A DNA stretch of 64,000 nt from Balneicella halophila (GTDB taxonomy: Bacteria; Bacteroidota; Bacteroidia; Bacteroidales; Balneicellaceae): assembly GCF_003096835.1 (NCBI RefSeq), contig NZ_QENZ01000003.1:930001-994000 (forward strand), in the 5' to 3' direction. The notes below the pieces were generated by a model. That model was given only the letters and a program-made list of their open reading frames with translations, had not been told where the DNA came from and did not search any database. Shown here piece after piece: positions 1 through 64,000 of this stretch (within the stretch, counting starts at the first letter, position 1; each line of letters starts with the position of its first letter). Made by a program: the position numbers and the translations under genes.

Positions 1-418
1 CTACATCACGGATGAAGTCTAAGAATGAAAAATCTTTCATCCAGTCATAGTTGTTTACCATCTCAGCTACGTTTTCAGCATCGCTGTCAAAATCCAGAAA
101 ATTTGCCAATTGATTTTTTATGGACTCTTGATTATGGCGAAGTGTTTCTTCATCTAACAAATTACGTTCTTGAGATTTTCCTGAGGGGTCACCTATCATT
201 CCCGTAGCACCTCCAACCAATACTAGAGGTTTGTGACCGCAACTTTGGAAATGTTTCAGCATCATAACGCCGACCAAATGCCCAATGTGTAGAGAATCTG
301 CCGTAGGGTCTATACCTACATAGGCTGTAGTCATTTCTTTGTTTGTTTGTTCTTCTGCACCTGGCATAGCGTTATGAATCATTCCACGCCATGTCAGTTC
401 TTGTATAAAATTTTTCAT
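1..418 (-). CDS. tyrS: Tyrosyl-tRNA synthetase, N-terminal part (cut by window edge)
   Basis: Charges tRNA-Tyr with tyrosine in the cytoplasm. I translated the minus strand from the ATG at 418-416; the frame is open to the window edge, giving the first 139 residues of a protein that is normally about 430. The class I signature HIGH lies at residues 44-47, inside a [18 protein letters not shown] segment typical of bacterial TyrRS. It is followed by the usual [16 protein letters not shown] stretch. No damage is visible in this portion. The cvpA gene lies just upstream on the same strand with a gap of about 30 bases, so the two may be co-transcribed. The identification is firm; only the 3' part is missing. 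Confidence 0.95.
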
Positions 419-450
419 GATTTTATTCTTTAAATGATGTTACTTCCCTA

Positions 451-993
451 TTAAATAGGCGTACTATCAATATCTTCTAATGTCTTGTCTATAGTTTCTT
501 TCACTTCGTCGAAATGCTCATCGGCAAATTCATAAATCACCCCGGCAAATCCATTGAGGGGATAATACAGGTAGCTGTCATTTATCGTTTTTTGCTTTAC
601 AATCTGTTTGTCTTTATTTACCCTATCCAATCCATTAACTACTAAAGAAAGGATAATACCAATTTTTAAAAGACCGAAGATCAGTCCTAGAAGTCTATTT
701 AAAATACCCAGTTGTGCAATATGAAGTGCTTGCGTTATAACTTTTCCAATAATACTGACTGCAACGAGAATTACCAAAAATGTGATAACGAAGCTTAGAA
801 ATGGTAGATAATCGCCCTGCATACCAAGCTTATCATGCAGAAATTCTGTTGTAAATAATCTATATTTCAATGCTCCCCAAATTGCCAAAATCAATGCAGC
901 AAATGTAGTGAGCTCCACAATAAATCCATTTCTAAATCCTTTGTATGCAAACCATAGTATAATGATGAGCAAAACAATATCTATCCAAACCAT
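451..993 (-). CDS. cvpA: CvpA family membrane protein
   Basis: About 180 residues with roughly four membrane helices (near 3-18, 25-45, 65-85, 100-120), a glycine-rich FAYKGFRNGF turn after helix 1, and a charged C-terminal tail. This is the CvpA (colicin V production) pattern; the cellular role of the family is poorly defined. The frame extends to a TTG at 1023. I prefer the ATG at 993 because family members begin just before the first helix, and because a perfect promoter -7 box (1010-1017) lies inside the longer version. It sits directly upstream of tyrS on the same strand. Confidence 0.8.
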   Translation of the reverse strand: MVWIDIVLLIIILWFAYKGFRNGFIVELTTFAALILAIWGALKYRLFTTEFLHDKLGMQGDYLPFLSFVITFLVILVAVSIIGKVITQALHIAQLGILNRLLGLIFGLLKIGIILSLVVNGLDRVNKDKQIVKQKTINDSYLYYPLNGFAGVIYEFADEHFDEVKETIDKTLEDIDSTPI

Positions 994-1009
994 GCTTGAG
1001 TATTTTTCA

Positions 1010-1017
1010 CAAAGATA
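1010..1017 (-). promoter_or_regulatory. Bacteroidetes -7 box for cvpA
   Basis: On the minus strand this reads TATCTTTG, an exact match to TAnnTTTG. It is about 17 bases upstream of the ATG at 993. The -33 region is AT-rich without a clean TTTG. Confidence 0.5.
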
Positions 1018-1144
1018 TTTCAAATTCTACTAAGAATAAAATTTGAAGATTTCATAAATAAAATGTTAAGATTCATCAAGAAATAGTTTGCAAGAAAAAA
1101 AATAATAACTTCGCAACAAGTATTTATTAAAAAAACAAATTATT

Positions 1145-1741
1145 ATGAAGAAAGTGGTATTATTACTAGTGAGTTGTTTTGTTGTTTTAAGTGCAACAAA
1201 TGCACAAGGCTTTGATTTTGGTGTTAAGGCTGGTTATCTTTATTCTGATATTGATGAAGTTTCTGTAGATGCTTTGAAAACTGAAGGTAATAGCGGTTAT
1301 TTCTTAGGCGTTTTTACTAGATTTAGTAGTAAATCGTGGTTTTTTCAACCTGAAGTTCAATATCGTGTTCGTTCTTCTGAAGTGGTTTCTGTTTCAGATG
1401 CAATCAAAGGTAAAGTTGATGTTGAGATGAAAACGATAGATATTCCGTTGCAGGTGGGAACTAACTTACTTGACCTGCCAATGATAAGATTAGCATTGCA
1501 TGCTGGTCCGACATTGTCTTTTAATGTTGCTGATGACACAACAATAAAAAATGAAATATCAAATTTTGATATTGATAAATTTACTGACTATAAATCATTT
1601 ATTTGGTCTGGACAAATTGGTTTAACGGCAGATATTTCTCGTTTTACTGTTGGTGTTGCATATGAGAAGGGGTTTTCTGATATCTCAGACGGCTTAGGAA
1701 AAAATAATTTAGTCCTTGTAAATGTTGGGTTGAGATTCTAA
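1145..1741 (+). CDS. Secreted outer-membrane beta-barrel protein (PorT-like)
   Basis: A 198-residue protein with a signal peptide (MKKVVLLLVSCFVVLSATNA, cut before QG). It then shows alternating hydrophobic/polar strands: FGVKAGYLYS, FQPEVQYRV, LALHAGPTLSFN, FIWSGQIGLTADI, FTVGVAYEKG. The final strand LVLVNVGLRF ends in Phe, as outer-membrane barrels do. This fits the small eight-stranded barrel family common in Bacteroidetes (outer membrane beta-barrel / PorT-like). The function is unknown. It is monocistronic, with a bidirectional terminator just after it and the convergent C1 peptidase gene beyond. Confidence 0.75.
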   Translation: MKKVVLLLVSCFVVLSATNAQGFDFGVKAGYLYSDIDEVSVDALKTEGNSGYFLGVFTRFSSKSWFFQPEVQYRVRSSEVVSVSDAIKGKVDVEMKTIDIPLQVGTNLLDLPMIRLALHAGPTLSFNVADDTTIKNEISNFDIDKFTDYKSFIWSGQIGLTADISRFTVGVAYEKGFSDISDGLGKNNLVLVNVGLRF

Positions 1742-1760
1742 TAGTCATAATCAAAAAAAC

Positions 1761-1797
1761 AAAAGGCTGTATCTTTTTTTTAGACACAGCCTTTTTT
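1761..1797. terminator. Bidirectional rho-independent terminator
   Basis: The inverted repeat AAAAGGCTGT / ACAGCCTTTT has a T-rich tail on both strands. It lies between the convergent barrel gene and the C1 peptidase gene and can serve both. Confidence 0.8.
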
Positions 1798-1815
1798 GTA
1801 GAACATTAAATCTAA

Positions 1816-3021
1816 TTATTTAATACCCAATTTGTTTTTAATTGCTTGAGGGATTGCATCTTTATGAACTAGAATATTCATGGTCTTGTATGCAACATAA
1901 GGTTTTGATACGTAAAATGAACCATCAAAATCATTGTAGTTACCCCAAGAGTTTTTCACTTTATAATATTTATTTCCAATTTGGTCAGTTGCTGTACCAT
2001 AGATATGCATTCCATGGTCGTCTGTTGATTGGTAATTGTCAAAAGCTTCTTGTCTCAATTCTTGAGTAATTACTTTTTCCTTTCCAGGCTTGTCAAAAGA
2101 GTAGATTTTCTTATTTCTTTCAGCCTCAGACATTGCTTCCCATTTGCCAATCTCAGCTTGATCCATTGATTCAATATTGGTTTCAGGAACAATTGCTACA
2201 CCAACTTTCTTAGTATTAAACCCTTTTTCACTGACGTCAGCAGCCCATGCAACAGAGTAGCCAGTTTCTAAAGCGTTGTCAATAACTTGCATCATTTCAT
2301 CTAAAGGCACGTTATAGATAGTTTTCCAAAGCCAGTTATCTTGAACTTCAAAAATAAATTCTTCATAGAAAGGATGATGTGTGTACGAACCAATTGCAAC
2401 ATAATCTTCTGGTACTATACCGCAATAGTCTGTCAAGAAACTCTTTGGTGTGTATGTTTTTCCATCATATACAAAACTCTTTGGAAGTTCACCAAAGTAT
2501 GCATCTAATGCACCTTCGAAAGCAACCTTCCATTTAGGAGAAAGTTTACGATTAGGATTTTTAATAGCAGCATCAGCGATGCCTCTTAGAACAGCTTCTA
2601 CTTCACCATGTACGTGTCCTTTTTCTCCATATTCTAAACCACTATAAACAGATTCAGGAACGATACCATATTTATCAAACACATAAAGATTGTCATGGAA
2701 AGCACCACCTTGTGCAAAGTTTAAATAGCCGTGTAATCTTACATATTTTTCTGCTTTGTCAGTGTAAGTATGACGGACAACAAACATTTCAGAAAGGTCT
2801 GTAACAGGTTTTCCCATGCGTAACATCTCTTGTTCAAAGAATGAATTAGCAGAAAATGACCAACAAGTCCCTGAGCGATTTTGATCCTTCACAGGAGTAA
2901 TATCTAGATTGATAATGTCTGTAAATTTGTAGCCCTCTGGCTTTTCCTCTTTCTTAGTGTCCTGTGCATATACACTTGTAAAAGTGAAGCACAAAAGCAA
3001 TGCATAAAGTAATTGTTTCAT
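1816..3021 (-). CDS. Secreted C1 family aminopeptidase (PepC / bleomycin-hydrolase type)
   Basis: A papain-fold cysteine peptidase of 401 residues. It has a signal peptide ending VYAQ, then the catalytic segment DQNRSGTCWSF (nucleophile Cys53), a catalytic His in DDHGMHIYGTA, and Asn in VKNSWGNY. Order and spacing match the aminopeptidase C / bleomycin hydrolase branch (C1B). Classical PepC is cytoplasmic and about 440-450 residues. This form is shorter and exported, as is common in Bacteroidales, which implies peptide trimming in the periplasm or outside the cell. The substrate is unknown. It is a single gene with its own terminator downstream. Confidence 0.85.
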   Translation of the reverse strand: MKQLLYALLLCFTFTSVYAQDTKKEEKPEGYKFTDIINLDITPVKDQNRSGTCWSFSANSFFEQEMLRMGKPVTDLSEMFVVRHTYTDKAEKYVRLHGYLNFAQGGAFHDNLYVFDKYGIVPESVYSGLEYGEKGHVHGEVEAVLRGIADAAIKNPNRKLSPKWKVAFEGALDAYFGELPKSFVYDGKTYTPKSFLTDYCGIVPEDYVAIGSYTHHPFYEEFIFEVQDNWLWKTIYNVPLDEMMQVIDNALETGYSVAWAADVSEKGFNTKKVGVAIVPETNIESMDQAEIGKWEAMSEAERNKKIYSFDKPGKEKVITQELRQEAFDNYQSTDDHGMHIYGTATDQIGNKYYKVKNSWGNYNDFDGSFYVSKPYVAYKTMNILVHKDAIPQAIKNKLGIK

Positions 3022-3148
3022 GTTTTATTAAATTTTTGGTAATAATTTATTCTGTAAAAGTCGAAGATATAAAATATCAAGCATACTTACTGTAATGTTT
3101 TACAACACATCGCATTCAATAGGATAAAAGCATAAACTGAATAGGGGA

Positions 3149-3706
3149 CTATTTTTTTACTCTAGCAGGATTCTTTTCAGCAAATTCTTTCCAAGATTTG
3201 GCACCTCCACCTTTTATTTGAAGCTTACTCTGATAAAAATGGCATAAGGCAATAGCTAGCGCATCAGTCTCATCAAGTGAGGAAGGCATTTTTTCGATTT
3301 TCAATTGTTTTTGAAGCATCAGTGCTACCTGTTCCTTTGAGGCTTCACCATTCCCGGTTACAGCTATTTTTATTTTTTTTGGTGCATATTCTGAAATAGG
3401 AATGTCTCGTTGTAATGCGGCAGCAATAGCTACACCTTGTGCTCTGCCTAATTTAAGCATAGATTGTACATTTTTACCAAAAAATTGAGATTCAATGGCT
3501 AATTCGTCAGGATGGTATTTATCGATAACTTGTAATGTTCTTTTGAAGATTGTTCGAAGTTTTAGGTAAGAATCACTCATTTTAGAGAGGTTAAGTGCAC
3601 CACTAAGTATGACTTCAGGTTTATTATCAACGACACGCAAAAGTCCATAACCCAAGTAATTTGTTCCGGGGTCTATTCCCATGATAATGCGTTCGCCTTT
3701 TATCAT
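3149..3706 (-). CDS. ruvC: Crossover junction endodeoxyribonuclease RuvC
   Basis: Resolves Holliday junctions together with RuvAB. The 185-residue protein has the RNase H-like fold markers: MGIDPGTNYLGYG (catalytic Asp12), LAIESQFFG (catalytic Glu), and the C-terminal acidic pair in DETDALAIALCH. The length is normal for the family. The start codon overlaps the stop of the upstream DUF4286 gene (TAATG), so translation is probably coupled. The first in-frame ATG is followed by MGIDPG at residue 9, leaving a short N-terminal extension that could alternatively be untranslated. Confidence 0.95.
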   Translation of the reverse strand: MIKGERIIMGIDPGTNYLGYGLLRVVDNKPEVILSGALNLSKMSDSYLKLRTIFKRTLQVIDKYHPDELAIESQFFGKNVQSMLKLGRAQGVAIAAALQRDIPISEYAPKKIKIAVTGNGEASKEQVALMLQKQLKIEKMPSSLDETDALAIALCHFYQSKLQIKGGGAKSWKEFAEKNPARVKK

Positions 3707-4008
3707 TATAATACCTTTAACAGCGTAGAAAATGCTAAAACATCTTGACCAAATTCTTTGATGAGTTTTGCCTCACATTGTGGCAGATATTTTTGTTCAA
3801 ACTCTTGATATGCTGAAGCGTTTTCTAAATGTAGCTGTAGTGAGTAAGAGAAACTTCCTCCTTGTTCGCCCACCATTACCCGAGAGAAAACTTTGTCAGT
3901 AATCATGTTTGTATCTTCTAAAAATGGGAAATAGTGAGTTCGCATCCATTCAATCCATTGGTCTTGCAACTCTGTACGCACGCTATATGTTGTGTTTAAA
4001 ATAATCAT
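3706..4008 (-). CDS. DUF4286 family protein
   Basis: A 100-residue soluble protein that begins with a strand-forming MIILNTTYSVR segment and a WMRTHYFPFL motif. It looks like the dimeric alpha/beta (ferredoxin-like) DUF4286 family found in Bacteroidetes; no biochemical function is known to me. It lies between serS and ruvC, with a one-base overlap onto ruvC, so all three are probably one transcript. The family call is from remembered pattern and is moderately secure. Confidence 0.75.
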   Translation of the reverse strand: MIILNTTYSVRTELQDQWIEWMRTHYFPFLEDTNMITDKVFSRVMVGEQGGSFSYSLQLHLENASAYQEFEQKYLPQCEAKLIKEFGQDVLAFSTLLKVL

Positions 4009-4048
4009 TCGAAATGTTCTCCTTTGTTAAAGAATAATGTCGTAAAAC

Positions 4049-5323
4049 TTAATCAATTAAATCAAAACGAGTATATGGAACTAAAGCATCTGGTATACGA
4101 ATTCCCTTTTCTGTTTGGTTATTCTCCAACAAAGCAGCCATAATTCTTGGCAAGGCTAAAGCACTGCCATTTAACGTATGAGCTAAAGTTGTCCCTTTGC
4201 TGTTTTTACTTTTAAAACGAAGTTTTAATCTATTAGCTTGGTAACTTTCAAAGTTGGAAACAGAACTAACCTCTAACCAACGTTTCTGTGCAACAGAATA
4301 TACTTCAAAGTCAAAAGTAAGGGCAGAAGTGAAGCTCAAATCACCACCACAAAGTCGTAAAATGCGATAAGGCAATTCAAGTTTTATCAAGATAGCTTCA
4401 ACATGTGCGACCATTTCGTTTAAAATCTCATATGATTTATCAGGGTGTGCCACTTGGACTACTTCTACTTTATCAAACTGATGTAGTCGGTTGAGTCCTC
4501 TTACATCTTTACCGTATGAACCTGCTTCGCGACGGAAACAAGGAGTGTATGCAGTATTTTTCTTAGGTAGATTTTCTTCTTGTAATATTACATCACGGTA
4601 GATATTGGTAACCGGTACTTCTGCTGTAGGTATCAAGTATAAATTATCACCAGTCACATGATACATTTGTCCTTCCTTGTCTGGAAGTTGACCTGTTCCA
4701 TACGCGGAATCTTCATTAACTACAATAGGAGGGAGCACTTCCTCGTAGCCAGCTTTGATGTTTTCATCGAGAAAGAAACTTATCAATGCACGTTGGAGTG
4801 CTGCGCCTTTACCCTTATATACTGGAAATCCTGCTCCTGTAATTTTGGTTCCCAATTCAAAATCAACGATATCATATTTTGTCAATAAATCCCAATGCGG
4901 AATCATGTCGTCTTTAGTCTCAGGAACATTTAGACAATCTTTTTCAATGATATTGTCAGCATCAGTTTTTCCCGCAGGCACAGAAGGGTGGGGTATGTTC
5001 GGCAATTGAATTAAAAGTTCCTCCAAACGTTGATTATAATTGCTTACTTCATCATTGTGTTCAGCAATTTCTGTTTTAAGGTTTGCAGTTTTTGCTTTTA
5101 TATTATTAGCCTCTTCTGTTTTGCCTTCTCTAAATAATTGTCCTATTTCTTTAGAAAGTGAATTCATAAAAGCTTGTTTCTCCTCTAATTGTTGTAGGCT
5201 AGTTCTCCGTTTAGCATCTACATCAACTATTTCAGCAACGATATCAGAAACATCTACATTTTTGATTTTTAAAGCTTCAATGATTTTTTCACTGTTGGCA
5301 ATGATGTTTTTTAATTCTAACAT
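4049..5323 (-). CDS. serS: Seryl-tRNA synthetase
   Basis: Class II synthetase that charges tRNA-Ser and tRNA-Sec-type acceptors with serine. At 424 residues it is full length. Residues 1-110 form the long antiparallel coiled-coil arm that grips the tRNA variable arm. The catalytic core follows, with LIPTAEVPVTNIYRD, the motif 2 loop CFRREAGSYGKDVRGL, and motif 3 in HTLNGSALALPRIMAALLEN. It starts at an ATG. It is first in a probable serS-DUF4286-ruvC transcript with a gap of about 40 bases. Confidence 0.97.
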   Translation of the reverse strand: MLELKNIIANSEKIIEALKIKNVDVSDIVAEIVDVDAKRRTSLQQLEEKQAFMNSLSKEIGQLFREGKTEEANNIKAKTANLKTEIAEHNDEVSNYNQRLEELLIQLPNIPHPSVPAGKTDADNIIEKDCLNVPETKDDMIPHWDLLTKYDIVDFELGTKITGAGFPVYKGKGAALQRALISFFLDENIKAGYEEVLPPIVVNEDSAYGTGQLPDKEGQMYHVTGDNLYLIPTAEVPVTNIYRDVILQEENLPKKNTAYTPCFRREAGSYGKDVRGLNRLHQFDKVEVVQVAHPDKSYEILNEMVAHVEAILIKLELPYRILRLCGGDLSFTSALTFDFEVYSVAQKRWLEVSSVSNFESYQANRLKLRFKSKNSKGTTLAHTLNGSALALPRIMAALLENNQTEKGIRIPDALVPYTRFDLID

Positions 5324-5370
5324 TTTATAGGACTTTAGATTTTAGTTTTGTTTCAAGGGGTAAAAATAAC

Positions 5371-5402
5371 AAAAATCCCCTGCTTCTTTGCAGAAACAGG
5401 GG
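5371..5402 (-). terminator. Rho-independent terminator of rplU-rpmA
   Basis: On the minus strand the stem CCCCTGTTTC / GAAGCAGGGG closes a six-base loop and is followed by ATTTTTG. It lies about 27 bases past the rpmA stop and ahead of serS. Confidence 0.85.
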
Positions 5403-5428
5403 AAGTTTTTTCTCTTAGTCTTAATCTT

Positions 5429-5692
5429 CTATTCTTCAGCAACTGGTACTACATGAACATAAGATTTGTTGTCTTTTTTCTTGATAAACGTTACCTCACC
5501 ATCTACTAATGCAAATAGTGTGTGGTCTTTACCACAACCAACATTCAATCCTGGATTGTGCTTTGTACCACGTTGACGTACGATGATATTACCTGCTTTT
5601 GCAAATTGTCCACCATATACTTTTACGCCGAGGCGTTTACTTTCTGATTCTCTACCGTTCTTAGAACTACCGACACCTTTTTTATGAGCCAT
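5429..5692 (-). CDS. rpmA: 50S ribosomal protein L27
   Basis: Large-subunit protein whose N-terminal tail reaches the peptidyl-transferase centre. The 87 residues begin [20 protein letters not shown] and contain the conserved [22 protein letters not shown] core. The mature-type N-terminus starts directly at MAHKKG; there is no cleavable extension of the Firmicutes kind. It follows rplU with a 20-base gap in the universal rplU-rpmA pair. Confidence 0.98.
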
Positions 5693-5712
5693 TTGTCTTC
5701 GATTTTAAAAAT

Positions 5713-6027
5713 TTAACCTACGATTTCTGTTATTTTCAATTGCGTAAGGTCTTGTCTGTGACCATTCAGTTTTTGATAACCTTTTCTACGCTTTTTCTTG
5801 AAAACTTTCACTTTTTCACCACGGAAATGTTTCAAAACCTCCGCACTTACTTTAGCACTTTCGAGTACAGGTGTTCCTACCTGAATACTTCCATCATTAT
5901 CAACAAGTAAAACTTTGTCGAAATCTACTTTGTCACCTTCTTTCAAAGAGTTCAGTCTATGAACTGTAATCTTTTGATCTTGATTTACTTTAAACTGCTT
6001 TCCAGCAATTTCTACAATTGCATACAT
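5713..6027 (-). CDS. rplU: 50S ribosomal protein L21
   Basis: A 104-residue ribosomal protein beginning MYAIVEIAGKQFKVNQDQ, with the conserved C-terminal KVKVFKKKRRKGYQKLNGHRQ rRNA-binding segment. It forms the standard operon with rpmA. The promoter at 6114-6143 would give a leader of about 80 bases, which could carry autoregulation; no recognised motif is visible in it. Confidence 0.98.
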   Translation of the reverse strand: MYAIVEIAGKQFKVNQDQKITVHRLNSLKEGDKVDFDKVLLVDNDGSIQVGTPVLESAKVSAEVLKHFRGEKVKVFKKKRRKGYQKLNGHRQDLTQLKITEIVG

Positions 6028-6113
6028 TTGCTATACTTTTTTCAAGTTTTCCCGTAAGGCGAGTTTCTATAACTACTTTTTTGAGCCCTAACGAGTTTTC
6101 ATAATTTGGTGGG

Positions 6114-6143
6114 CAAAGGTACGAATATATTTTAAGAATGCAA
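6114..6143 (-). promoter_or_regulatory. Promoter of rplU-rpmA
   Basis: The minus strand shows TTG, 19 bases, then TACCTTTG, an excellent match to the Bacteroidetes housekeeping promoter. The predicted transcript has a leader of about 80 bases before rplU. Confidence 0.7.
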
Positions 6144-6151
6144 TAGTGAAT

Positions 6152-6901
6152 TTATTTTATTCTATAATTTAACTTCACTGTAATAGAGGCAGTTTTGTCT
6201 TTGTCAGCTGTATTAAATGTTCCTCCCCAAGAATAGTCTTCTCCGGAATTCTGTCCTGTAATTTGGAAGACACCCATCTTTGCCGAAATTAAATCACCGA
6301 GTCTGCCCTTAGAGTTTTCGGCAATCATGTCTGCACGTAATTTAGCGTCAGCAGTGGCTTTAGAAATAAGCTCTATTTTTAAATCTGCCAATTTTGTATA
6401 ATAATAACGCGGTGGTTGCGAATAGAAACCAATACCTCTATTGAGTAACTCAGTAATTTCTCTTGATATTTTTTCCACTTTTTCAACATTCTTAGACTTT
6501 ACCTGCAATGATTGCGTTAAAGTATATCCTAAAAATCGATTACCTATATATTTCCCATCATCAGAATATTTAGATTCTGTTTCTTCTCTACTTTGCACGG
6601 CATTAAATATAAGTTCTTCAGGTGCAATTCCCTTCGATGTTAAATAACTAGTAATAATTTGCTTGTCTCTTTCTAAACTTGAATAAGCACTGCTTAAATC
6701 TGTACTAGTTCTGCTAAAAGAACCGTCCCAGACAATAAGGTCCGAAGTGAAATTAGTTTCTCCTAATCCTGTTACTTCAACGCTTCCAGAAGGGTTGCTT
6801 CTTTGAATATATGCATCTCCTAATAAATAGGCTGCTATAATAATTGCGAGTCCAAAAATAGACGCAATGATAATGTTCTTGTTACTCTTTGTGGTGTTCA
6901 T
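6152..6901 (-). CDS. SIMPL domain-containing protein (DUF541)
   Basis: About 249 residues: an N-terminal membrane anchor (NIIIASIFGLAIIIAAYLLG) followed by an exported SIMPL domain, with GSVEVTGLGETNFTSDLIVW, a central LGYTLTQSLQV strand, and a C-terminal TASITVKLNYRIK strand. SIMPL proteins include the BP26/OMP28 periplasmic family, which forms ring oligomers; the function here is unknown. The frame begins with a TTG at 6916, but the ATG at 6901 is the more natural start. It follows lolA by about 40 bases on the same strand and may be its operon partner. Confidence 0.75.
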   Translation of the reverse strand: MNTTKSNKNIIIASIFGLAIIIAAYLLGDAYIQRSNPSGSVEVTGLGETNFTSDLIVWDGSFSRTSTDLSSAYSSLERDKQIITSYLTSKGIAPEELIFNAVQSREETESKYSDDGKYIGNRFLGYTLTQSLQVKSKNVEKVEKISREITELLNRGIGFYSQPPRYYYTKLADLKIELISKATADAKLRADMIAENSKGRLGDLISAKMGVFQITGQNSGEDYSWGGTFNTADKDKTASITVKLNYRIK

Positions 6902-6941
6902 TAGTTTATTTATCAATTAATTTTGTTGAAAGATACAATAA

Positions 6942-7580
6942 TTATCTCATATCTATAACTTCAACATCAGGATGTGCCGTTTCGTCAAAGACAAATTTGC
7001 TATCAGAAACCGGAAGATCCTTTTTTAAAGTAAGAATTTTTATCTCTACATCATCACCGGATTTTCCGATAGACTCCATAGAAACCAAATTATTCGTTTT
7101 AACATCTATTTTCGCAATAATCTTTTTAAAATTTTGATTTTCCTTTTTAGGAAGTAAATCAATGACGTGGATACTTTTACCGTTTTCAATAATTTTACCT
7201 ACATATTCATGCTCGTATCCCTTTTGATAGATAGTGAACAAATTTGATGGTTTTAAGAAATCCTCATCATCACTTTCAGGATTTTGGATACTTACCTCAT
7301 CCACATCTTTAATAAAAGAATATAGGTATTGACCATCGAAATAGGTTTCAGCACCCATCACGTCAATGAAATATTTATCACCTTTAATAATATATTTGCC
7401 TTTACTGGTTTCATAAATATTAGATGATTTATTTTCTAATTTATATTCAAATTCGCCTTGCATTGTTTTACAAGCTTTACTTTGTGCTGCTAGTTTATCT
7501 AAAATTGACTTAGCATCTTGAGCAAGAACAGAGCTCAAGGCAACAAACACTAACACTGTTATACTAATTATTTTTTTCAT
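6942..7580 (-). CDS. lolA: LolA-like outer-membrane lipoprotein carrier
   Basis: A 212-residue periplasmic protein with a signal peptide (MKKIISITVLVFVALSSVLAQ). The body has the LolA layout: an amphipathic helix with DAKSILDKLAAQSKACKTMQGEF, then successive strands including GKYIIKGDKYFIDVMG and a late VKTNNLVSMESIGKSGDD stretch. LolA binds lipoprotein acyl chains and ferries them from the inner to the outer membrane. The family assignment is good; a strict LolA role rather than that of a paralogue is inferred. It is divergent from gpsA. Confidence 0.75.
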   Translation of the reverse strand: MKKIISITVLVFVALSSVLAQDAKSILDKLAAQSKACKTMQGEFEYKLENKSSNIYETSKGKYIIKGDKYFIDVMGAETYFDGQYLYSFIKDVDEVSIQNPESDDEDFLKPSNLFTIYQKGYEHEYVGKIIENGKSIHVIDLLPKKENQNFKKIIAKIDVKTNNLVSMESIGKSGDDVEIKILTLKKDLPVSDSKFVFDETAHPDVEVIDMR

Positions 7581-7638
7581 GATTTATATTGATGTAAAAT
7601 TCTACTTAATTTGATAATTTCATAGGCAAGTTCTATGC

Positions 7639-7646
7639 CAAAAATA
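7639..7646 (-). promoter_or_regulatory. Candidate -7 box for lolA
   Basis: TATTTTTG on the minus strand is an exact TAnnTTTG match about 60 bases upstream of the lolA ATG. The -33 box is not clear. Confidence 0.4.
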
Positions 7647-7683
7647 GAAGGTGTTAAAAGATTATAAATTGTTTAGAATGATA

Positions 7684-7714
7684 TTGCATGAGGGGTGATT
7701 TTTTGATAGTTTTG
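7684..7714 (+). promoter_or_regulatory. Promoter of gpsA-pgi
   Basis: TTG at 7684-7686, a 20-base spacer, then TAGTTTTG at 7707-7714, matching TAnnTTTG. It lies about 22 bases before the gpsA ATG, so the leader is very short. Confidence 0.65.
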
Positions 7715-7736
7715 TACATATCACTTAAATATAGAA

Positions 7737-8741
7737 ATGGATATTACCGAAAGTAATTTAAGAATCGCAATAATTGGTGGAGGGAGTATGGCTACAGCAA
7801 TTGCAAAAATGCTACAGTCGAATAGTCTTTCCTTCAATTGGTATATGAGAAAACGCGAAACGATCAAGAAGTTCAAAGAGCTGGGGCATAACCCTAGCTA
7901 CCTCTCAGCTGTACGTTTCAATATTAATAAGATAAAATTTTATAATAATCTGAATAAGTGTGCAGAAAATTCTGATCTTTTGATTTTTGTTATTCCTGCA
8001 GCTTTCATGCACAAAGGACTTGAAAATCTTACGACAGATATTTCAGAAAAGTACATTGTTTCAGCAACAAAAGGTATATCTCCTGAGACAGGCGAGTTAG
8101 CCAGTCAGTATTTCATCAATCAGCATCAAATCTCTATGAGCAATTTTGGTGTGATAAAGGGGCCATGCCATGCAGAGGAAATTGCACTAGAGCGTTTATC
8201 GTATCTTACAATTGCCTCAGAAAATAACGAATTGGCTACAGTTGTTACTAAAATATTAGGAACTGCGTACACAAAACTGTGCACTTCTAATGACGTACTT
8301 GGTACAGAATACGCGGCTGTTTTGAAAAATGTTATGGCAATAGCGTCGGGTGTAGCTTACGGTCTGCGCTATGGAGATAATTTTCAAGCTGTACTCATCA
8401 GCAATGCTATTAAAGAAATGAAGCGCTTTTTAGATGTTGTTGTTCCCCAAGAAAGGGACATTAAAGATTCTGTTTACTTAGGCGATCTTTTGGTTACAAC
8501 TTATTCACAATTTAGTAGAAATCGTACTTTTGGTACGATGATTGGACGAGGTTATACAGTAAAATCAGCAATTTTGGAGCTGTCTATGGTTGCTGAAGGG
8601 TACTATGCTGTAAAAAGCATTTATGACATTATGATGGAATTAGATATTCATATGCCTATCACAAAAGCTGTTTATCTAATCTTACATGAAAGAATTGCTC
8701 CCTCAATAGAGATGAAGATTCTCTCAGACGAATTACAATAA
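7737..8741 (+). CDS. gpsA: Glycerol-3-phosphate dehydrogenase [NAD(P)+]
   Basis: Reduces dihydroxyacetone phosphate to sn-glycerol-3-phosphate, the backbone for phospholipids. At 334 residues it is typical. The N-terminal Rossmann motif is IAIIGGGSMATAIAKML (residues 10-26), then IVSATKGISPETGE, the GPCHAEEIALER segment, and the catalytic Lys in AVLKNVMAIASGVAYGL. It is first in a two-gene unit with pgi, 21 bases apart, so lipid precursor supply and glycolysis are transcribed together. Confidence 0.95.
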   Translation: MDITESNLRIAIIGGGSMATAIAKMLQSNSLSFNWYMRKRETIKKFKELGHNPSYLSAVRFNINKIKFYNNLNKCAENSDLLIFVIPAAFMHKGLENLTTDISEKYIVSATKGISPETGELASQYFINQHQISMSNFGVIKGPCHAEEIALERLSYLTIASENNELATVVTKILGTAYTKLCTSNDVLGTEYAAVLKNVMAIASGVAYGLRYGDNFQAVLISNAIKEMKRFLDVVVPQERDIKDSVYLGDLLVTTYSQFSRNRTFGTMIGRGYTVKSAILELSMVAEGYYAVKSIYDIMMELDIHMPITKAVYLILHERIAPSIEMKILSDELQ

Positions 8742-8762
8742 TCAACATTAAATACACCTACG

Positions 8763-10106
8763 ATGAAAAAGATAAAATTAGACCTAAAAAATGTTTCTCC
8801 ATTTGTTGATGAAGCTACAGTTGAAAAATATGCTGAAAAAGCATCGGATTTTCGTAATGATTTACTAAATGGTACAGGTGAAGGGAGTGATTTCTTAGGC
8901 TGGGTAGAGCTTCCTTCTAATACGCCTGAAGAATTAGTTGCTGAGATAGAAGATGTTGCTACCCATTTTCGGAATACGGTGGACGTGTTGGTTGTAGTAG
9001 GAATTGGCGGTTCATACTTAGGGGCAAAAGCTGTGATTGATGCACTTTCTCATAGTTTTGATATGATGACACAAGAAAATGAGAATCCAATCATATTATA
9101 TGCAGGACAAAATATTAATGAAGATTACTTGTCTGAGCTAAAAGAGGTGCTTAGAGGTGTTACTTTCGGTATTTGTGTGATTTCTAAATCAGGAACAACT
9201 ACTGAGCCAGCAATTGCATTTCGTGTATTGAAGGCTTTGCTCGAAGAACAGGAGGGTGAAGATGCTTCCAACTATATCGTAGCGATTACTGACAAAGAAA
9301 AAGGCGCATTACGGACATTGGCTGACCAAAAGGGTTATAAAACTTTCGTGATTCCTGATAATGTAGGAGGACGGTATTCTGTTCTTACGCCAGTAGGACT
9401 TTTGCCAATAGCCTGTGCAGGTTTTGATATAAAAGCGTTGATAGCAGGAGCAAAAGAGATGCAAAAGCATTTACTATTAACCTCATTTGAAAGTAATATT
9501 GCTATGCAATATGCAGCCTTCCGAAATGCATTGTATGATGAAGGAAAGAAGCTTGAAATCTTAGTAAATTATCATCCAAAACTTGCGAACATATCAGAGT
9601 GGTGGAAGCAATTATACGGGGAGAGTGAAGGTAAAGATGGAAAAGGTATTTTTCCGGCGAGTGTAAACTTTACTACTGACTTGCATTCTATGGGACAGTA
9701 CATTCAAGATGGAGAGCGGACGCTATTCGAAACAGTACTTTCTGTAGCTTTACCAAATCAAGAAATTGCAATACCAGAAACAGAAGAGGATTTAGATAAT
9801 CTGAATTATCTTGCAGGAAAGAGACTAGATGATGTAAATAAATCAGCGGAGGTAGCAACCACTTTAGCACATGTAGATGGGGGTGTTCCAAATTTTAGAA
9901 TTATCATCCCAAGGTTAGATGCTTATTACTTAGGACAGTTAATATACTTCTTTGAATTTGCTTGTGGATTGAGTGGCTATATGCTAGGAGTGAATCCATT
10001 TGACCAGCCTGGAGTTGAAGCCTATAAAAAGAATATGTTTGCATTGCTAGGGAAACCGGGTTTCGAAGACGAGACAGAAGAAATAAATAAGAGAATCGAG
10101 GAATAG
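8763..10106 (+). CDS. pgi: Glucose-6-phosphate isomerase
   Basis: Interconverts glucose-6-phosphate and fructose-6-phosphate. At 447 residues it belongs to the shorter bacterial form rather than the 550-residue enterobacterial type. Sugar-phosphate binding is shown by [14 protein letters not shown] and [18 protein letters not shown], the signature by [17 protein letters not shown], and the C-terminal part by [16 protein letters not shown]. It is co-transcribed with gpsA. Confidence 0.97.
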
Positions 10107-10261
10107 CACTGTTTTAGGTTCATCATTAGGCTAATTAAGAAAATAATCTCGTAGAGTAGTTACTGTGTTTCAGCAACTTCAAGTCATTATGACTGGGCAT
10201 TGAAAAAATTAAAAGCTCACCTAAAAAGAGCATTGAAAAAGTAGTAATTGTAAATTGAGTT

Positions 10262-10531
10262 TTAGATTTCTTGTATATCTTGTTGAGACATGCGTTTTTG
10301 TCGCCATCTTTTACCTACATATTGTCCCAAGAAAAAAATGGCTAATAATACAGGAAAGGTAACCCATGTATATTCTAGCTCTAACCAATTACGCATAAAA
10401 TACAAGAAAACAACTGGTACGTGAATAGCCACAAACCATTGCCATGAAAATTTCTTTTCACCACCTCGCCAGTATCCGAATGGAATATTTATAAAAAAAG
10501 TAAAGAGGAACAGTATGATAAGATTAGTCAT
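10262..10531 (-). CDS. Small three-helix membrane protein, function unknown
   Basis: About 89 residues with three predicted membrane helices (near 2-18, 30-48 and 55-73), an FGYWRGGEKKFSWQWF loop, and a very basic C-terminus (GKRWRQKRMSQQDIQEI). The frame is open to an ATG at 10621, but that would overlap the end of recN by 29 bases and add a poorly structured 30-residue extension; the ATG at 10531 places the first helix at the N-terminus. I recognise the layout as a small conserved Bacteroidetes protein but cannot name it. It is downstream of recN. Confidence 0.6.
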   Translation of the reverse strand: MTNLIILFLFTFFINIPFGYWRGGEKKFSWQWFVAIHVPVVFLYFMRNWLELEYTWVTFPVLLAIFFLGQYVGKRWRQKRMSQQDIQEI

Positions 10532-10592
10532 GATTTTTTCAGCTATTTGCACAAAGCTATTGATAGTTTGATAAAATACCAAATATTCTTTT

Positions 10593-12248
10593 TTACGATT
10601 GTGACAATAAAGCTCTAGCATTGGCTATAGCTTCTGAAGTAAGTTGTCTTCCAGAAAGCATTTTAGCTATCGCTACAGTACGATCGTCTGCATCTAATTT
10701 TGTAATAGATGTAAGCGTTTTATCACTGGTGTCTTTCTTATAAACTTGCCAATGCTGGTTTGCCTTAGCGGCAATTTGGGGTAGGTGGGTAATAGCTATT
10801 ACTTGCATTTGCTGAGCCATTTCATGCATAGTGTCACCCATTTTTGAAGCAATTTCGCCCGATACTCCACTATCTATTTCATCAAAAATCAAGGTAGGCA
10901 ATACCATTGATTTTGCCATGAGTTGTTTTATAGAGAGCATGAGACGTGAAAGCTCACCGCCAGATGCTACATCACTAATAGGAGCAGGGCTTGTGTTTTT
11001 ATTAGTAGAAAATAAAATATAAATAGTCTCTTTTCCCAGCATTTTAAACTCATTAGTAGGCTCTACTCCAATCAGAATTTTAGCATGTGGCATACCAAGG
11101 CGTTGCAGTTGTTCAGTAAGTTGTTTCTCTATTTTAGGGATGGCTTTTTTTCTTGACTTTGACAATTGACTAGCAAAGTCAGAAGTTTGTGTCATTTGAG
11201 ATTCGAGTTCATTTTCGATTTTCGCTAAATGCTCATCAAAATGATGCACTGCATTGACTTTTTCTTGCAATTCTTGTTCTAATTGTAAAAGCTCTGCAAT
11301 AGTGTCCTTTCCATGTTTTTGCTGAAGACGATAAATAGTATCAAGCCGTTCACTGACTTCAATTGCACGCTTAGGGTCATTTTGCAAGCGTTCTGCTTCT
11401 ACAAGAATTTCAGAAATAATGTCTTTTAGCTCAATATAGACACTTTCTAGTCGATCTCCTAATGCCTTTGAGGGGTTATGGACATCTTCTAGCTTTTGAA
11501 AATTAGAGGCTAATTTTCTTATATTCTCAATAGGGGTGAGGTCTGAATTAAAATAATCATTGGCTTCTGAGTAGGAATTAATAATACTTTCCATTTGTGA
11601 AAGCATAGTATTTTCTTGCTCTAGTTGCTCTTGTTCGCCGTCTTTTAAGTCAGCTGAAATGAGTTCTTCTAACTGAAATTGCCAATAGTCGATATCAGAG
11701 CTTTGTTGTCGTTGGGATTCAAGCAATGTTGCTTTTTTCTTTTTTAACTCTTGAAGTAGTCTATAAGACTTTTGATACTCAGAAAGGACTTTTTTATTTT
11801 TTGAATAATTGTCTACCAACTGAAATTGAAAAGCTTCGTTTTCTATCTGCAAATTCTGATGTTGCGAATGTATATCAATTAGTTTAGATGTAAATTCCTT
11901 TAAAACGTTTAGTCTTACAGGTGTATCATTTATAAATGCTCGTGACTTCCCTGTGGGAGAGAGCTCACGTCTTATAAGGGTTATATCTTCATAGTCGATA
12001 TCTTCTGCTGTAAAAAAGTCTGAAAGATCATAGTTAGAGATTGAAAATTCTCCTTCAACGATGCATTTCTTTTTAGGGTCACCAATGCTTGAAAGGTTTG
12101 CTCGCTCACCAAGTAGAAGCCCTAAGGCGCCTAATATTATGGATTTACCCGCACCTGTTTCACCTGTGAGTACAACAAAACCCTTATCAAATGCTATGGT
12201 AAGGGCTTCAATCAATGCATAGTTTTGAATATGCAGACTTTGTAACAT
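10593..12248 (-). CDS. recN: DNA repair protein RecN
   Basis: SMC-like ATPase for double-strand break repair. 551 residues: Walker A GETGAGKS near residue 35, a long coiled-coil middle (about residues 155-375), the ABC signature SGGELSRLMLSIK, and Walker B TLIFDEIDSGVSGE, followed by the His switch VIAITHLPQIAAKA. The start overlaps the DUF4835 stop (TAATG), so translation is coupled. It is the last gene of the bamD-rpoZ-DUF4835-recN unit. Confidence 0.96.
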   Translation of the reverse strand: MLQSLHIQNYALIEALTIAFDKGFVVLTGETGAGKSIILGALGLLLGERANLSSIGDPKKKCIVEGEFSISNYDLSDFFTAEDIDYEDITLIRRELSPTGKSRAFINDTPVRLNVLKEFTSKLIDIHSQHQNLQIENEAFQFQLVDNYSKNKKVLSEYQKSYRLLQELKKKKATLLESQRQQSSDIDYWQFQLEELISADLKDGEQEQLEQENTMLSQMESIINSYSEANDYFNSDLTPIENIRKLASNFQKLEDVHNPSKALGDRLESVYIELKDIISEILVEAERLQNDPKRAIEVSERLDTIYRLQQKHGKDTIAELLQLEQELQEKVNAVHHFDEHLAKIENELESQMTQTSDFASQLSKSRKKAIPKIEKQLTEQLQRLGMPHAKILIGVEPTNEFKMLGKETIYILFSTNKNTSPAPISDVASGGELSRLMLSIKQLMAKSMVLPTLIFDEIDSGVSGEIASKMGDTMHEMAQQMQVIAITHLPQIAAKANQHWQVYKKDTSDKTLTSITKLDADDRTVAIAKMLSGRQLTSEAIANARALLSQS

Positions 12249-13150
12249 TATTCTAAGACTTTATAGATACCTAAATGCCCTGGGTCAATAGTGCCTAATA
12301 AATCGTACATCTCTTTACGCTTTTCAGGTGGCAATACTAATGTACTTTGTGTGATTTCATTAGCTTTTGCGTCAAAGAACATATGCATTGCAGCCACGTC
12401 TGATGATTTTTGATGAACTTTGGCTAAATCTTTTATACTCTCAAGCATATTTTCAATAGCTTCCCGAGGTTCTGTCACCATTTTATCTAATCCCTCTCGA
12501 TGATAGTTGTAAATTGATTCACGGAGTTCCTTGTAGTTTAAGAGATCTTCTACCATCCAATAACGATTAATCTCACGTTCTGATGTTGACCATCCGTCAT
12601 TAGACAATCCTTGACCTTGCTGAACACTTATATCCAATGCTTTCTTGAAATAGGATGTGCCTCCTAGGCGAGAAAAGCTGTCGCCATCTAATCCGAGAAT
12701 GAGGTAGGCATAGTATGCTGCAACTGCTACTAATTCTTTATTTTTACCAACACCTTCGTAGTGAAATGCCTCGTTTGGCAAATATGAAAATGTGATTTGT
12801 TTATCTTTGTGATTAAGCAGAGGAGTGATATAGGAAGAATTAAATACAGGACGACTCGCTTGTACCTGAACACTTGCTTGGTAGCTGTTTTCATTAGGTA
12901 CACCCTCTATAATAAGTAGAAAAGTACAAGCAATCTTTTCTTTTGCATTATTTTTATTATCAGTCCACTTTGTTGCATTTAAAATGTCCGACAGATTTTG
13001 TTCTAAGGTCTTAAATACTACATGATCAACTCCGGTTACTTTTTGAGTAATGACCTTTACATCACAATCTAGCTCCTGTCCAATAGATGGCGTAAGAAAG
13101 TTAAAACTTTGAAGAATGAGGAAGATTTTTATGTAGCTAGAGCGACTCAT
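12248..13150 (-). CDS. DUF4835 family secreted protein
   Basis: A 300-residue exported protein with an N-terminal hydrophobic signal (IKIFLILQSFNFLTPSIGQ), then the DUF4835 opening ELDCDVKVITQKV and the conserved LNATKWT segment. This family is nearly always found upstream of recN in Bacteroidetes; it has been linked with the type IX secretion-carrying phylum, but its role is not established. In Bacteroides, as I recall, a coaBC gene usually lies between rpoZ and this gene; it is absent here. Confidence 0.8.
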   Translation of the reverse strand: MSRSSYIKIFLILQSFNFLTPSIGQELDCDVKVITQKVTGVDHVVFKTLEQNLSDILNATKWTDNKNNAKEKIACTFLLIIEGVPNENSYQASVQVQASRPVFNSSYITPLLNHKDKQITFSYLPNEAFHYEGVGKNKELVAVAAYYAYLILGLDGDSFSRLGGTSYFKKALDISVQQGQGLSNDGWSTSEREINRYWMVEDLLNYKELRESIYNYHREGLDKMVTEPREAIENMLESIKDLAKVHQKSSDVAAMHMFFDAKANEITQSTLVLPPEKRKEMYDLLGTIDPGHLGIYKVLE

Positions 13151-13174
13151 AGAACGGATAAATTTAATGATTGT

Positions 13175-13498
13175 CTATTCCGTTTTTTCTCCTCTGCGGT
13201 AATAGATTCGATCTTGAGTAAACTCTTCTAAAGCGATAAGTACAGGCTTAGGTAGTCTTTCGTAGAATTTTGAAATCTCAATTTGCTCTCTATTTTCAAA
13301 AATCTCTTCAAGATTATCAGATACCGATGCAAAATCTTGTAATTTTTTGCTCAGCTCTTCTTTCATCTCCACAGAAATCTGATTTGATCTTTTAGCAATA
13401 ATCATTAATGTTTCATAAACATTGCCAACTTCAGCGCTTAATTCTTTAACGTTACGCGTGATAGTATTTGTGTCTGCTTTTGTATTTTTAAAATCCAT
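13175..13498 (-). CDS. rpoZ: RNA polymerase omega subunit, Bacteroidetes type
   Basis: A 107-residue protein matching the Bacteroidetes Rpb6/omega-like family: VYETLMIIAKRSNQISVEMKEEL in the middle and the C-terminal IALEEFTQDRIYYRRG. The family stabilises the beta-prime subunit. Position between bamD and DUF4835 is the usual one in this phylum. It is divergent in sequence from E. coli RpoZ, so the name rests on family and synteny. Confidence 0.8.
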   Translation of the reverse strand: MDFKNTKADTNTITRNVKELSAEVGNVYETLMIIAKRSNQISVEMKEELSKKLQDFASVSDNLEEIFENREQIEISKFYERLPKPVLIALEEFTQDRIYYRRGEKTE

Positions 13499-13510
13499 AG
13501 GTATAATAAG

Positions 13511-14302
13511 TTATTCAGTTCCTAGATATTCGTTAATATTATTGTTCATCCTCTTAGCCTTACTCACATATTTGCTGTCAGGAAACTCTTCAGCAAATGA
13601 CAAGTATTCTTCCTTAGCCTTGTTGTAGCGGTCACGTTTTTTAGAAGGGATACTGTTTTTAGCTAATTGATAACGTGACTCTAGAAGCATAAAGAGTATT
13701 TCCTCTCGATATCCTGATTCGGGATATTCCTTTATACTATTGTTTAAAGCAATAATGGCAGAGTCGTAATACTCTCTATCATAATAAGATTTAGCATTTA
13801 AGTAGGATTTTTTCACCAGCTTATCGTAGAGCTTAGAAATGTATTCTTTAGCATCGTCATTTCTTGAACTATTAGGGTATCTCTTGATATAGGTTTCAAA
13901 GGCTTGAATAGCATCTTTAGTAGGTGTCTGATCCAATAAAACCATCGGAGTACCTTTATAATAGCAGAATGCTTTCATATATAAACATTCTTCAACATAA
14001 GGACTTTTAGGATATAGACGAACTATTTGATTGAAATAGTTACCCGCATCTAAATAACGCTTTTGTTCATATAAGGAATACGCATAATAATACTCTATGG
14101 TAGGTGCTTGAGTTCTTCCTCTATAAAGTGGGCGTACGTCATCCAGCAGATCAAGCGTTTTTGCATAGTCTTGTGAATTAAAGTACTCAATAGCCTTTTT
14201 TAGCTTAAATTCAGCATTAGTACTTTTTTTGATTTCTTGATATTCCCCACAGCTTGCAAAAAAGAAAGCCACGCCGATAAGTATCACTACTATTTTTCGC
14301 AT
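13511..14302 (-). CDS. bamD: Outer-membrane assembly lipoprotein BamD
   Basis: Component of the BAM complex that folds barrels into the outer membrane. 263 residues: a lipoprotein signal with lipobox FFASC (Cys18), then TPR-like helical repeats: KAIEYFNSQDYAKTLDLLDD, AYSLYEQKRYLDAGNYFNQI, AFETYIKRYPNSSRNDDA and LSFAEEFPDSKYVSKAKRM. Length and repeat layout fit BamD/ComL. It is the first gene of the operon leading through rpoZ to recN. Confidence 0.92.
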   Translation of the reverse strand: MRKIVVILIGVAFFFASCGEYQEIKKSTNAEFKLKKAIEYFNSQDYAKTLDLLDDVRPLYRGRTQAPTIEYYYAYSLYEQKRYLDAGNYFNQIVRLYPKSPYVEECLYMKAFCYYKGTPMVLLDQTPTKDAIQAFETYIKRYPNSSRNDDAKEYISKLYDKLVKKSYLNAKSYYDREYYDSAIIALNNSIKEYPESGYREEILFMLLESRYQLAKNSIPSKKRDRYNKAKEEYLSFAEEFPDSKYVSKAKRMNNNINEYLGTE

Positions 14303-14331
14303 TGTCTTCAGATAAGTTCATTTTGAAGTTG

Positions 14332-14339
14332 CAAAGTTA
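14332..14339 (-). promoter_or_regulatory. -7 box for bamD operon
   Basis: TAACTTTG on the minus strand, an exact TAnnTTTG match about 30 bases before the bamD ATG. The -33 element is not obvious. Confidence 0.5.
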
Positions 14340-14413
14340 GCAATAATTTTCATTCCTACCGAAAAACATCAGTTTTTAACGAATTTTAGAACTAATGATA
14401 AATGATCGTAAAC

Positions 14414-14665
14414 TTAGATTCTAAAAATACGTTTTGCTACAAAAGCTATAATAATATTACGAATAGCGACTTTCCAGTTAATTCCGTGGGTTGATCTTGT
14501 TCTTGATAAACTGCTAATCGCATTTAGTGCAAGATTCTTAGGAGCCAAGCTGTATTTTAATTGCTCAGATTCATTCTTCATGGTCCATATTGCAATCTCC
14601 TTTTTCAGTTTCAATATTCTAAGCTCTTTATCAATTTCCTTAAAGGACTTGTATGTTTTCTGCAT
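14414..14665 (-). CDS. Small conserved protein of the YtxH/holin operon (possibly DUF6327)
   Basis: 83 residues: a basic amphipathic N-terminal helix (FKEIDKELRILKLKKEIAIWTM) and a hydrophobic C-terminal helix ending FVAKRIFRI. Third and last gene of a tight minus-strand cluster after the YtxH-like and holin-like genes (6-base gap). This three-gene layout recurs in Bacteroidetes. I think this member is the DUF6327 type, but that is from memory. The function is unknown, probably membrane-associated. Confidence 0.6.
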   Translation of the reverse strand: MQKTYKSFKEIDKELRILKLKKEIAIWTMKNESEQLKYSLAPKNLALNAISSLSRTRSTHGINWKVAIRNIIIAFVAKRIFRI

Positions 14666-14671
14666 AATATT

Positions 14672-15022
14672 TTAGTCTTCTTTTACAATTTCAGAGAGAA
14701 TCCGCAATATAGGTCTATCTACAATAAATTTCTTTAACGCTAAGAATAAAATTAGCGCAACGAGAATTATCCCTGCCATAGTTAAAAATCCGTAGGCGTT
14801 ATTGCCCCAATATTCACCGAGGGCAAAGCCACCAGCTAAGCATAAGAAAAACACAATGAGTAAACAAGCTAGGGCTACTATAAGTATCTTAGTTAATCCT
14901 GTTGCAGTTTTAGCTGCAATTTTAAAACCTAGAAGCTTATAGTAGTCCATATTGTCACTCATTACATTCTCCATTTGAGCCTTAAGCTCTTTGGCGTTAT
15001 GAGTGATATTTTCTAGTGCCAT
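14672..15022 (-). CDS. Phage-holin-family (PF07332-like) membrane protein
   Basis: 116 residues with two strong membrane helices (near 42-68 and 77-96; for example LIVALACLLIVFFLCLAGGF) flanked by charged segments and ending in KKFIVDRPILRILSEIVKED. This is the holin superfamily III / YqjE-like pattern that is widespread on bacterial chromosomes and usually not a phage lysis gene. It sits between the YtxH-like gene (3-base gap) and an 83-residue gene, which suggests an envelope-stress membrane module rather than a prophage remnant. Confidence 0.75.
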   Translation of the reverse strand: MALENITHNAKELKAQMENVMSDNMDYYKLLGFKIAAKTATGLTKILIVALACLLIVFFLCLAGGFALGEYWGNNAYGFLTMAGIILVALILFLALKKFIVDRPILRILSEIVKED

Positions 15023-15025
15023 ATA

Positions 15026-15355
15026 TTATTTTTGAAGTTTGGCGTTTGCTTGTTTCAAATCAGCTAATTTCTTCTCCAATACATCAATTACTTCATCAGC
15101 TTTGTAACTTGATTTTGTAACTAAGTACTCAACATTATCTTCTAAACTACCTTTAGCTTGCATTGTTTTAGCTTTTACCTCATCAGTTAGCTCGTTTAGA
15201 CGAGATTTGATATCCTCAGTAGTCTCATCGAAAGTTCTTTTAATTTTCTTACGAGTTTTTTTTCCCTCGTCTGGAGCCATTAATACACCTACTCCTAAAC
15301 CAATTGCGATTCCAGCTAAAGCTGCTAACATTGAATTTCCACTGTTGTGTGCCAT
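15026..15355 (-). CDS. YtxH domain-containing protein
   Basis: 109 residues: a glycine-rich membrane segment (SMLAALAGIAIGLGVGVLMAP) followed by DEGKKTRKKIK and a long amphipathic helix full of Lys/Glu. This is the YtxH/general-stress-protein layout. It is first in a three-gene cluster with a holin-like protein. Homologues in other phyla respond to stress; no specific role can be read here. Confidence 0.8.
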   Translation of the reverse strand: MAHNSGNSMLAALAGIAIGLGVGVLMAPDEGKKTRKKIKRTFDETTEDIKSRLNELTDEVKAKTMQAKGSLEDNVEYLVTKSSYKADEVIDVLEKKLADLKQANAKLQK

Positions 15356-15502
15356 AATATTTAAGTTTTTAAATGTTAAAAATATATGAACATAAATGAC
15401 AAATACCTTGCCATATAACTTTAGTACATCGGAAAAATTCTGATTTTTTTATTGCATATAAAAAAAGTTATGCTTGATATGCCATTCTTTATATTTATAA
15501 TA

Positions 15503-15533
15503 TAAAAAGAGCTGTTCCTTAAAGAAACAGCTC
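15503..15533 (-). terminator. Terminator of ppdK
   Basis: Minus-strand hairpin GAGCTGTT / AACAGCTC followed by a CTTTTTATA tail, 27 bases beyond the ppdK stop. The remaining bases 15356-15502 show no feature I can support. Confidence 0.8.
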
Positions 15534-15559
15534 CTCATATTTTAGTAAATAAGATTTTA

Positions 15560-18289
15560 TTATTTATCTAATTCAATAGCTGATTGTGCAGCTGCTAGAC
15601 GTGCGATAGGTACGCGGAATGGTGAACAAGAAACATAATCCATATTTACCGTTCCGCAGAACTTCACTGATGAAGGTTCTCCACCATGTTCTCCACAAAT
15701 GCCGACTTTCAATTTTGCGTTCGAACTACGACCTTTTTCAGTACCCATTTGTACTAATTGTCCTACACCTTCTTGATCTAATACTTGGAAAGGATCATTC
15801 TTCAAGATGCCTTTGTTTAAGTAGATAGGAAGGAATTTGCCAGCGTCGTCACGAGAATAACCGTAAGTCATCTGTGTAAGGTCATTTGTACCAAATGAGA
15901 AGAATTCAGCTACTTCAGCAACTTTGTCAGCAGTAAGTGCTGCACGAGGAATCTCAATCATTGTTCCTACTAAGTAATCAATGCTTTCTCCTTTTTCTTC
16001 AAATACTTTGTTTGCAATTCTGTCAATAATTTCTTTTTGAAGTTTCAATTCTTCTACAGTTCCAATAAGTGGCACCATAATCTCTGGACGTGGGTCTTTA
16101 CCTTTTTTCTTCAAGTTTACAGCAGCTTCTAAAATTGCTCGAGCTTGCATTTCTGTAATCTCAGGATAAGTATTTCCTAAACGGCAACCTCTATGTCCTA
16201 ACATCGGGTTGAATTCGTGTAAAGATTCCACTTTAGATTTTACAACATCAGCAGGAACGCCTAATTCTTTCGCCATTTCTTCTTGAGATGCCTCGTCATT
16301 AGGAGTAAACTCATGCAATGGTGGGTCTAATAAACGGATAGTTACACCAAAACCGTCCATAGCTTCTAGGATTCCTTCAAAGTCTTCACGTTGCATTGGC
16401 AGTAATTTAGCTAATGCTTTGCGACGCCCTTCTTCATCTTCTGCTAATATCATTTCTCTAACTGCAATGATTCTTTCTCCTTCAAAGAACATATGCTCTG
16501 TACGGCAAAGACCAATACCTTTTGCTCCAAAGTCACGTGCTACTTGTGCATCGTGTGGGGTATCAGCGTTAGTACGAACATACATCTTAGTATATTTCTC
16601 TGCTAATTCCATGATTTTTGCAAAGTTTCCAGAAAGCTCAGGATTTACAGTTGCAACTTTATCTTCATATACCTCACCAGTTGATCCGTTTAATGAAATC
16701 CAGTCGCCTTCTTTTACTACGCGGTCACCTACTTTGAAGGTGCGTCCTTCATAGTCCACTCTTACGTCACCAGCACCTGAAACGCAACATTTACCCATAC
16801 CACGTGCAACTACGGCTGCGTGAGAAGTCATACCGCCACGTGCAGTTAAAATACCATTAGCCACGTGCATTCCTTTCAAGTCTTCAGGAGAAGTTTCTTG
16901 ACGAACCAATACTACTTCTTCACCACGATTTTTCCATTCTTCAGCATCGTTAGCAAAGAATACTACGCGACCTGTAGCAGCACCTGGTGATGCTGGAAGT
17001 CCTTTTGTGATAACGGTTGCAGATTCTAATGCTTTTTTCTCAAATACTGGGTGAAGTAATTCATCTAATTTATCAGCTTCTTGACGTAATAATGCTGTTT
17101 TTTCATCAATCATTCCTTGGTCAAGCATTTCTACTGCCATGCGTACCATCGCAGATCCAGTACGCTTACCATTTCTTGTTTGTAAAATCCAAAGTTTACC
17201 ATCTTGAATAGTGAACTCTAAATCTTGCATATCAGAATAATGATCTTCTAATTTTTGTTGAGTAGCATCTAATTCCTTGTAGATTTCAGGCATAGCTTCT
17301 TCCAAAGATGGATATTTAGCTTTACGATCATCCTCAGAAACTCCTGCACGCTTAGCCCAGCGACGAGAACCTTCAACGGTAATCTCTTGTGGAGTACGTA
17401 CACCCGCAACCACGTCTTCTCCCTGTGCATCGATTAGGTACTCGCCGTTAAAGATATCTTCTCCAGTTGCGGCATCACGAGTGAAAGCTACACCAGTTGC
17501 AGAGTTTTTACCCATATTACCATACACCATCGCTTGTACGTTTACAGCAGTTCCCCACTCAGCAGGAATTTGGTGCATTTGGCGATAATAAATAGCACGC
17601 TCAGTATTCCAAGAATCGAATACTGCACATACAGCTCCCCAAAGTTGATCCCATGGGTTAGTAGGAAAATCGTCGCCAGTACGATCATGTACTACCTTCT
17701 TGAATTTTTCCACCAAAGTTTTTAAGTCTTCAGGAGTGAATTCAGTATCTAGTTCGTAGCCTTTAGCTTCTTTTAATTTATCAATTTCAATTTCAAAAGG
17801 ATCATGTTTTCCGTCTTCGGCTTCTACACCCATCACTACGTCACCATACATTTGGATAAAACGACGGTATGAATCCCAAGCAAAACGCTCATTGCCTGAT
17901 TTTTCAGCAACTAATTTTACAGTTTCGTCATTCATACCCAAGTTAAGAACCGTATTCATCATACCCGGCATAGAAACTCGAGCACCAGAACGTACTGAAA
18001 GTAATAAAGGAAAAGCTTCACCTTTAGAACCGAATTTTGCATTCATTGCCTCTTCAGTCTCCTTGATTTTGGCTTCTACTTCTGATTTTATCAAATCTAC
18101 AGTGTAGTCTCTGCCTTTATCATTGTAAACGGTACATACCTCTGTGGTGATTGTGAAACCAGCTGGAACAGGTACACCGATAAGATTCATCTCTGCCAAA
18201 TTGGCTCCTTTACCGCCTAATAGGTTTTTCATACTTGCGTTACCTTCAGCTTTTCCATCGCCGAAAAAATACACGTGCTTATCGCTCAT
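15560..18289 (-). CDS. ppdK: Pyruvate, phosphate dikinase
   Basis: Interconverts pyruvate, ATP and phosphate with phosphoenolpyruvate, AMP and pyrophosphate; anaerobes use it in either direction. At 909 residues it is full length: an ATP-grasp N-terminal domain (LLGGKGANLAEMNLIGVPVP), the phosphohistidine domain with the catalytic His in GGMTSHAAVVARG, and the C-terminal PEP/pyruvate barrel with GTNDLTQMTYGYSRDD and the catalytic Cys in VGICGEHGG. It is transcribed alone from a strong promoter and closed by a hairpin. Confidence 0.97.
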   Translation of the reverse strand: MSDKHVYFFGDGKAEGNASMKNLLGGKGANLAEMNLIGVPVPAGFTITTEVCTVYNDKGRDYTVDLIKSEVEAKIKETEEAMNAKFGSKGEAFPLLLSVRSGARVSMPGMMNTVLNLGMNDETVKLVAEKSGNERFAWDSYRRFIQMYGDVVMGVEAEDGKHDPFEIEIDKLKEAKGYELDTEFTPEDLKTLVEKFKKVVHDRTGDDFPTNPWDQLWGAVCAVFDSWNTERAIYYRQMHQIPAEWGTAVNVQAMVYGNMGKNSATGVAFTRDAATGEDIFNGEYLIDAQGEDVVAGVRTPQEITVEGSRRWAKRAGVSEDDRKAKYPSLEEAMPEIYKELDATQQKLEDHYSDMQDLEFTIQDGKLWILQTRNGKRTGSAMVRMAVEMLDQGMIDEKTALLRQEADKLDELLHPVFEKKALESATVITKGLPASPGAATGRVVFFANDAEEWKNRGEEVVLVRQETSPEDLKGMHVANGILTARGGMTSHAAVVARGMGKCCVSGAGDVRVDYEGRTFKVGDRVVKEGDWISLNGSTGEVYEDKVATVNPELSGNFAKIMELAEKYTKMYVRTNADTPHDAQVARDFGAKGIGLCRTEHMFFEGERIIAVREMILAEDEEGRRKALAKLLPMQREDFEGILEAMDGFGVTIRLLDPPLHEFTPNDEASQEEMAKELGVPADVVKSKVESLHEFNPMLGHRGCRLGNTYPEITEMQARAILEAAVNLKKKGKDPRPEIMVPLIGTVEELKLQKEIIDRIANKVFEEKGESIDYLVGTMIEIPRAALTADKVAEVAEFFSFGTNDLTQMTYGYSRDDAGKFLPIYLNKGILKNDPFQVLDQEGVGQLVQMGTEKGRSSNAKLKVGICGEHGGEPSSVKFCGTVNMDYVSCSPFRVPIARLAAAQSAIELDK

Positions 18290-18348
18290 AATTTATTAAT
18301 TTAATATTATATATAGTTTACTGTAATTCCCATAAAAATGAATAGGCA

Positions 18349-18379
18349 CAAAGATATACGAACTTTCGATTATTTGCAA
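18349..18379 (-). promoter_or_regulatory. Promoter of ppdK
   Basis: On the minus strand, TTG, 20 bases, then TATCTTTG: a near-ideal Bacteroidetes promoter about 60 bases before the ppdK ATG. The rest of 18380-18526 shows nothing else. Confidence 0.7.
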
Positions 18380-18526
18380 GTCATTTATATCCGAAAACGT
18401 TTGTAAAACAATGTTTTGAATATTAAAAAGTGTTAAGTTTAATATTGTAGGTTTATGTGATGTTAATGGCTCAGAATTCTCTCTAAAAATTTACAAGATG
18501 TTGTGAAAATATAAAAGGTTTTGGTT

Positions 18527-19285
18527 TCAACTAAAGTCATTTTCTATAGAAAGTCCAAATAGGGCAAAATCATATTTTACAGGATCATTTTTATCGAAAA
18601 ATCTTAACTTTTGGGTTAATTGCATCGCTGCCTTCCAATCGTCTTGTGTTCTTTCCAGGAGACCTAGGAATCTTGCAGTTCTCCCAACATGTACATCTAA
18701 CGGACAGATTAGGTCTTTTGGTTTTATTGTTTTCCATAAACCAAAGTCCACACCTTTGTTATCGTGGCGTACCATCCAACGCATATACATATTGAGACGC
18801 TTGCAAGCAGATTTTCTTTCTGGGGTTGCTATGTGTTTTCGGGTGCGTTGTGGGGCATAGGGAGTATTAAAAAAGGAGTGATGAAATTTTTCCAAATTAG
18901 TTTTCATAGTACCTCCTAATGTAAAGGCAGACTCTAGACTATTATGCTCGGCATAGTGCCTTTTTAGAAAATCTACGGTATAGAGCAAATCAGTATCATT
19001 GAAAGTACGGTGTTTGAATCCTAGCAGTTGCCTACTATCCTGTTCTGTACTATTACGTATGAAATCATAAGGTGAATTATCCATCCGTTGCATGAGTTCG
19101 TTGCATTTGTTGATGATGGTTTTGCGTAGTCCCCAAGCTAGAATAGCGGCAAAAAATCCGCTAATCTCGATATCTTGTAATACAGAAAAACCGTGTGGAA
19201 TCACTATCGGATCATTCTCGATAAACTCCACACGGTTGTATTTTTCTACTTTGTTATCTAAATATTCTTTTAAGTTACTTCCCAA
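18527..19285 (-). CDS. TIGR02757 family protein (DUF2400)
   Basis: A 252-residue protein matching the TIGR02757 family: opening LKEYLDNKVEKYNRVEFIEN, DPIVIPHGFS, a central RLNMYMRWMVRHDNKGVDFG motif, and LDVHVGRTARFLGLL. The helical arrangement and the DVHV motif resemble HhH-GPD DNA glycosylases, but activity is unproven. The only plausible start is a TTG at 19285, one base after the stop of the upstream lipoprotein gene, so initiation is probably by translational coupling. Confidence 0.8.
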   Translation of the reverse strand: MGSNLKEYLDNKVEKYNRVEFIENDPIVIPHGFSVLQDIEISGFFAAILAWGLRKTIINKCNELMQRMDNSPYDFIRNSTEQDSRQLLGFKHRTFNDTDLLYTVDFLKRHYAEHNSLESAFTLGGTMKTNLEKFHHSFFNTPYAPQRTRKHIATPERKSACKRLNMYMRWMVRHDNKGVDFGLWKTIKPKDLICPLDVHVGRTARFLGLLERTQDDWKAAMQLTQKLRFFDKNDPVKYDFALFGLSIENDFS

Positions 19286-19286
19286 G

Positions 19287-19706
19287 TTACTTATTTTTCA
19301 CTTTAGTGTATTTACCCGCTAAAGTACTGCCATCCTTACAAAAATATTTTAATGCAGGTATATTTTCTTCAAGTTTTGTGGTAACTTCTAAAGTTTCTTT
19401 ATCAACAGATTTGATAATCATCTTAGCACCTTTGTCCCATTCTTCGATAGGTACTTCAAGGATATCATTGACAATGTTTCCTTCTTTTTTAAATGTGCAA
19501 CCTTCGTTACCTTCTTTGATATTGGTGGAAGTAAAAGTGACTTCGTAAATACTGTCAGCTTTAGCTTTAACCATTAATGTCTGATAGTTTGTATTTGACT
19601 CATCTTGAGTCTCTGATTTGTATGTACCGACAAATGCATCTTTATCATCTTTACCACACGCAAAGAATACAAAAACTCCAAGAACTAAAACAACTATTTT
19701 TTTCAT
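19287..19706 (-). CDS. Small lipoprotein, function unknown
   Basis: 139 residues with a lipoprotein signal (MKKIVVLVLGVFVFFACG, lipobox Cys17). After a Lys/Asp linker it has an all-beta domain of simple strands (FVGTYKSET, YEVTFTSTNI, KMIIKSVDKETLEVTTKL) and two cysteines (EGCTF, YFCKDG) that could form a disulfide. The fold looks like a small lipocalin-like or META-type domain; I do not recognise a named family. Its stop lies one base before the TTG start of the TIGR02757 gene. Confidence 0.65.
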   Translation of the reverse strand: MKKIVVLVLGVFVFFACGKDDKDAFVGTYKSETQDESNTNYQTLMVKAKADSIYEVTFTSTNIKEGNEGCTFKKEGNIVNDILEVPIEEWDKGAKMIIKSVDKETLEVTTKLEENIPALKYFCKDGSTLAGKYTKVKNK

Positions 19707-19776
19707 GATATTATTACTTTTTTAAGTTAATACTAATAGTTAGTTTCTATCAATTTTAATGCCAATGAATCTCTTT

Positions 19777-21309
19777 TTACTTTTTCCTTCGGTACAATCG
19801 GTATAAGTCTTTCCGTCTGTCATTTAAATTATTGACACTTCCTACTTGATTCAACTCTGTGAGTAAATTCAAATCGACATCAGCTATGAGAATCATTTCT
19901 GTATTAGATGTGGTTTGTGCTTTTACGCCATCGGTAGGAAAGGCAAAGTCACAAGGAGTGAAGACTCCTGACTGGGCAAATTGTATATCCATATTATGCA
20001 CTTTAGGTAAGTTCCCTACACTACCGGCAATAGCCACGTAGCATTCGTTCTCAATAGCTCTAGCCTGCGCGCAATGGCGAATTCTGCAGTACCCGTTTTG
20101 TGTGTCAGTGAGGAAAGGAATAAACAGAATATTCATACCTTCGTCTGCTAGGATTCGGCTAAGCTCAGGAAATTCTGAGTCATAGCAGATTAACACTCCA
20201 ATTTTACCACAATCGGTATCAAAAGTTTTGAATCCATTGCCACCCTGCATACCCCATACTTTTCGTTCGTCGGGTGTTACATGCAGTTTTTCAAAACGAT
20301 CAATGCTACCATCGCGTTTACATAAATAGCCTGCATTATATAGCAATTCATCTTTGATTTCAGGCATACTTCCTGTGATAATGTTGATATTGTATGAAAT
20401 CGCTAATTCTGAAAAACGCTCAACAATTGCTGGGGTATAACTGGCTAAATCTCGAATGGATTCTGCTGGATTCATCGCATTATTACCTGCCATGAGTGGG
20501 GCATTAAAGAATTCTGGGAATAATGCAAAGTCAGAACGATAACCGGATACAGAGTCGACAAAAAACTCGGCTTGTTGCATGAGTTCATCCAAGTTTTTAT
20601 AAGGTCGCATCTGCCACTGAACTAAACCTAACCGAACAATTGATTTTTGTGTTTCTGCTTGTTCAACAGCCTCTTCGTAGGAAATATTATCCCATTCTAA
20701 GAGTACAGCATATTCATTCGAAGCTTCATCACCTTCTAAATAACCTTTTAAAATCTTTGAAGCATGAAAATCATTCGATAATTGGAAGTTGAGAACAGGA
20801 TCATGAATTTCTTTTCGCTTAACCTTCTGGAGGTATTCTTTTGGAGAAATTTCATCAGCATATTTGTGGTAATTAGGAATGCGACCGCCTATGGCTATTC
20901 CTTTTAAATTAAGACGTTCACACAGTTCTTTCCGATAATCATATAGGCGTCTGCCTAAACGCAAAGCTCGAAATTCAGGTTTTATGAAAACATCAATTCC
21001 ATACAGCATATCACCGTCATTGGTGTGCGTACTGAAGGTGTAATCCCCTGTTACCTTTTTATAAGTGTGTTGTCGATTGTATTTTGCATAATCAACAATT
21101 ATACTCAATGCACAACCAGCTAGTTGCCCATTAATTTTAATAACGACTTGCCCTTCAGGAAAATGCTCAATTAAGTATTCAATTGCATCCTCTTCCCAAT
21201 AAGGGTCAGGTATATTTTTGTAAACCTGTATCATCACAGATTTTAGTTCCTTATAATCATCGATGGTAAGGTACTTCAGTTCTATATTATCTATTTCTTT
21301 AATATCCAT
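19777..21309 (-). CDS. Bifunctional GNAT acetyltransferase / carbon-nitrogen hydrolase
   Basis: 510 residues with two domains. Residues 1-215 are a GNAT acyltransferase with the acetyl-CoA loop region FIKPEFRALRLGRRLYDYRK. Residues about 225-505 are a nitrilase-superfamily hydrolase with the full Glu-Lys-Cys triad: FALFPEFFNAP, FEKLHVTPDE and GVLICYDSEFPELSR. The GNAT-nitrilase fusion is a known architecture of unknown substrate (amide or N-acyl compounds). It stands as a single gene here. Confidence 0.85.
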   Translation of the reverse strand: MDIKEIDNIELKYLTIDDYKELKSVMIQVYKNIPDPYWEEDAIEYLIEHFPEGQVVIKINGQLAGCALSIIVDYAKYNRQHTYKKVTGDYTFSTHTNDGDMLYGIDVFIKPEFRALRLGRRLYDYRKELCERLNLKGIAIGGRIPNYHKYADEISPKEYLQKVKRKEIHDPVLNFQLSNDFHASKILKGYLEGDEASNEYAVLLEWDNISYEEAVEQAETQKSIVRLGLVQWQMRPYKNLDELMQQAEFFVDSVSGYRSDFALFPEFFNAPLMAGNNAMNPAESIRDLASYTPAIVERFSELAISYNINIITGSMPEIKDELLYNAGYLCKRDGSIDRFEKLHVTPDERKVWGMQGGNGFKTFDTDCGKIGVLICYDSEFPELSRILADEGMNILFIPFLTDTQNGYCRIRHCAQARAIENECYVAIAGSVGNLPKVHNMDIQFAQSGVFTPCDFAFPTDGVKAQTTSNTEMILIADVDLNLLTELNQVGSVNNLNDRRKDLYRLYRRKK

Positions 21310-21457
21310 AATTTGATGGTATAGTGTGTGTCAATGATTCAAAATTACATTAAAAAAATCCTTTCTGAACTTGAGATAAGAAAATTATAGTCTGAATATT
21401 ACTATAGATTTTTGATACGCTCCATTTGAATGCTTATTTACTAGTTCTCTCTCTATT

Positions 21458-22147
21458 TTATAAACTTCTTTTTAAGAATTTCTCCAAATCGTGATTTGCT
21501 CCATAAACGACTAATATGTCTTTCTCTTCTAAGAGTAAATCTGCCGAGGCTACACCTTGTACTTTGCTAATATTACGTTTTCCGCCAATAATGCTACTCA
21601 TCTCTTTCATCTTGATGGTTGTGAGCAGTAGAGTATTATATTTACTTTGAAAATCCAGCTCTTTCACTCTTTTCCCCACATATTCGTCTGGGACTTCTAC
21701 TTCAATAATACTGTATTCACTATTAATTTCAAATGATTCTGCAATATTTTTTAATGTTAACTTCTTAGCCCATCGTTGTGCAGTTTCTGCTTCTGGACGA
21801 ACTATTTCATCAACTCCTATGGCATGAAGTACTTTTTCGTGTAATGGATTTATGGCACGACTGATTAATCGCTTCGCTTTCAAATTTTTGAAAACAGCTG
21901 TCACCATAATACTAGTTCCAGGCTCTTCTCCTATAGCCACAACCACTACATCAGTATCTTTTATGGGAAGTCCTGAAACAGTTGTTTCGTCGGTGGCATC
22001 TAAGCTAATAGTATGAGTGATTTTTTCTTTTAGTGCATCAACTTTATCCATTTTAATATCGATTCCTATAACCTCATGTCCTTGGGCTGTAAGCTCTTCA
22101 GCCAAAGCTGCGCCAAAATTTCCTAAGCCTACGATAATATACTTCAT
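21458..22147 (-). CDS. ktrA: Potassium uptake regulatory subunit (TrkA/KtrA, RCK domains)
   Basis: 229 residues: an RCK_N Rossmann domain (IIVGLGNFGAALAEELTAQG, then GIDIKMDKVDAL and a TISLDATDETT segment) and an RCK_C domain (residues about 140-225). It gates a TrkH/KtrB channel in response to nucleotides or c-di-AMP-type ligands; the ligand is not evident. It lies 11 bases after its membrane partner. The single-RCK size fits KtrA rather than the duplicated TrkA. Confidence 0.85.
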   Translation of the reverse strand: MKYIIVGLGNFGAALAEELTAQGHEVIGIDIKMDKVDALKEKITHTISLDATDETTVSGLPIKDTDVVVVAIGEEPGTSIMVTAVFKNLKAKRLISRAINPLHEKVLHAIGVDEIVRPEAETAQRWAKKLTLKNIAESFEINSEYSIIEVEVPDEYVGKRVKELDFQSKYNTLLLTTIKMKEMSSIIGGKRNISKVQGVASADLLLEEKDILVVYGANHDLEKFLKRSL

Positions 22148-22158
22148 TTCATACAGAT

Positions 22159-23913
22159 TTAGTTTATAATAATTTCTTCAGTCGGATAACTATAAGCCTT
22201 TTCCTTTACTTTTTTCATCAGGGCAATAACTATTGAGAGCATGCTGACTCTTCCTATAAACATGATAAAGATAATGACTAGTTTCCCTACATTAGATAAA
22301 TCAGCTGTGATTCCCAAACTGAGACCTACTGTACTGTAAGCTGAAAAGCATTCGAAGGCTATCGCCAAGAGTTGTTTTTCTTCATCAAAAATGGAAATAA
22401 GCATGATACCCAAGCCGATAACGACCAAAGATAGACTAATAATAGCTGAGGCTCGTCTAAGGGAAACGGTTGCAATCCTTCGTCTAAACACCTCAACGTG
22501 TTCTTTTCCTCTGCCTAGACTGGTAATATTCAAGATAGAAATAGCAAATGTACTCGTTTTAATACCACCACCTGTTGATGCTGGTGAAGCCCCAATCCAC
22601 ATTAATAAAAAAATCAACATTATTGTAGATAGATGAAGCTCATTCAAATCCAGAGTATTAAAGCCGGCTGTACGTGGAGTGGTTGCTGTAAATAATGCAG
22701 TAACCCATTTACCGCTTTCCGATTGATGAGCAAATGCATGGTCTTGCTCTAAAAAGTAAAAAAAGATGGTTCCTGAAACGATTAACCCAAAGGTGGTAAT
22801 AAGCGTAATTCTACTGCTGAGATTGAGCAACCAAGGCTTGTGAGGATTTTTATGTCCGGTAAACGGTATTATCATAAGAATTTTATGTTTCAGATATCTT
22901 AGAAGATTTACAACAATAGGAAAACCTAAACCTCCAATGATGAACGTGATGCAGATAACCAATTGCAGGGAATAGTTGGTGTTAACTCCGCTGTCATATA
23001 AGTTCTGGGATAGTGTTGAAAAACCGGCATTGCAAAAAGCTGAAATGGCATGAAATCCAGAAAAGAAAAGCGTATCAGCAAAATTACCAATAGAATTGTG
23101 ACTTCCTAAACTGATAAAAATCAAGATGGCTGAGATAAGCTCAATGGTGAAAGTAATTACGAGAACATATTTTAAAGTGGAGAAAACTTCTCCCAGCTTA
23201 TTCGTATTAGTAATGTCTCCTAAAATTAGTTGATTTCTATATGAAGAACCTCCTTTGAAGAAATAACTAAAATAACTCGCCACTGTTAAGATGCCTATAC
23301 CACCAATTTGAATAAGAATGAGTATAAATATTTGTCCAAGTTGTGTAAATGCTGTTGCCGTATTCACCACAACTAAACCTGTGACACAAACTGCACTAGT
23401 CGATGTAAATAAGGCATCAATAAATGAGATATCTCTATAAGTAGCCTTAGGAAGCATGAGTAGCAGTGTTCCCAACAAAATGATAAGCAGAAAGCTGAGA
23501 ATAAATAATTGTGGTGGGTTTATTGAGATGCGATTTAAGTTAACCCTACGATCTGATACTTCTCTAAAAAAGATGATAATAACTCCTAAAATAACCCAAT
23601 CATCACCAATCCATAACGTATTCAACCCTTCATATGGTATCACGAATAAATGGTGATAAATAATAAATAAAATAAAGAGGAAAATAAGGGCATCTAATAT
23701 TTTAATTTTAAAACTGTATTCAGACTTCCGGTCAAGAATATGTCTAAAGCTAATATTCATAAGACCGATAAAAAGCACAATAAAGTAGAATCCATTAATC
23801 AGATTTTCAAAATATAATGATTGCTCAAATCCAAAATCTACAATAATCAATAGGATATTAAAGATACTTATGAAAAAGGCAGTCTTATAAATGTTTTGAA
23901 GATTAATTTTCAC
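22159..23913 (-). CDS. ktrB: Potassium transporter membrane subunit (TrkH/KtrB family)
   Basis: 584 residues with about a dozen membrane segments. The C-terminal 430 residues carry the four pore repeats with selectivity-filter-like glycines (STSAVCVTGLVVVNT, SAFCNAGFS, STGGGIKT, SAYSTVGLSLG). The N-terminal 150 residues are an extra set of four to five helices, as seen in Bacteroidetes and some Gram-positive members. The only in-frame start near the first helix is a GTG at 23913. It forms a two-gene operon with the RCK subunit. Confidence 0.88.
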   Translation of the reverse strand: MKINLQNIYKTAFFISIFNILLIIVDFGFEQSLYFENLINGFYFIVLFIGLMNISFRHILDRKSEYSFKIKILDALIFLFILFIIYHHLFVIPYEGLNTLWIGDDWVILGVIIIFFREVSDRRVNLNRISINPPQLFILSFLLIILLGTLLLMLPKATYRDISFIDALFTSTSAVCVTGLVVVNTATAFTQLGQIFILILIQIGGIGILTVASYFSYFFKGGSSYRNQLILGDITNTNKLGEVFSTLKYVLVITFTIELISAILIFISLGSHNSIGNFADTLFFSGFHAISAFCNAGFSTLSQNLYDSGVNTNYSLQLVICITFIIGGLGFPIVVNLLRYLKHKILMIIPFTGHKNPHKPWLLNLSSRITLITTFGLIVSGTIFFYFLEQDHAFAHQSESGKWVTALFTATTPRTAGFNTLDLNELHLSTIMLIFLLMWIGASPASTGGGIKTSTFAISILNITSLGRGKEHVEVFRRRIATVSLRRASAIISLSLVVIGLGIMLISIFDEEKQLLAIAFECFSAYSTVGLSLGITADLSNVGKLVIIFIMFIGRVSMLSIVIALMKKVKEKAYSYPTEEIIIN

Positions 23914-23943
23914 TTGGCTCTCTTTCTATGCGTTAGGCTGTGG

Positions 23944-23951
23944 CAAAAGTA
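23944..23951 (-). promoter_or_regulatory. Candidate -7 box for ktrBA
   Basis: TACTTTTG on the minus strand, an exact TAnnTTTG match about 30 bases before the GTG start. A TTG occurs 16 bases further upstream, which is short for the -33 spacing. Confidence 0.45.
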
Positions 23952-23983
23952 AGGATAAAAACCTATGCAATTTTTAAAACGGA

Positions 23984-25009
23984 CTATTTTTTTAATGTTT
24001 TCTCAAAATCAGTAATTGCCTCATCACTAGTAGCCCAAGAACAAACCATGCGTATTGCTACTTCATTATCATTCATGACTTGCCAAGGATAGCATTCGTA
24101 TTTGTCAGTGATGATTTTAGCTAATTTTTGGGGGAATATTGGGAAAATCTGATTGCTTTCAGGAGTGAGCAGGAATTTATAACCAGCATCACTTATAATT
24201 TCAACCAATTGCATTGCCTTTGAATTTGCATGTTCAGCAAGTTCAAAAAACAGGTTGTTTGTAAATAATTCCAGAAATTGAATGCCTAAAACTCTGCCTT
24301 TAGCCATGAGAGCTCCTTTTTGTTTTAGGTGATAAGGGAAATCCTCTTGTAACTCTTTGTTTGGTATCACAATGGCTTCACCAAGCAGTGCTCCATTTTT
24401 TGTGCCACCGATATAAAAAACATCAGAATATTTAGCGACATCAGCCAGGGTGAGATGATAATTAGCAGTAGTAATTAATGCTACACCTAAGCGTGCTCCA
24501 TCTATGTACAAAAGAAGGTTGTTATCTTTACAGCATTTTGATAACTCCTGCAATTCGTTAAGATTATAAACCGTACCAACTTCCGTTGCGTTGGAAATGT
24601 AAACCAATCTTGGTTTTACCATATGTGGCGGTTCATTATGTTCTTTTACTACTTCTAATATTTGCTTTGGAGTCAGCTTTCCATCTTGGCTATAGCACGT
24701 ACATACTTTATGACCAGTGGCTTCAATAGCACCTGCTTCGTGCACATTGATGTGCCCGCTGTGTGCACTTATGACGGCTTCGTGTGGTTTAAGTATTGAA
24801 GAAATGACAATAAGATTCGCTTGAGTGCCACCAGAAACAAAATGAACTGTCGCATGTTTACTTCTTATTATTTCTTTGATAAGTTCTTTAGCTTTGATGG
24901 AATATTGGTCGTCACCATAGCCTTCTTGTTGAGTTTTATTCGTCTCAGCAAGTGCTTTCAAGATGTTTGGATGGCAACCTTCGCTATAATCATTTTTGAA
25001 ACTATACAT
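23984..25009 (-). CDS. Threonine-aldolase-like PLP enzyme (beta-eliminating lyase family)
   Basis: 341 residues of the fold-type I PLP family that includes low-specificity L-threonine aldolase. It has HFVSGGTQANLIVISS (cofactor phosphate region), LLYIDGARLGVALI (Asp pairing with the pyridine N) and the PLP Lys in FYIGGTKNGALLGE. Such enzymes cleave threonine or allo-threonine to glycine and acetaldehyde, but some members act on other beta-hydroxy amino acids. Its ATG overlaps the stop of the upstream sodium symporter by one base (TAATG), so uptake and catabolism of one substrate are probably linked. Confidence 0.82.
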   Translation of the reverse strand: MYSFKNDYSEGCHPNILKALAETNKTQQEGYGDDQYSIKAKELIKEIIRSKHATVHFVSGGTQANLIVISSILKPHEAVISAHSGHINVHEAGAIEATGHKVCTCYSQDGKLTPKQILEVVKEHNEPPHMVKPRLVYISNATEVGTVYNLNELQELSKCCKDNNLLLYIDGARLGVALITTANYHLTLADVAKYSDVFYIGGTKNGALLGEAIVIPNKELQEDFPYHLKQKGALMAKGRVLGIQFLELFTNNLFFELAEHANSKAMQLVEIISDAGYKFLLTPESNQIFPIFPQKLAKIITDKYECYPWQVMNDNEVAIRMVCSWATSDEAITDFEKTLKK

Positions 25010-26418
25010 TATTCTGATTTTATGGTTTCTTCCAAATAAACAGGAGCAGACTTATAAATCATAAATTGCAGCATAGCTACTATAGTGCATACCAATAGCA
25101 AAATCATATCTAATCTTATTCCTAAAATTACAGAAGGTATCCAAGCCGAAAAGCTAGATAGCACATAAAGGATCAGCGAGGCAAAAGTAACATAGGGTAA
25201 AATATTAGAATGTTTTTGATTCGAAAAAATTGCCGTAAATATCATAGGTGCAAGCAATGCAGTTCCTGCAAAACTGACTCGTGCAAGTAGCACTAATTCT
25301 TTAGTCGTAAATATAGAAAGCAGTAGAGCCACCAAGCCAAAACCTATGATGAGGAGTTTGTTGTTATTTTTTGATTTCTTATAGTTCGCTACCTCAGCTT
25401 GTATTGCAAACAACTGAGAGTCAACAGTGGACATAGCTGCAGCTATTAAGCCTATGATTGCTAATGCTCCGATTATTGCATGCTGTTCAGTTACTAATGT
25501 GTTAAATAAGAAAGCATCAGTTGATGAATCTGCATAGCGGAGTGCACCGTATAAGCCTATAAAAATCGTCGGCATGATGATAAGAAAAGCAAAAATAGAA
25601 ACGGCAACAGCCATTCGTTTTGTGTCTTTTTGAGAATTCATAATCACAATGCGTGTTAGCAACTGTGGTTGCGATATAGGCATCAATATAATGACAATGA
25701 ATGATGAAAAAAGAAATTGACTAGTGAGCAGACCTTTTGGTCCTGGGATAGATAGCAATTGTGGTTTGTTTGTTGCCAGCTCTGCAAAAAATGATTCGAA
25801 ACCGCCAATATTTATCACGCAAGTGTATGCAATGATTGTTGTTACAATGAGCAAAGTGACACCTTGTATTGCATCACTAACTATAATTGCTTTCAAGCCA
25901 CCAACATAACTGTAAGATAAAATAATGACTAAAAAGAGGGTAGCCCATGCCCACTCTGGTATGGCTAAGATATTTGAGAAATCTATAAACGCTGCAATAC
26001 CTTTTATCTGAATGGCAACGTAGGGGATAAGAAATACAAAGATTCCAAAGCGATAAATATAGACTGGCAGATTGTTGCCATACCGATCTCTGATAATATT
26101 GCTTACGTTTGTAAAATTCTTTTTAGAATATTTCCTTCTAAGTGATAATCCAAACCATAAAGTAACAAAAGCTAGGGCAGTGTCTGTAACTCCTAAAAAA
26201 ACCCATGCGCCTACACCGTGAGTCCTGAAAAAATCAGGCATGCCCATCAGAGTAAAAGTACTGAAAAGTGTAGCTGAAAATGTGAGAAAACCCAGAATGA
26301 CACCCACTTTGGGTAGGGCATAATCTTTTTCACTCTTTATTGAAATTTTTGATTTGTAGGCTGAGTATATTAGTGCACTTAGGTATATTCCAGCAAAAAT
26401 AATTAACCAATAATTCAT
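25009..26418 (-). CDS. Sodium:solute symporter (SSS family)
   Basis: 469 residues with about 13 membrane helices and SSS hallmarks: an SATLFSTFTLMGMPDFF segment in helix 1-2 and SYSYVGGLKAIIVSDAIQG in the middle, matching the PanF/PutP group. The substrate is not readable, but coupling to a threonine-aldolase-like gene (one-base overlap) and an 8-base gap from a small DUF3311-like membrane protein point to an amino or hydroxy acid. Confidence 0.85.
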   Translation of the reverse strand: MNYWLIIFAGIYLSALIYSAYKSKISIKSEKDYALPKVGVILGFLTFSATLFSTFTLMGMPDFFRTHGVGAWVFLGVTDTALAFVTLWFGLSLRRKYSKKNFTNVSNIIRDRYGNNLPVYIYRFGIFVFLIPYVAIQIKGIAAFIDFSNILAIPEWAWATLFLVIILSYSYVGGLKAIIVSDAIQGVTLLIVTTIIAYTCVINIGGFESFFAELATNKPQLLSIPGPKGLLTSQFLFSSFIVIILMPISQPQLLTRIVIMNSQKDTKRMAVAVSIFAFLIIMPTIFIGLYGALRYADSSTDAFLFNTLVTEQHAIIGALAIIGLIAAAMSTVDSQLFAIQAEVANYKKSKNNNKLLIIGFGLVALLLSIFTTKELVLLARVSFAGTALLAPMIFTAIFSNQKHSNILPYVTFASLILYVLSSFSAWIPSVILGIRLDMILLLVCTIVAMLQFMIYKSAPVYLEETIKSE

Positions 26419-26426
26419 TATTTTTT

Positions 26427-26630
26427 TTATTTTTCAGAGTTTGCTACCAGGGCACCTACTAAGGTGACAACTATAAATCCTAAAGAAATAAGAATGCCAT
26501 TCCATAGTACCTTTGGCATCATAAAAAGTGGAGGTTCTACTTTATTTTCACTAAGTACTAAAGGACTAAAAGTAATGAGGATAAGTACCACGTAAGTTAT
26601 TTTGCACAGGAGCCATACTTTTCTTTTCAT
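26427..26630 (-). CDS. Small two-helix membrane protein (DUF3311-like symporter partner)
   Basis: 67 residues from the ATG at 26630: helix 1 (VWLLCKITYVVLILITFSPL), a short loop with VEPPLFMMPKVLW, and helix 2 (LISLGFIVVTLVGALVA). The PLFMMP...W loop followed by a second helix resembles DUF3311 subunits that precede SSS transporters. The frame runs up to 26690 but the extra 20 residues are charged and unlike the family. I infer an accessory or assembly role for the symporter. Confidence 0.6.
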   Translation of the reverse strand: MKRKVWLLCKITYVVLILITFSPLVLSENKVEPPLFMMPKVLWNGILISLGFIVVTLVGALVANSEK

Positions 26631-26720
26631 ATAGATGTTTTTTATCTCGTTGTGTGGTAATGTGCGAAAAAATAGACGCAATTCCCTCATCCGTAAAGTT
26701 GAAGGAATTACTGCTAATTT

Positions 26721-27683
26721 TTATTTATTCAGAAATTCATCAAGAAGCTTATAGAATTTTTCTGGTTCTTCTAAGTAAGGATTATGCGAGCTATTTTCAA
26801 ACATTACAAACTGCGCTTGAGGCATAAATTCTTTGTATTGTACATTGAATTCTGAAGTAGAAACGCCATCATATCTTCCTGCAATGATAAGTGTAGGGAA
26901 ATCTAAATCCTTAAGTTTTCTACGAAAATCAGTATCCATCATGCTTCCGCTTACGAAAAAGTCTGCATCTCGACCAATTATCGAGTTATAAACATCTAAT
27001 GCCCAACCTTTAAATGGATAATTAGGCACATTTTGTTGTAGAGAAGTATCATGATAGTAAATATGTTTTAATGGTAAACTTCCATATACTTTACTAAATT
27101 CGGGGTCACTAGAGATATAACCTAAGTTTCTAAGCGAATCTACTTTTTCCCATATTTCAGGGAAGTGTTTTTTCTGTAGGGCATTGTAGCTGTCGCAGTT
27201 TGCCTGCCACATTTCGCCACTGTGAAATCCGCTGATTAAAACCATTTTGTTTACATTTTCAGGATAAGTAGTCGCGTATGCTTGAGCAACAACAGTACCG
27301 TAGGAATGACCAACAACAGTAATCTTGTCCAATCCCAATGCTTTACGCACTTCTTCTACGGTATATGCATCATTTTGAACAGAATATTCACTTTTATCCT
27401 TAGCTTCATCGGACAGTCCACAGCCTAGCATATCAATAAATACAACTTGGTGCGTTTTGTAGTAGTGACCGAAATTACCTTGCATATAATCGTGAGAATT
27501 ACCTGGACCACCGGCAAAGAAAAATACAGGATCTCCTTCACCTAGAGTTTCTACGTTTATATTATATCCATTTACTTGGATTTTTTGTGGAATGAATTTG
27601 TCAAAAATATTCTTATCATCTGGTTGCGCTACAGCGATTGATACTATCAACATCACTGACAGGAGGGCTATTAGTTTTTTCAT
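26721..27683 (-). CDS. Secreted alpha/beta hydrolase (proline-iminopeptidase-like)
   Basis: 320 residues: signal peptide MKKLIALLSVMLIVSIAVAQ, oxyanion-hole motif FFFAGGPGNSHDY, nucleophile elbow GHSYGTVVAQAYA, an acidic residue in IIAGRYDGVSTS, and the catalytic His in FENSSHNPYLEEP. The GGPG motif and layout are those of the S33 prolyl aminopeptidase group, though many such enzymes hydrolyse other esters or peptides. The exported location suggests action on peptides in the periplasm. It lies between the symporter operon and tpiA. Confidence 0.8.
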   Translation of the reverse strand: MKKLIALLSVMLIVSIAVAQPDDKNIFDKFIPQKIQVNGYNINVETLGEGDPVFFFAGGPGNSHDYMQGNFGHYYKTHQVVFIDMLGCGLSDEAKDKSEYSVQNDAYTVEEVRKALGLDKITVVGHSYGTVVAQAYATTYPENVNKMVLISGFHSGEMWQANCDSYNALQKKHFPEIWEKVDSLRNLGYISSDPEFSKVYGSLPLKHIYYHDTSLQQNVPNYPFKGWALDVYNSIIGRDADFFVSGSMMDTDFRRKLKDLDFPTLIIAGRYDGVSTSEFNVQYKEFMPQAQFVMFENSSHNPYLEEPEKFYKLLDEFLNK

Positions 27684-27722
27684 GGTGTTTTTTATTTAGT
27701 TTAGATATGAGTATGTTACAAT

Positions 27723-28478
27723 TTAAAAAGCAGTGATAATACCAAAGAAATCATCAGCATTTAAAGAAGCACCACCAATAAGACCACCGTCAACATCAGC
27801 TTGGGAAACCAACTCCTTGGCATTGGCAGGTTTCATACTGCCTCCGTACAATATAGATACTTCATCAGCTATTTTGTCGTTGTATTTTTCGGCAACTACT
27901 TTTCTTATAAATGCGTGCATTTCTTGAGCTTGCTCAGGTGAAGCCGTTTTGCCTGTACCGATAGCCCACACTGGTTCATAAGCTAAGATAACTCTTCCGA
28001 AGTCTTTTTCGGACAGATGGAATAATGCATTTTTCAATTGATTTTCAACCACCTCAAAATGTTTGTCATTTTCCCTATCATCCAATACTTCACCAATACA
28101 AAAAATAGGGTAGAGCTTATTAGCAATAGCTTGGTCAACTTTTTTAGTGAGAATCTCATCTGTTTCGCCATAGTATGCTCTTCGCTCAGAATGTCCAATG
28201 ATGACATACTCTGTGCCTGTTGATCGGATCATTTTGGCTGAAACCTCACCAGTATATGCTCCTGATTCTTCACTAGCACAATTCTGCGCAGCAATACGTA
28301 CAGGACTTATTGCTTCCTCTACAGCTTTGGCTAAGTGAATAAAAGGCGTAGCTACAATTACTTGTACTCCTTTCACATCAGTTTTTTTTGCATTTACATT
28401 AATATCTTTTATTAAGTTCAAGCCTTCATCTAAGGTGTTATTCATTTTCCAGTTTCCTGCAACGATATTTCTTCTCAT
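27723..28478 (-). CDS. tpiA: Triosephosphate isomerase
   Basis: Interconverts dihydroxyacetone phosphate and glyceraldehyde-3-phosphate. 251 residues: substrate Lys in [15 protein letters not shown], catalytic His in [14 protein letters not shown], catalytic Glu in [17 protein letters not shown], and the phosphate loop [13 protein letters not shown] / [10 protein letters not shown]. It is the last gene of a DUF1599 - BT_3928 - tpiA cluster, 36 bases after the membrane protein gene. Confidence 0.98.
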
Positions 28479-28514
28479 ATTATTAATTTTTAATGATGTA
28501 TCTTTTTGTGAATA

Positions 28515-29789
28515 TTATAATTTCGTTTGCTTCTTTTTACTTTCAGTTATAGGTTGCTTTTTTATGATAATTATTACCAAAGTTACCACAGCCAATGCAA
28601 CAAGTATCAGTAAGCTGAAGTAGATTTGATTGTTGTAAGTAGTTCTTTTAAGCTGTTCATTATCCTGATTCAATTTCTCATTATGGAAATCAATCGATTC
28701 TGGTAAATCATTAGCATTCCATTTCCCTGCAACAATACCATTATTAAGCAATACAACTCCAGGATTAGCACGAATCATTGTTTTCAACATTTTCTCATCT
28801 GCTAAACTGTAAATTATGTCATCTGACAAATAAGAGCTAATGTTTTCGACCTGTTGAGGGTTTGAAGCTGTAAGTAGATATACGGGAAGATTTTCCTGAT
28901 TAGCAGCTTTCACAACCTCATTAAGATAAGTCGCTTGATATTGCTTCACAAAATCAATTTTCTCAATCTTATAACTTACGATGAGTAAGCAAGATTCTGA
29001 GTTTAAAATTTCATTTGTTATGCTTTCACCTTCAACGGTTTCGATGAAGAAGTCCTCAATCGCTGGCTTGTAACCCTCTTTTATCAGTTTTTGTTTAGTA
29101 TCAACGTAATGCCAAGTTGTATCTTGCCATGGATAATTTTCTTCATCAAATTCCTTTTCTACTCCATTTTTTTCGTAAATAAGAGTTGTCTCATATTCTG
29201 CAGTGGGGGCATCCTCGGGGATTTGACTCTCTTTCTTGATATCGCTACCAACTTTGAATGGACGGAAGTCAATAAGCGGTAAGTGTTGATATGAAAAATA
29301 AGTAACTCCTGCACTAAACAGTAATCCAATGATAAAAAGAAGACGCTGTTTTTTGCTCGGGATGGTAGATGGGTGTTTTTTTCTATATACCAGAACAAAA
29401 ATTGTAACAGCTAACAAAAATATGTTTTTGTAAAAGGTCTCCCAGTCCGTAAGTTTTACTGCATCACCAAAACAACCACAGTCAGTAACCTTCCCAGTTA
29501 TGGCTAGCCAGAGAGTGAGAGGTGTAAACAGTAGCATGAGCAGAAGTGTAATCCTACTCGTCCACTTCATTTTAATATTGAAAATGAGCAGATACCCTAC
29601 CAATAATTCTAATACACTCAGTAGGTTTGAAAATAAAAAGGAAAGTGAATGAAATAAATTCATTCCCATAGCCTCAAAATATTCATCAAATTTGATTGCT
29701 GTTCCCCAAGGATCTATAGCTTTTACATATCCAGAGAAAACAAATAAAACTCCTAAAAGTATCCTTAGTATAATATATGCGTATTTCAT
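28515..29789 (-). CDS. BT_3928 family membrane protein (DoxX/MauE-like plus periplasmic domain)
   Basis: 424 residues. Residues 1-130 are a four-helix DoxX/MauE-like unit (LRILLGVLFVFSGYVKAIDP, with TDCGCFGD at the end of helix 3); a further helix lies near 148-165. Then comes a long exported region with a thioredoxin-fold look (VVLLNNGIVAGKWNANDLPE) but no CxxC, and a last helix near 392-412. The MauE/DoxX link and the Cys pair suggest a disulfide or redox-relay role; this is inference. It lies between DUF1599 and tpiA, a layout I recall from Bacteroides. Confidence 0.75.
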   Translation of the reverse strand: MKYAYIILRILLGVLFVFSGYVKAIDPWGTAIKFDEYFEAMGMNLFHSLSFLFSNLLSVLELLVGYLLIFNIKMKWTSRITLLLMLLFTPLTLWLAITGKVTDCGCFGDAVKLTDWETFYKNIFLLAVTIFVLVYRKKHPSTIPSKKQRLLFIIGLLFSAGVTYFSYQHLPLIDFRPFKVGSDIKKESQIPEDAPTAEYETTLIYEKNGVEKEFDEENYPWQDTTWHYVDTKQKLIKEGYKPAIEDFFIETVEGESITNEILNSESCLLIVSYKIEKIDFVKQYQATYLNEVVKAANQENLPVYLLTASNPQQVENISSYLSDDIIYSLADEKMLKTMIRANPGVVLLNNGIVAGKWNANDLPESIDFHNEKLNQDNEQLKRTTYNNQIYFSLLILVALAVVTLVIIIIKKQPITESKKKQTKL

Positions 29790-29793
29790 AATA

Positions 29794-30336
29794 TTAGTTA
29801 TTCTCGAGTAAAATTAATGCAAAAACGGCATAATTTATCATATCAAGATAATTTGCATCTATACCTTCAGAAATCAAAGTTTTTCCACCTAAATCTTCTA
29901 TCTGCTTTGTCCGATATATTTTCATAAGAATAAGGTCTGTGATTGAGCTCACACGCATCATTCGCCACGCCTCACCATAATCGTGGTTTTTCTTTTCCAT
30001 TAGCGATTTTGCTTTTTGGAAATTAGTATGATATCGCTCTATAATGTTAGGGATGTGTATTTCATGCTCTTCCGAAGCAGGTCCAAGTTCCAATTGTATC
30101 AGTCCAATGATACAGTAGTTGATAATACCTTTGAACTCGGATTCTTGTCCTTCATCAATTAAACTTTTACCTTTCTCTTGTAAACTTCTGATGCGTTTAG
30201 CTTTTATCAATAGCTGATCGGTAACTGATGAGACTCGCATAATACGCCACGCTGCACCATAGTCATGCATTTTTTTCTCAAAAATAGAACTACATTCTTT
30301 TATAATAGCATCGTAAGATTCTGAAGTATTTGCCAT
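29794..30336 (-). CDS. DUF1599 family protein with tandem repeat
   Basis: About 180 residues built of two similar halves, each with a KKxHDYGxAWRxMRVSSxTD motif (near residues 21 and 114 of the longer frame) followed by a helical segment. DUF1599 is related to nucleotide-pyrophosphohydrolase-like helical bundles, but no activity is established. The ATG at 30354 would be almost at the predicted transcription start; the ATG at 30336, giving MANTSESYDAIIKE, is preferred. First gene of the run to tpiA (5-base gap to the next). Confidence 0.75.
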   Translation of the reverse strand: MANTSESYDAIIKECSSIFEKKMHDYGAAWRIMRVSSVTDQLLIKAKRIRSLQEKGKSLIDEGQESEFKGIINYCIIGLIQLELGPASEEHEIHIPNIIERYHTNFQKAKSLMEKKNHDYGEAWRMMRVSSITDLILMKIYRTKQIEDLGGKTLISEGIDANYLDMINYAVFALILLENN

Positions 30337-30361
30337 GCCGTCATTTTTAATCAATGTAGCA

Positions 30362-30369
30362 CAAAGGTA
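30362..30369 (-). promoter_or_regulatory. -7 box for the DUF1599 - BT_3928 - tpiA run
   Basis: TACCTTTG on the minus strand, an exact TAnnTTTG match. Initiation would fall near 30355, which favours the downstream ATG at 30336. Confidence 0.5.
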
Positions 30370-30480
30370 GGAAAATTCTATAGAATTAAAATTGTAAATT
30401 TTCTTGGTTTTAATAGATTATTCCATTTTTATTTTTACTATCTTTAATCAGTATTATTTTAGCACAAATTCTTTCGACAA

Positions 30481-31380
30481 ATGAAACGTACGGTATACTT
30501 ATTAAGCATTCTTTTGGTGATACTCATTGGTACATATCTCCAATATTGTTATTGTTGTAAAAGTGATGTGGAGCAAGAGGAAATATTGATAAATTATGAA
30601 AATAAAAGTTTAGCTACTTTTAGTGTTGAGGCTGGAGACTTTAAAGTTGAAAGTGATGACAATTTTGATTTTGATAAGTCTTCCTATAAAATAAGAAAGC
30701 CGGTTTCAGCTTCTGTAAAAGAGAGCATTGAACAGTTGAGAAGATATTTAGTAGAAGATGTAAATAGAGTACTAAAGATTCGGGGATATTATGCTGCCTT
30801 TGAGGAGAATACTTCTATTTTTCCAAACTTAGGATTAGCTAGAGCTAATGCGGTAAAAAATTACCTGCGTGGGGAAGGGATTAATAAAAAACAATTGCGA
30901 GTAGATGACTCTCAACTAACCGAGTCACTCCCAGACTCTGTTACAATTATTAAGGGAGCAACAGCTTTCGAGTTAGACCTTGAGGATGAGAATGCTCTTT
31001 TAGAAAGAATAAAATCATTAAGGATCTTTGGAGAAGAACTACAAGAAGAACCTATTCATTTGTATTTTAAAACAGGTGAAGCTCATATTCATCTTAGTGT
31101 GAAAGAGCGTGAGCAAATTCGTAAGATAAGCGAATATCTTACCCAAGTTGATGAGGCAAAACTGCTAATTGTAGGGCATACTGATAATACTGGAAATCGT
31201 GAGATGAATATCAAACTATCGAAAGAACGTGCTGATTTTGTCAAAGATTATTTCATTAAAAATGATTTTTCGACGGATGCCATTGAAACTCGTGGAGTAG
31301 GGCCCGATAAACCTATTGCAACTAACAATACAGAAGAAGGTAGAGCGAAAAACCGCAGAGTAACGCTCGTATTGAAATAA
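30481..31380 (+). CDS. OmpA family protein with two OmpA-like halves
   Basis: 299 residues: one hydrophobic N-terminal segment (YLLSILLVILIGTYLQ) followed by a Cys cluster (YCYCCKS) that could be a membrane anchor or lipid attachment. Residues 190-299 are a complete OmpA domain that binds peptidoglycan (LYFKTGEAHIHLS, IVGHTDNTGNREMNIKLSKERA, then GRAKNRRV). The part at about 60-150 is a weaker copy (FDFDKSSYKI, then LGLARANAVKNYLRGEGI). It is followed 31 bases later by the coiled-coil/HhH gene, a pair I recall from other Bacteroidetes, so they may act together at the envelope. Confidence 0.8.
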   Translation: MKRTVYLLSILLVILIGTYLQYCYCCKSDVEQEEILINYENKSLATFSVEAGDFKVESDDNFDFDKSSYKIRKPVSASVKESIEQLRRYLVEDVNRVLKIRGYYAAFEENTSIFPNLGLARANAVKNYLRGEGINKKQLRVDDSQLTESLPDSVTIIKGATAFELDLEDENALLERIKSLRIFGEELQEEPIHLYFKTGEAHIHLSVKEREQIRKISEYLTQVDEAKLLIVGHTDNTGNREMNIKLSKERADFVKDYFIKNDFSTDAIETRGVGPDKPIATNNTEEGRAKNRRVTLVLK

Positions 31381-31411
31381 AAACAAATTAATAATTCTAA
31401 AAAATAAAGAG

Positions 31412-32077
31412 ATGACATACTGTTGGATAATACCTGTGATTGTAGGACTAATATGTGCAATCTTAGGTTACCTCTTGGGTAAAAAGAGCACAGGCAAAAC
31501 AAACGATAGGGAAGAGGACTATCAGAATTTAAAGGCTCAATTGACTGAATGTAAAAAGCAACGGTCTGATTTAGAAGCAAAATTACGAGATTGTGAGGCG
31601 ACTAAAGACAATAATGAGGAATTAATCAAATTACAAGAAAAGTGTGATAATTTAGAAGCGCAATTAGTCGCTTGCAATAATAGCAATAAGGTGCTCACTT
31701 CGGAGTTGTCAGTCAGAGATCGTTCCATTATAGATTTAAATAAAAAATTGGGTTTTACTAAAAATCCTACTAAACTGATCCCTTTTAATGCTGAGGATGC
31801 AAAGCTTGCATTTGGAAGGACAATTAAAGAAAATGATTTGACCATTATTGAAGGTATCGGTCCTAAAATTCAAGGACTATTTCATGAAAATGGCATTATT
31901 ACTTGGAAATCACTTTCAGAAACATCTGTAGATAGATGTAAGGAAATATTGGCTGAAGCCGGAGCAAATTATGCAGTACATAACCCTGCAACTTGGCCCA
32001 AACAAGCTTTATTAGCTTATGAAGGCAAGTGGGAGGAATTGATACGATGGCAAGATAATCTAAATGGTGGAGTATAA
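31412..32077 (+). CDS. Membrane-anchored coiled-coil / helix-hairpin-helix protein
   Basis: 221 residues: one membrane helix (4-23, WIIPVIVGLICAILGYLLGK), a Cys-containing coiled coil (about 33-112), a linker, and a helix-hairpin-helix domain (143-183, LTIIEGIGPKIQGLF). The tail NPATWPKQALLAYEGKWEEL follows. HhH motifs usually bind nucleic acid non-specifically, but this form is common in envelope proteins and its ligand is unknown. It sits in a two-gene unit with the OmpA protein. I do not recognise a named family for the whole. Confidence 0.7.
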   Translation: MTYCWIIPVIVGLICAILGYLLGKKSTGKTNDREEDYQNLKAQLTECKKQRSDLEAKLRDCEATKDNNEELIKLQEKCDNLEAQLVACNNSNKVLTSELSVRDRSIIDLNKKLGFTKNPTKLIPFNAEDAKLAFGRTIKENDLTIIEGIGPKIQGLFHENGIITWKSLSETSVDRCKEILAEAGANYAVHNPATWPKQALLAYEGKWEELIRWQDNLNGGV

Positions 32078-32149
32078 ATTCATTAGTTGAAATTTTTTAG
32101 TCATGATGGAGGATAGTAATATCCTCTATTTTTTTGCTATTGTTTTCTT

Positions 32150-32157
32150 TATCTTTG
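32150..32157 (+). promoter_or_regulatory. -7 box for tdk
   Basis: TATCTTTG, an exact TAnnTTTG match 23 bases before the ATG at 32181, inside the longer open frame that begins at 32103. The -33 box is weak. Confidence 0.45.
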
Positions 32158-32180
32158 TTCTTTCTCGTAAAAATATAACT

Positions 32181-32747
32181 ATGTTTATAGAAACCAGTAA
32201 GTCTCAAAAAGGTTGGATAGAAGTAATTGTTGGCTCTATGTTTTCAGGAAAGACAGAAGAACTTATTAGAAGGCTGAATAGGGCGAAGATAGCTAAACAA
32301 ACTGTTGAAATATTTAAGCCGGGCATTGATGTTCGTTACTCTGAGGAAGAGGTTGTTTCCCATGATTCCAATGCCATCCGCTCAACTTCCGTAGAGAATT
32401 CTGCCAATATCCTGTTGCTTTCAGGTTCAGTAGATGTTATTGGAATAGACGAGGCACAATTTTTTGATAAAGGATTAGTAGCCGTTTGTAATCAATTAGC
32501 AAATGACGGAGTTCGTGTTATAGTTGCAGGTTTAGATATGGATTTTTCCGGGAAACCTTTTGGTCCTATCCCAGACTTGTTAGCCACAGCTGAGTACGTA
32601 ACCAAAGTGCATGCTATCTGTATGCGTTGTGGTGCTTTAGCAAACTATTCTTACCGTTTGTCCGAAAATAAAGATACGGTATTGCTCGGAGAGAAGGATA
32701 GGTATGAACCTCTCTGTAGGTCATGTTATCTTAAGGCTACGAAATAG
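32181..32747 (+). CDS. tdk: Thymidine kinase
   Basis: Salvages thymidine to dTMP with ATP. 188 residues of the TK1-type: P-loop [14 protein letters not shown], Walker-B-like IGIDEAQFF, lasso region [14 protein letters not shown], and zinc-binding cysteines CMRCG / CRSC. The open frame reaches back to 32103 with a hydrophobic leader, but TK1 enzymes start near [15 protein letters not shown] and a promoter lies inside that leader. A bidirectional terminator follows. Confidence 0.94.
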
Positions 32748-32758
32748 CGTAAAAAAGA

Positions 32759-32783
32759 AGGGTTAACCTATTTGGCAAACCCT
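32759..32783. terminator. Bidirectional terminator between tdk and susD
   Basis: AGGGTTAACC / GGCAAACCCT stem with a T-rich tail on the minus side (TCTTTTTT) and a weaker one on the plus side (ATCTTTCTT). It separates the convergent tdk and SusD genes. Confidence 0.65.
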
Positions 32784-32811
32784 ATCTTTCTTCGCATTTA
32801 TTAAACTTGTT

Positions 32812-34362
32812 TTAGTTTACATCCCACCATAGTTTTGAAGTAATTTCATCTCCACCATTTATTCTTGAAGTAGCCTCTTTAAGGTTTTCACCATTAATAT
32901 TAGCTTCCTCACCTGGGTAGGTAACTCTTGTTGGAATATCATCAGTATCTACTAATGGAATAAATTCATAATCGAAAGTTTTCATTCCATCTTCTGTTTG
33001 AACATCAACAGTATATGATTCACCTGGCATGATTAAGAATTGTGGATAACCAGTTCTTCTATACTCTGTCCATGCAGCATGTGACTGCATATATAGTGCT
33101 ATATACTTTTGCGTAAGAACGGTTTCCTCAGACGCTGGAGGAAGAGTTGCAACGTAAGCTGTTGCATCTGCATCAGGATTCCACTTCTCAATAGATGCTT
33201 TAACTCCATTCTCATAATGCGTTTGATCCCAGCCATTCAATTCTGAAAGAATGAACTCAACCTCAGCGTAATCCATCAATGGTACATTGAAACTTGCATC
33301 TAAAATTGCAGTTCCCGGTAATGACCACCATTTGAAAGTTGGAGCAATTGCACTCTCAACACCATAAGGCATACCAACATGATTTCCTAATCCATTAGGT
33401 GCAACATATACTGGCAATCTTGGATCAGTAAGTCCACTAAAAGGATTTGCCTTAGGGTTAGTTGTTGTCAAATCTTCACCTTTAAGTAATCTTACAAATG
33501 GATATGCAACAGCAAAGTCAGTACGATTATCTACGTAGTAAGCCTTATAAAAAGGAGAAGCGTTTGTATCGTTAGCTTCATATGAAAGTGCAGCATTATC
33601 AGCATTTGAAGTGAAGGCATTTGTTTTAGCTTCATTAATGTGTTGCATTGCTGTAGCAGCTTCAGATGTACCTAAAAGTTTAACCGCAATTCTCATACGT
33701 AGAGAATTTGCAAACTTTTGCCATTTTGATAAATCGCCAAAATAAATTGCATCACCACCATTAAGATGTTGACCGCTAACTGATCCAAGTTGTGCAGCTG
33801 CAGCTTTCAATTCATTCAAAATATCTAAATAGATATCTTTTTGCTGTGCATATTTTGGTGCAAGTACCTCGTTTACATTTAATGCTTGAAAGTCAGGATT
33901 CTCAGTACCGTAAGAATAATACGGTATGTCACCAAATGTATCAGCCATTAAGTTAAACGTATAAGCTAACATGATTCGAGCAACAGCTATTTGTCCTTCA
34001 TTTGGACCATAAGCTAAAACGTCATTCTTAGTTGCCTCATCAGTATTATATTGAATAATTAGTCGATAATTCTCTAATGCTCTGTAGAAGGTACTCCAAG
34101 TATCTGGTAATCCTGGACGATACTGGTATCTATCTTCTTCCGTATAGTTTACTTGTGCCCAATATTGCATTGTTGGCAGTGTAAATCTTCCTTCAAACCA
34201 CTCATCTCTACTTGCATCAATAATCACTTTCGTTGCATTATTGAATAGTCCTGATGTTGGAGGAACCGATGGTTCGTTTGGGTTATCCTCATAATCGACA
34301 TCACAGGCTATCCATGAAAAGATCATGAGAAAAATTAATATGCTATATTTTATTGTCTTCAT
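32812..34362 (-). CDS. SusD/RagB family outer-membrane lipoprotein (pair 1)
   Basis: 516 residues: lipoprotein signal with lipobox SWIAC (Cys20), then TPR-type helices of the SusD fold (IAVARIMLAYTFNLMADTFGDIPY and KWQKFANSLRMRIAVKLL) and the C-terminal SusD region. It resembles the SusD-like_2 branch. SusD proteins cap the SusC barrel at the cell surface and bind the nutrient. It lies 18 bases after its SusC partner. No glycosidase is nearby, so the ligand (glycan or peptide) is unknown. Confidence 0.9.
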   Translation of the reverse strand: MKTIKYSILIFLMIFSWIACDVDYEDNPNEPSVPPTSGLFNNATKVIIDASRDEWFEGRFTLPTMQYWAQVNYTEEDRYQYRPGLPDTWSTFYRALENYRLIIQYNTDEATKNDVLAYGPNEGQIAVARIMLAYTFNLMADTFGDIPYYSYGTENPDFQALNVNEVLAPKYAQQKDIYLDILNELKAAAAQLGSVSGQHLNGGDAIYFGDLSKWQKFANSLRMRIAVKLLGTSEAATAMQHINEAKTNAFTSNADNAALSYEANDTNASPFYKAYYVDNRTDFAVAYPFVRLLKGEDLTTTNPKANPFSGLTDPRLPVYVAPNGLGNHVGMPYGVESAIAPTFKWWSLPGTAILDASFNVPLMDYAEVEFILSELNGWDQTHYENGVKASIEKWNPDADATAYVATLPPASEETVLTQKYIALYMQSHAAWTEYRRTGYPQFLIMPGESYTVDVQTEDGMKTFDYEFIPLVDTDDIPTRVTYPGEEANINGENLKEATSRINGGDEITSKLWWDVN

Positions 34363-34380
34363 AATTTTTATTTTATTTTT

Positions 34381-37300
34381 TTAGAATCCGAATTGAATGT
34401 TAAAACCATAACTTCTTGTTGCTGGTACAAAACCACCTTCAAGTCCTTGGATATTACCAGAACCACCTACAGTTGTTTCAGGATCAAATCCTTTAAGATC
34501 TAAACCAGTAACGATTAAGTTCTTACCGTAAGCTGAAACACGTAAGCTGTTGAAAGGACCAAATTTCACATTTGAAAAAGTATAACCTATATTTACTTCG
34601 CGAAGTTTTACATAATCAGCATCAAACATACTTAAGGTTCCTAGTCCACTTGTGTAGTAAGTTTGGGCCCAAGTTTGTCCATCAATATATTTTTCATTTG
34701 GTTTAGTATTAGAAACGGTATAGCTTCCATCTTCATTCCATGTAACATCACCTGTTACACCTTCTAATTTGATACCACCTCCATCAGCAACATCAGCACG
34801 TATTTCATTACCTTTATCATTGACACCGGCTGTAGCACCCATCATACCAGAATACATACCCCACATATGACTTACAGAGAAGAATTTACCCCCTTTTTGA
34901 ATATCAAACAAGAAACTGAAGTCAAAATTCTTATATGTGAAACTGTTTCTGATACCTAAGTTATAATCAGGAATCACAGAACCTAGTGGCTCTATATCCT
35001 TAGTTTTTAGATATTGTCCATTTGCTCCAATTACTTTGTTGCCTTCACTATCATAGATATGATTATAACCTACTAATTGTCCGTATGCTTCACCCGCAGT
35101 TGCCTTTAAGTAAGCTCTACTAAATGCAGCACGACCAATTTGTAATTCATGAATACCTGGATATAATTCTACTAACTCACTTTCATTTTTTGAGTAATTG
35201 ATAGAAATATCCCAGTTGAAATTATCTGTACGAATTGGAGTTCCTGTTAATGTTAACTCAACACCTTTATTTTCCATCTCACCAGCATTAATCCATTTGC
35301 TCTCATAACCTGTTGTTTTAGAAAGGGTTAATGGGATGATTTGGTCTGTTGTATTAATTTGATACAATGTCGCAGAAAGGCCTAAGCGATTGTCAAACAT
35401 TCTTAAATCTAAACCAATCTCTTTAGTTGTAGTTGTTTCAGGTTTTAGGTCTTCATTAAGTAACTCAGACTTAGCACGCAATCTTGGTGATGCTTTAAAT
35501 GGTCCCTCAGGATTGTACTCATAAGTAGTAACCACTCTGTATGGGTCTGTATCAGAACCTACTTCTGACCAACCTAAACGTAATTTACCAAAGCTTAACC
35601 ATGGCATTTCTGTTTTCGTTAATTCAGAAAAGATGAATCCTAATGAAGCGGATGGATAAAAGTAGCTGTTATTATCATCTGGTAAAGTTGAAGACCAGTC
35701 ATTACGTGCAGTAAGGTCTAGGAATAACATGTTTTTAAAACCTAATGACGCACTTGCAAATAAACTATTGACTTTCTTTTTACTTTCAAAGTCATTAATA
35801 GCTACATTTCCAGTTGAATTTTTCAAATTCCAAATACCTGGTACGATAAGTCCACCAGAAGTTTCTCCTCTATTTAAAGTAAAACGTGAATGACGTGTGT
35901 TTCCTCCTAATAGAGCGCTGATATTGAAATCATCAGTGATATCCTTCACATAATTCAAAGTTAATTCATAATTATACTCGTAATTATTTCTCACTGCTTC
36001 ATAGAACCATGATTGAGCTTGAGATCCTAATGCGATACGCTCTCTGTTATAGAAAGTATAAGTATCAGCATAAACACTACCTCTTGCTGTTAATCCTTCA
36101 AGGAGTTCATAAGTCAAGCTTAAATTTCCCCAGAAGCGGTCACGCTCATCATCACTGTAGTTTTCATTCACAGTCCAATAAGGATTATCTGCATAGTTAG
36201 GCGTTGAATTATTCCAAGCTTTTCTATTCCATGTTCTTTGTGAACCATCAATTCTCTTATAGTCTTTAAGTTTCTCGTAGTCTAATTGACGTTGTCCCCA
36301 TTGGAAGAATTTTTGTGCGAAACTATTTCCATCATAACCAAATGTAGGACGTCCGCTTGTCTTTTGACGAGAAAAATTAATTCCAGCTTCAACTTTCAGT
36401 TTTTCTAAGATTTTTGCATTACCATTCAAACTAAAGTTGTTTTTATTTTGTTCAGAATTAGGAACGAAACCCTCTAAGTTTGTATTTGTATAACCAAAAC
36501 GAATACCATAAGCATCGCCGGATTTAGCTAAGGATACAGAGTTTGTGAATTTTACACCTGTCTCGAAGAAATCCTCAACATCATGCTCTGGAGCAACCCA
36601 CGGCACTGGCTTTAAATAATCATTAGGGAAGCTTTCCTCATCAAATGCATACCAAGGAAGGTAAGTAAGATTTGGATCATATTTTGGTCCCCAACTTTCA
36701 TCAGTTGCATATTGCGGTACATTATAAGTTGTTCCGTTTATTGTAGCTTGTTCAAATCCGTTTACGCCACCCTTGCTATCTGGAACGATAGAACCACCAC
36801 CATACTTTCTTTGTAGGTCTGGTAAATCATGGATAGATTCGAACTCAACGCCTGTACTTACACTTACTTTTACTACATCACGACCAGCTTTTGCTTTCTT
36901 TGTAGTAACCATTACAACACCGTTAGATGCACGTGAACCGTAAAGCGCGGCAGCAGCTCCCTTAAGTATAGATATATTTTCAATATCATCAGGGTTCAAG
37001 TCATTAAGCATATTACCATAGTCGATACCACCAAAACCTTGCTGAGCACTGCTAGAGTTGTAGTTGGCGTTGTCCATAGGTACACCATCTACTACGAATA
37101 GTGGCTGGTTCTCACCAAAGATAGAATTAGCACCACGTATCAAGATACGATTTGATCCTGACATACCAGAACCTTTACTAATTTGTACCCCTGCTGCTTT
37201 ACCAGAAAGTGCACTAATAGCATCTGTTTGTTTTACTTTGTTAAGTTCATCAGCACCAACATCCTGTACTGCAAAACCTACTGATTTCTTATCTCGAGTC

Positions 37301-37626
37301 ATACCCATAGCTGTAACTACGACTTCGTCAAGCATTTGAGAATCAGCAATCATATTTACCACTGCTGCATCTGAAGCTTTCACCTCAATTGGTTTCATCC
37401 CAATCGCAGTAAACTGCAAAATAGAATTATCACTAGGAAGTACTAGTGTCCAATTACCATCTAGGTCTGTAGCAGCACCGTTCATTGGATTTGCTTTTTC
37501 AACGACATTTACTCCTGGTAATCCTAACCCGTCAGGACCGATTACCTTTCCACTGAACGTTTTTTGCGCCCAGACACTTGATATGCCTAGTAAACAAAAA
37601 ACGAGTAAGAAGATTAGTTTTTTCAT
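34381..37626 (-). CDS. SusC/RagA family TonB-linked outer-membrane protein (pair 1)
   Basis: 1081 residues: signal peptide ending SVWAQ, a carboxypeptidase-regulatory-like domain (residues 20-100), the TonB box region LDEVVVTAMG, the plug domain with RILIRGANSIFGENQPLFVV and SILKGAAAALYGSRASNGVV, then the barrel to the terminal strand SYGFNIQFGF. It imports nutrients bound by the adjacent SusD using TonB. Its first 100 residues are nearly the same as in the two other SusC copies here. The promoter at 37683-37714 is excellent. Confidence 0.95.
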   Translation of the reverse strand: MKKLIFLLVFCLLGISSVWAQKTFSGKVIGPDGLGLPGVNVVEKANPMNGAATDLDGNWTLVLPSDNSILQFTAIGMKPIEVKASDAAVVNMIADSQMLDEVVVTAMGMTRDKKSVGFAVQDVGADELNKVKQTDAISALSGKAAGVQISKGSGMSGSNRILIRGANSIFGENQPLFVVDGVPMDNANYNSSSAQQGFGGIDYGNMLNDLNPDDIENISILKGAAAALYGSRASNGVVMVTTKKAKAGRDVVKVSVSTGVEFESIHDLPDLQRKYGGGSIVPDSKGGVNGFEQATINGTTYNVPQYATDESWGPKYDPNLTYLPWYAFDEESFPNDYLKPVPWVAPEHDVEDFFETGVKFTNSVSLAKSGDAYGIRFGYTNTNLEGFVPNSEQNKNNFSLNGNAKILEKLKVEAGINFSRQKTSGRPTFGYDGNSFAQKFFQWGQRQLDYEKLKDYKRIDGSQRTWNRKAWNNSTPNYADNPYWTVNENYSDDERDRFWGNLSLTYELLEGLTARGSVYADTYTFYNRERIALGSQAQSWFYEAVRNNYEYNYELTLNYVKDITDDFNISALLGGNTRHSRFTLNRGETSGGLIVPGIWNLKNSTGNVAINDFESKKKVNSLFASASLGFKNMLFLDLTARNDWSSTLPDDNNSYFYPSASLGFIFSELTKTEMPWLSFGKLRLGWSEVGSDTDPYRVVTTYEYNPEGPFKASPRLRAKSELLNEDLKPETTTTKEIGLDLRMFDNRLGLSATLYQINTTDQIIPLTLSKTTGYESKWINAGEMENKGVELTLTGTPIRTDNFNWDISINYSKNESELVELYPGIHELQIGRAAFSRAYLKATAGEAYGQLVGYNHIYDSEGNKVIGANGQYLKTKDIEPLGSVIPDYNLGIRNSFTYKNFDFSFLFDIQKGGKFFSVSHMWGMYSGMMGATAGVNDKGNEIRADVADGGGIKLEGVTGDVTWNEDGSYTVSNTKPNEKYIDGQTWAQTYYTSGLGTLSMFDADYVKLREVNIGYTFSNVKFGPFNSLRVSAYGKNLIVTGLDLKGFDPETTVGGSGNIQGLEGGFVPATRSYGFNIQFGF
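37389..37626 (-). repeat. Direct repeat: SusC 5' end, copy 1
   Basis: The signal peptide and regulatory-domain coding DNA resembles that of copies 2 and 3 (41640-41862 and 46499-46734), all in the same orientation. Copy 1 is the most divergent of the three. Boundaries are approximate. Confidence 0.6.
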
Positions 37627-37682
37627 GTTAAAATTATTAGTTAAACTGTATTAATTTGCCTCTAATGTGAAGCTTTCGTTTC

Positions 37683-37714
37683 CAAATATAGTTTTTTTTG
37701 TTAAAAATTGCAAA
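37683..37714 (-). promoter_or_regulatory. Promoter of SusC-SusD pair 1
   Basis: Minus strand: TTTG, 20 bases, TATATTTG, an ideal match. The leader that follows (GGAAACGAAAGCTTCACATTAG) is shared with the decayed pair. It is about 57 bases before the ATG. Confidence 0.75.
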
Positions 37715-37780
37715 AAAACATTTAAAATTGTTGCTAAACAAAGGTTTTTATTTGGTAGTTTATTTTGTTTGTATAAACAA

Positions 37781-37810
37781 AAAAGCCGTCCCATTTTAAG
37801 TGACGGCTTT
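37781..37810 (-). terminator. Terminator of the decayed SusD
   Basis: Stem AAAGCCGTC / GACGGCTTT with a TTTTTTGTTT tail on the minus strand, 25 bases past the SusD stop at 37835. It separates the decayed pair from pair 1. Confidence 0.8.
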
Positions 37811-37834
37811 CCTTTGAAATTGAGATTATTTTAA

Positions 37835-39223
37835 TTAATAACCTTCATTTTGTACCATATTAGAGTTTGCATCTAATTCTGTTTTAGGAATAGGGTAAGC
37901 TAATCTGTAATCCCCTGCAGGAATAGATGCTTCAATATTCTGGTCAAATTCAACTTTTGGAATTCCTCTGCCTGTACGCACTAAGTCGTCAAACCTGAAT
38001 CCTTCAAAAGCTAATTCTTTACGTCTTTCTAAGATAACATTATCTAAAGTTGCAACTGTGTATGGAGTAGCACCTCTATTTTCTGGAATTTTATTTAACC
38101 ATGTAAGAGCTTCACCAGGATTTGTGTTTAACAATGCTTCAGCATATATTAATACCATTTCTTCATAGCGAATAACAACTACATTGTCATATCCATTCAT
38201 GTCCGGATATTTTTTTAAATTTTGTATGTATCCAGGATTACCTGGAACTTCTCCAATCACATCTTTTCGAACGTCAGAGTCTTCATATATGGTGTAAAGA
38301 TTTTCAGTGACACTAATATCACCGTATCCTTTACCACTTGATCCACTAAATCTATAGATATAGGCTAAACCATTAATACTAATATTATCTGTAGCACTAA
38401 ATGCTAATTCAAAAATGGAATTACTATTTCGATCTGCTGCCCAAGATTTAATAAAATTATCAGCAGGAACTATTTGATACTCTTCAGAATCTATAATCAT
38501 TTTAGCAGCATCAAGCGCTTTTGGGTACATTTTGAAATAATTAGCGACCCTTGCCTCAATAGCTTTTACTGCAGTTTTAGAAATAAAAACTTTACGAGAT
38601 TTATCAGACATCATTTCATAGGCTTTAGCTAAATCACTGAAAATATTCGTTTTTATCTCATCTACTGTATTTCTAGTAGGGAATAGTTCTTCTGGTTAAG
38701 ATTCACTAGTAGCAAATGTTGTTTTATATGGAATACCTAAAGTACCGCCCACATACTGTTGACCGTTGATTCTTAAAAGATCATAATGTGCAAGTGCACG
38801 CAATGCATAAGCCTGAGCTTGATAATCTTTACCAACTTCCAAATCACCACTTAATGTGCTTAAGTCAGTGTTAATTATCAAATTCGCATTTTGAATAATC
38901 CTGAAGCAATATTGATAACAAAAGCCATTGTTAGCATTGTATTTAAAATTTGCTGCTGTAGTAAAGCGTCCAGAGTTACCATTAGCCCAAGTATTATCTG
39001 TGCGAACTTCATTATTTACTATAATATCTCTACCATAATATTCTTCACTAGTCATTGTACTATAGCATCCTTTTAATATCGCATAGAGATTATCAGTAGA
39101 TGTAATACTTGTTGTTGCATCCTTATCTTGGTCTAGTGATGGATCTAAGTCATCGGTATCACAACTCCACAAGCTTGTAAGAAGCATACCAGTAAGAAAG
39201 ATATTTAAAATATTTTTTTTCAT
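37835..39223 (-). pseudogene. SusD family lipoprotein, broken by one nonsense codon (pair 2)
   Basis: From the ATG at 39223 the frame encodes a lipoprotein signal (lipobox SLWSC, Cys21), then SusD helices (QAQAYALRALAHYDLLRING). An in-frame TAA at 38698-38696 ends it after about 175 residues. Reading on in the same frame gives a normal SusD C-terminal part (KVEFDQNIEASIPAGDYRLA) to 37835, about 460 residues in all. So it is full length apart from one stop. Any translation would yield only the N-terminal third. Upstream, the SusC frame runs into it without a stop. Confidence 0.88.
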
Positions 39224-39229
39224 ATTCAT

Positions 39230-41873
39230 TAAAAATTTAATGTTTATACCAAAAATAATAGATTTAGTTGGTGGTGTTGCAAGGTTAGTAAATCCACTTG
39301 CACCTACTTCAGGGTCATATACTAGGTAATCATCTTTAAACCAGGTATATAAGTTGGTACTACGAACAAAAATCTTAGCACCTGTTAAATGCACTTTTTC
39401 TAACAAACTTTCATTAAAGTTATAACCTAAGGTTAAAGCTTTTTATCGGAAATAATCACCATCATGTAATAATTTACTATGACTTTGCCATGGATAATAG
39501 GTATATTCCATTTTACCGTTGCGTGCAATATCTCCTGGCTTTTGACATCTGTCCATTAATGTATTTAAACCATTGAATACTGTAAGAGGATAAGCATGAG
39601 CTTGGTTAATATAACGGTGCCAATCTTCATAGATTTTATGTCCACCTGCATAATAAGCATTTGCATCTAAGAATACGCCTTTGAAATCAACATGAAGGTT
39701 TATACCTGCAGTGATTTCCGATAATGCACTACCTCCTTGCCACGCTTGGTTAGCTTCGTTATAATCATCTGTTTTCTCACTGCCTTCACCATCTACATAC
39801 CACTCTTCATTTCCAGTTTCTGGGTTTACTCCAGCCCAAGTAGGCATATACCAACCATATACTGGGTGACCTGTTGCTACTCTTTGTGTATTCGAAGTTA
39901 TGTTAATCTCTTCACCATTAAGGTCTTTAGCTAATTTCAGAACTTCATTCTTTGTAGTCGCTACGTTACCTCCAATACTTAAATTAAAGTCACTACGACG
40001 TACAATATCAAAATTCATTTCTAGCTCAACACCATAATTTTCCATCTCGCCAATATTACGTGTTTGTCTTGCTCTACCATTAGAATCTAAAATACCTACT
40101 GTGTATGAAAGTGGTACTTCTAATAAAAGATCTGTTGAGTTTCTTTTATAATAGGCAATCGACCCCGTTAGTTTATTTTCTAAGAAACCGAAATCTAACC
40201 CAATATCAAATGTTTTTGAGTTTTCCCAGGTTAAATTTTTATTGCCGAAAGTTCCAACATAAGCTGCACCTTCTCCTGCATAGTCTGAGTCAAAGTATAA
40301 CAGAGATTGGTATAGATTAATACCGATATTTGCATTACCAGTGATACTATAAGATGTTCTAAGTTTTAAATTGGATATGAAGTCCACATTATCCATAAAT
40401 TGTTCACGATGAACATTCCATGCAGCACCGATAGCACCAAAATTACCCCAGCGTTCTTCTGCGGCAAATCTAGAGTTACCTTCTCTTCTATAAGTAAGAT
40501 CTAGTACATATTTACCTTGGAATGCTGAATAGTGAGCCATCGCTAAATATGATGCTACAATCCAATCACTTGTTTGTGAATCCACAGCAGTTGGATTACC
40601 TGTTGAATTTAAGTTTGTTAGACCTACATCACTAAATTGATCTGCTTCTCCATAAAAGTAAAAGCCCTTAAACTTTTGTCATTCTTGTAAAAGTGTAAAA
40701 TCTAGTTTATGGTCTTCACTTATTTCCCAGAAATAATTTAATGAGTTTTGAATGGAATAGGTTACTCTATTTCTAGTTGTTTGACTTCCAGTACCATTTG
40801 ATGTTTCACCATCACCTAATATTGGGTTTTGGTATGTCTTGTAACTAAAAGTATTCCAATCAATATTTATCCTTGAAGTAAAAGAAAGATTTTCAATAGG
40901 AGTGATCCAATTCAGGCTATTGTTAGAGATAATTCTAGTGTATTTACTAAGATTCATATCATGTTCTGCAATGTACAATGGATTATTCATTGTTCCAGTA
41001 TTCATGTTTATACTACCATATAAGTGTTTAGTACAGCTTCATACGTTAATTCCTCACGTTGAGCAGCAGTAAGTACTTTAGGTTCATCAATAGCATCATT
41101 AGAAAATCCTAACGTGGCTTTAAATTCCAATTTAGCTTTACCCTTTCTACCTGATTTGGTAGTGATGACGATAACACCATTTGCACCACGTGCACCATAA
41201 GTAGCAGTTGCAGAAGGATCTTTCAAAACTGTGATACTTTCTATGTCTGAACTATTCAAACTTGAAAGTTCTGAAAGTGAAGAAGCTCCAGTACTTCCTG
41301 AGTTTCCAATGTCTGAATTGTTAACAGGAATTCCATCAACTACATACAGAGGGCTGTTACCTGCTGTAATGGAACTAATACCCCTAATTCGAATATTCTG
41401 CACTGAACCTGGAGTACCTGATGTTGATGCAATATTAACACCTGCAACTTTACCTTGCAATGCTTGATCAACTGAAGCTACGGGTAAATCAGCTAGCTCG
41501 TCAGAATCTACCTGAACTGAGGAGCCAGTAAGCTCACTCTTATTCTGTGAACCATAACCGAGTACAATGACCTCATCAATTAAAGTAGCATCAATGACCA
41601 TTGTTAGCTTTCCAGCATCTTTAGTTGCAATTTCAATAGGTTTCATCCCTATGGCAGTAAATTCAAGTATTGAATTTCCACTAGGTACTGTAAGTGTCCA
41701 ATTACCATCAATGTCAGTAGCCACACCATTCATAGGATTGGCTTTTTCTAAAACACTAACGCCTGGTAATCTAAGCCCGTCAGGACCAATTACCTTACCA
41801 CTGAACGTTTTTTGAGCCCAGGCACTTGAAATACCTAATGCTAAAAAAACGAGTAAGAACATAAGTTTTTTAT
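39230..41873 (-). pseudogene. SusC family TonB-linked protein, broken at several points (pair 2)
   Basis: The order of damage from the 5' end is: (1) the G of the initiator ATG is missing at about 41872, leaving only an internal Met at 41862; (2) at 41005-41010 the plug-domain frame stops in TAA and resumes, in another frame, in the mid-barrel, with about 160-200 residues missing compared with the 1043- and 1081-residue copies; (3) an in-frame TGA at 40681-40679; (4) an in-frame TAA at 39445-39443; (5) the final codon where a stop is expected after GINIKF is TTA. Between these points the protein sequence is well preserved, which suggests recent loss. Confidence 0.9.
41640..41862 (-). repeat. 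Direct repeat: SusC 5' end, copy 2 (decayed gene)
   Basis: The last 111 bases (41761-41871) differ from the pair 3 gene (46621-46731) at only five positions that I counted; further in, similarity falls. Same orientation as copies 1 and 3. Confidence 0.7.
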
Positions 41874-41928
41874 TTTTAAAAATTTAGTTAAACTGTTTTA
41901 GTCGCTTCTAATATGAAACTTTAGTTTC

Positions 41929-41961
41929 CAAATGTATGTTTAATTGTTAAAAAAATGCAAA
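41929..41961 (-). promoter_or_regulatory. Still-intact promoter of the decayed SusCD pair
   Basis: Minus strand: TTTG, 21 bases, TACATTTG. The following leader (GGAAACTAAAGTTTCATATTAG) parallels that of pair 1. The promoter has not visibly decayed although the genes have. Confidence 0.6.
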
Positions 41962-42025
41962 AAATACTTAAATACATTTCAATTTTTTTCATTAAATTGA
42001 TTTTAGGATGGAACAATAATATAAA

Positions 42026-42055
42026 AAAAGCCATCTCATAATTGAGATGGCTTTT
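42026..42055 (-). terminator. Terminator of SusCD pair 3
   Basis: Strong 13-pair stem AAAAGCCATCTCA / TGAGATGGCTTTT with a four-base loop and a T-rich tail on the minus strand, 22 bases past the SusD stop. Confidence 0.85.
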
Positions 42056-42076
42056 CTATGAATTCTAGTTTAAATC

Positions 42077-43567
42077 TTATGGATTTTGTACTAGATTAGG
42101 ATTCGATTCAATTTCACTTTGAGGTATTTTGTGGAAGAATCTAGTTGCATCAGTTTCAACACGTATTTTTGTCCAGTGATTTGTACCTTCTACAGTACGG
42201 TCAATAGGCAATTTCCAACGTTTCATGTCAAACCAAGTTGATCCCTCAGCCCAAAGTTCTATGCGACGTTGGAAGCGTACTTCCTCGCGTAATTCGTCTT
42301 GTGACTCTGGAGCAACAAAATCTGGATTTCTTTTCTTCGCAAAATCAGTAAGAAGAGTTTTAGCAGTTCCTAAGTCTCCTAACTCAATAGTTGCTTCAAT
42401 TTCTAACAAAATTGGATCTTGTACTCTTAAGAAACAATAATCTTGCTCCATTCCAGGTGTACCTGCAACAAATTTAAATTGATCATAGTCATATATTTCT
42501 GCTTTAGGATTTTTTGGATCACTTGCTTTCATTTGATCAATAATATCAGGATATTGCTCATAGTTAGCATATAATTTTCTTCTTGAATCGTTTTCAGGAA
42601 GTTTATCATAAAGCAAGTTGTGAATTCCCTTGTCACTACCACCGGCAGCATATCCTCTTGATAAGAATTTATCTAAATGACTCCAGAAAGATGCCCAAAG
42701 AGTTGATGTTTGTGTATTCACATCATATCCCCAAAGCATGTCTTTTTCACCAACACTCCAACCACGACCAGGAGCTGATACTACATCAGTACCACCTTGC
42801 TTAGCCATTGCAGCATATTTCTTTACGTTAGCCCAATCTTCCATTTGAGCATACACTTTAGCAAGATAAGCTGCAGCTACATATTTATCAACGTCAGTAG
42901 ATTCAGAAGTAGCTTTACCGTGCTCGGCAGCATATGTTAAATCTTCTACTATTTGTGCATAAACTTCTTTTACAGTTGCACGTGGAAGGTTCTCATCTGT
43001 TGTTTTTAAAGATAAAGGTACTCCAAGTTCATTCTCATGACCTACATATGTATGTTGGTAGAAGTTTACTAAGTTAAAATATGCAATAGCTCTGATTGCT
43101 AGAGGTTCAGACTTAGATGCCATAATTACAGGATCAGTACTATCTTCAGCAAAATAAGTTTCTAAATGAAGATTAATTTTCGCAATAATCTCATAGTTTT
43201 GATCCCAAGTACTATTTGTTCTACGATAGTTAGCCTCTCTGTTATCAAGGTTATAATCATAGATGAACCATTGTGAACCATATAGCACAACATCTTCACA
43301 CATTGCATCAGTTGCAAATTGGAATGCTCTCAATCCAAAATCATCATGGCTATCCCAATATTCTTGGAAGATTGCATAGGTTTTAGAAATAGCCGCTTTA
43401 GAAACGCCACCAGCTGTTTCTGGATTTGAAATTAACTCATCATGACGCTCTTGCGTTGTATATCTCGTAACGTCAGCATCAAGAAAATCATCTTGACAAC
43501 TAAGAAATATAGGTGCAAGTATTGCCACAAAAGCAAATCTTTTTATATATTTTTTCATATTATTCAT
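42077..43567 (-). CDS. SusD/RagB family outer-membrane lipoprotein (pair 3)
   Basis: 496 residues: lipoprotein signal with lipobox IFLSC, then SusD helices (PLAIRAIAYFNLVNFYQHTY, KYVAAAYLAKVYAQMEDW) and the C-terminal motif region EVRFQRRIELWAEGSTWFDMKRW. The protein may start at the second ATG (43558), where MKKYIKRF gives a cleaner signal; both are close to a likely ribosome site. It is the surface ligand-binding partner of the SusC 35 bases upstream; substrate unknown. Confidence 0.9.
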   Translation of the reverse strand: MNNMKKYIKRFAFVAILAPIFLSCQDDFLDADVTRYTTQERHDELISNPETAGGVSKAAISKTYAIFQEYWDSHDDFGLRAFQFATDAMCEDVVLYGSQWFIYDYNLDNREANYRRTNSTWDQNYEIIAKINLHLETYFAEDSTDPVIMASKSEPLAIRAIAYFNLVNFYQHTYVGHENELGVPLSLKTTDENLPRATVKEVYAQIVEDLTYAAEHGKATSESTDVDKYVAAAYLAKVYAQMEDWANVKKYAAMAKQGGTDVVSAPGRGWSVGEKDMLWGYDVNTQTSTLWASFWSHLDKFLSRGYAAGGSDKGIHNLLYDKLPENDSRRKLYANYEQYPDIIDQMKASDPKNPKAEIYDYDQFKFVAGTPGMEQDYCFLRVQDPILLEIEATIELGDLGTAKTLLTDFAKKRNPDFVAPESQDELREEVRFQRRIELWAEGSTWFDMKRWKLPIDRTVEGTNHWTKIRVETDATRFFHKIPQSEIESNPNLVQNP

Positions 43568-43602
43568 GTTTTTTTCTGTTTTGTTATCTAACAGATAGAT
43601 TA

Positions 43603-46600
43603 TTATAATGTTACTTTTACTCCTAAAGAAATTGTGCGAATAGCACTATTCTTAGAATAAGATTGACTTCCAGATAATGTAAGTCTAGGATCAAAACCTT
43701 TACGCTTAGACCATAAGTAAACATTATCAGCTGCTACATATACTCTCAATGCTTTTAAACCTATGTTTTCTACAGTAGCTGTTGGTAAAGTATAACCTAA
43801 AGTTACATTACGTAGAGATAAGTAGGTAGCATCAGTAATAAAACGATCTGAGCTAGAAATTAACTTTTGAGAGTTAGTTTGAACTCTTGGTACGTCAGTA
43901 GTTGTGTTTTCTGGTGTCCAACGATTTAGTATGTCAGTATGCCAGTTATTTCCAGCATCACCAGCACTCATAAGACCAGCGTATAATCCATCATAAACTT
44001 TACCACCAATACGGTAAGAGAATTGTAAACCTAAGTCAACTCCATAGAATGAACCATTTGCAAAGAAACCACCGTCAAGGTCTGGAATTGAAGAACCAAT
44101 TAATTGCTTATTAACTTTATCTGTAGAGTGCTCTGAACTTGGTTTTGCAACAAAGTCATTAGTGTCCTCATCAAATATGTAATACAAAGCATCACCATTT
44201 TCTGGGTCTACACCTGCATATTTAACCATCCATAGGTCATATACACCACCACCTTCTTTAATTATTCTGTTTCCAGTAGCAATACCTTCTTCTTTAAATT
44301 CATCAGGGAGATTCAATACTTCGTTCTCATAGTGAATACCATTTACTCCTACGTTAATATTAATGTCATCATTACTATAAACGCGTGAAGTCAGATTAAA
44401 TTCAAAACCAGTATTTTTCATATTACCAATGTTTACTGGCTCTGTAGAGAATCCTGTGGTAGATGGTATAGGAAGGTTAAACAACATATCATCTGTCTTA
44501 CGTTGGAAGAAATCAAGTTCCCCAGCTAATGCGCCATCAAAGATGTTGAATTCTAAACCTACGTTAAAGTTTTTGTTTTTCTCCCATGTAATATCTTTGT
44601 TTCCTTTATATGTAGGACCATAGATTGACTGAGTACCATCAGAAGAGATAGAATATAAGTTGGTGTAAGGAGTATAAGCTCTAGCACTACTGCTTCCTGG
44701 TAAATATAAATAGTCATTACCTTGTGCACCATAACTCACACGTAATTTTAAACTATTTATCCACTCAGTATCTCTTAAGAATTCTTCTTCATTTAATCTC
44801 CAAGAAGCACCAAGACTCCAGAAAGTACCCCATCTATTATCTGGATGGAATACAGAAGATCCATCACGTCTTAAAGACGCAGAAAAATAATATTTATCAT
44901 CTATATCTGCAGTGATTTGTCCAAAATATCCTTCAACTTTATAGTCAGTAGTATATGATCCTAAAGATGAAATAGTTGCTGCACTTTGGAATTCTGTTAG
45001 TTCAGGATCCAACAGTGATCTTTTTTCACCATATACATATTCACCTTCTGCTTGGTAAGTTTCATGACCTAACATAGCATTAAGGTCAAATAAATCAAAT
45101 TCTTTTTCCCAAGTTAGGATTTGGTTGAAGTTGAAAGTTTCATAAGAGTTGTTCTCTTTATAAAGAATACCGCCATAAGCAGCACCATCACCAATCAATG
45201 GGTTTTTAAAGTCTGAATACTTCCACCAGTTAATGTATTGAGTAGCAGTAGTACTAAATTTAAAACCAGCAGGTAAATCGATATCAACTCTTAAATTATT
45301 AGTTAAATAATTGTCTTTAGTTAAAAGCTCATTCATTTCTTGCTGCCCAATCAAGTTAAAACCACCGGCATATTTTCTGTCTAGACTATCATCATACAGT
45401 TTTTTGCCATTTTCATCAGTAAGAATGTTTCCATCAGCATCATGCTTATAAACAGGGTAGATTGGTGCTATACTTCTTGTCCACATAAAAGTGTTTGAGA
45501 AATTATTTTCTTCATCAGATGGGTAAGTAGATTCTGTCTGAGCATATTGTGAAGACGCGTTTACTTTTAACCACTCATAAATTTGAGTTTCATAGGCTAT
45601 ACGAGTAGAAATACGCTCAAATCCTGAGTTTAGGTTAAATCCTTTGTCATCCAAATATCCTAGTGAGAAATAAATCTTGTTATCTTCAGTACCTTTTGTG
45701 ATACCTAAATTATACTCTTGTCTCAACTCTGGATCATATAACACATCAATCCAATCATTAAAATCTGAACCATCTGCATATCTAATAGGAGAGGTAGTAA
45801 GATTTCCATTCACATCAACCACTTGGTTATCAGCTACATTGTAAATGTTATATCCTAATTCAGGGATCAAGTTATCACTAGCCCACTGTGCTGGATTGTC
45901 ACTTCCGCCTTCACCATAGATTTGAGAGTTCTTTAATGCTTCCCAATAAGTCGTGTAATATACACCTGGGTCTTCCATAATATCATACTCTGGTACACCT
46001 CTTTGGTTTTGACCTAAGCGAGCATCAAATGTAACTTGTACGCGACCTTCTTTACCCTTTTTGGTAGTGATCAAAATCACACCGTTAGCACCACGTGCAC
46101 CGTATAAAGCAGCAGAAGCAGCATCTTTCAATACACTGATGTTTTCAATATCCTGAGTATTAATAGAGTTCAATTGACCTGAATAAGGAGCACCATCTAA
46201 AATAATAAGTGGAGCACTTGAAGCATTCAAAGATCCAATACCTCTAATTCGTAATGTAGAAGATGAACCTGGACGTCCTGTACTGTTAGTTACAGTAAGA
46301 CCTGGAACAACACCTTCTAATGCCTTAGCAGCATCAGATGCTTGTGTTTTTTCTAACTTTTCGTTATCTACTTGAACTGCAGAACCAGTAAATGTAGATT
46401 TTTTAGCAGTACCATAAGCAACTACCATAACTTCGTCAAGAACTTGAGCATCGGCAACCATATTTACAGTTGCAGCTTCAGATGCTGCTAACTCTACAGG
46501 TTTCATACCAATAGCAGTAAATTCTAGAATGGTATTATCACCTGGCACTGTTAGTGTCCAATTACCATCAATGTCTGTAGCTACACCATTAATAGGGTTG

Positions 46601-46734
46601 GCTTTTTCTACGACACTAACGCCCGGTAATCCAAGCCCATCAGGACCAATTACCTTACCACTGAACGTTTTTTGAGCCCAGGCACTTGAGATACCCAATG
46701 CTAAAAAAACGAGTAAGAACATAAGTTTTTTCAT
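43603..46734 (-). CDS. SusC/RagA family TonB-linked outer-membrane protein (pair 3)
   Basis: 1043 residues: signal peptide ending SSAWAQ, regulatory domain, plug with the TonB box LDEVMVVAYG, then TLRIRGIGSLNASSAPLIIL and SVLKDAASAALYGARGANGV, and a full barrel to AIRTISLGVKVTL. It is the best reference in the window for what the decayed pair 2 gene once encoded, since the two share a nearly identical 5' end. It is transcribed with the downstream SusD; promoter -7 box at 46799-46806. Confidence 0.95.
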   Translation of the reverse strand: MKKLMFLLVFLALGISSAWAQKTFSGKVIGPDGLGLPGVSVVEKANPINGVATDIDGNWTLTVPGDNTILEFTAIGMKPVELAASEAATVNMVADAQVLDEVMVVAYGTAKKSTFTGSAVQVDNEKLEKTQASDAAKALEGVVPGLTVTNSTGRPGSSSTLRIRGIGSLNASSAPLIILDGAPYSGQLNSINTQDIENISVLKDAASAALYGARGANGVILITTKKGKEGRVQVTFDARLGQNQRGVPEYDIMEDPGVYYTTYWEALKNSQIYGEGGSDNPAQWASDNLIPELGYNIYNVADNQVVDVNGNLTTSPIRYADGSDFNDWIDVLYDPELRQEYNLGITKGTEDNKIYFSLGYLDDKGFNLNSGFERISTRIAYETQIYEWLKVNASSQYAQTESTYPSDEENNFSNTFMWTRSIAPIYPVYKHDADGNILTDENGKKLYDDSLDRKYAGGFNLIGQQEMNELLTKDNYLTNNLRVDIDLPAGFKFSTTATQYINWWKYSDFKNPLIGDGAAYGGILYKENNSYETFNFNQILTWEKEFDLFDLNAMLGHETYQAEGEYVYGEKRSLLDPELTEFQSAATISSLGSYTTDYKVEGYFGQITADIDDKYYFSASLRRDGSSVFHPDNRWGTFWSLGASWRLNEEEFLRDTEWINSLKLRVSYGAQGNDYLYLPGSSSARAYTPYTNLYSISSDGTQSIYGPTYKGNKDITWEKNKNFNVGLEFNIFDGALAGELDFFQRKTDDMLFNLPIPSTTGFSTEPVNIGNMKNTGFEFNLTSRVYSNDDININVGVNGIHYENEVLNLPDEFKEEGIATGNRIIKEGGGVYDLWMVKYAGVDPENGDALYYIFDEDTNDFVAKPSSEHSTDKVNKQLIGSSIPDLDGGFFANGSFYGVDLGLQFSYRIGGKVYDGLYAGLMSAGDAGNNWHTDILNRWTPENTTTDVPRVQTNSQKLISSSDRFITDATYLSLRNVTLGYTLPTATVENIGLKALRVYVAADNVYLWSKRKGFDPRLTLSGSQSYSKNSAIRTISLGVKVTL
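46499..46734 (-). repeat. Direct repeat: SusC 5' end, copy 3
   Basis: Near-identical over its last 111 bases to 41761-41871 (five mismatches counted), and related to copy 1. The three copies are in direct orientation, about 4.9 kb and 4.2 kb apart. Confidence 0.7.
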
Positions 46735-46766
46735 ATTAATAAATTAAGTTTAATAAATTAGTACTC

Positions 46767-46787
46767 TTTCCTGTCACAGTCAGGAAA
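46767..46787. other. Hairpin in the leader of SusC pair 3
   Basis: The inverted repeat TTTCCTG / CAGGAAA has a seven-base loop. It lies in the transcribed leader between the -7 box (46799-46806) and the susC ATG at 46734, and is absent from the leaders of the other two SusC genes. There is no T tail, so it is not an obvious terminator. Confidence 0.5.
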
Positions 46788-46798
46788 ATCTTTGCGAG

Positions 46799-46806
46799 CA
46801 AATATA
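46799..46806 (-). promoter_or_regulatory. -7 box of SusCD pair 3
   Basis: TATATTTG on the minus strand, an exact TAnnTTTG match about 65 bases before the ATG; the -33 region lacks a clean TTTG. The leader differs from those of pairs 1 and 2. Confidence 0.5.
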
Positions 46807-46907
46807 TGAAATAATTGTTAAGAAATGAAAATGTATGTTATTAAATTAGTTTTTAAAAAAAGTGAGATTATGTACTTATTTTTGTTGTTTTATTATATCT
46901 TAATCTG

Positions 46908-47396
46908 ATGAGTTTAGTTTATTTTATAAGTCATAGATTCGCCTCTTACTCTAAAAAGGGTTATGGTATTCACTCTCCGTTTGTGTATCAGTTTCAGAAA
47001 CAGATACTTAGACCTAAGGGTAGAGAGAAGAAGATTTACGGCGACGAAAACGATAAGGTATTGCGTATGATGTTGCGAATGAAGCATCATTATAAACTAA
47101 CAGATATTTTGCTCTTAAATAATAATTATTATAATTCTTTTGATAAATATCACCTAAAGTATGATAAAACCCCTGTGTTAGATAAAAAATACAACTTGGT
47201 TATCCTTGGAAAGAAAGATTGCTTTGGAAAGCTAAGTTTATCTAATGAGGCTTTTGTTATATCTATCGGCACTAGATTTATCAATTCAGATTACTCTCTG
47301 AGGGAAAAATGTGACTTCTTCTTAGACTTGTATAAAGTTAGAGTTTTTGTTTTTAATAATGGATTCTCTCATCAAGAGTTTAAACTGGTTCTTTAA
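46908..47396 (+). CDS. Reduced methyltransferase-like protein (IHSPF family)
   Basis: 162 residues. The N-terminal segment GYGIHSPFVYQFQ (19-31) is the opening motif of a Bacteroidetes class I SAM-dependent methyltransferase family, and the C-terminal strand YKVRVFVFNNGFSHQEFKLVL resembles the family's end. The middle is shorter than I expect, and the glycine-rich SAM-binding signature is missing, so it is probably not a working methyltransferase. Lysine/asparagine-rich composition also sets it apart from neighbours. Either a degenerate paralogue or a repurposed scaffold. Confidence 0.6.
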   Translation: MSLVYFISHRFASYSKKGYGIHSPFVYQFQKQILRPKGREKKIYGDENDKVLRMMLRMKHHYKLTDILLLNNNYYNSFDKYHLKYDKTPVLDKKYNLVILGKKDCFGKLSLSNEAFVISIGTRFINSDYSLREKCDFFLDLYKVRVFVFNNGFSHQEFKLVL

Positions 47397-47476
47397 TCGG
47401 TTTGCTTATGAATTTTTAGATGAAATAATTTTTCTATCTTTATAATAACATATGAAATAATTTAAATATTATAATA

Positions 47477-48028
47477 ATGGCAAAAATTTACACAAAATCA
47501 GGTGATAAAGGTAAAACAGGTTTAGTAGGAGGACAAAGAGTCTCTAAACATAATATAAGGCTGGAGGCATACGGTACTGTAGATGAATTGAATTCATTTG
47601 TAGGTTTGTTAGAATCGCAGTCTATGGACAAGCGAATGAAAGAATTCTTAGGAAAGTTACAATACAAACTTTTTGATATTGGTGCTTATTTAGCAACAGA
47701 GAAAGAAGACTTAGAGAAATACAACATAGTTGCATGTGAAGAAGATGACGTTACTGAAATTGAAGCATTAATTGATGAACTCAATGAAGAACTTCCTAAA
47801 TTGAAACATTTTATTATGCCAGGCGGTCATCAAACCGTGGCATTTTGTCATATAGCCCGAACCGTATGCCGTAGAGCAGAGCGGAGAATTACGCATCTTG
47901 CAACAGAAGAAGACATTGATACAGTTGTTGTTAAATATATTAACCGACTATCAGATTTATTTTTTATCATGGCAAGAAAACTGGCACAGGATTTGCAAAT
48001 CTCGGAACATAAATGGGAAGGATTTTGA
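47477..48028 (+). CDS. Cob(I)alamin adenosyltransferase (PduO-type)
   Basis: Transfers the adenosyl group of ATP to cobalamin to make coenzyme B12. 183 residues: the ATP-binding N-terminus IYTKSGDKGKTGLVGG, the helix bundle, and the signature RTVCRRAERR followed by KYINRLSDLFFIMARKLA. Length is typical of the PduO/EutT-like ATR family. No B12-dependent enzyme is in the window, so it serves a distant enzyme such as methylmalonyl-CoA mutase (inferred). Followed by the DUF2795 gene. Confidence 0.94.
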   Translation: MAKIYTKSGDKGKTGLVGGQRVSKHNIRLEAYGTVDELNSFVGLLESQSMDKRMKEFLGKLQYKLFDIGAYLATEKEDLEKYNIVACEEDDVTEIEALIDELNEELPKLKHFIMPGGHQTVAFCHIARTVCRRAERRITHLATEEDIDTVVVKYINRLSDLFFIMARKLAQDLQISEHKWEGF

Positions 48029-48053
48029 AATTTAAGAAAAAATGATACCTTCG
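48024..48053 (+). promoter_or_regulatory. Promoter of the DUF2795 gene
   Basis: TTTG at 48024-48027, 18 bases, then TACCTTCG (one mismatch to TAnnTTTG), overlapping the end of the adenosyltransferase gene. The ATG lies about 40 bases further. Confidence 0.5.
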
Positions 48054-48095
48054 CAGCCATAAAAGTAAAAATTTAAACAAAATACAAGAATAATT

Positions 48096-48317
48096 ATGTA
48101 TTGGACATTAGAACTCGCATCGAAATTAGAAGATGCACCATGGCCAGCAACAAAAGAAGAGCTTATTGACTATGCGATAAGATCAGGAGCTCCTTTGGAG
48201 GTGATTGAAAATTTACAAGATATTGAAGAAGAGAATGAAGTCTTTGATAGTATTGAAGATATATGGCCAGACTATCCAAGTAAAGACGATTTTTTCTTTA
48301 ATGAGGATGAATATTAA
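48096..48317 (+). CDS. DUF2795 domain protein
   Basis: A 73-residue, very acidic protein opening MYWTLELASKLEDAPWPATK, then EELIDYAIRSGAPLEVIENL, and ending in a run of Asp/Glu/Phe (DDFFFNEDEY). This is the DUF2795 helical fold, short and abundant in Bacteroidetes, with no assigned function. It has its own promoter and a strong terminator after it. Confidence 0.85.
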   Translation: MYWTLELASKLEDAPWPATKEELIDYAIRSGAPLEVIENLQDIEEENEVFDSIEDIWPDYPSKDDFFFNEDEY

Positions 48318-48346
48318 GATTTAGTTAAGAAGTTCACAGAAGTTTA

Positions 48347-48381
48347 AGCCAATTGTTGTAAATCAATAGTTGGCTTTTTTT
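48347..48381 (+). terminator. Terminator after the DUF2795 gene
   Basis: A 12-pair stem AGCCAATTGTTG / CAATAGTTGGCT (two or three G-T pairs), loop TAAAT, followed by seven T. Confidence 0.85.
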
Positions 48382-48398
48382 AGTTAATTTAAATAGCG

Positions 48399-48428
48399 TT
48401 TGTGCTTAAATATTTTAACGTATTTTTG
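48399..48428 (+). promoter_or_regulatory. Promoter of the large barrel protein gene
   Basis: TTTG at 48399-48402, 18 bases, TATTTTTG at 48421-48428: an excellent match. Initiation near 48435 makes the GTG at 48402 impossible as a start and supports the ATG at 48450. Confidence 0.65.
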
Positions 48429-48449
48429 TATGAACTCAAATTTAGGCCT

Positions 48450-51425
48450 ATGAAAAAGTTAGTGCTTTTAATTTTCGTTTTTTTACTTTGTTCTGTTACC
48501 TATTCACAATATTATTCTACAGGACAGGATAGAAGCTCTATTTCTTGGAGAGAAATAGAAACAGATGATTTTCAATTAGTTTACCCATCTTATTTTGAAA
48601 ACCAAGCACAACGATTAGCAGCTATTTTCACAGAGCTTTATCATTTAAATAAAAAAAGTCTGAAAGTACAGCCAAAGAAGGTATCTATTGTGTTACATGC
48701 AGAGACTACAAAGTCTAATGGCTACTTTGCTTGGGCACCAAGACGCGGTGAGTTATATAGTACTCCACCCAATGCAGGTTTACCTAATGATTGGTTAGAG
48801 CATCTGGCTACGCATGAGTACCGACATGTTGTTCAAATGGATAAGCTCCATGAAGATTTACCAAAGATTTTGACCGTTTTGTTTGGGGAACAAGCAGTGC
48901 CAGCAGTTTTGAGTTACAAAGTACCTATGTGGTTTATGGAAGGTGATGCAGTGCTCTCAGAAACGTTACTAAGTAATGCCGGGCGAGGACGTTCACCAAA
49001 ATTTTTACAGGTGATGAAAGCACATTTGTTAGAAAATGAAAACTGGTATAGCTATGATAAAGCTTCTTTAGGATCTTTTAAAGATTATGTGCCTAATTAT
49101 TACGAATTTGGTTATTTTATGGTAGCAAATACGCTTAAAAACTATGGTGATGACTTCTGGATTAATGCACTGGCAAAGGCAGGGGAATATCCTTATCCGT
49201 GGTATAATTTTGCAGAATTTAGTTTGAAGAATGAGGAGAGAAAACGTACATTTCAAAAACTTATACAAGAACTTGATTCCCACGCAGAAACCGAAAGCAC
49301 TTTTGATTCAAAGGAATTAGAAATAGCAGAAAAGTGGAATAATAATGCGCATAAAAATGCTACTGTGACATTATATAATGATAATATGACGGAACTGCAG
49401 GCACGTTGGAAGCAAGAGCAAAGTTTAATAGATACTACTACCTATCAACCCTTATCAAAGTCTGTAAAAATTTATACAAATTACACATCCCCTCAAATAT
49501 TAAATGATGGGAGTATCGCGGTGTTGAAATCCGGGTATGAAGACTACCTGCAATTTGTAAACTTAAAAAATGATGGCACTGAAGAAGTTTTATTCACTCC
49601 AGGAAATCTGACGAGCAAAATAAATGTAAACGATGAATTTCTGTATTGGACAGAAGATATACCCCATATCAGATGGACGGAAAATTCTCATTCAGCACTT
49701 TACTACTTAGACGTCATTTCAAAAAAGAAGAGAAAAATACCTTTTGACCGTGATTTGTATATGCCTTCAGCTAATGAAGACAATTCTTTGATTGTAGCAG
49801 TAGTTAAGAATGATGACTATACAAACGAGTTGGTAGTACTAGATAGGGAGACTGGGGAATTGAAATATCAATATAACTTTGGCAGTACTCGAATTACAGA
49901 TCCTCAATTTATAAATAGTTCAACTATAGCATACATTTTCACCGAAGACGGAACAGGTATAGCTGAGCTCAACCTTAAGACCAAGGAGAAGGATTTACTT
50001 GTTGAAATATTTAATGTAGCACTATCTGATTTGGAGTATTCTGATGGAAGTCTATTATTTACAGCAGGATATGAAGGTAAAAATGATATCTATAAACTAG
50101 AGATGGACACTAGCAAGCTGATAAAACTGACAGAATCTCCCTATGGAGCTTCAGAAGCAACCATTAGTGGTGATAAATTAGTGTATGTAAGCTATACATC
50201 TAAAGGAAACCAAGTGGTATCAATGGACTTAGAAGAAGGAGAAAATATTGAGGTAGAACCAAAAGCATGGAACGACGACTTATTACTGCAAGCTGTAAAT
50301 CATCAACAAAAGGAAGCAGAGTTAAGCTATGATAAAAGTTTGGCATTTTCTTCCAATCATTATTCTAAAAGTAAAAAGTTATTTAATTTCCATAGTCGCT
50401 CTCCGTTTGCATTTAGTTCTGGTGATTATGATTTGGGAATTTCTACAACATCACAGAATTTATTAAGTACTATGTTTGTAAATGTTGGGTATCGTGACAA
50501 AAGTGGTTACAAAAATGGACAAGCCTATGCTAATTTGGTTTACAAGGGATGGTTTCCAATTATCTCCACAGAATTAAGCTACGGGAAACAATCAAGAAGA
50601 CTGTTAACAATATTAGATAATCAAAATCCCATTGATACTGCAACAATTAAGCAAGAAAAGAGAAGGTGGGAGTGGGAGACTGAGGTCAGCTTACCTTTTG
50701 ATATTTCTAGAGGGAAATATTCACGGCATATTACCGTGTCAACAGGTTTAGAATTTACAAAAGACAGAAAAGTAAAACATACTTATTTGAGTGGTACCAG
50801 TGACATATCTTCTTACAAGGAAGGAGATCCAATTCACCTAGGTCTAGAGAAAACACACAAGTTGTTAAAATACAATTTCGTCTTTTCTAATCTTCATAAG
50901 CGGTCTTATCGTGATCTTTACAGTCCATTTGGTCAGCAACTTTCATTTACTTATCGTCACACTCCATTTGATGATGATAATGCTTATACCTATGCTGCGG
51001 AGGGAGTATTTTATTTTCCCTCATTGATAAAACATCATGGTATTAAGTTATATGGTGCTTATCAATATCAGCCTGAACAAAATGAGTTCTTGGATGATAA
51101 TATTGAGCATCCTCGTGGCACTTCCTCATTGTTAAGTGAGAAAAAATACACTTTGATGTCTAATTATAAGTTTCCATTAGCTTATCCTGATTGGAATCTT
51201 GGAAGAGTGCTATATGTAAAACGTGTCAATACAGCATTATTCTATGATTATGGGTTGTCAAAGACAGAGGATTATTCTAAAAATATTCATTCATTTGGAA
51301 CGGAATTTACTGCCGATGCCCATATTCTGCATATCCCGATCCCTATAGTGTTTGGAGTTCGTGTAGGTTATGAAACACAAACATCAGATATGTTCTATGA
51401 TGCCTTGCTGTCTATAAGATTTTAA
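48450..51425 (+). CDS. Secreted metallopeptidase-like / beta-propeller / outer-membrane barrel protein
   Basis: 991 residues from the ATG at 48450: signal peptide MKKLVLLIFVFLLCSVTYSQ; a gluzincin-like zinc domain with HEYRH at residues 122-126 and a downstream PMWFMEGDAV whose Glu (about 164) could be the third ligand; a middle with repeated TolB/PD40-type propeller strands (about 310-610: SIAVLKSGYEDYLQFVN, NSLIVAVVKN, ISGDKLVYVSY); and a C-terminal part of alternating strands (about 640-991) ending ALLSIRF, as outer-membrane barrels do. The combined architecture is unusual; function unknown. An open frame reaches back to a GTG at 48402, rejected because of the promoter. Confidence 0.7.
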   Translation: MKKLVLLIFVFLLCSVTYSQYYSTGQDRSSISWREIETDDFQLVYPSYFENQAQRLAAIFTELYHLNKKSLKVQPKKVSIVLHAETTKSNGYFAWAPRRGELYSTPPNAGLPNDWLEHLATHEYRHVVQMDKLHEDLPKILTVLFGEQAVPAVLSYKVPMWFMEGDAVLSETLLSNAGRGRSPKFLQVMKAHLLENENWYSYDKASLGSFKDYVPNYYEFGYFMVANTLKNYGDDFWINALAKAGEYPYPWYNFAEFSLKNEERKRTFQKLIQELDSHAETESTFDSKELEIAEKWNNNAHKNATVTLYNDNMTELQARWKQEQSLIDTTTYQPLSKSVKIYTNYTSPQILNDGSIAVLKSGYEDYLQFVNLKNDGTEEVLFTPGNLTSKINVNDEFLYWTEDIPHIRWTENSHSALYYLDVISKKKRKIPFDRDLYMPSANEDNSLIVAVVKNDDYTNELVVLDRETGELKYQYNFGSTRITDPQFINSSTIAYIFTEDGTGIAELNLKTKEKDLLVEIFNVALSDLEYSDGSLLFTAGYEGKNDIYKLEMDTSKLIKLTESPYGASEATISGDKLVYVSYTSKGNQVVSMDLEEGENIEVEPKAWNDDLLLQAVNHQQKEAELSYDKSLAFSSNHYSKSKKLFNFHSRSPFAFSSGDYDLGISTTSQNLLSTMFVNVGYRDKSGYKNGQAYANLVYKGWFPIISTELSYGKQSRRLLTILDNQNPIDTATIKQEKRRWEWETEVSLPFDISRGKYSRHITVSTGLEFTKDRKVKHTYLSGTSDISSYKEGDPIHLGLEKTHKLLKYNFVFSNLHKRSYRDLYSPFGQQLSFTYRHTPFDDDNAYTYAAEGVFYFPSLIKHHGIKLYGAYQYQPEQNEFLDDNIEHPRGTSSLLSEKKYTLMSNYKFPLAYPDWNLGRVLYVKRVNTALFYDYGLSKTEDYSKNIHSFGTEFTADAHILHIPIPIVFGVRVGYETQTSDMFYDALLSIRF

Positions 51426-51532
51426 AAATGATTATATAACACATTTCAGGTATAGCTCCTCGTTTTTTTGTATAATTGCATCGCAATTGATAAAAATTGC
51501 CTGATTTGTTGTAATTAATTAACCCAAAGCTA

Positions 51533-53026
51533 ATGAAACGCAAATTGAAATTTCCAACTCCGTACACAGTTTTGATGATTGTGATTGCATTAAGTGCATC
51601 ACTCACTTTTCTATTACCATCTGGTTCATTCAACACACTAAGATATGATAGTTCTGATAATGAGTTTGTTATTGAAGGGGGAGAAGAGCGTGAAACCGTT
51701 CCTGCAACCCAGGAAGAATTGGAAAGTCGAAATATTTACATAGAATTAAATAAATTTAAAGAAGGAAAAATAAAAAAACCGGTTTCCATACCCGGAACTT
51801 ATAAACAAGGCAAGGCAAAGCCACAAGGTCTTTTGGAAATTCTTTATGCACCTTTGAAAGGTATTTATGACACTATTGACATCATCCTTTTCGTCTTGAT
51901 TTTAGGAGGATTCATTGGAGTATTCAATAGTTCGGGTGCTTTCAATGAGGGCGTAGGATATTTGGCACATCGGCTGAAAGGTAGAGAAGGGTTGCTTATT
52001 ATTCTTATCACTACATTAATTGCTTTGGGCGGTACGTCTTTTGGGTTGGCAGAAGAGACTCTAGCCTTTTATCCTATTTTAGTTCCGGTGTTTTTAGCTG
52101 CAGGTTATGACCTATTGGTTCCGGTTGCAGTTATCTATACAGCTTCTTGTATCGGTACTATGGCTTCTACGACCAATCCTTTTGCAACGATTATAGCCTC
52201 TGATGCGGCCGGGGTAGATTGGACAGTGGGAATGAATAGCCGTATTGTAATGCTCGTTTTAGGAGTGATAGTATGTATCATCTATGTGATGCGTTATGCT
52301 TCAAAAATTAAAAAAGACCCAACGAAATCATTAGTTTATGGTGTGCCACTGCCTAAAGCTTTTGCCGGTGAGCAGGCATTGCCTGTGGAAAAAGTAAAAA
52401 GAAGAACACAAATTTTACTCACCGTTTTTGCTTTGACTTTTATAGTGATGATTTATGGGGTATCTAGAATGGGTTGGTGGTTTCAAGAAATGACAGCCTT
52501 ATTTTTAGTGTCTTCGGTAATTGTGGGGGTGATATTACGTTTAAGCGAAGAAGGTTTTATTAATGAATTTTTAGCGGGAGCTAAGGATTTGCTTGGTGTA
52601 GCTTTCATTATTGGTATTGCACGAGGAGTCACATTTATATTGAATGAAGGACAAATTGCTGATACGATATTATTTTATGCTACAAATCTAGTTGAAGGAA
52701 TGCCTCCTATGATTTTCTTGCCTGTATTGATGTTTGTCTATTCAATACTAACGCTTTTTATCGCATCATCTTCAGGCATGGCAGTCGTTACGATGCCTAT
52801 TATGGGTTCATTGGCAACTGTAGTAGGAGTGGAACCACAAGAGATTGTAAATACTTTCTTGTTTGGAATGGGACTAATGAGTTTCATAACTCCTACAGGT
52901 TTGATATTGCCTTCCTTAGCTATGGTTAATGTAAACTATAAGCAATGGTTAAAGTTTATCATGCCACTCCTAGTGATGCTTGGTATCATCGCTACTCTTG
53001 TGTTATGGGGAGGCTTGTTTTTTTGA
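51533..53026 (+). CDS. YfcC family (DcuC-type) anaerobic carrier
   Basis: 497 residues with about 12 membrane helices. It has LPSGSFNTLRYD after helix 1, a hallmark GGTSFGLAEETLAFYPILVP segment, the second repeat in FIASSSGMAVVTMPIMG, and FITPTGLILPSLAM near the end. YfcC/ArcD-like members carry amino acids or C4-dicarboxylates; the substrate cannot be read. It is a single gene, downstream of the barrel protein, followed by a frameshifted barrel gene. Confidence 0.85.
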   Translation: MKRKLKFPTPYTVLMIVIALSASLTFLLPSGSFNTLRYDSSDNEFVIEGGEERETVPATQEELESRNIYIELNKFKEGKIKKPVSIPGTYKQGKAKPQGLLEILYAPLKGIYDTIDIILFVLILGGFIGVFNSSGAFNEGVGYLAHRLKGREGLLIILITTLIALGGTSFGLAEETLAFYPILVPVFLAAGYDLLVPVAVIYTASCIGTMASTTNPFATIIASDAAGVDWTVGMNSRIVMLVLGVIVCIIYVMRYASKIKKDPTKSLVYGVPLPKAFAGEQALPVEKVKRRTQILLTVFALTFIVMIYGVSRMGWWFQEMTALFLVSSVIVGVILRLSEEGFINEFLAGAKDLLGVAFIIGIARGVTFILNEGQIADTILFYATNLVEGMPPMIFLPVLMFVYSILTLFIASSSGMAVVTMPIMGSLATVVGVEPQEIVNTFLFGMGLMSFITPTGLILPSLAMVNVNYKQWLKFIMPLLVMLGIIATLVLWGGLFF

Positions 53027-53145
53027 TGTAATTATATTTCTAAATTAATTAGTTGATAAAATAATAAGCTTACATTTGACTACTATTTCGATTGTATTTT
53101 GTTAAAATCTATACATTTAATAATATATTAATTAAATTCAAATAA

Positions 53146-53684
53146 ATGAAAAGAATTTTAATGCTAGTTTTAAGTGTAAGTTTTATTGTTGCGGTTACAG
53201 CACAAGAACAGAGCGACTCTTTTTAGAGCGAAAAAATGAAGTTAAAGTAAATATACCGGTAAGCATCTTTGGAGCTTTTCCCGAAGTGTCTTATGAGCGT
53301 ATTTTAGATGAAGACATTAGTGTGGGAGCATCTCTGGGTGTTTCTGTAGATGATGGGGATACTTATGTAGGTAAATATCAATTTTCACCTTACTTCCGTT
53401 GGTTCTTTGGTGGTGATAGAGAATCTGCAAGAAAGTATGCAGCAGGTTTCTTTATTGAAGTGAATGCTTCAGTTTATTCTGTGAAGGGAGATGAGGATAT
53501 TGGAGGAGGATCCAATAAAACTAATTTTGAAAGAGGTGCAGGCTTAGGGGTTGGATTAGGATGGAAATATGTATCTAAAAATAATTGGGTTGGAGAAATC
53601 TTTTTAGGTGGAGGAAAAGATATGTCGGGTAATGATATTGGAGGTTACCCTCGTGCGGGGATTTCTATCGGTAAGCGTTTCTAA
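53146..53684 (+). pseudogene. Outer-membrane beta-barrel protein broken by one frameshift
   Basis: The ATG at 53146 opens a signal peptide (MKRILMLVLSVSFIVAVTAQ) that ends after 26 residues at TAG 53224-53226. One base is missing from a T run (53220-53224). Restoring it joins the signal peptide directly to LERKNEVKVNIPVSIFGAFP and the frame from 53223 to 53684, giving a protein of about 179 residues with barrel strands (KYQFSPYFRWFFGG, GAGLGVGLGWKYV) and terminal RAGISIGKRF. It looks like the DUF3575-type or small OmpW-like barrels. A sequencing error in the homopolymer or a phase-variable tract are alternatives to true decay. Confidence 0.8.
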
Positions 53685-53710
53685 GACAAAACTCGAATAC
53701 AGAAAAATTG

Positions 53711-53750
53711 AAGGAACTTCGTTTGAAAAAGACAAAGTTCCTTTTTTATT
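53711..53750 (+). terminator. Terminator after the frameshifted barrel gene
   Basis: Stem AAGGAACTT / AAGTTCCTT with a loop of about 15 bases and a TTTTATTTT tail. The ilvC promoter lies directly after it. Confidence 0.75.
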
Positions 53751-53754
53751 TTCG

Positions 53755-53762
53755 TATATTTG
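53755..53762 (+). promoter_or_regulatory. -7 box of ilvC-xseB-dacB
   Basis: TATATTTG, an exact TAnnTTTG match, about 30 bases before the ilvC ATG; no TTTG at the expected -33 position, which falls in the preceding terminator. Confidence 0.45.
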
Positions 53763-53792
53763 ATATGATAAACTTTCAAAATCTATACGATT

Positions 53793-54791
53793 ATGGCACT
53801 AAAGATTTACTACGATAAAGATTGCGATATAGAATTATTAAAACAGAAAACTGTTGCAATTATTGGTTTTGGTGCTCAAGGTGTGGCACAAGCAGCTAAT
53901 CTTAGAGACTCGGGAATCCCATTGATTGTGGGATTGCGTAGAGAAAAGGGAAGTTCATGGGTAAATGCCGTAAAACAAGATTTTGATGTGCGCCCGATTG
54001 CTGAGGCTGTACAAGTTGCGGATCTTGTAATGTTATTAATCCCTGATGAAGTGCAGGCAGAGGTGTATGAGAAAAAAATTGCATCGAATTTAAAGGAAGG
54101 AGCAACGATTGGTTTTGCTCACGGTTTTAATATTCACTATGGCTATATCAATCCAGGGAAAGGTATAAATGTGATGATGGTAGCCCCGAAAGGACAAGGG
54201 AAAGCTGTTCGTAGCACTTTCGAAGAAGGCGGTGGCGTGGCAGCACTCTGGGCAGTAGCAAATGATGCTTCTGGGAATACGAAAGACCTCGCTTTAGCCT
54301 ATGCCGCGGCAAATGGTTGTGGACGTACAGGCATTATTGAAACCACATTTAAGAATGAAACAGAGTCTGATCTTTTTAGTGAGCAAAGTGTTCTGTGCGG
54401 AGGGATGATGGATGTAGTTTTGGCTGGTTTTGAAACATTGACTGAAGCTGGATATCCTCCTGAAATAGCCTATTTTGAGTGTCTGCATGAGCTGAAATTA
54501 GTGGTAGATTTACTCTACGAAGGTGGCTATAAATACATGAGAGAAACTATTTCCAATACTGCTGAATATGGAGCAATGGTTGCCGGAAAACAAATAGTAA
54601 CCCCTGACGTTAGAAAAGCTATGCGTGATATCTTAAAAGATATTCAAAGTGGTAAGTTTGCTGATGATTTTATGGAAGAAGCAACGGAAGGCTACAAACA
54701 TCTTAAAGAGGATAGAGAGAAATTAGCAAACCATCCTATTGAGGAGGTAGGTGGAAGATTACGTAAGATTATTTTCAAAAATAAATTGTAA
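53793..54791 (+). CDS. ilvC: Ketol-acid reductoisomerase
   Basis: Second step of valine and isoleucine synthesis: isomerises and reduces acetolactate. 332 residues of class I: Rossmann motif VAIIGFGAQGVAQAANL, NADPH-phosphate-binding Arg/Ser in GLRREKGSSW, and metal-binding region DLFSEQSVLCGGMMDVVLAGFE. No ilvD or ilvBN neighbours are present, unlike the usual cluster. It is followed 8 bases later by xseB, an odd operon partner. Confidence 0.95.
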   Translation: MALKIYYDKDCDIELLKQKTVAIIGFGAQGVAQAANLRDSGIPLIVGLRREKGSSWVNAVKQDFDVRPIAEAVQVADLVMLLIPDEVQAEVYEKKIASNLKEGATIGFAHGFNIHYGYINPGKGINVMMVAPKGQGKAVRSTFEEGGGVAALWAVANDASGNTKDLALAYAAANGCGRTGIIETTFKNETESDLFSEQSVLCGGMMDVVLAGFETLTEAGYPPEIAYFECLHELKLVVDLLYEGGYKYMRETISNTAEYGAMVAGKQIVTPDVRKAMRDILKDIQSGKFADDFMEEATEGYKHLKEDREKLANHPIEEVGGRLRKIIFKNKL

Positions 54792-54798
54792 ATATAAT

Positions 54799-55008
54799 AT
54801 GGCAAGAAAAAAAATGACCTATAGTGAAGCTATGGCTGAAATAGAGCAAGTCATCAAAGAGATAGAAAATGATGAATTAGATGTAGATTTACTTTCTGTG
54901 AAAGTAAAACGTGTTGCATATTTATTAGAGGTCTGTAAAAATAAATTGTATAAAACTGAGCAAGAAGTTGAAGAAATTCTAAAAGATATAACTAATGCGA
55001 AGGAGTAA
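54799..55008 (+). CDS. xseB: Exodeoxyribonuclease VII small subunit
   Basis: 69 residues from the ATG at 54799: MARKKMTYSEAMAEIEQVIK, two helices of the XseB hairpin, Glu-rich. It binds the large subunit XseA, which is not in the window. The open frame reaches back to 54751 inside ilvC, but the start at 54799 matches the family. It overlaps the dacB start by 14 bases. Confidence 0.9.
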   Translation: MARKKMTYSEAMAEIEQVIKEIENDELDVDLLSVKVKRVAYLLEVCKNKLYKTEQEVEEILKDITNAKE

Positions 55009-56398
55009 ACTACTCATTTTTCTGTTGTTAAATGCTGTTGTTGCGACTTTTGGTCAAGGTGCTCAAACCATACATCGAAGTATCAATGAATTTGTCACCG
55101 ATGAAGATTTAAAACATGCAAGTCTCGGAATACATGTAATAAGTTCTAATGGTGAAGAGTTGGGCGCTTACAATGCTGAAAAAAGTCTAGCTACAGCATC
55201 TATTCTTAAATTGCTATCTACAGCAACTGTCTTAGAACAAAAAGGAGCAGATTTTCGATATGAAACACCCGTGAGTTATACAGGTAAATTACAAAACGGT
55301 TTGCTTAACGGAAGTATAGTTATCACAGGGGTAGGTGATCCGACATTTAATTCTAAATATTTTAAGGACAAAAATGCAGTAAATGAGATTGTTTATCTAC
55401 TGAAAAGCAAAGGAATAAAACTTATAAGTGGAGATATTTTTATTGATGAAAGTGCTTTTGATGCAAGAGTTCCTTCTACATGGACTTGGGAAGATCTCGG
55501 AAATTATTACGGAGCAACAGTTCATCCTATTAACTACAATGATAATTTATATAAACTTACATTTACTACAGCCAAAGCGGGCAGTTTAGCGAAAATCACT
55601 TCGGTAAAACCTGATTTAGGCTTAGCTATTAGGAGTGAAGTTTTAGCCTCAAAAATCAAGGCTGATAAAGCGTATATTTTTGGAGCTCCTTTTAGCAAAG
55701 AACGAATCGTAAGAGGAACCTTACCTGAGTATCGTAAAATTTTCACTGTAAAAGGGTCGCTACCAAACCCGGCACTTGCCTTTGGTCAGGCTTTAAAGAA
55801 GACGTTGATAAGCTCAGGTATTCCCGTAAAAGGTATGGTAAAAATTACTCCTTGTACAGAAACCAAAATAGAACTTGGTGTTATTAGTTCACCGGCGTTG
55901 AGAGATATCATAAAACAGACCAATCATAAAAGCATCAATCTCTACGCTGAGGCTTTACTGTATTTGGTGGAAGGAAGTAAAAGTACAGCACGCGAAGATT
56001 TGCTTAAATCCTTGAAGAACTATTGGGAAGGAAAAGGTCTCGGAGTTGACGGACTCTACTTACACGATGGCAGCGGTTTGTCACATTTTAATGCTGCGAA
56101 TCCTTCATTTTTTACAGCCTTATTACGCTATATGTCTGAGAGTTCTCAAACAGGAGCTTTCAAAAAAAGTTTACCCCTATCTGGGCTAAACGGCACACTG
56201 AAATACTTAGGAAAAAATACAGATTTAGTTGGGAAAGCTCATGCAAAGTCAGGAAGTATGCAACAGGTGTGTTGTTATGCCGGCTATCTTAAAACTCAAA
56301 GTGGGGAAGAAGTTGCATTTGCAGTTATGGTCAATAACTATAGAGGCAGTACATCAAAACTCAGAAATAAAATCGCACAACTATTGATGAAGTGGTAA
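54995..56398 (+). CDS. dacB: D-alanyl-D-alanine carboxypeptidase / endopeptidase (PBP4)
   Basis: 467 residues, secreted (signal MRRSKLLIFLLLNAVVATFGQ). Class C-type penicillin-binding protein: SxxK as SILK (Ser69, Lys72), SxN as SIN in NHKSINLYAEAL, and KSG in HAKSGSMQQV near the end. It trims peptidoglycan side chains and cross-links in the periplasm. The 5' end overlaps xseB by 14 bases, so translation is coupled. The role in the ilvC-xseB-dacB run is positional only. Confidence 0.93.
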   Translation: MRRSKLLIFLLLNAVVATFGQGAQTIHRSINEFVTDEDLKHASLGIHVISSNGEELGAYNAEKSLATASILKLLSTATVLEQKGADFRYETPVSYTGKLQNGLLNGSIVITGVGDPTFNSKYFKDKNAVNEIVYLLKSKGIKLISGDIFIDESAFDARVPSTWTWEDLGNYYGATVHPINYNDNLYKLTFTTAKAGSLAKITSVKPDLGLAIRSEVLASKIKADKAYIFGAPFSKERIVRGTLPEYRKIFTVKGSLPNPALAFGQALKKTLISSGIPVKGMVKITPCTETKIELGVISSPALRDIIKQTNHKSINLYAEALLYLVEGSKSTAREDLLKSLKNYWEGKGLGVDGLYLHDGSGLSHFNAANPSFFTALLRYMSESSQTGAFKKSLPLSGLNGTLKYLGKNTDLVGKAHAKSGSMQQVCCYAGYLKTQSGEEVAFAVMVNNYRGSTSKLRNKIAQLLMKW

Positions 56399-56501
56399 TA
56401 GGTCTTTGAGTATTTTCTATTTTTTTTATTTAAGATTCACCCATAAAGATTAGAATAATTATAAATAACCTCGAAGTTCTGCTTTTGCTGTTCAAATTAA
56501 G

Positions 56502-56509
56502 TATTTTTG
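56502..56509 (+). promoter_or_regulatory. -7 box for rseC-rnf operon
   Basis: TATTTTTG, an exact TAnnTTTG match 29 bases before the rseC ATG. A TTTG lies 14 bases upstream, shorter than usual. Confidence 0.45.
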
Positions 56510-56537
56510 TTCATCGATTTGTAAGAGGTGAGTTTTT

Positions 56538-56966
56538 ATGGTGCAAACAGACACAATAGATCATTTAGGTGAAGTTGTTTCAATACGAAACAATCGTGTC
56601 AAAGTACTACTGCGCAGTGCGTCAGCCTGTAGTTCTTGCCATGCCAAAGGAGCTTGTTCGGCTGCTGATTTTCAAGACAAATACATTGTGACTAAAGTAG
56701 CAGATGCAACAAATTATTCTAAAGGTGAGAAAGTGTATGTGAGCTGTAATGATAAACAAGGCTTTTTTGCACTGTTTTGGGCTTATGTTTTTCCAATGAT
56801 TTTGGTGGTAGCTTTGCTGTTTATCGGTTATGTAGTTTGGGATGATGAATTAAAAGCTGGCTTATTGAGTCTTGGAATTTTACCCATATATTACTTCCTC
56901 TTGTATTTTAAGAAGACCTATTTTGATAATAAATTACATATTAAGATTAAAAAGATAACAGCATGA
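56538..56966 (+). CDS. rseC: RseC/MucC family protein, first gene of the rnf operon
   Basis: 142 residues: N-terminal soluble part with a Cys cluster (SASACSSCHAKGACSAADFQ) and two membrane helices (FWAYVFPMILVVALLFIGYV and AGLLSLGILPIYYFLLYF). This is the RseC family, tied to the Rnf/SoxR-reducing system. The cysteines may bind a cluster or take part in redox (inferred). Its TGA overlaps the rnfB ATG (ATGA), so they are co-translated. Confidence 0.9.
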   Translation: MVQTDTIDHLGEVVSIRNNRVKVLLRSASACSSCHAKGACSAADFQDKYIVTKVADATNYSKGEKVYVSCNDKQGFFALFWAYVFPMILVVALLFIGYVVWDDELKAGLLSLGILPIYYFLLYFKKTYFDNKLHIKIKKITA

Positions 56967-57913
56967 GTTTATTAGTAATTACCATAATATCTCTTTGTGC
57001 TATTGGTGTGGTTGCCGCAATCATACTTTATGTAGCATCTAAGAAATTTCATGTAATAGAAGACCCACGTATTGATAAAGTAGAAGAGGCGCTTCCCGCA
57101 GCTAATTGTGGAGGTTGCGGTTTTCCGGGATGTCGTGCATTTGCAGAAGCAACTGTTAAGGCTGATGATTTAGGAGATTTATATTGTCCGGTTGGGGGAT
57201 CTGATACTATGGCAAAAGTTGCAAGTATTTTAGGACAGGAGGTTGAAGACAAGAAACGACAAATAGCTGTATTGCGTTGTAATGGGGCTTGCGAACATAG
57301 GCCAAAAACGAATATTTACGACGGGGCTACTTCTTGTTCTGTTGCTTCGCTGACTTATGGCGGAGATACAGGTTGTGAGTACGGTTGCTTAGGTATGGGA
57401 GAATGCGTCGATGCTTGTAATTTTAATGCCATGTATATGGATGAAAGTACAGGACTTCCTGTGGTTATTGAAGACAATTGTGTAGCTTGTAATGCTTGTG
57501 TTGAAGCTTGTCCAAAAGACTTACTGGAGTTACGAAATGTGGGACCAAAGAGCCGTCGTATTTTCGTATCATGTCGTAATGAAGCTAAAGGAGCCATCGC
57601 TAAAAAGTCATGTGAGGTTGCATGTATAGGTTGTAGCAAGTGTTTTAAAGAGTGTAAGTTTGATGCGATTACTATTGCAAACAACCTCGCCTATATTGAT
57701 GACGACAAATGTGTATTGTGTAGAAAATGCGTGCCAGTTTGCCCGACTAATGCTATACATGAACTAAATTTTCCACCTCGCAGAGAGCCAAGAAAAGACA
57801 AAGCTCCTGCTAAACCAAAAATTGAAAACATAGAGAAACCTATCGTTTTGAAAAAGCCAAAAGAAGAAGTGAAAGATAATCAAAGTACTAACGATATAAA
57901 GAAGGAGGAATAA
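56963..57913 (+). CDS. rnfB: Rnf complex subunit RnfB
   Basis: Ferredoxin-like entry subunit of the Rnf complex. 316 residues: N-terminal membrane helix (LLVITIISLCAIGVVAAIIL), the ACxxG [4Fe-4S] site (NCGGCGFPGCRAFAE), then two groups of paired 4Fe-4S motifs (CVACNACVEACPKDLL and CIGCSKCFKECKFDA / CVLCRKCVPVCPTNAI). A charged, proline- and lysine-rich tail ends the protein. It accepts electrons from reduced ferredoxin; operon order B-C-D-G-E-A. Confidence 0.97.
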   Translation: MSLLVITIISLCAIGVVAAIILYVASKKFHVIEDPRIDKVEEALPAANCGGCGFPGCRAFAEATVKADDLGDLYCPVGGSDTMAKVASILGQEVEDKKRQIAVLRCNGACEHRPKTNIYDGATSCSVASLTYGGDTGCEYGCLGMGECVDACNFNAMYMDESTGLPVVIEDNCVACNACVEACPKDLLELRNVGPKSRRIFVSCRNEAKGAIAKKSCEVACIGCSKCFKECKFDAITIANNLAYIDDDKCVLCRKCVPVCPTNAIHELNFPPRREPRKDKAPAKPKIENIEKPIVLKKPKEEVKDNQSTNDIKKEE

Positions 57914-57915
57914 CT

Positions 57916-59247
57916 GTGTTAAAGACATTTTCATTAGGAGGTATTCATCCACCAGAGAATAAACTATCTGCCAGAAAAGGATTAAAAGACCTACCACTGC
58001 CTAAGATGGTAACTATTCCTGTATCGCAACATATTGGGGCTCCAGCCAAGATTTTAGTAAAACGTGGAGAGGAAGTTAAAGTGGGGCAGCTTATTGCCGA
58101 GTCAGCAGGCTTTATCTCTGCAAATATCTATGCATCTGTATCAGGAAAAGTAAAAAAAATAGACCAAGTCGTAGATGCTAGCGGATACAGAAAAGAGTCT
58201 ATTGTCATAAGTGTAGAAGGAGATGAATGGTTAGATACTATAGACAGAAGTGATATTTTAAACAAAACAATAGAACTTTCACCTCAAGAAATTATTGATA
58301 AGGTAGCTGAGGCAGGTATTGTCGGCTTGGGAGGTGCTACATTTCCTGCACATGTGAAATTGATGGTTCCTCCGGGTAAAAAAGCAGAAGTGCTAATCGT
58401 TAACGGAGTTGAATGTGAACCTTACTTAACTTCTGACCATCAACTGATGTTGGAAAGAGGAGAGCAAGTCATAGTAGGAGTGCAGATTGTATTGAAAGCT
58501 TTAGGCATCGACAAAGCTATCATTGGTATTGAGAACAATAAGGAAGATGCTATTAAGCACCTGAGAATGATTACTAAAAATCATCCTAACATAAAGATTT
58601 GTCCTTTAAAAGTTCAATATCCTCAAGGCGGAGAAAAGCAACTCATCAAGGCTACAATTGACAAAGAAGTGCCCTCGGGAGCTTTACCAATAGAAGTAGG
58701 AGCTGTGGTACAAAATGTTGCAACAATTTTTGCCATCTACGAAGCAGTTCAGAAAAACAAGCCTTTAATTAGTCGAATTGTGACTGTTACAGGAAAATCG
58801 TTTAGCAATCCATCAAATTGGCGTTGTAGAATTGGAATTCCTATTAGTCATTTGATTGAACAAGCTGGTGGTTTACCTGAAGATACTGAAAAAGTTATCT
58901 CTGGAGGACCGATGATGGGAAAAGCACTTACCAATTTAGATGCTCCTATTACAAAAGGGACATCAGGCGTTTTACTCATAAGAAGTCTAGAAGCTCGCAG
59001 AAAAGAGATGCAGAACTGTATTCGTTGTTGCAAATGTGTAAGAGTCTGTCCAATGGGCTTGGAGCCTTATCTACTCATGCAATTGACAGAGCGAAATTAT
59101 CATGATAGACTAGAAAAAGAAGACGTTATGGATTGCATAGAATGTGGTTCGTGTAGTTACACTTGTCCATCATATCGTCCGTTGTTAGACTATATCCGTA
59201 TAGGGAAGAAAGATGTTGGACAAATCATGCGTTCGCGAAAAAAATAA
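57916..59247 (+). CDS. rnfC: Rnf complex subunit RnfC
   Basis: NAD-reducing subunit. 443 residues: N-terminal RnfC domain (LGGIHPPENK), an NADH/FMN-binding region VGLGGATFPAHVKLM, a SLBB-like segment, and two 4Fe-4S motifs (CIRCCKCVRVCPMGL and CIECGSCSYTCPS). The start is a GTG at 57916, two bases after the rnfB stop, with a strong ribosome site GAAGGAGGAA just upstream. Confidence 0.97.
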   Translation: MLKTFSLGGIHPPENKLSARKGLKDLPLPKMVTIPVSQHIGAPAKILVKRGEEVKVGQLIAESAGFISANIYASVSGKVKKIDQVVDASGYRKESIVISVEGDEWLDTIDRSDILNKTIELSPQEIIDKVAEAGIVGLGGATFPAHVKLMVPPGKKAEVLIVNGVECEPYLTSDHQLMLERGEQVIVGVQIVLKALGIDKAIIGIENNKEDAIKHLRMITKNHPNIKICPLKVQYPQGGEKQLIKATIDKEVPSGALPIEVGAVVQNVATIFAIYEAVQKNKPLISRIVTVTGKSFSNPSNWRCRIGIPISHLIEQAGGLPEDTEKVISGGPMMGKALTNLDAPITKGTSGVLLIRSLEARRKEMQNCIRCCKCVRVCPMGLEPYLLMQLTERNYHDRLEKEDVMDCIECGSCSYTCPSYRPLLDYIRIGKKDVGQIMRSRKK

Positions 59248-59277
59248 GAAAATCTTTGAAAAGCTAAAGTATATAAA

Positions 59278-60273
59278 ATGAATCAATTTGTAATATCACC
59301 ATCACCGCATATTCATAGTGGCGATAGCGTACAAAAGAATATGTATCGAGTGCTTTTTGCTTTGATACCTGCTTTTTTGGTTTCAGCTTTATTTTTTGGT
59401 TGGGACACTTGGATAGTTACTGCTATTGCTGTATTAGGCTGCGTCATTACGGAGTATGTCATACAAGTTTATCTAATGAAAGTGCCAACGACTATTATGG
59501 ATGGCTCTGCCTTACTCACTGGTGTTCTTTTGGCATTTAATCTTCCCGGGAATTTAGCCTGGTGGATTATTCTATTAGGGGCTATTTTTGCGATTGCTGT
59601 TGGGAAAATGTCTTTTGGAGGATTGGGAAGCAATGTGTTTAATCCAGCATTGGTTGGTCGCGTGTTCTTGCTCATCTCATTCCCTGCACAAATGACCTCA
59701 TGGCCAAGACCTAAAATGTTTAACTGGACTGATGTAGATGCAGGTACAGGTGCAACGCCATTGGAATTAGTAAAACAAGCCTCAAAAGAGGGTAATGTAG
59801 ATCAATTTACAGATAGCGTGGGGATGATATTCAATATGATAAGCGGAGACGTAGGAGGTTCTCTTGGTGAAGTTTCTGCGTTAGCACTCATCGTGGGTGG
59901 AGCTTATCTTATCTGGAAGAAAGTAATTACTTGGCATATTCCGGTAGCTATTTTAGGAACTGTGATAGTGTTTACATCTATTCTCTATTTTTACGATCCT
60001 ACTCGGTACGTCGATCCATTTTTTCATGTATTTTCTGGCGGGCTGATGTTGGGGACAATATTTATGGCAACTGACTATGCTACCTCACCAATGACCTATA
60101 AGGGCATGATAATTTATGGAGTAGGAATTGGTGTTATTACTGTACTTATCCGAGTATTCGGATCTTATCCTGAAGGAGTGTCTTTTGCAATACTGATAAT
60201 GAATGCAGTAACACCTCTAATAAATGTATATATGAAGCCTCAGCGCTTTGCACAACCTTTAAAAACTGTGTAA
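59278..60273 (+). CDS. rnfD: Rnf complex subunit RnfD
   Basis: Membrane subunit, 331 residues and about nine to ten helices. It carries the covalent-FMN region GTGATPLELV (Thr in a GAT motif), DGSALLTGVLLAFNLP, and GLGSNVFNPALVGRVFLLI. It moves ions (Na or H) coupled to electron flow. It is homologous to NqrB of the Na-translocating quinone reductase. Confidence 0.96.
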   Translation: MNQFVISPSPHIHSGDSVQKNMYRVLFALIPAFLVSALFFGWDTWIVTAIAVLGCVITEYVIQVYLMKVPTTIMDGSALLTGVLLAFNLPGNLAWWIILLGAIFAIAVGKMSFGGLGSNVFNPALVGRVFLLISFPAQMTSWPRPKMFNWTDVDAGTGATPLELVKQASKEGNVDQFTDSVGMIFNMISGDVGGSLGEVSALALIVGGAYLIWKKVITWHIPVAILGTVIVFTSILYFYDPTRYVDPFFHVFSGGLMLGTIFMATDYATSPMTYKGMIIYGVGIGVITVLIRVFGSYPEGVSFAILIMNAVTPLINVYMKPQRFAQPLKTV

Positions 60274-60274
60274 T

Positions 60275-60856
60275 ATGGCAAAAAGAGAATCTAATTTAAC
60301 GAATATGGTGCTCACCCTTTTGGTAATTACTTTAATATCAGGAGGTGTATTGGGTTATGTATATGAACTTACAAAGGAGCCTATTGCAAAAGCCAAACTA
60401 GCTAAAAAGGTTGTAGCAATTAAAGGGGTGATTCCAGAGTTTGATAATGACCCATTAAAAGATATGAATTCATTGAACATAGAAGATAAATTTACCATTG
60501 AATTTTATCCGGCTAAGGTTGGAGACAAACAAGTGGGTACCGCAGTCAAAACCTATTCTAAGAAAGGCTATGGCGGACCTGTTTGGTTAATGGTTGGTTT
60601 TGCTAACGATAATACAATAACAGATATCAAAGTTCTAGAGCATACAGAAACGCCGGGCTTAGGCACCAAAATGGCAACTCCCGCTTTTATAGATCAATTT
60701 AAAGGCAAAAATCCTAAAGATTTTAAATTGAAGGTGAAAAAAGATGGAGGAGATGTTGATGCAATCACTGCAGCTACAATAAGTTCAAGAGCATTTAGTG
60801 ATGCAGTACAGCGCGCTTATGACAACTTAGAAAAGAAAGGAGGATCTGATGAGTAG
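60275..60856 (+). CDS. rnfG: Rnf complex subunit RnfG
   Basis: 193 residues: one N-terminal membrane helix and a periplasmic FMN domain. The FMN attachment Thr lies in [14 protein letters not shown], and [12 protein letters not shown] and [13 protein letters not shown] are family motifs. It passes electrons on the periplasmic side. Its last 8 bases overlap the rnfE start. Confidence 0.95.
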
Positions 60857-61436
60857 TAATTTGAAGATATTTACGAAAGGATTTTTTACAGAAAATGCAG
60901 TTTTCGTTTTGCTTTTGGGAATGTGTCCAACCCTAGGGGTCACTTCTTCAGCTATAAACGGCTTAGGTATGGGGTTGGCAACAACTTTCGTATTGATTAT
61001 GTCAAATATTGTGATTTCTTTAATCGCAGCTTTGATACCTGACAAAGTTCGTATTCCTTCTTATATTGTTGTGATTGCGACATTTGTAACTATAGTACAA
61101 TTAACTATGGAGGCTTTTGTTCCCTCCTTATTTAATGCGTTAGGATTATTTATCCCTTTGATTGTTGTGAACTGTATAGTATTAGGTCGTGCTGAAGCTT
61201 TTGCATCGAAAAATGGCGTCTTCAAGTCTATCCTAGACGGTGCAGGTATGGGACTCGGTTTTACGATGGCGTTGACCATGTTAGGTGCATTGAGAGAGTT
61301 TTTAGGAACTGGTAAGATGTTTAACCTTCCTATTTTCAATGAGCACTATGGAATGTTATTGTTTATTTTAGCACCGGGAGCATTTATCGCTTTAGGCTAC
61401 CTTATTGCTTTTATTAATCATCTTAGAAAAGTATAA
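60849..61436 (+). CDS. rnfE: Rnf complex subunit RnfE
   Basis: 195 residues, six membrane helices: [20 protein letters not shown] (with the Cys that can hold a [2Fe-2S] cluster at the RnfA-RnfE interface), [16 protein letters not shown], and [20 protein letters not shown]. Paralogue of RnfA. It starts inside the end of rnfG (ATGAG overlap). Confidence 0.96.
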
Positions 61437-61441
61437 AGACT

Positions 61442-62014
61442 ATGGAATATTTCATTATTATCATATCAGCGATATTCGTTAATAATATTGTATTGTCTCA
61501 ATTCTTAGGGATTTGTCCGTTCCTAGGAGTTTCCAAACGAATATCAACAGCGGTAGGGATGACAGGCGCAGTAACTTTCGTAATGGTTGTTTCAACAATA
61601 GTAACATTTCTATTGCAAAAGTATGTTCTTGATGCGTATGGTATCGGTTATATGCAGACAGTTGTATTTATTTTGGTCATTGCTGCACTTGTACAATTAG
61701 TAGAGATTATCTTGAAAAAAGTGAGCCCGGCTTTATATCAAGCCTTGGGTGTATTTTTACCTTTAATTACTACAAACTGTGCAATACTTGGGGTTGCTAT
61801 ATTAGTAATCACTAATGACTATAACCTTATGGAATCAGTTGTATTTGCTTTGGCTAATGCTATAGGTTTTGGTTTAGCTTTGGTGATTTTTGCGGGAATA
61901 AGAGAACATTTAGACTTAGTATTTCTTCCTAAAAGAATGCGTGGCGTCCCTATTTCATTGATTTGTGCAGGTTTACTGGCAATGGCATTTATGGGATTTT
62001 CAGGAATTGTTTAG
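61442..62014 (+). CDS. rnfA: Rnf complex subunit RnfA
   Basis: 190 residues, six membrane helices: NIVLSQFLGICPFLGVSKRI (cluster Cys), LITTNCAILGVAILV, and VIFAGIREHLDLVFLPKRM. It is last in the operon, five bases after rnfE, and followed by a terminator. The full set rnfBCDGEA is present and intact. Confidence 0.96.
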   Translation: MEYFIIIISAIFVNNIVLSQFLGICPFLGVSKRISTAVGMTGAVTFVMVVSTIVTFLLQKYVLDAYGIGYMQTVVFILVIAALVQLVEIILKKVSPALYQALGVFLPLITTNCAILGVAILVITNDYNLMESVVFALANAIGFGLALVIFAGIREHLDLVFLPKRMRGVPISLICAGLLAMAFMGFSGIV

Positions 62015-62047
62015 TCCGTAAATTCATACTATTTTAATTCTGTTACA

Positions 62048-62080
62048 GCCTTTACTCTTCATTAGAGTGAGGCTTTTTTT
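62048..62080 (+). terminator. Terminator of the rnf operon
   Basis: Stem GCCTTTACTCT / AGAGTGAGGC (one bulge) with a seven-base T tail, 34 bases after the rnfA stop. Confidence 0.8.
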
Positions 62081-62175
62081 CTTCTATAATTGGTAGCGCG
62101 GTCTATAACTGTTTTGAATAACAAGAGAAAATATTTATGACAGGGATTAATGCGGAAAGTGTTAATGCTAAGCTA

Positions 62176-62865
62176 CTATATGATTCCTTCGTCAGCAAAG
62201 CTTAAGTAGGTTGTATGACAAACGATAATGTGATCCAATAAGCGAATATCTAAAAGTTGGCATAGTTCTTTTACATCTTTTGTAATCTGACGATCAGCTT
62301 GACTAGTTTTCTTTTGACCAGAAGGGTGGTTGTGAGCAAGAATAATACCTGATGCTAAGTGTTCTACGACTAACTTCAACAACATACTTTTATCAACAAC
62401 GGTGCCTTTAGTACCACCCATGCTTAGTTTATTTGTAGTGATGACTTTATTAGCATTATTGAGCAGAAGCACCCAAAACTCCTCATGCGATAAATCTGCC
62501 AACCTGTGGGCAATAAGCTGGTAAGCATCTTGACTGCTTGTAATAACAACGGCACTTTCTTTTTCCAATCCCTTACGTACAGCTAATTCCATGGCTGCAA
62601 GAAGTGTCACAGCTTTGGCATTACCGACTCCTTTAAAATTTTTGCATAGCTCCTGTGCTGATGCTCTGCTCAATTTATTGAGGCTGTTGTCGTAGTGTAA
62701 TAGGATTTTCTTAGCCAAATCAACAGCACTGTCTTCTTTATTTCCTGAACCTAAGAGAATAGCAATAAGTTCAGCAATGCTTAGTGTATTACGCCCATGC
62801 ATAAGAAGTTTTTCACGAGGTCGGTCATCTTCCGCCCAAGAGGTAATGGCTTTGGTGTCTTTCAT
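62176..62865 (-). CDS. radC: RadC family protein (JAMM domain)
   Basis: 229 residues: an N-terminal helix-hairpin-helix-like part (LCKNFKGVGNAKAVTLLAAM) and a C-terminal RadC/JAMM metal site (GIILAHNHPSGQKKTSQADR; His-x-His and a downstream Asp). The old DNA repair name is doubtful; biochemical role unclear. Single gene, convergent with the rnf operon. Confidence 0.93.
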   Translation of the reverse strand: MKDTKAITSWAEDDRPREKLLMHGRNTLSIAELIAILLGSGNKEDSAVDLAKKILLHYDNSLNKLSRASAQELCKNFKGVGNAKAVTLLAAMELAVRKGLEKESAVVITSSQDAYQLIAHRLADLSHEEFWVLLLNNANKVITTNKLSMGGTKGTVVDKSMLLKLVVEHLASGIILAHNHPSGQKKTSQADRQITKDVKELCQLLDIRLLDHIIVCHTTYLSFADEGII

Positions 62866-62898
62866 TGTTTATTTTTGATAGAGCTTCTCAAGCTCTCT

Positions 62899-64000
62899 TT
62901 AGTTATTGATATACGTCTGCATGATTTTATGAACTGCTTCTTGGCATGCAGGGCATAGTTCATTAGTATTGTTCGTTTTCATCTTACAATCTTGCATGGG
63001 TGAGTAAATACCTTTACTCTGATAGGCACCACCTTCAAAAGCACCTAATTCATCCTCATATTTCGGAATACGAGGTGTGGGGATAGGAATATCTTTATTG
63101 ACAAGATGCTTCCACTTTTTACTAAAGTCAATCAGCGTCGTGATATTGGGTTCCCAAGGCTCTATATCTAGATTGTAATAATAGTTAATTTCATCACCAT
63201 TTGTATAATATTCATCGGCTAAACCAATAAGTCCGTGGCACAATTCATGTGAGGCTATCTCTTCTGCGTTTCTGCAATCAGAGGCACACGAAGTGTATGT
63301 GTTATAAAAACCAGCACCACCATATATCTCAGTATTTACGATTACATATACATGATCATAAGGAACTTGGGCGGCAATATCGTACATTTTTTTTGTATCA
63401 CGTATTGTAAGATATCTTGGAGAATTAAAAGTATAAAAACTGGCATTTAATAAAGTATTTTGATAGATAGAATCTCCTGGCACATCTGGTCCAGAATCCT
63501 GTGAAGGAGCAAGAATTGCATAAATATTTACGTTGTTTTTGTACTTCGTAAAAGGTGCTACACTGAATATCCACTGTTTAAAACGCTGCACATCTTTTTG
63601 AAATTTTGTAAGTTCGTCTTTTGTATACGCTTCTGCAATAAAAACAAGATCAAGATAGTCAGAACTATTGCCGGCATAGCTGAGAGTATCGATAGGGTAG
63701 TGAGGGGTTTTATCTTGGGTAATTAAATAATCTTTTGGATTCACTTCCCACTTAAGCAAAGTTTGAAATTTTCCATCCTTTTGTCTAGAGTTAATAGATA
63801 CAATGACAGAGTCCCTAGGATAGGGAAGCTGAATAGCATGGTGAAAACTTCGATTGATTTTTTGTGCTTCACTAATCGTTTGCCATTCACGGAACAGCGA
63901 ATTAAAACCTTTGCTATAAAGGATTTCTTCATCTAAGTTTTTAATGGTAATTCTATAGTCACCCATATTATATTTAGGGATAAGTGCTTGCTGATTGCCT
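62899..64000 (-). CDS. M64 family zinc metallopeptidase, 5' end outside window
   Basis: At least 367 residues. The zinc site HELCHGLIGLADEY matches the M64 (IgA-peptidase-like) family; cysteines in CASDCRNAEEI and CKMKTNNTNELCPAC probably form disulfides. The ATG at 63966 is not the start: the frame remains open to the window edge (QQALIPKYNMGDYRI), and a secreted enzyme should have a signal peptide, so the 5' end is beyond 64000. Likely exported. Its stop is 33 bases from the radC start, same strand. Confidence 0.85.
   Translation of the reverse strand, partial: GNQQALIPKYNMGDYRITIKNLDEEILYSKGFNSLFREWQTISEAQKINRSFHHAIQLPYPRDSVIVSINSRQKDGKFQTLLKWEVNPKDYLITQDKTPHYPIDTLSYAGNSSDYLDLVFIAEAYTKDELTKFQKDVQRFKQWIFSVAPFTKYKNNVNIYAILAPSQDSGPDVPGDSIYQNTLLNASFYTFNSPRYLTIRDTKKMYDIAAQVPYDHVYVIVNTEIYGGAGFYNTYTSCASDCRNAEEIASHELCHGLIGLADEYYTNGDEINYYYNLDIEPWEPNITTLIDFSKKWKHLVNKDIPIPTPRIPKYEDELGAFEGGAYQSKGIYSPMQDCKMKTNNTNELCPACQEAVHKIMQTYINN

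Follow-up and report, generated by a model that had tools for sequence, protein, structure and literature searches.

In the 64,000-nucleotide stretch of Balneicella halophila DNA analysed here (the window), an open frame on the forward strand from 48450 to 51425 was translated into 991 codons plus a stop (Table 1). The mechanically called ORF starts further 5′, at GTG 48402. However, a TTTG-N18-TAnnTTTG sequence, which we take to be a Bacteroidota-type promoter motif, overlaps this GTG and is preceded by a terminator-like hairpin, and the two sites favour ATG 48450 as the likely start of the gene. Since the promoter-like site sits behind the hairpin, a separate transcript for the gene is probable; both sites occur at near chance frequency across the scanned region, and it is their position alone that argues for them. 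The N-terminus reads as a signal peptide, and the first residue after it, Q20, was invariant in 75 of 75 rows of the alignment described below.

Table 1. Features at the locus of the 991-aa protein, with window positions, strand and the basis of each call.
Feature	Position	Strand	Basis
Terminator-like stem-loop, upstream of the 991-aa gene	48346..48376	+	1 found vs 1.6 expected by chance
Promoter-like TTTG-N18-TAnnTTTG	48399..48428	+	11 matches in the window vs 6.6 expected
Predicted gluzincin-propeller-Omp85 gene	48450..51425	+	991 aa, ORF translation
Putative signal peptide, residues 1-19	48450..48506	+	read by eye; non-lipoprotein type; ends ...TYS before Q20
Predicted peptidase domain and C-terminal helical linker, residues 20-330	48507..49439	+	domain folded alone, fold comparison
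HEYRH zinc motif, residues 122-126	48813..48827	+	translation, alignment
WFMEGDA, residues 161-167, candidate third ligand E164	48930..48950	+	translation, alignment
Clade-specific insert of ~38 residues (264-301)	49239..49352	+	alignment
TolB-like beta propeller, residues 335-598	49452..50243	+	profile and fold match
Predicted 16-stranded Omp85-type barrel, residues 646-989	50385..51416	+	predicted structure, fold and profile comparison
PRG motif, residues 888-890, loop between strands 11 and 12	51111..51119	+	model and alignment

The first-pass annotation had described one 991-residue chain with peptidase, propeller and barrel parts, and had proposed structure prediction as a check for three separate domains. 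The alignment used for the prediction comprised the window protein and 74 of 80 loci fetched with the pattern PxWFxEGDA[VI]. The predicted full-length structure (mean pLDDT 88.6, pTM 0.88) and the open frame both bore out the single chain, and three confidently modelled domains were obtained, namely an alpha/beta-then-helical peptidase part, a propeller and a domain of 16 long strands. The HEYRH motif with a downstream Glu, which the annotation had also read from the letters, was recovered in the model as residues 122-126 and E164, carried by two separate helices in a gluzincin fold. Its outer-membrane-type C-terminus, read as a barrel of the protein's own, was modelled as a 16-stranded Omp85 barrel rather than a generic anchor. 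The peptidase core was the most conserved part, with a mean majority-residue share of 0.62 vs 0.44 for the propeller and 0.46 for the barrel, and with 47 of 235 columns at ≥90% (propeller 13/264, barrel 36/322), although the ten columns of the fetching pattern are biased in these shares.

The family is widespread, being common in the order and having relatives across the phylum. It was present in 34 of 60 genomes of the order, the window's own included, after one genome (G059) with a propeller match alone was dropped from the raw tally of 35. In the phylum sample, the peptidase profile matched in 134 of 247 genomes, with E values below 1e-60 in 25. The fused architecture recurred there: among the phylum matches listed, almost all frames were 930 to 1282 aa long, and the only one below 930 aa had 706 aa. 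By eye, and using motifs and lengths, we sorted the proteins into three groups: group 1, to which the window protein belongs (HExRH...WFxEGDA); group 2 (HEFTH...PAWxAEG type, 1026-1170 aa); and group 3 (HELVH, 948-1063 aa), for which the Glu position was taken from an added alignment because several members lack a WxxEG string. Group 2, which occurs in other Bacteroidota classes, makes up 13 of the 20 loci L194-L213. Its members share the architecture of the window protein but are longer, carry the motifs given above and lie in a PorV/M6 operon; PF13485 and PD40 score above or close to their cut-offs in them. P. gingivalis PG534 might conceivably be a relative.

Because Foldseek searches with the whole model were dominated by the propeller, the peptidase part (311 residues) was folded separately, giving a pLDDT of 87.6 and a pTM of 0.85. 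Its best fold matches were Grimontia collagenase (Z 14.0, rmsd 3.4, 215 aligned) and M30 lugdulysin (Z 14.0), followed by M1 aminopeptidases (Z 12-13), and collagenases of Vibrio and Clostridium also matched; all of these we take to be gluzincins. The predicted structure places HExxH on the helix spanning residues 115-136 and E164 on the one at 160-174, and on this model the domain is of the gluzincin (MA clan) type, with an HExxH helix and a Glu on a second helix. PF13485 (Peptidase_MA_2) did not match the window protein in the profile search and was passed by two group-2 relatives (35.1 and 36.4 bits vs a cut-off of 32.4). PF10026 (DUF2268) gave E values of at most 1 in 38 of the 75 rows (best 6.4e-6), with 13.8 bits vs 23.6 for the window protein, and M48 (PF01435) matched one of 75 domain sequences at 0.0057 and not the window protein. 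The insert at residues 264-301 extends the linker that follows the peptidase core, and a longer linker is also present in the Marinifilum, Labilibaculum and Ancylomarina relatives.

The residues of the putative zinc site are kept almost throughout the sequence sets compared. H122, E123, H126 and E164 were identical in 75 of 75 alignment rows (the pattern-fetched loci and the window), in which the second zinc motif is conserved by construction. In a set from the 60 order genomes that was gathered independently of the motif, all 29 proteins in which the site could be read had HExxH and the Glu, a 30th, cut by a contig end, being left out; in a second motif-independent set, whose genomes overlap with the first, the site was kept in 20 of 21. 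Two further sets found with a profile, itself built from the pattern-fetched loci, gave 29/29 and 20/20. In the two motif-independent sets, the conservation of the zinc site is more than chance. HExxH was lost only in L051:5410-8370, one copy of a tandem pair of family members (L051:5410-11446, minus strand) in a genome without a GldL match.

The TolB-like strands of the earlier reading were confirmed by both profile and fold. The propeller matched the TolB profile 4jml at E 2.6e-16, and residues 335-597 were superimposed on the TolB structure with Z ~22 and rmsd ~3 over ~235 residues. The likeness to TolB of the Tol-Pal system concerns only the propeller, and the window protein did not reach the corresponding model TIGR02800 (24.5 bits vs a cut-off of 343). 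The same genome also has a 720-aa frame with a weak match to the propeller alone (L002, G000:C3:160704-161048).

The C-terminal domain is, by the model, a barrel of the Omp85 superfamily (BamA/TamA/Sam50), as indicated by its 16 strands, an RG motif, the fold scores and profile links through related groups. The strands were counted from residue 647 to 989, one three-residue strand (915-917) being discounted. The barrel was superimposed on Sam50 (Z 18.0, rmsd 4.2, 281 aligned), Flavobacterium johnsoniae BamA (Z 17.7, rmsd 4.4, 291 aligned) and TamA (Z 17.4, rmsd 4.3, 268 aligned). P888-R889-G890 falls between strands 864-873 and 898-911, a place that we take to be the site of the RG motif in loop L6 of Omp85/BamA; the G was kept in 75 and the R in 71 of the 75 rows. 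Direct sequence evidence for Omp85 in the window's own group is weak, with one of 75 rows matching Pfam Omp85 (E 0.041) and an hhalign probability of 14.4% against 31 Omp85 barrels of the order genomes, and the link passes through groups 2 and 3. The own-group barrel profile matched that of group 3 at 1.6e-10 and that of group 2 at 2.2e-6, the group-2 barrel matched Omp85 at 6.8e-14 (probability 98.1%), and the group-3 member L201 passes the Pfam Omp85 cut-off (24.2 vs 24). Control comparisons with TonB-receptor barrels gave 0.005 to 0.1; a generic outer-membrane or TonB-receptor barrel was rejected, as the TonB-receptor profiles showed no comparable link. Elsewhere in the window, a TonB-receptor match at 39701-40897 on the minus strand contains one in-frame TGA and may be a broken gene. 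Only ~47 residues (599-645) separate propeller and barrel, in which the model leaves no room for a POTRA domain, and no POTRA family was among the profile matches listed for the window protein. Three separate, ordinary Omp85 genes (PF01103 matches) were found in the same genome, so the 991-aa protein need not be essential for assembly. A 16-stranded membrane barrel is given as the defining feature of the Omp85 superfamily (PMC4104836).

Based on these domains, we tentatively propose that the protein acts as an outer-membrane-anchored, periplasm-facing zinc endopeptidase on clients that are stalled, misassembled or in need of trimming, in the manner of BepA/YcaL. As read from the sequence, the chain would be exported through its signal peptide, and the predicted Omp85-type barrel would then sit in the outer membrane. 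The peptidase and the propeller would hang on the periplasmic side, like the N-terminal domains of Omp85 proteins. The TolB/BamB-like propeller, in the place that POTRA domains take in BamA, could serve as a docking platform for clients or partners. In the least certain step, the gluzincin domain would cut those clients as BepA/YcaL do, with the barrel and the propeller supplied in cis. The clients would most likely be proteins that assemble at the outer membrane or cross it on export, and the family probably trims or removes proteins there. The first-pass annotation had suggested a surface or periplasmic peptidase tethered by its own barrel. The tether agrees with the model, and of the two locations we retain the periplasm and not the surface, because the Omp85 nature of the barrel, with the known Omp85 topology and the example of PlpD (PMC11116518), makes the periplasm the most likely place for the N-terminal domains.

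The main rival explanation, which we regard as less probable, is that the enzyme is dedicated to maturing a single exported protein or a few of them, such as type IX secretion system (T9SS) cargo. It draws its support from the gene neighbourhood of group 2. An M6-like inactivated T9SS-dependent protease (NF052323), which bears a T9SS sorting tail, precedes the group-2 gene on the same strand in 12 of 13 loci (at ≤112 bases in 10 loci, and at 670 and 1729 bases in two), a DUF5683-like gene immediately follows it in 11 of the 13, and 8 of them have a PorV-family gene ~3.1 kb upstream; the family names rest on two members each, one DUF5683 member being below the cut-off. An operon of PorV-like, M6 pseudo-protease, gluzincin-propeller-Omp85 and DUF5683-like genes was noted at L194, L195, L198, L202, L204, L206-L209, L212 and L213, not every one of which has all four genes. 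The M6 pseudo-protease scored above its cut-off in 89 of the 247 genomes of the phylum sample, and the operon offers a concrete candidate substrate. On the other side, it was over the cut-off in none of the 60 genomes of the window's order, and a single T9SS sorting tail was seen in the genome of the window; therefore, the PorV/M6 operon informs on the wider family and not directly on the window protein. Co-occurrence with the T9SS was useless as a functional test, since GldL is present in 57 of 60 order genomes, and one genome (G008) has two family copies and no GldL match. In group 1, no recurring functional-looking neighbour was seen across 100 loci and the window. Its commonest neighbour families, present at ~20 of ~100 loci, resemble housekeeping genes, and a conserved operon partner was rejected, the frequent neighbours (by eye, pseudouridine synthase, PanB and pyrD-type genes) looking like clade synteny. 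The neighbourhood of the sister group would nevertheless serve in tying the wider family to the handling of exported proteins. Nothing in these results separates quality control from the maturation of a dedicated substrate.

Rather unlikely, in our estimate, is a PlpD-like arrangement in which the Omp85 barrel merely anchors a periplasmic hydrolase for housekeeping or nutrition and neither inserts nor translocates other proteins. PlpD provides a precedent, as an enzyme carried on an Omp85 barrel with its enzyme domain in the periplasm (PMC11116518), and the lack of space for a POTRA domain at residues 599-645 points the same way. Assembly-competent Omp85 proteins keep the RG motif of L6, however, and so does this family. 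We consider it equally doubtful that the protein would be a one-chain assembly-and-proofreading machine, in effect a BamA-BamB-BepA fusion, in which the Omp85 barrel receives clients, the BamB/TolB-like propeller presents them and the zinc protease destroys or trims failures, the sister branch being devoted to the T9SS pseudo-protease. A surface protease, with the peptidase and propeller carried outwards by the barrel, was the other alternative of the earlier reader and has a parallel in an early PlpD model cited in PMC4104836, but it is improbable given the N-terminal position of these domains before an Omp85 barrel and the later placement of the PlpD enzyme domain. That the peptidase is an inactive scaffold is very improbable, since the zinc site is kept in all readable proteins other than the tandem-pair relative that has lost HExxH.

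The periplasmic endopeptidase proposed here can be compared with several known systems. BepA, YcaL and LoiP are likewise zinc metalloproteases tied to outer-membrane protein assembly (PMC13067283), but they belong to another peptidase family (M48) and have neither barrel nor propeller. BamA and BamB of the BAM complex also pair an Omp85 barrel with a periplasmic propeller, as separate proteins with POTRA domains and no protease; canonical BamA and TamA carry POTRA domains before the barrel, which the window protein lacks. A term search for TolB and peptidase in two papers on the Bacteroidota BAM complex (PMC12611786, PMC12578637) gave no match in the text searched, and "propeller" in the latter refers to BamI, compared there with BamB. 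PlpD, a patatin-Omp85 protein, is a hydrolase fused to an Omp85 barrel as well, but with a patatin lipase domain and without propeller or zinc site; several Omp85 subfamilies with other, non-POTRA N-terminal domains are described as poorly characterised (PMC11116518).

The first-pass annotation knew of no defined function for such a combination. The open-access literature searched (subscription papers were outside its scope) yielded no account of a gluzincin domain carried by an Omp85 barrel. The pairing of propeller and barrel was already described in "WD40-Omp85" proteins, which were likened to a fusion of BamA and BamB (Heinz and Lithgow 2014; PMC4104836). Compared by architecture, those proteins likewise have a propeller most like TolB before an Omp85 barrel and no POTRA domain. 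The terms "peptidase", "HExxH" and "zinc" are absent from the main text of that paper, and "metalloprotease" there denotes a different subfamily (PF00149). The family allows direct tests of whether an Omp85 scaffold with a protease means quality control, maturation or mere anchoring. While a propeller before an Omp85 barrel was known, what the window protein adds to the WD40-Omp85 architecture is a conserved zinc protease, predicted to be of gluzincin type, in front of it, in a widespread branch of the Bacteroidota.
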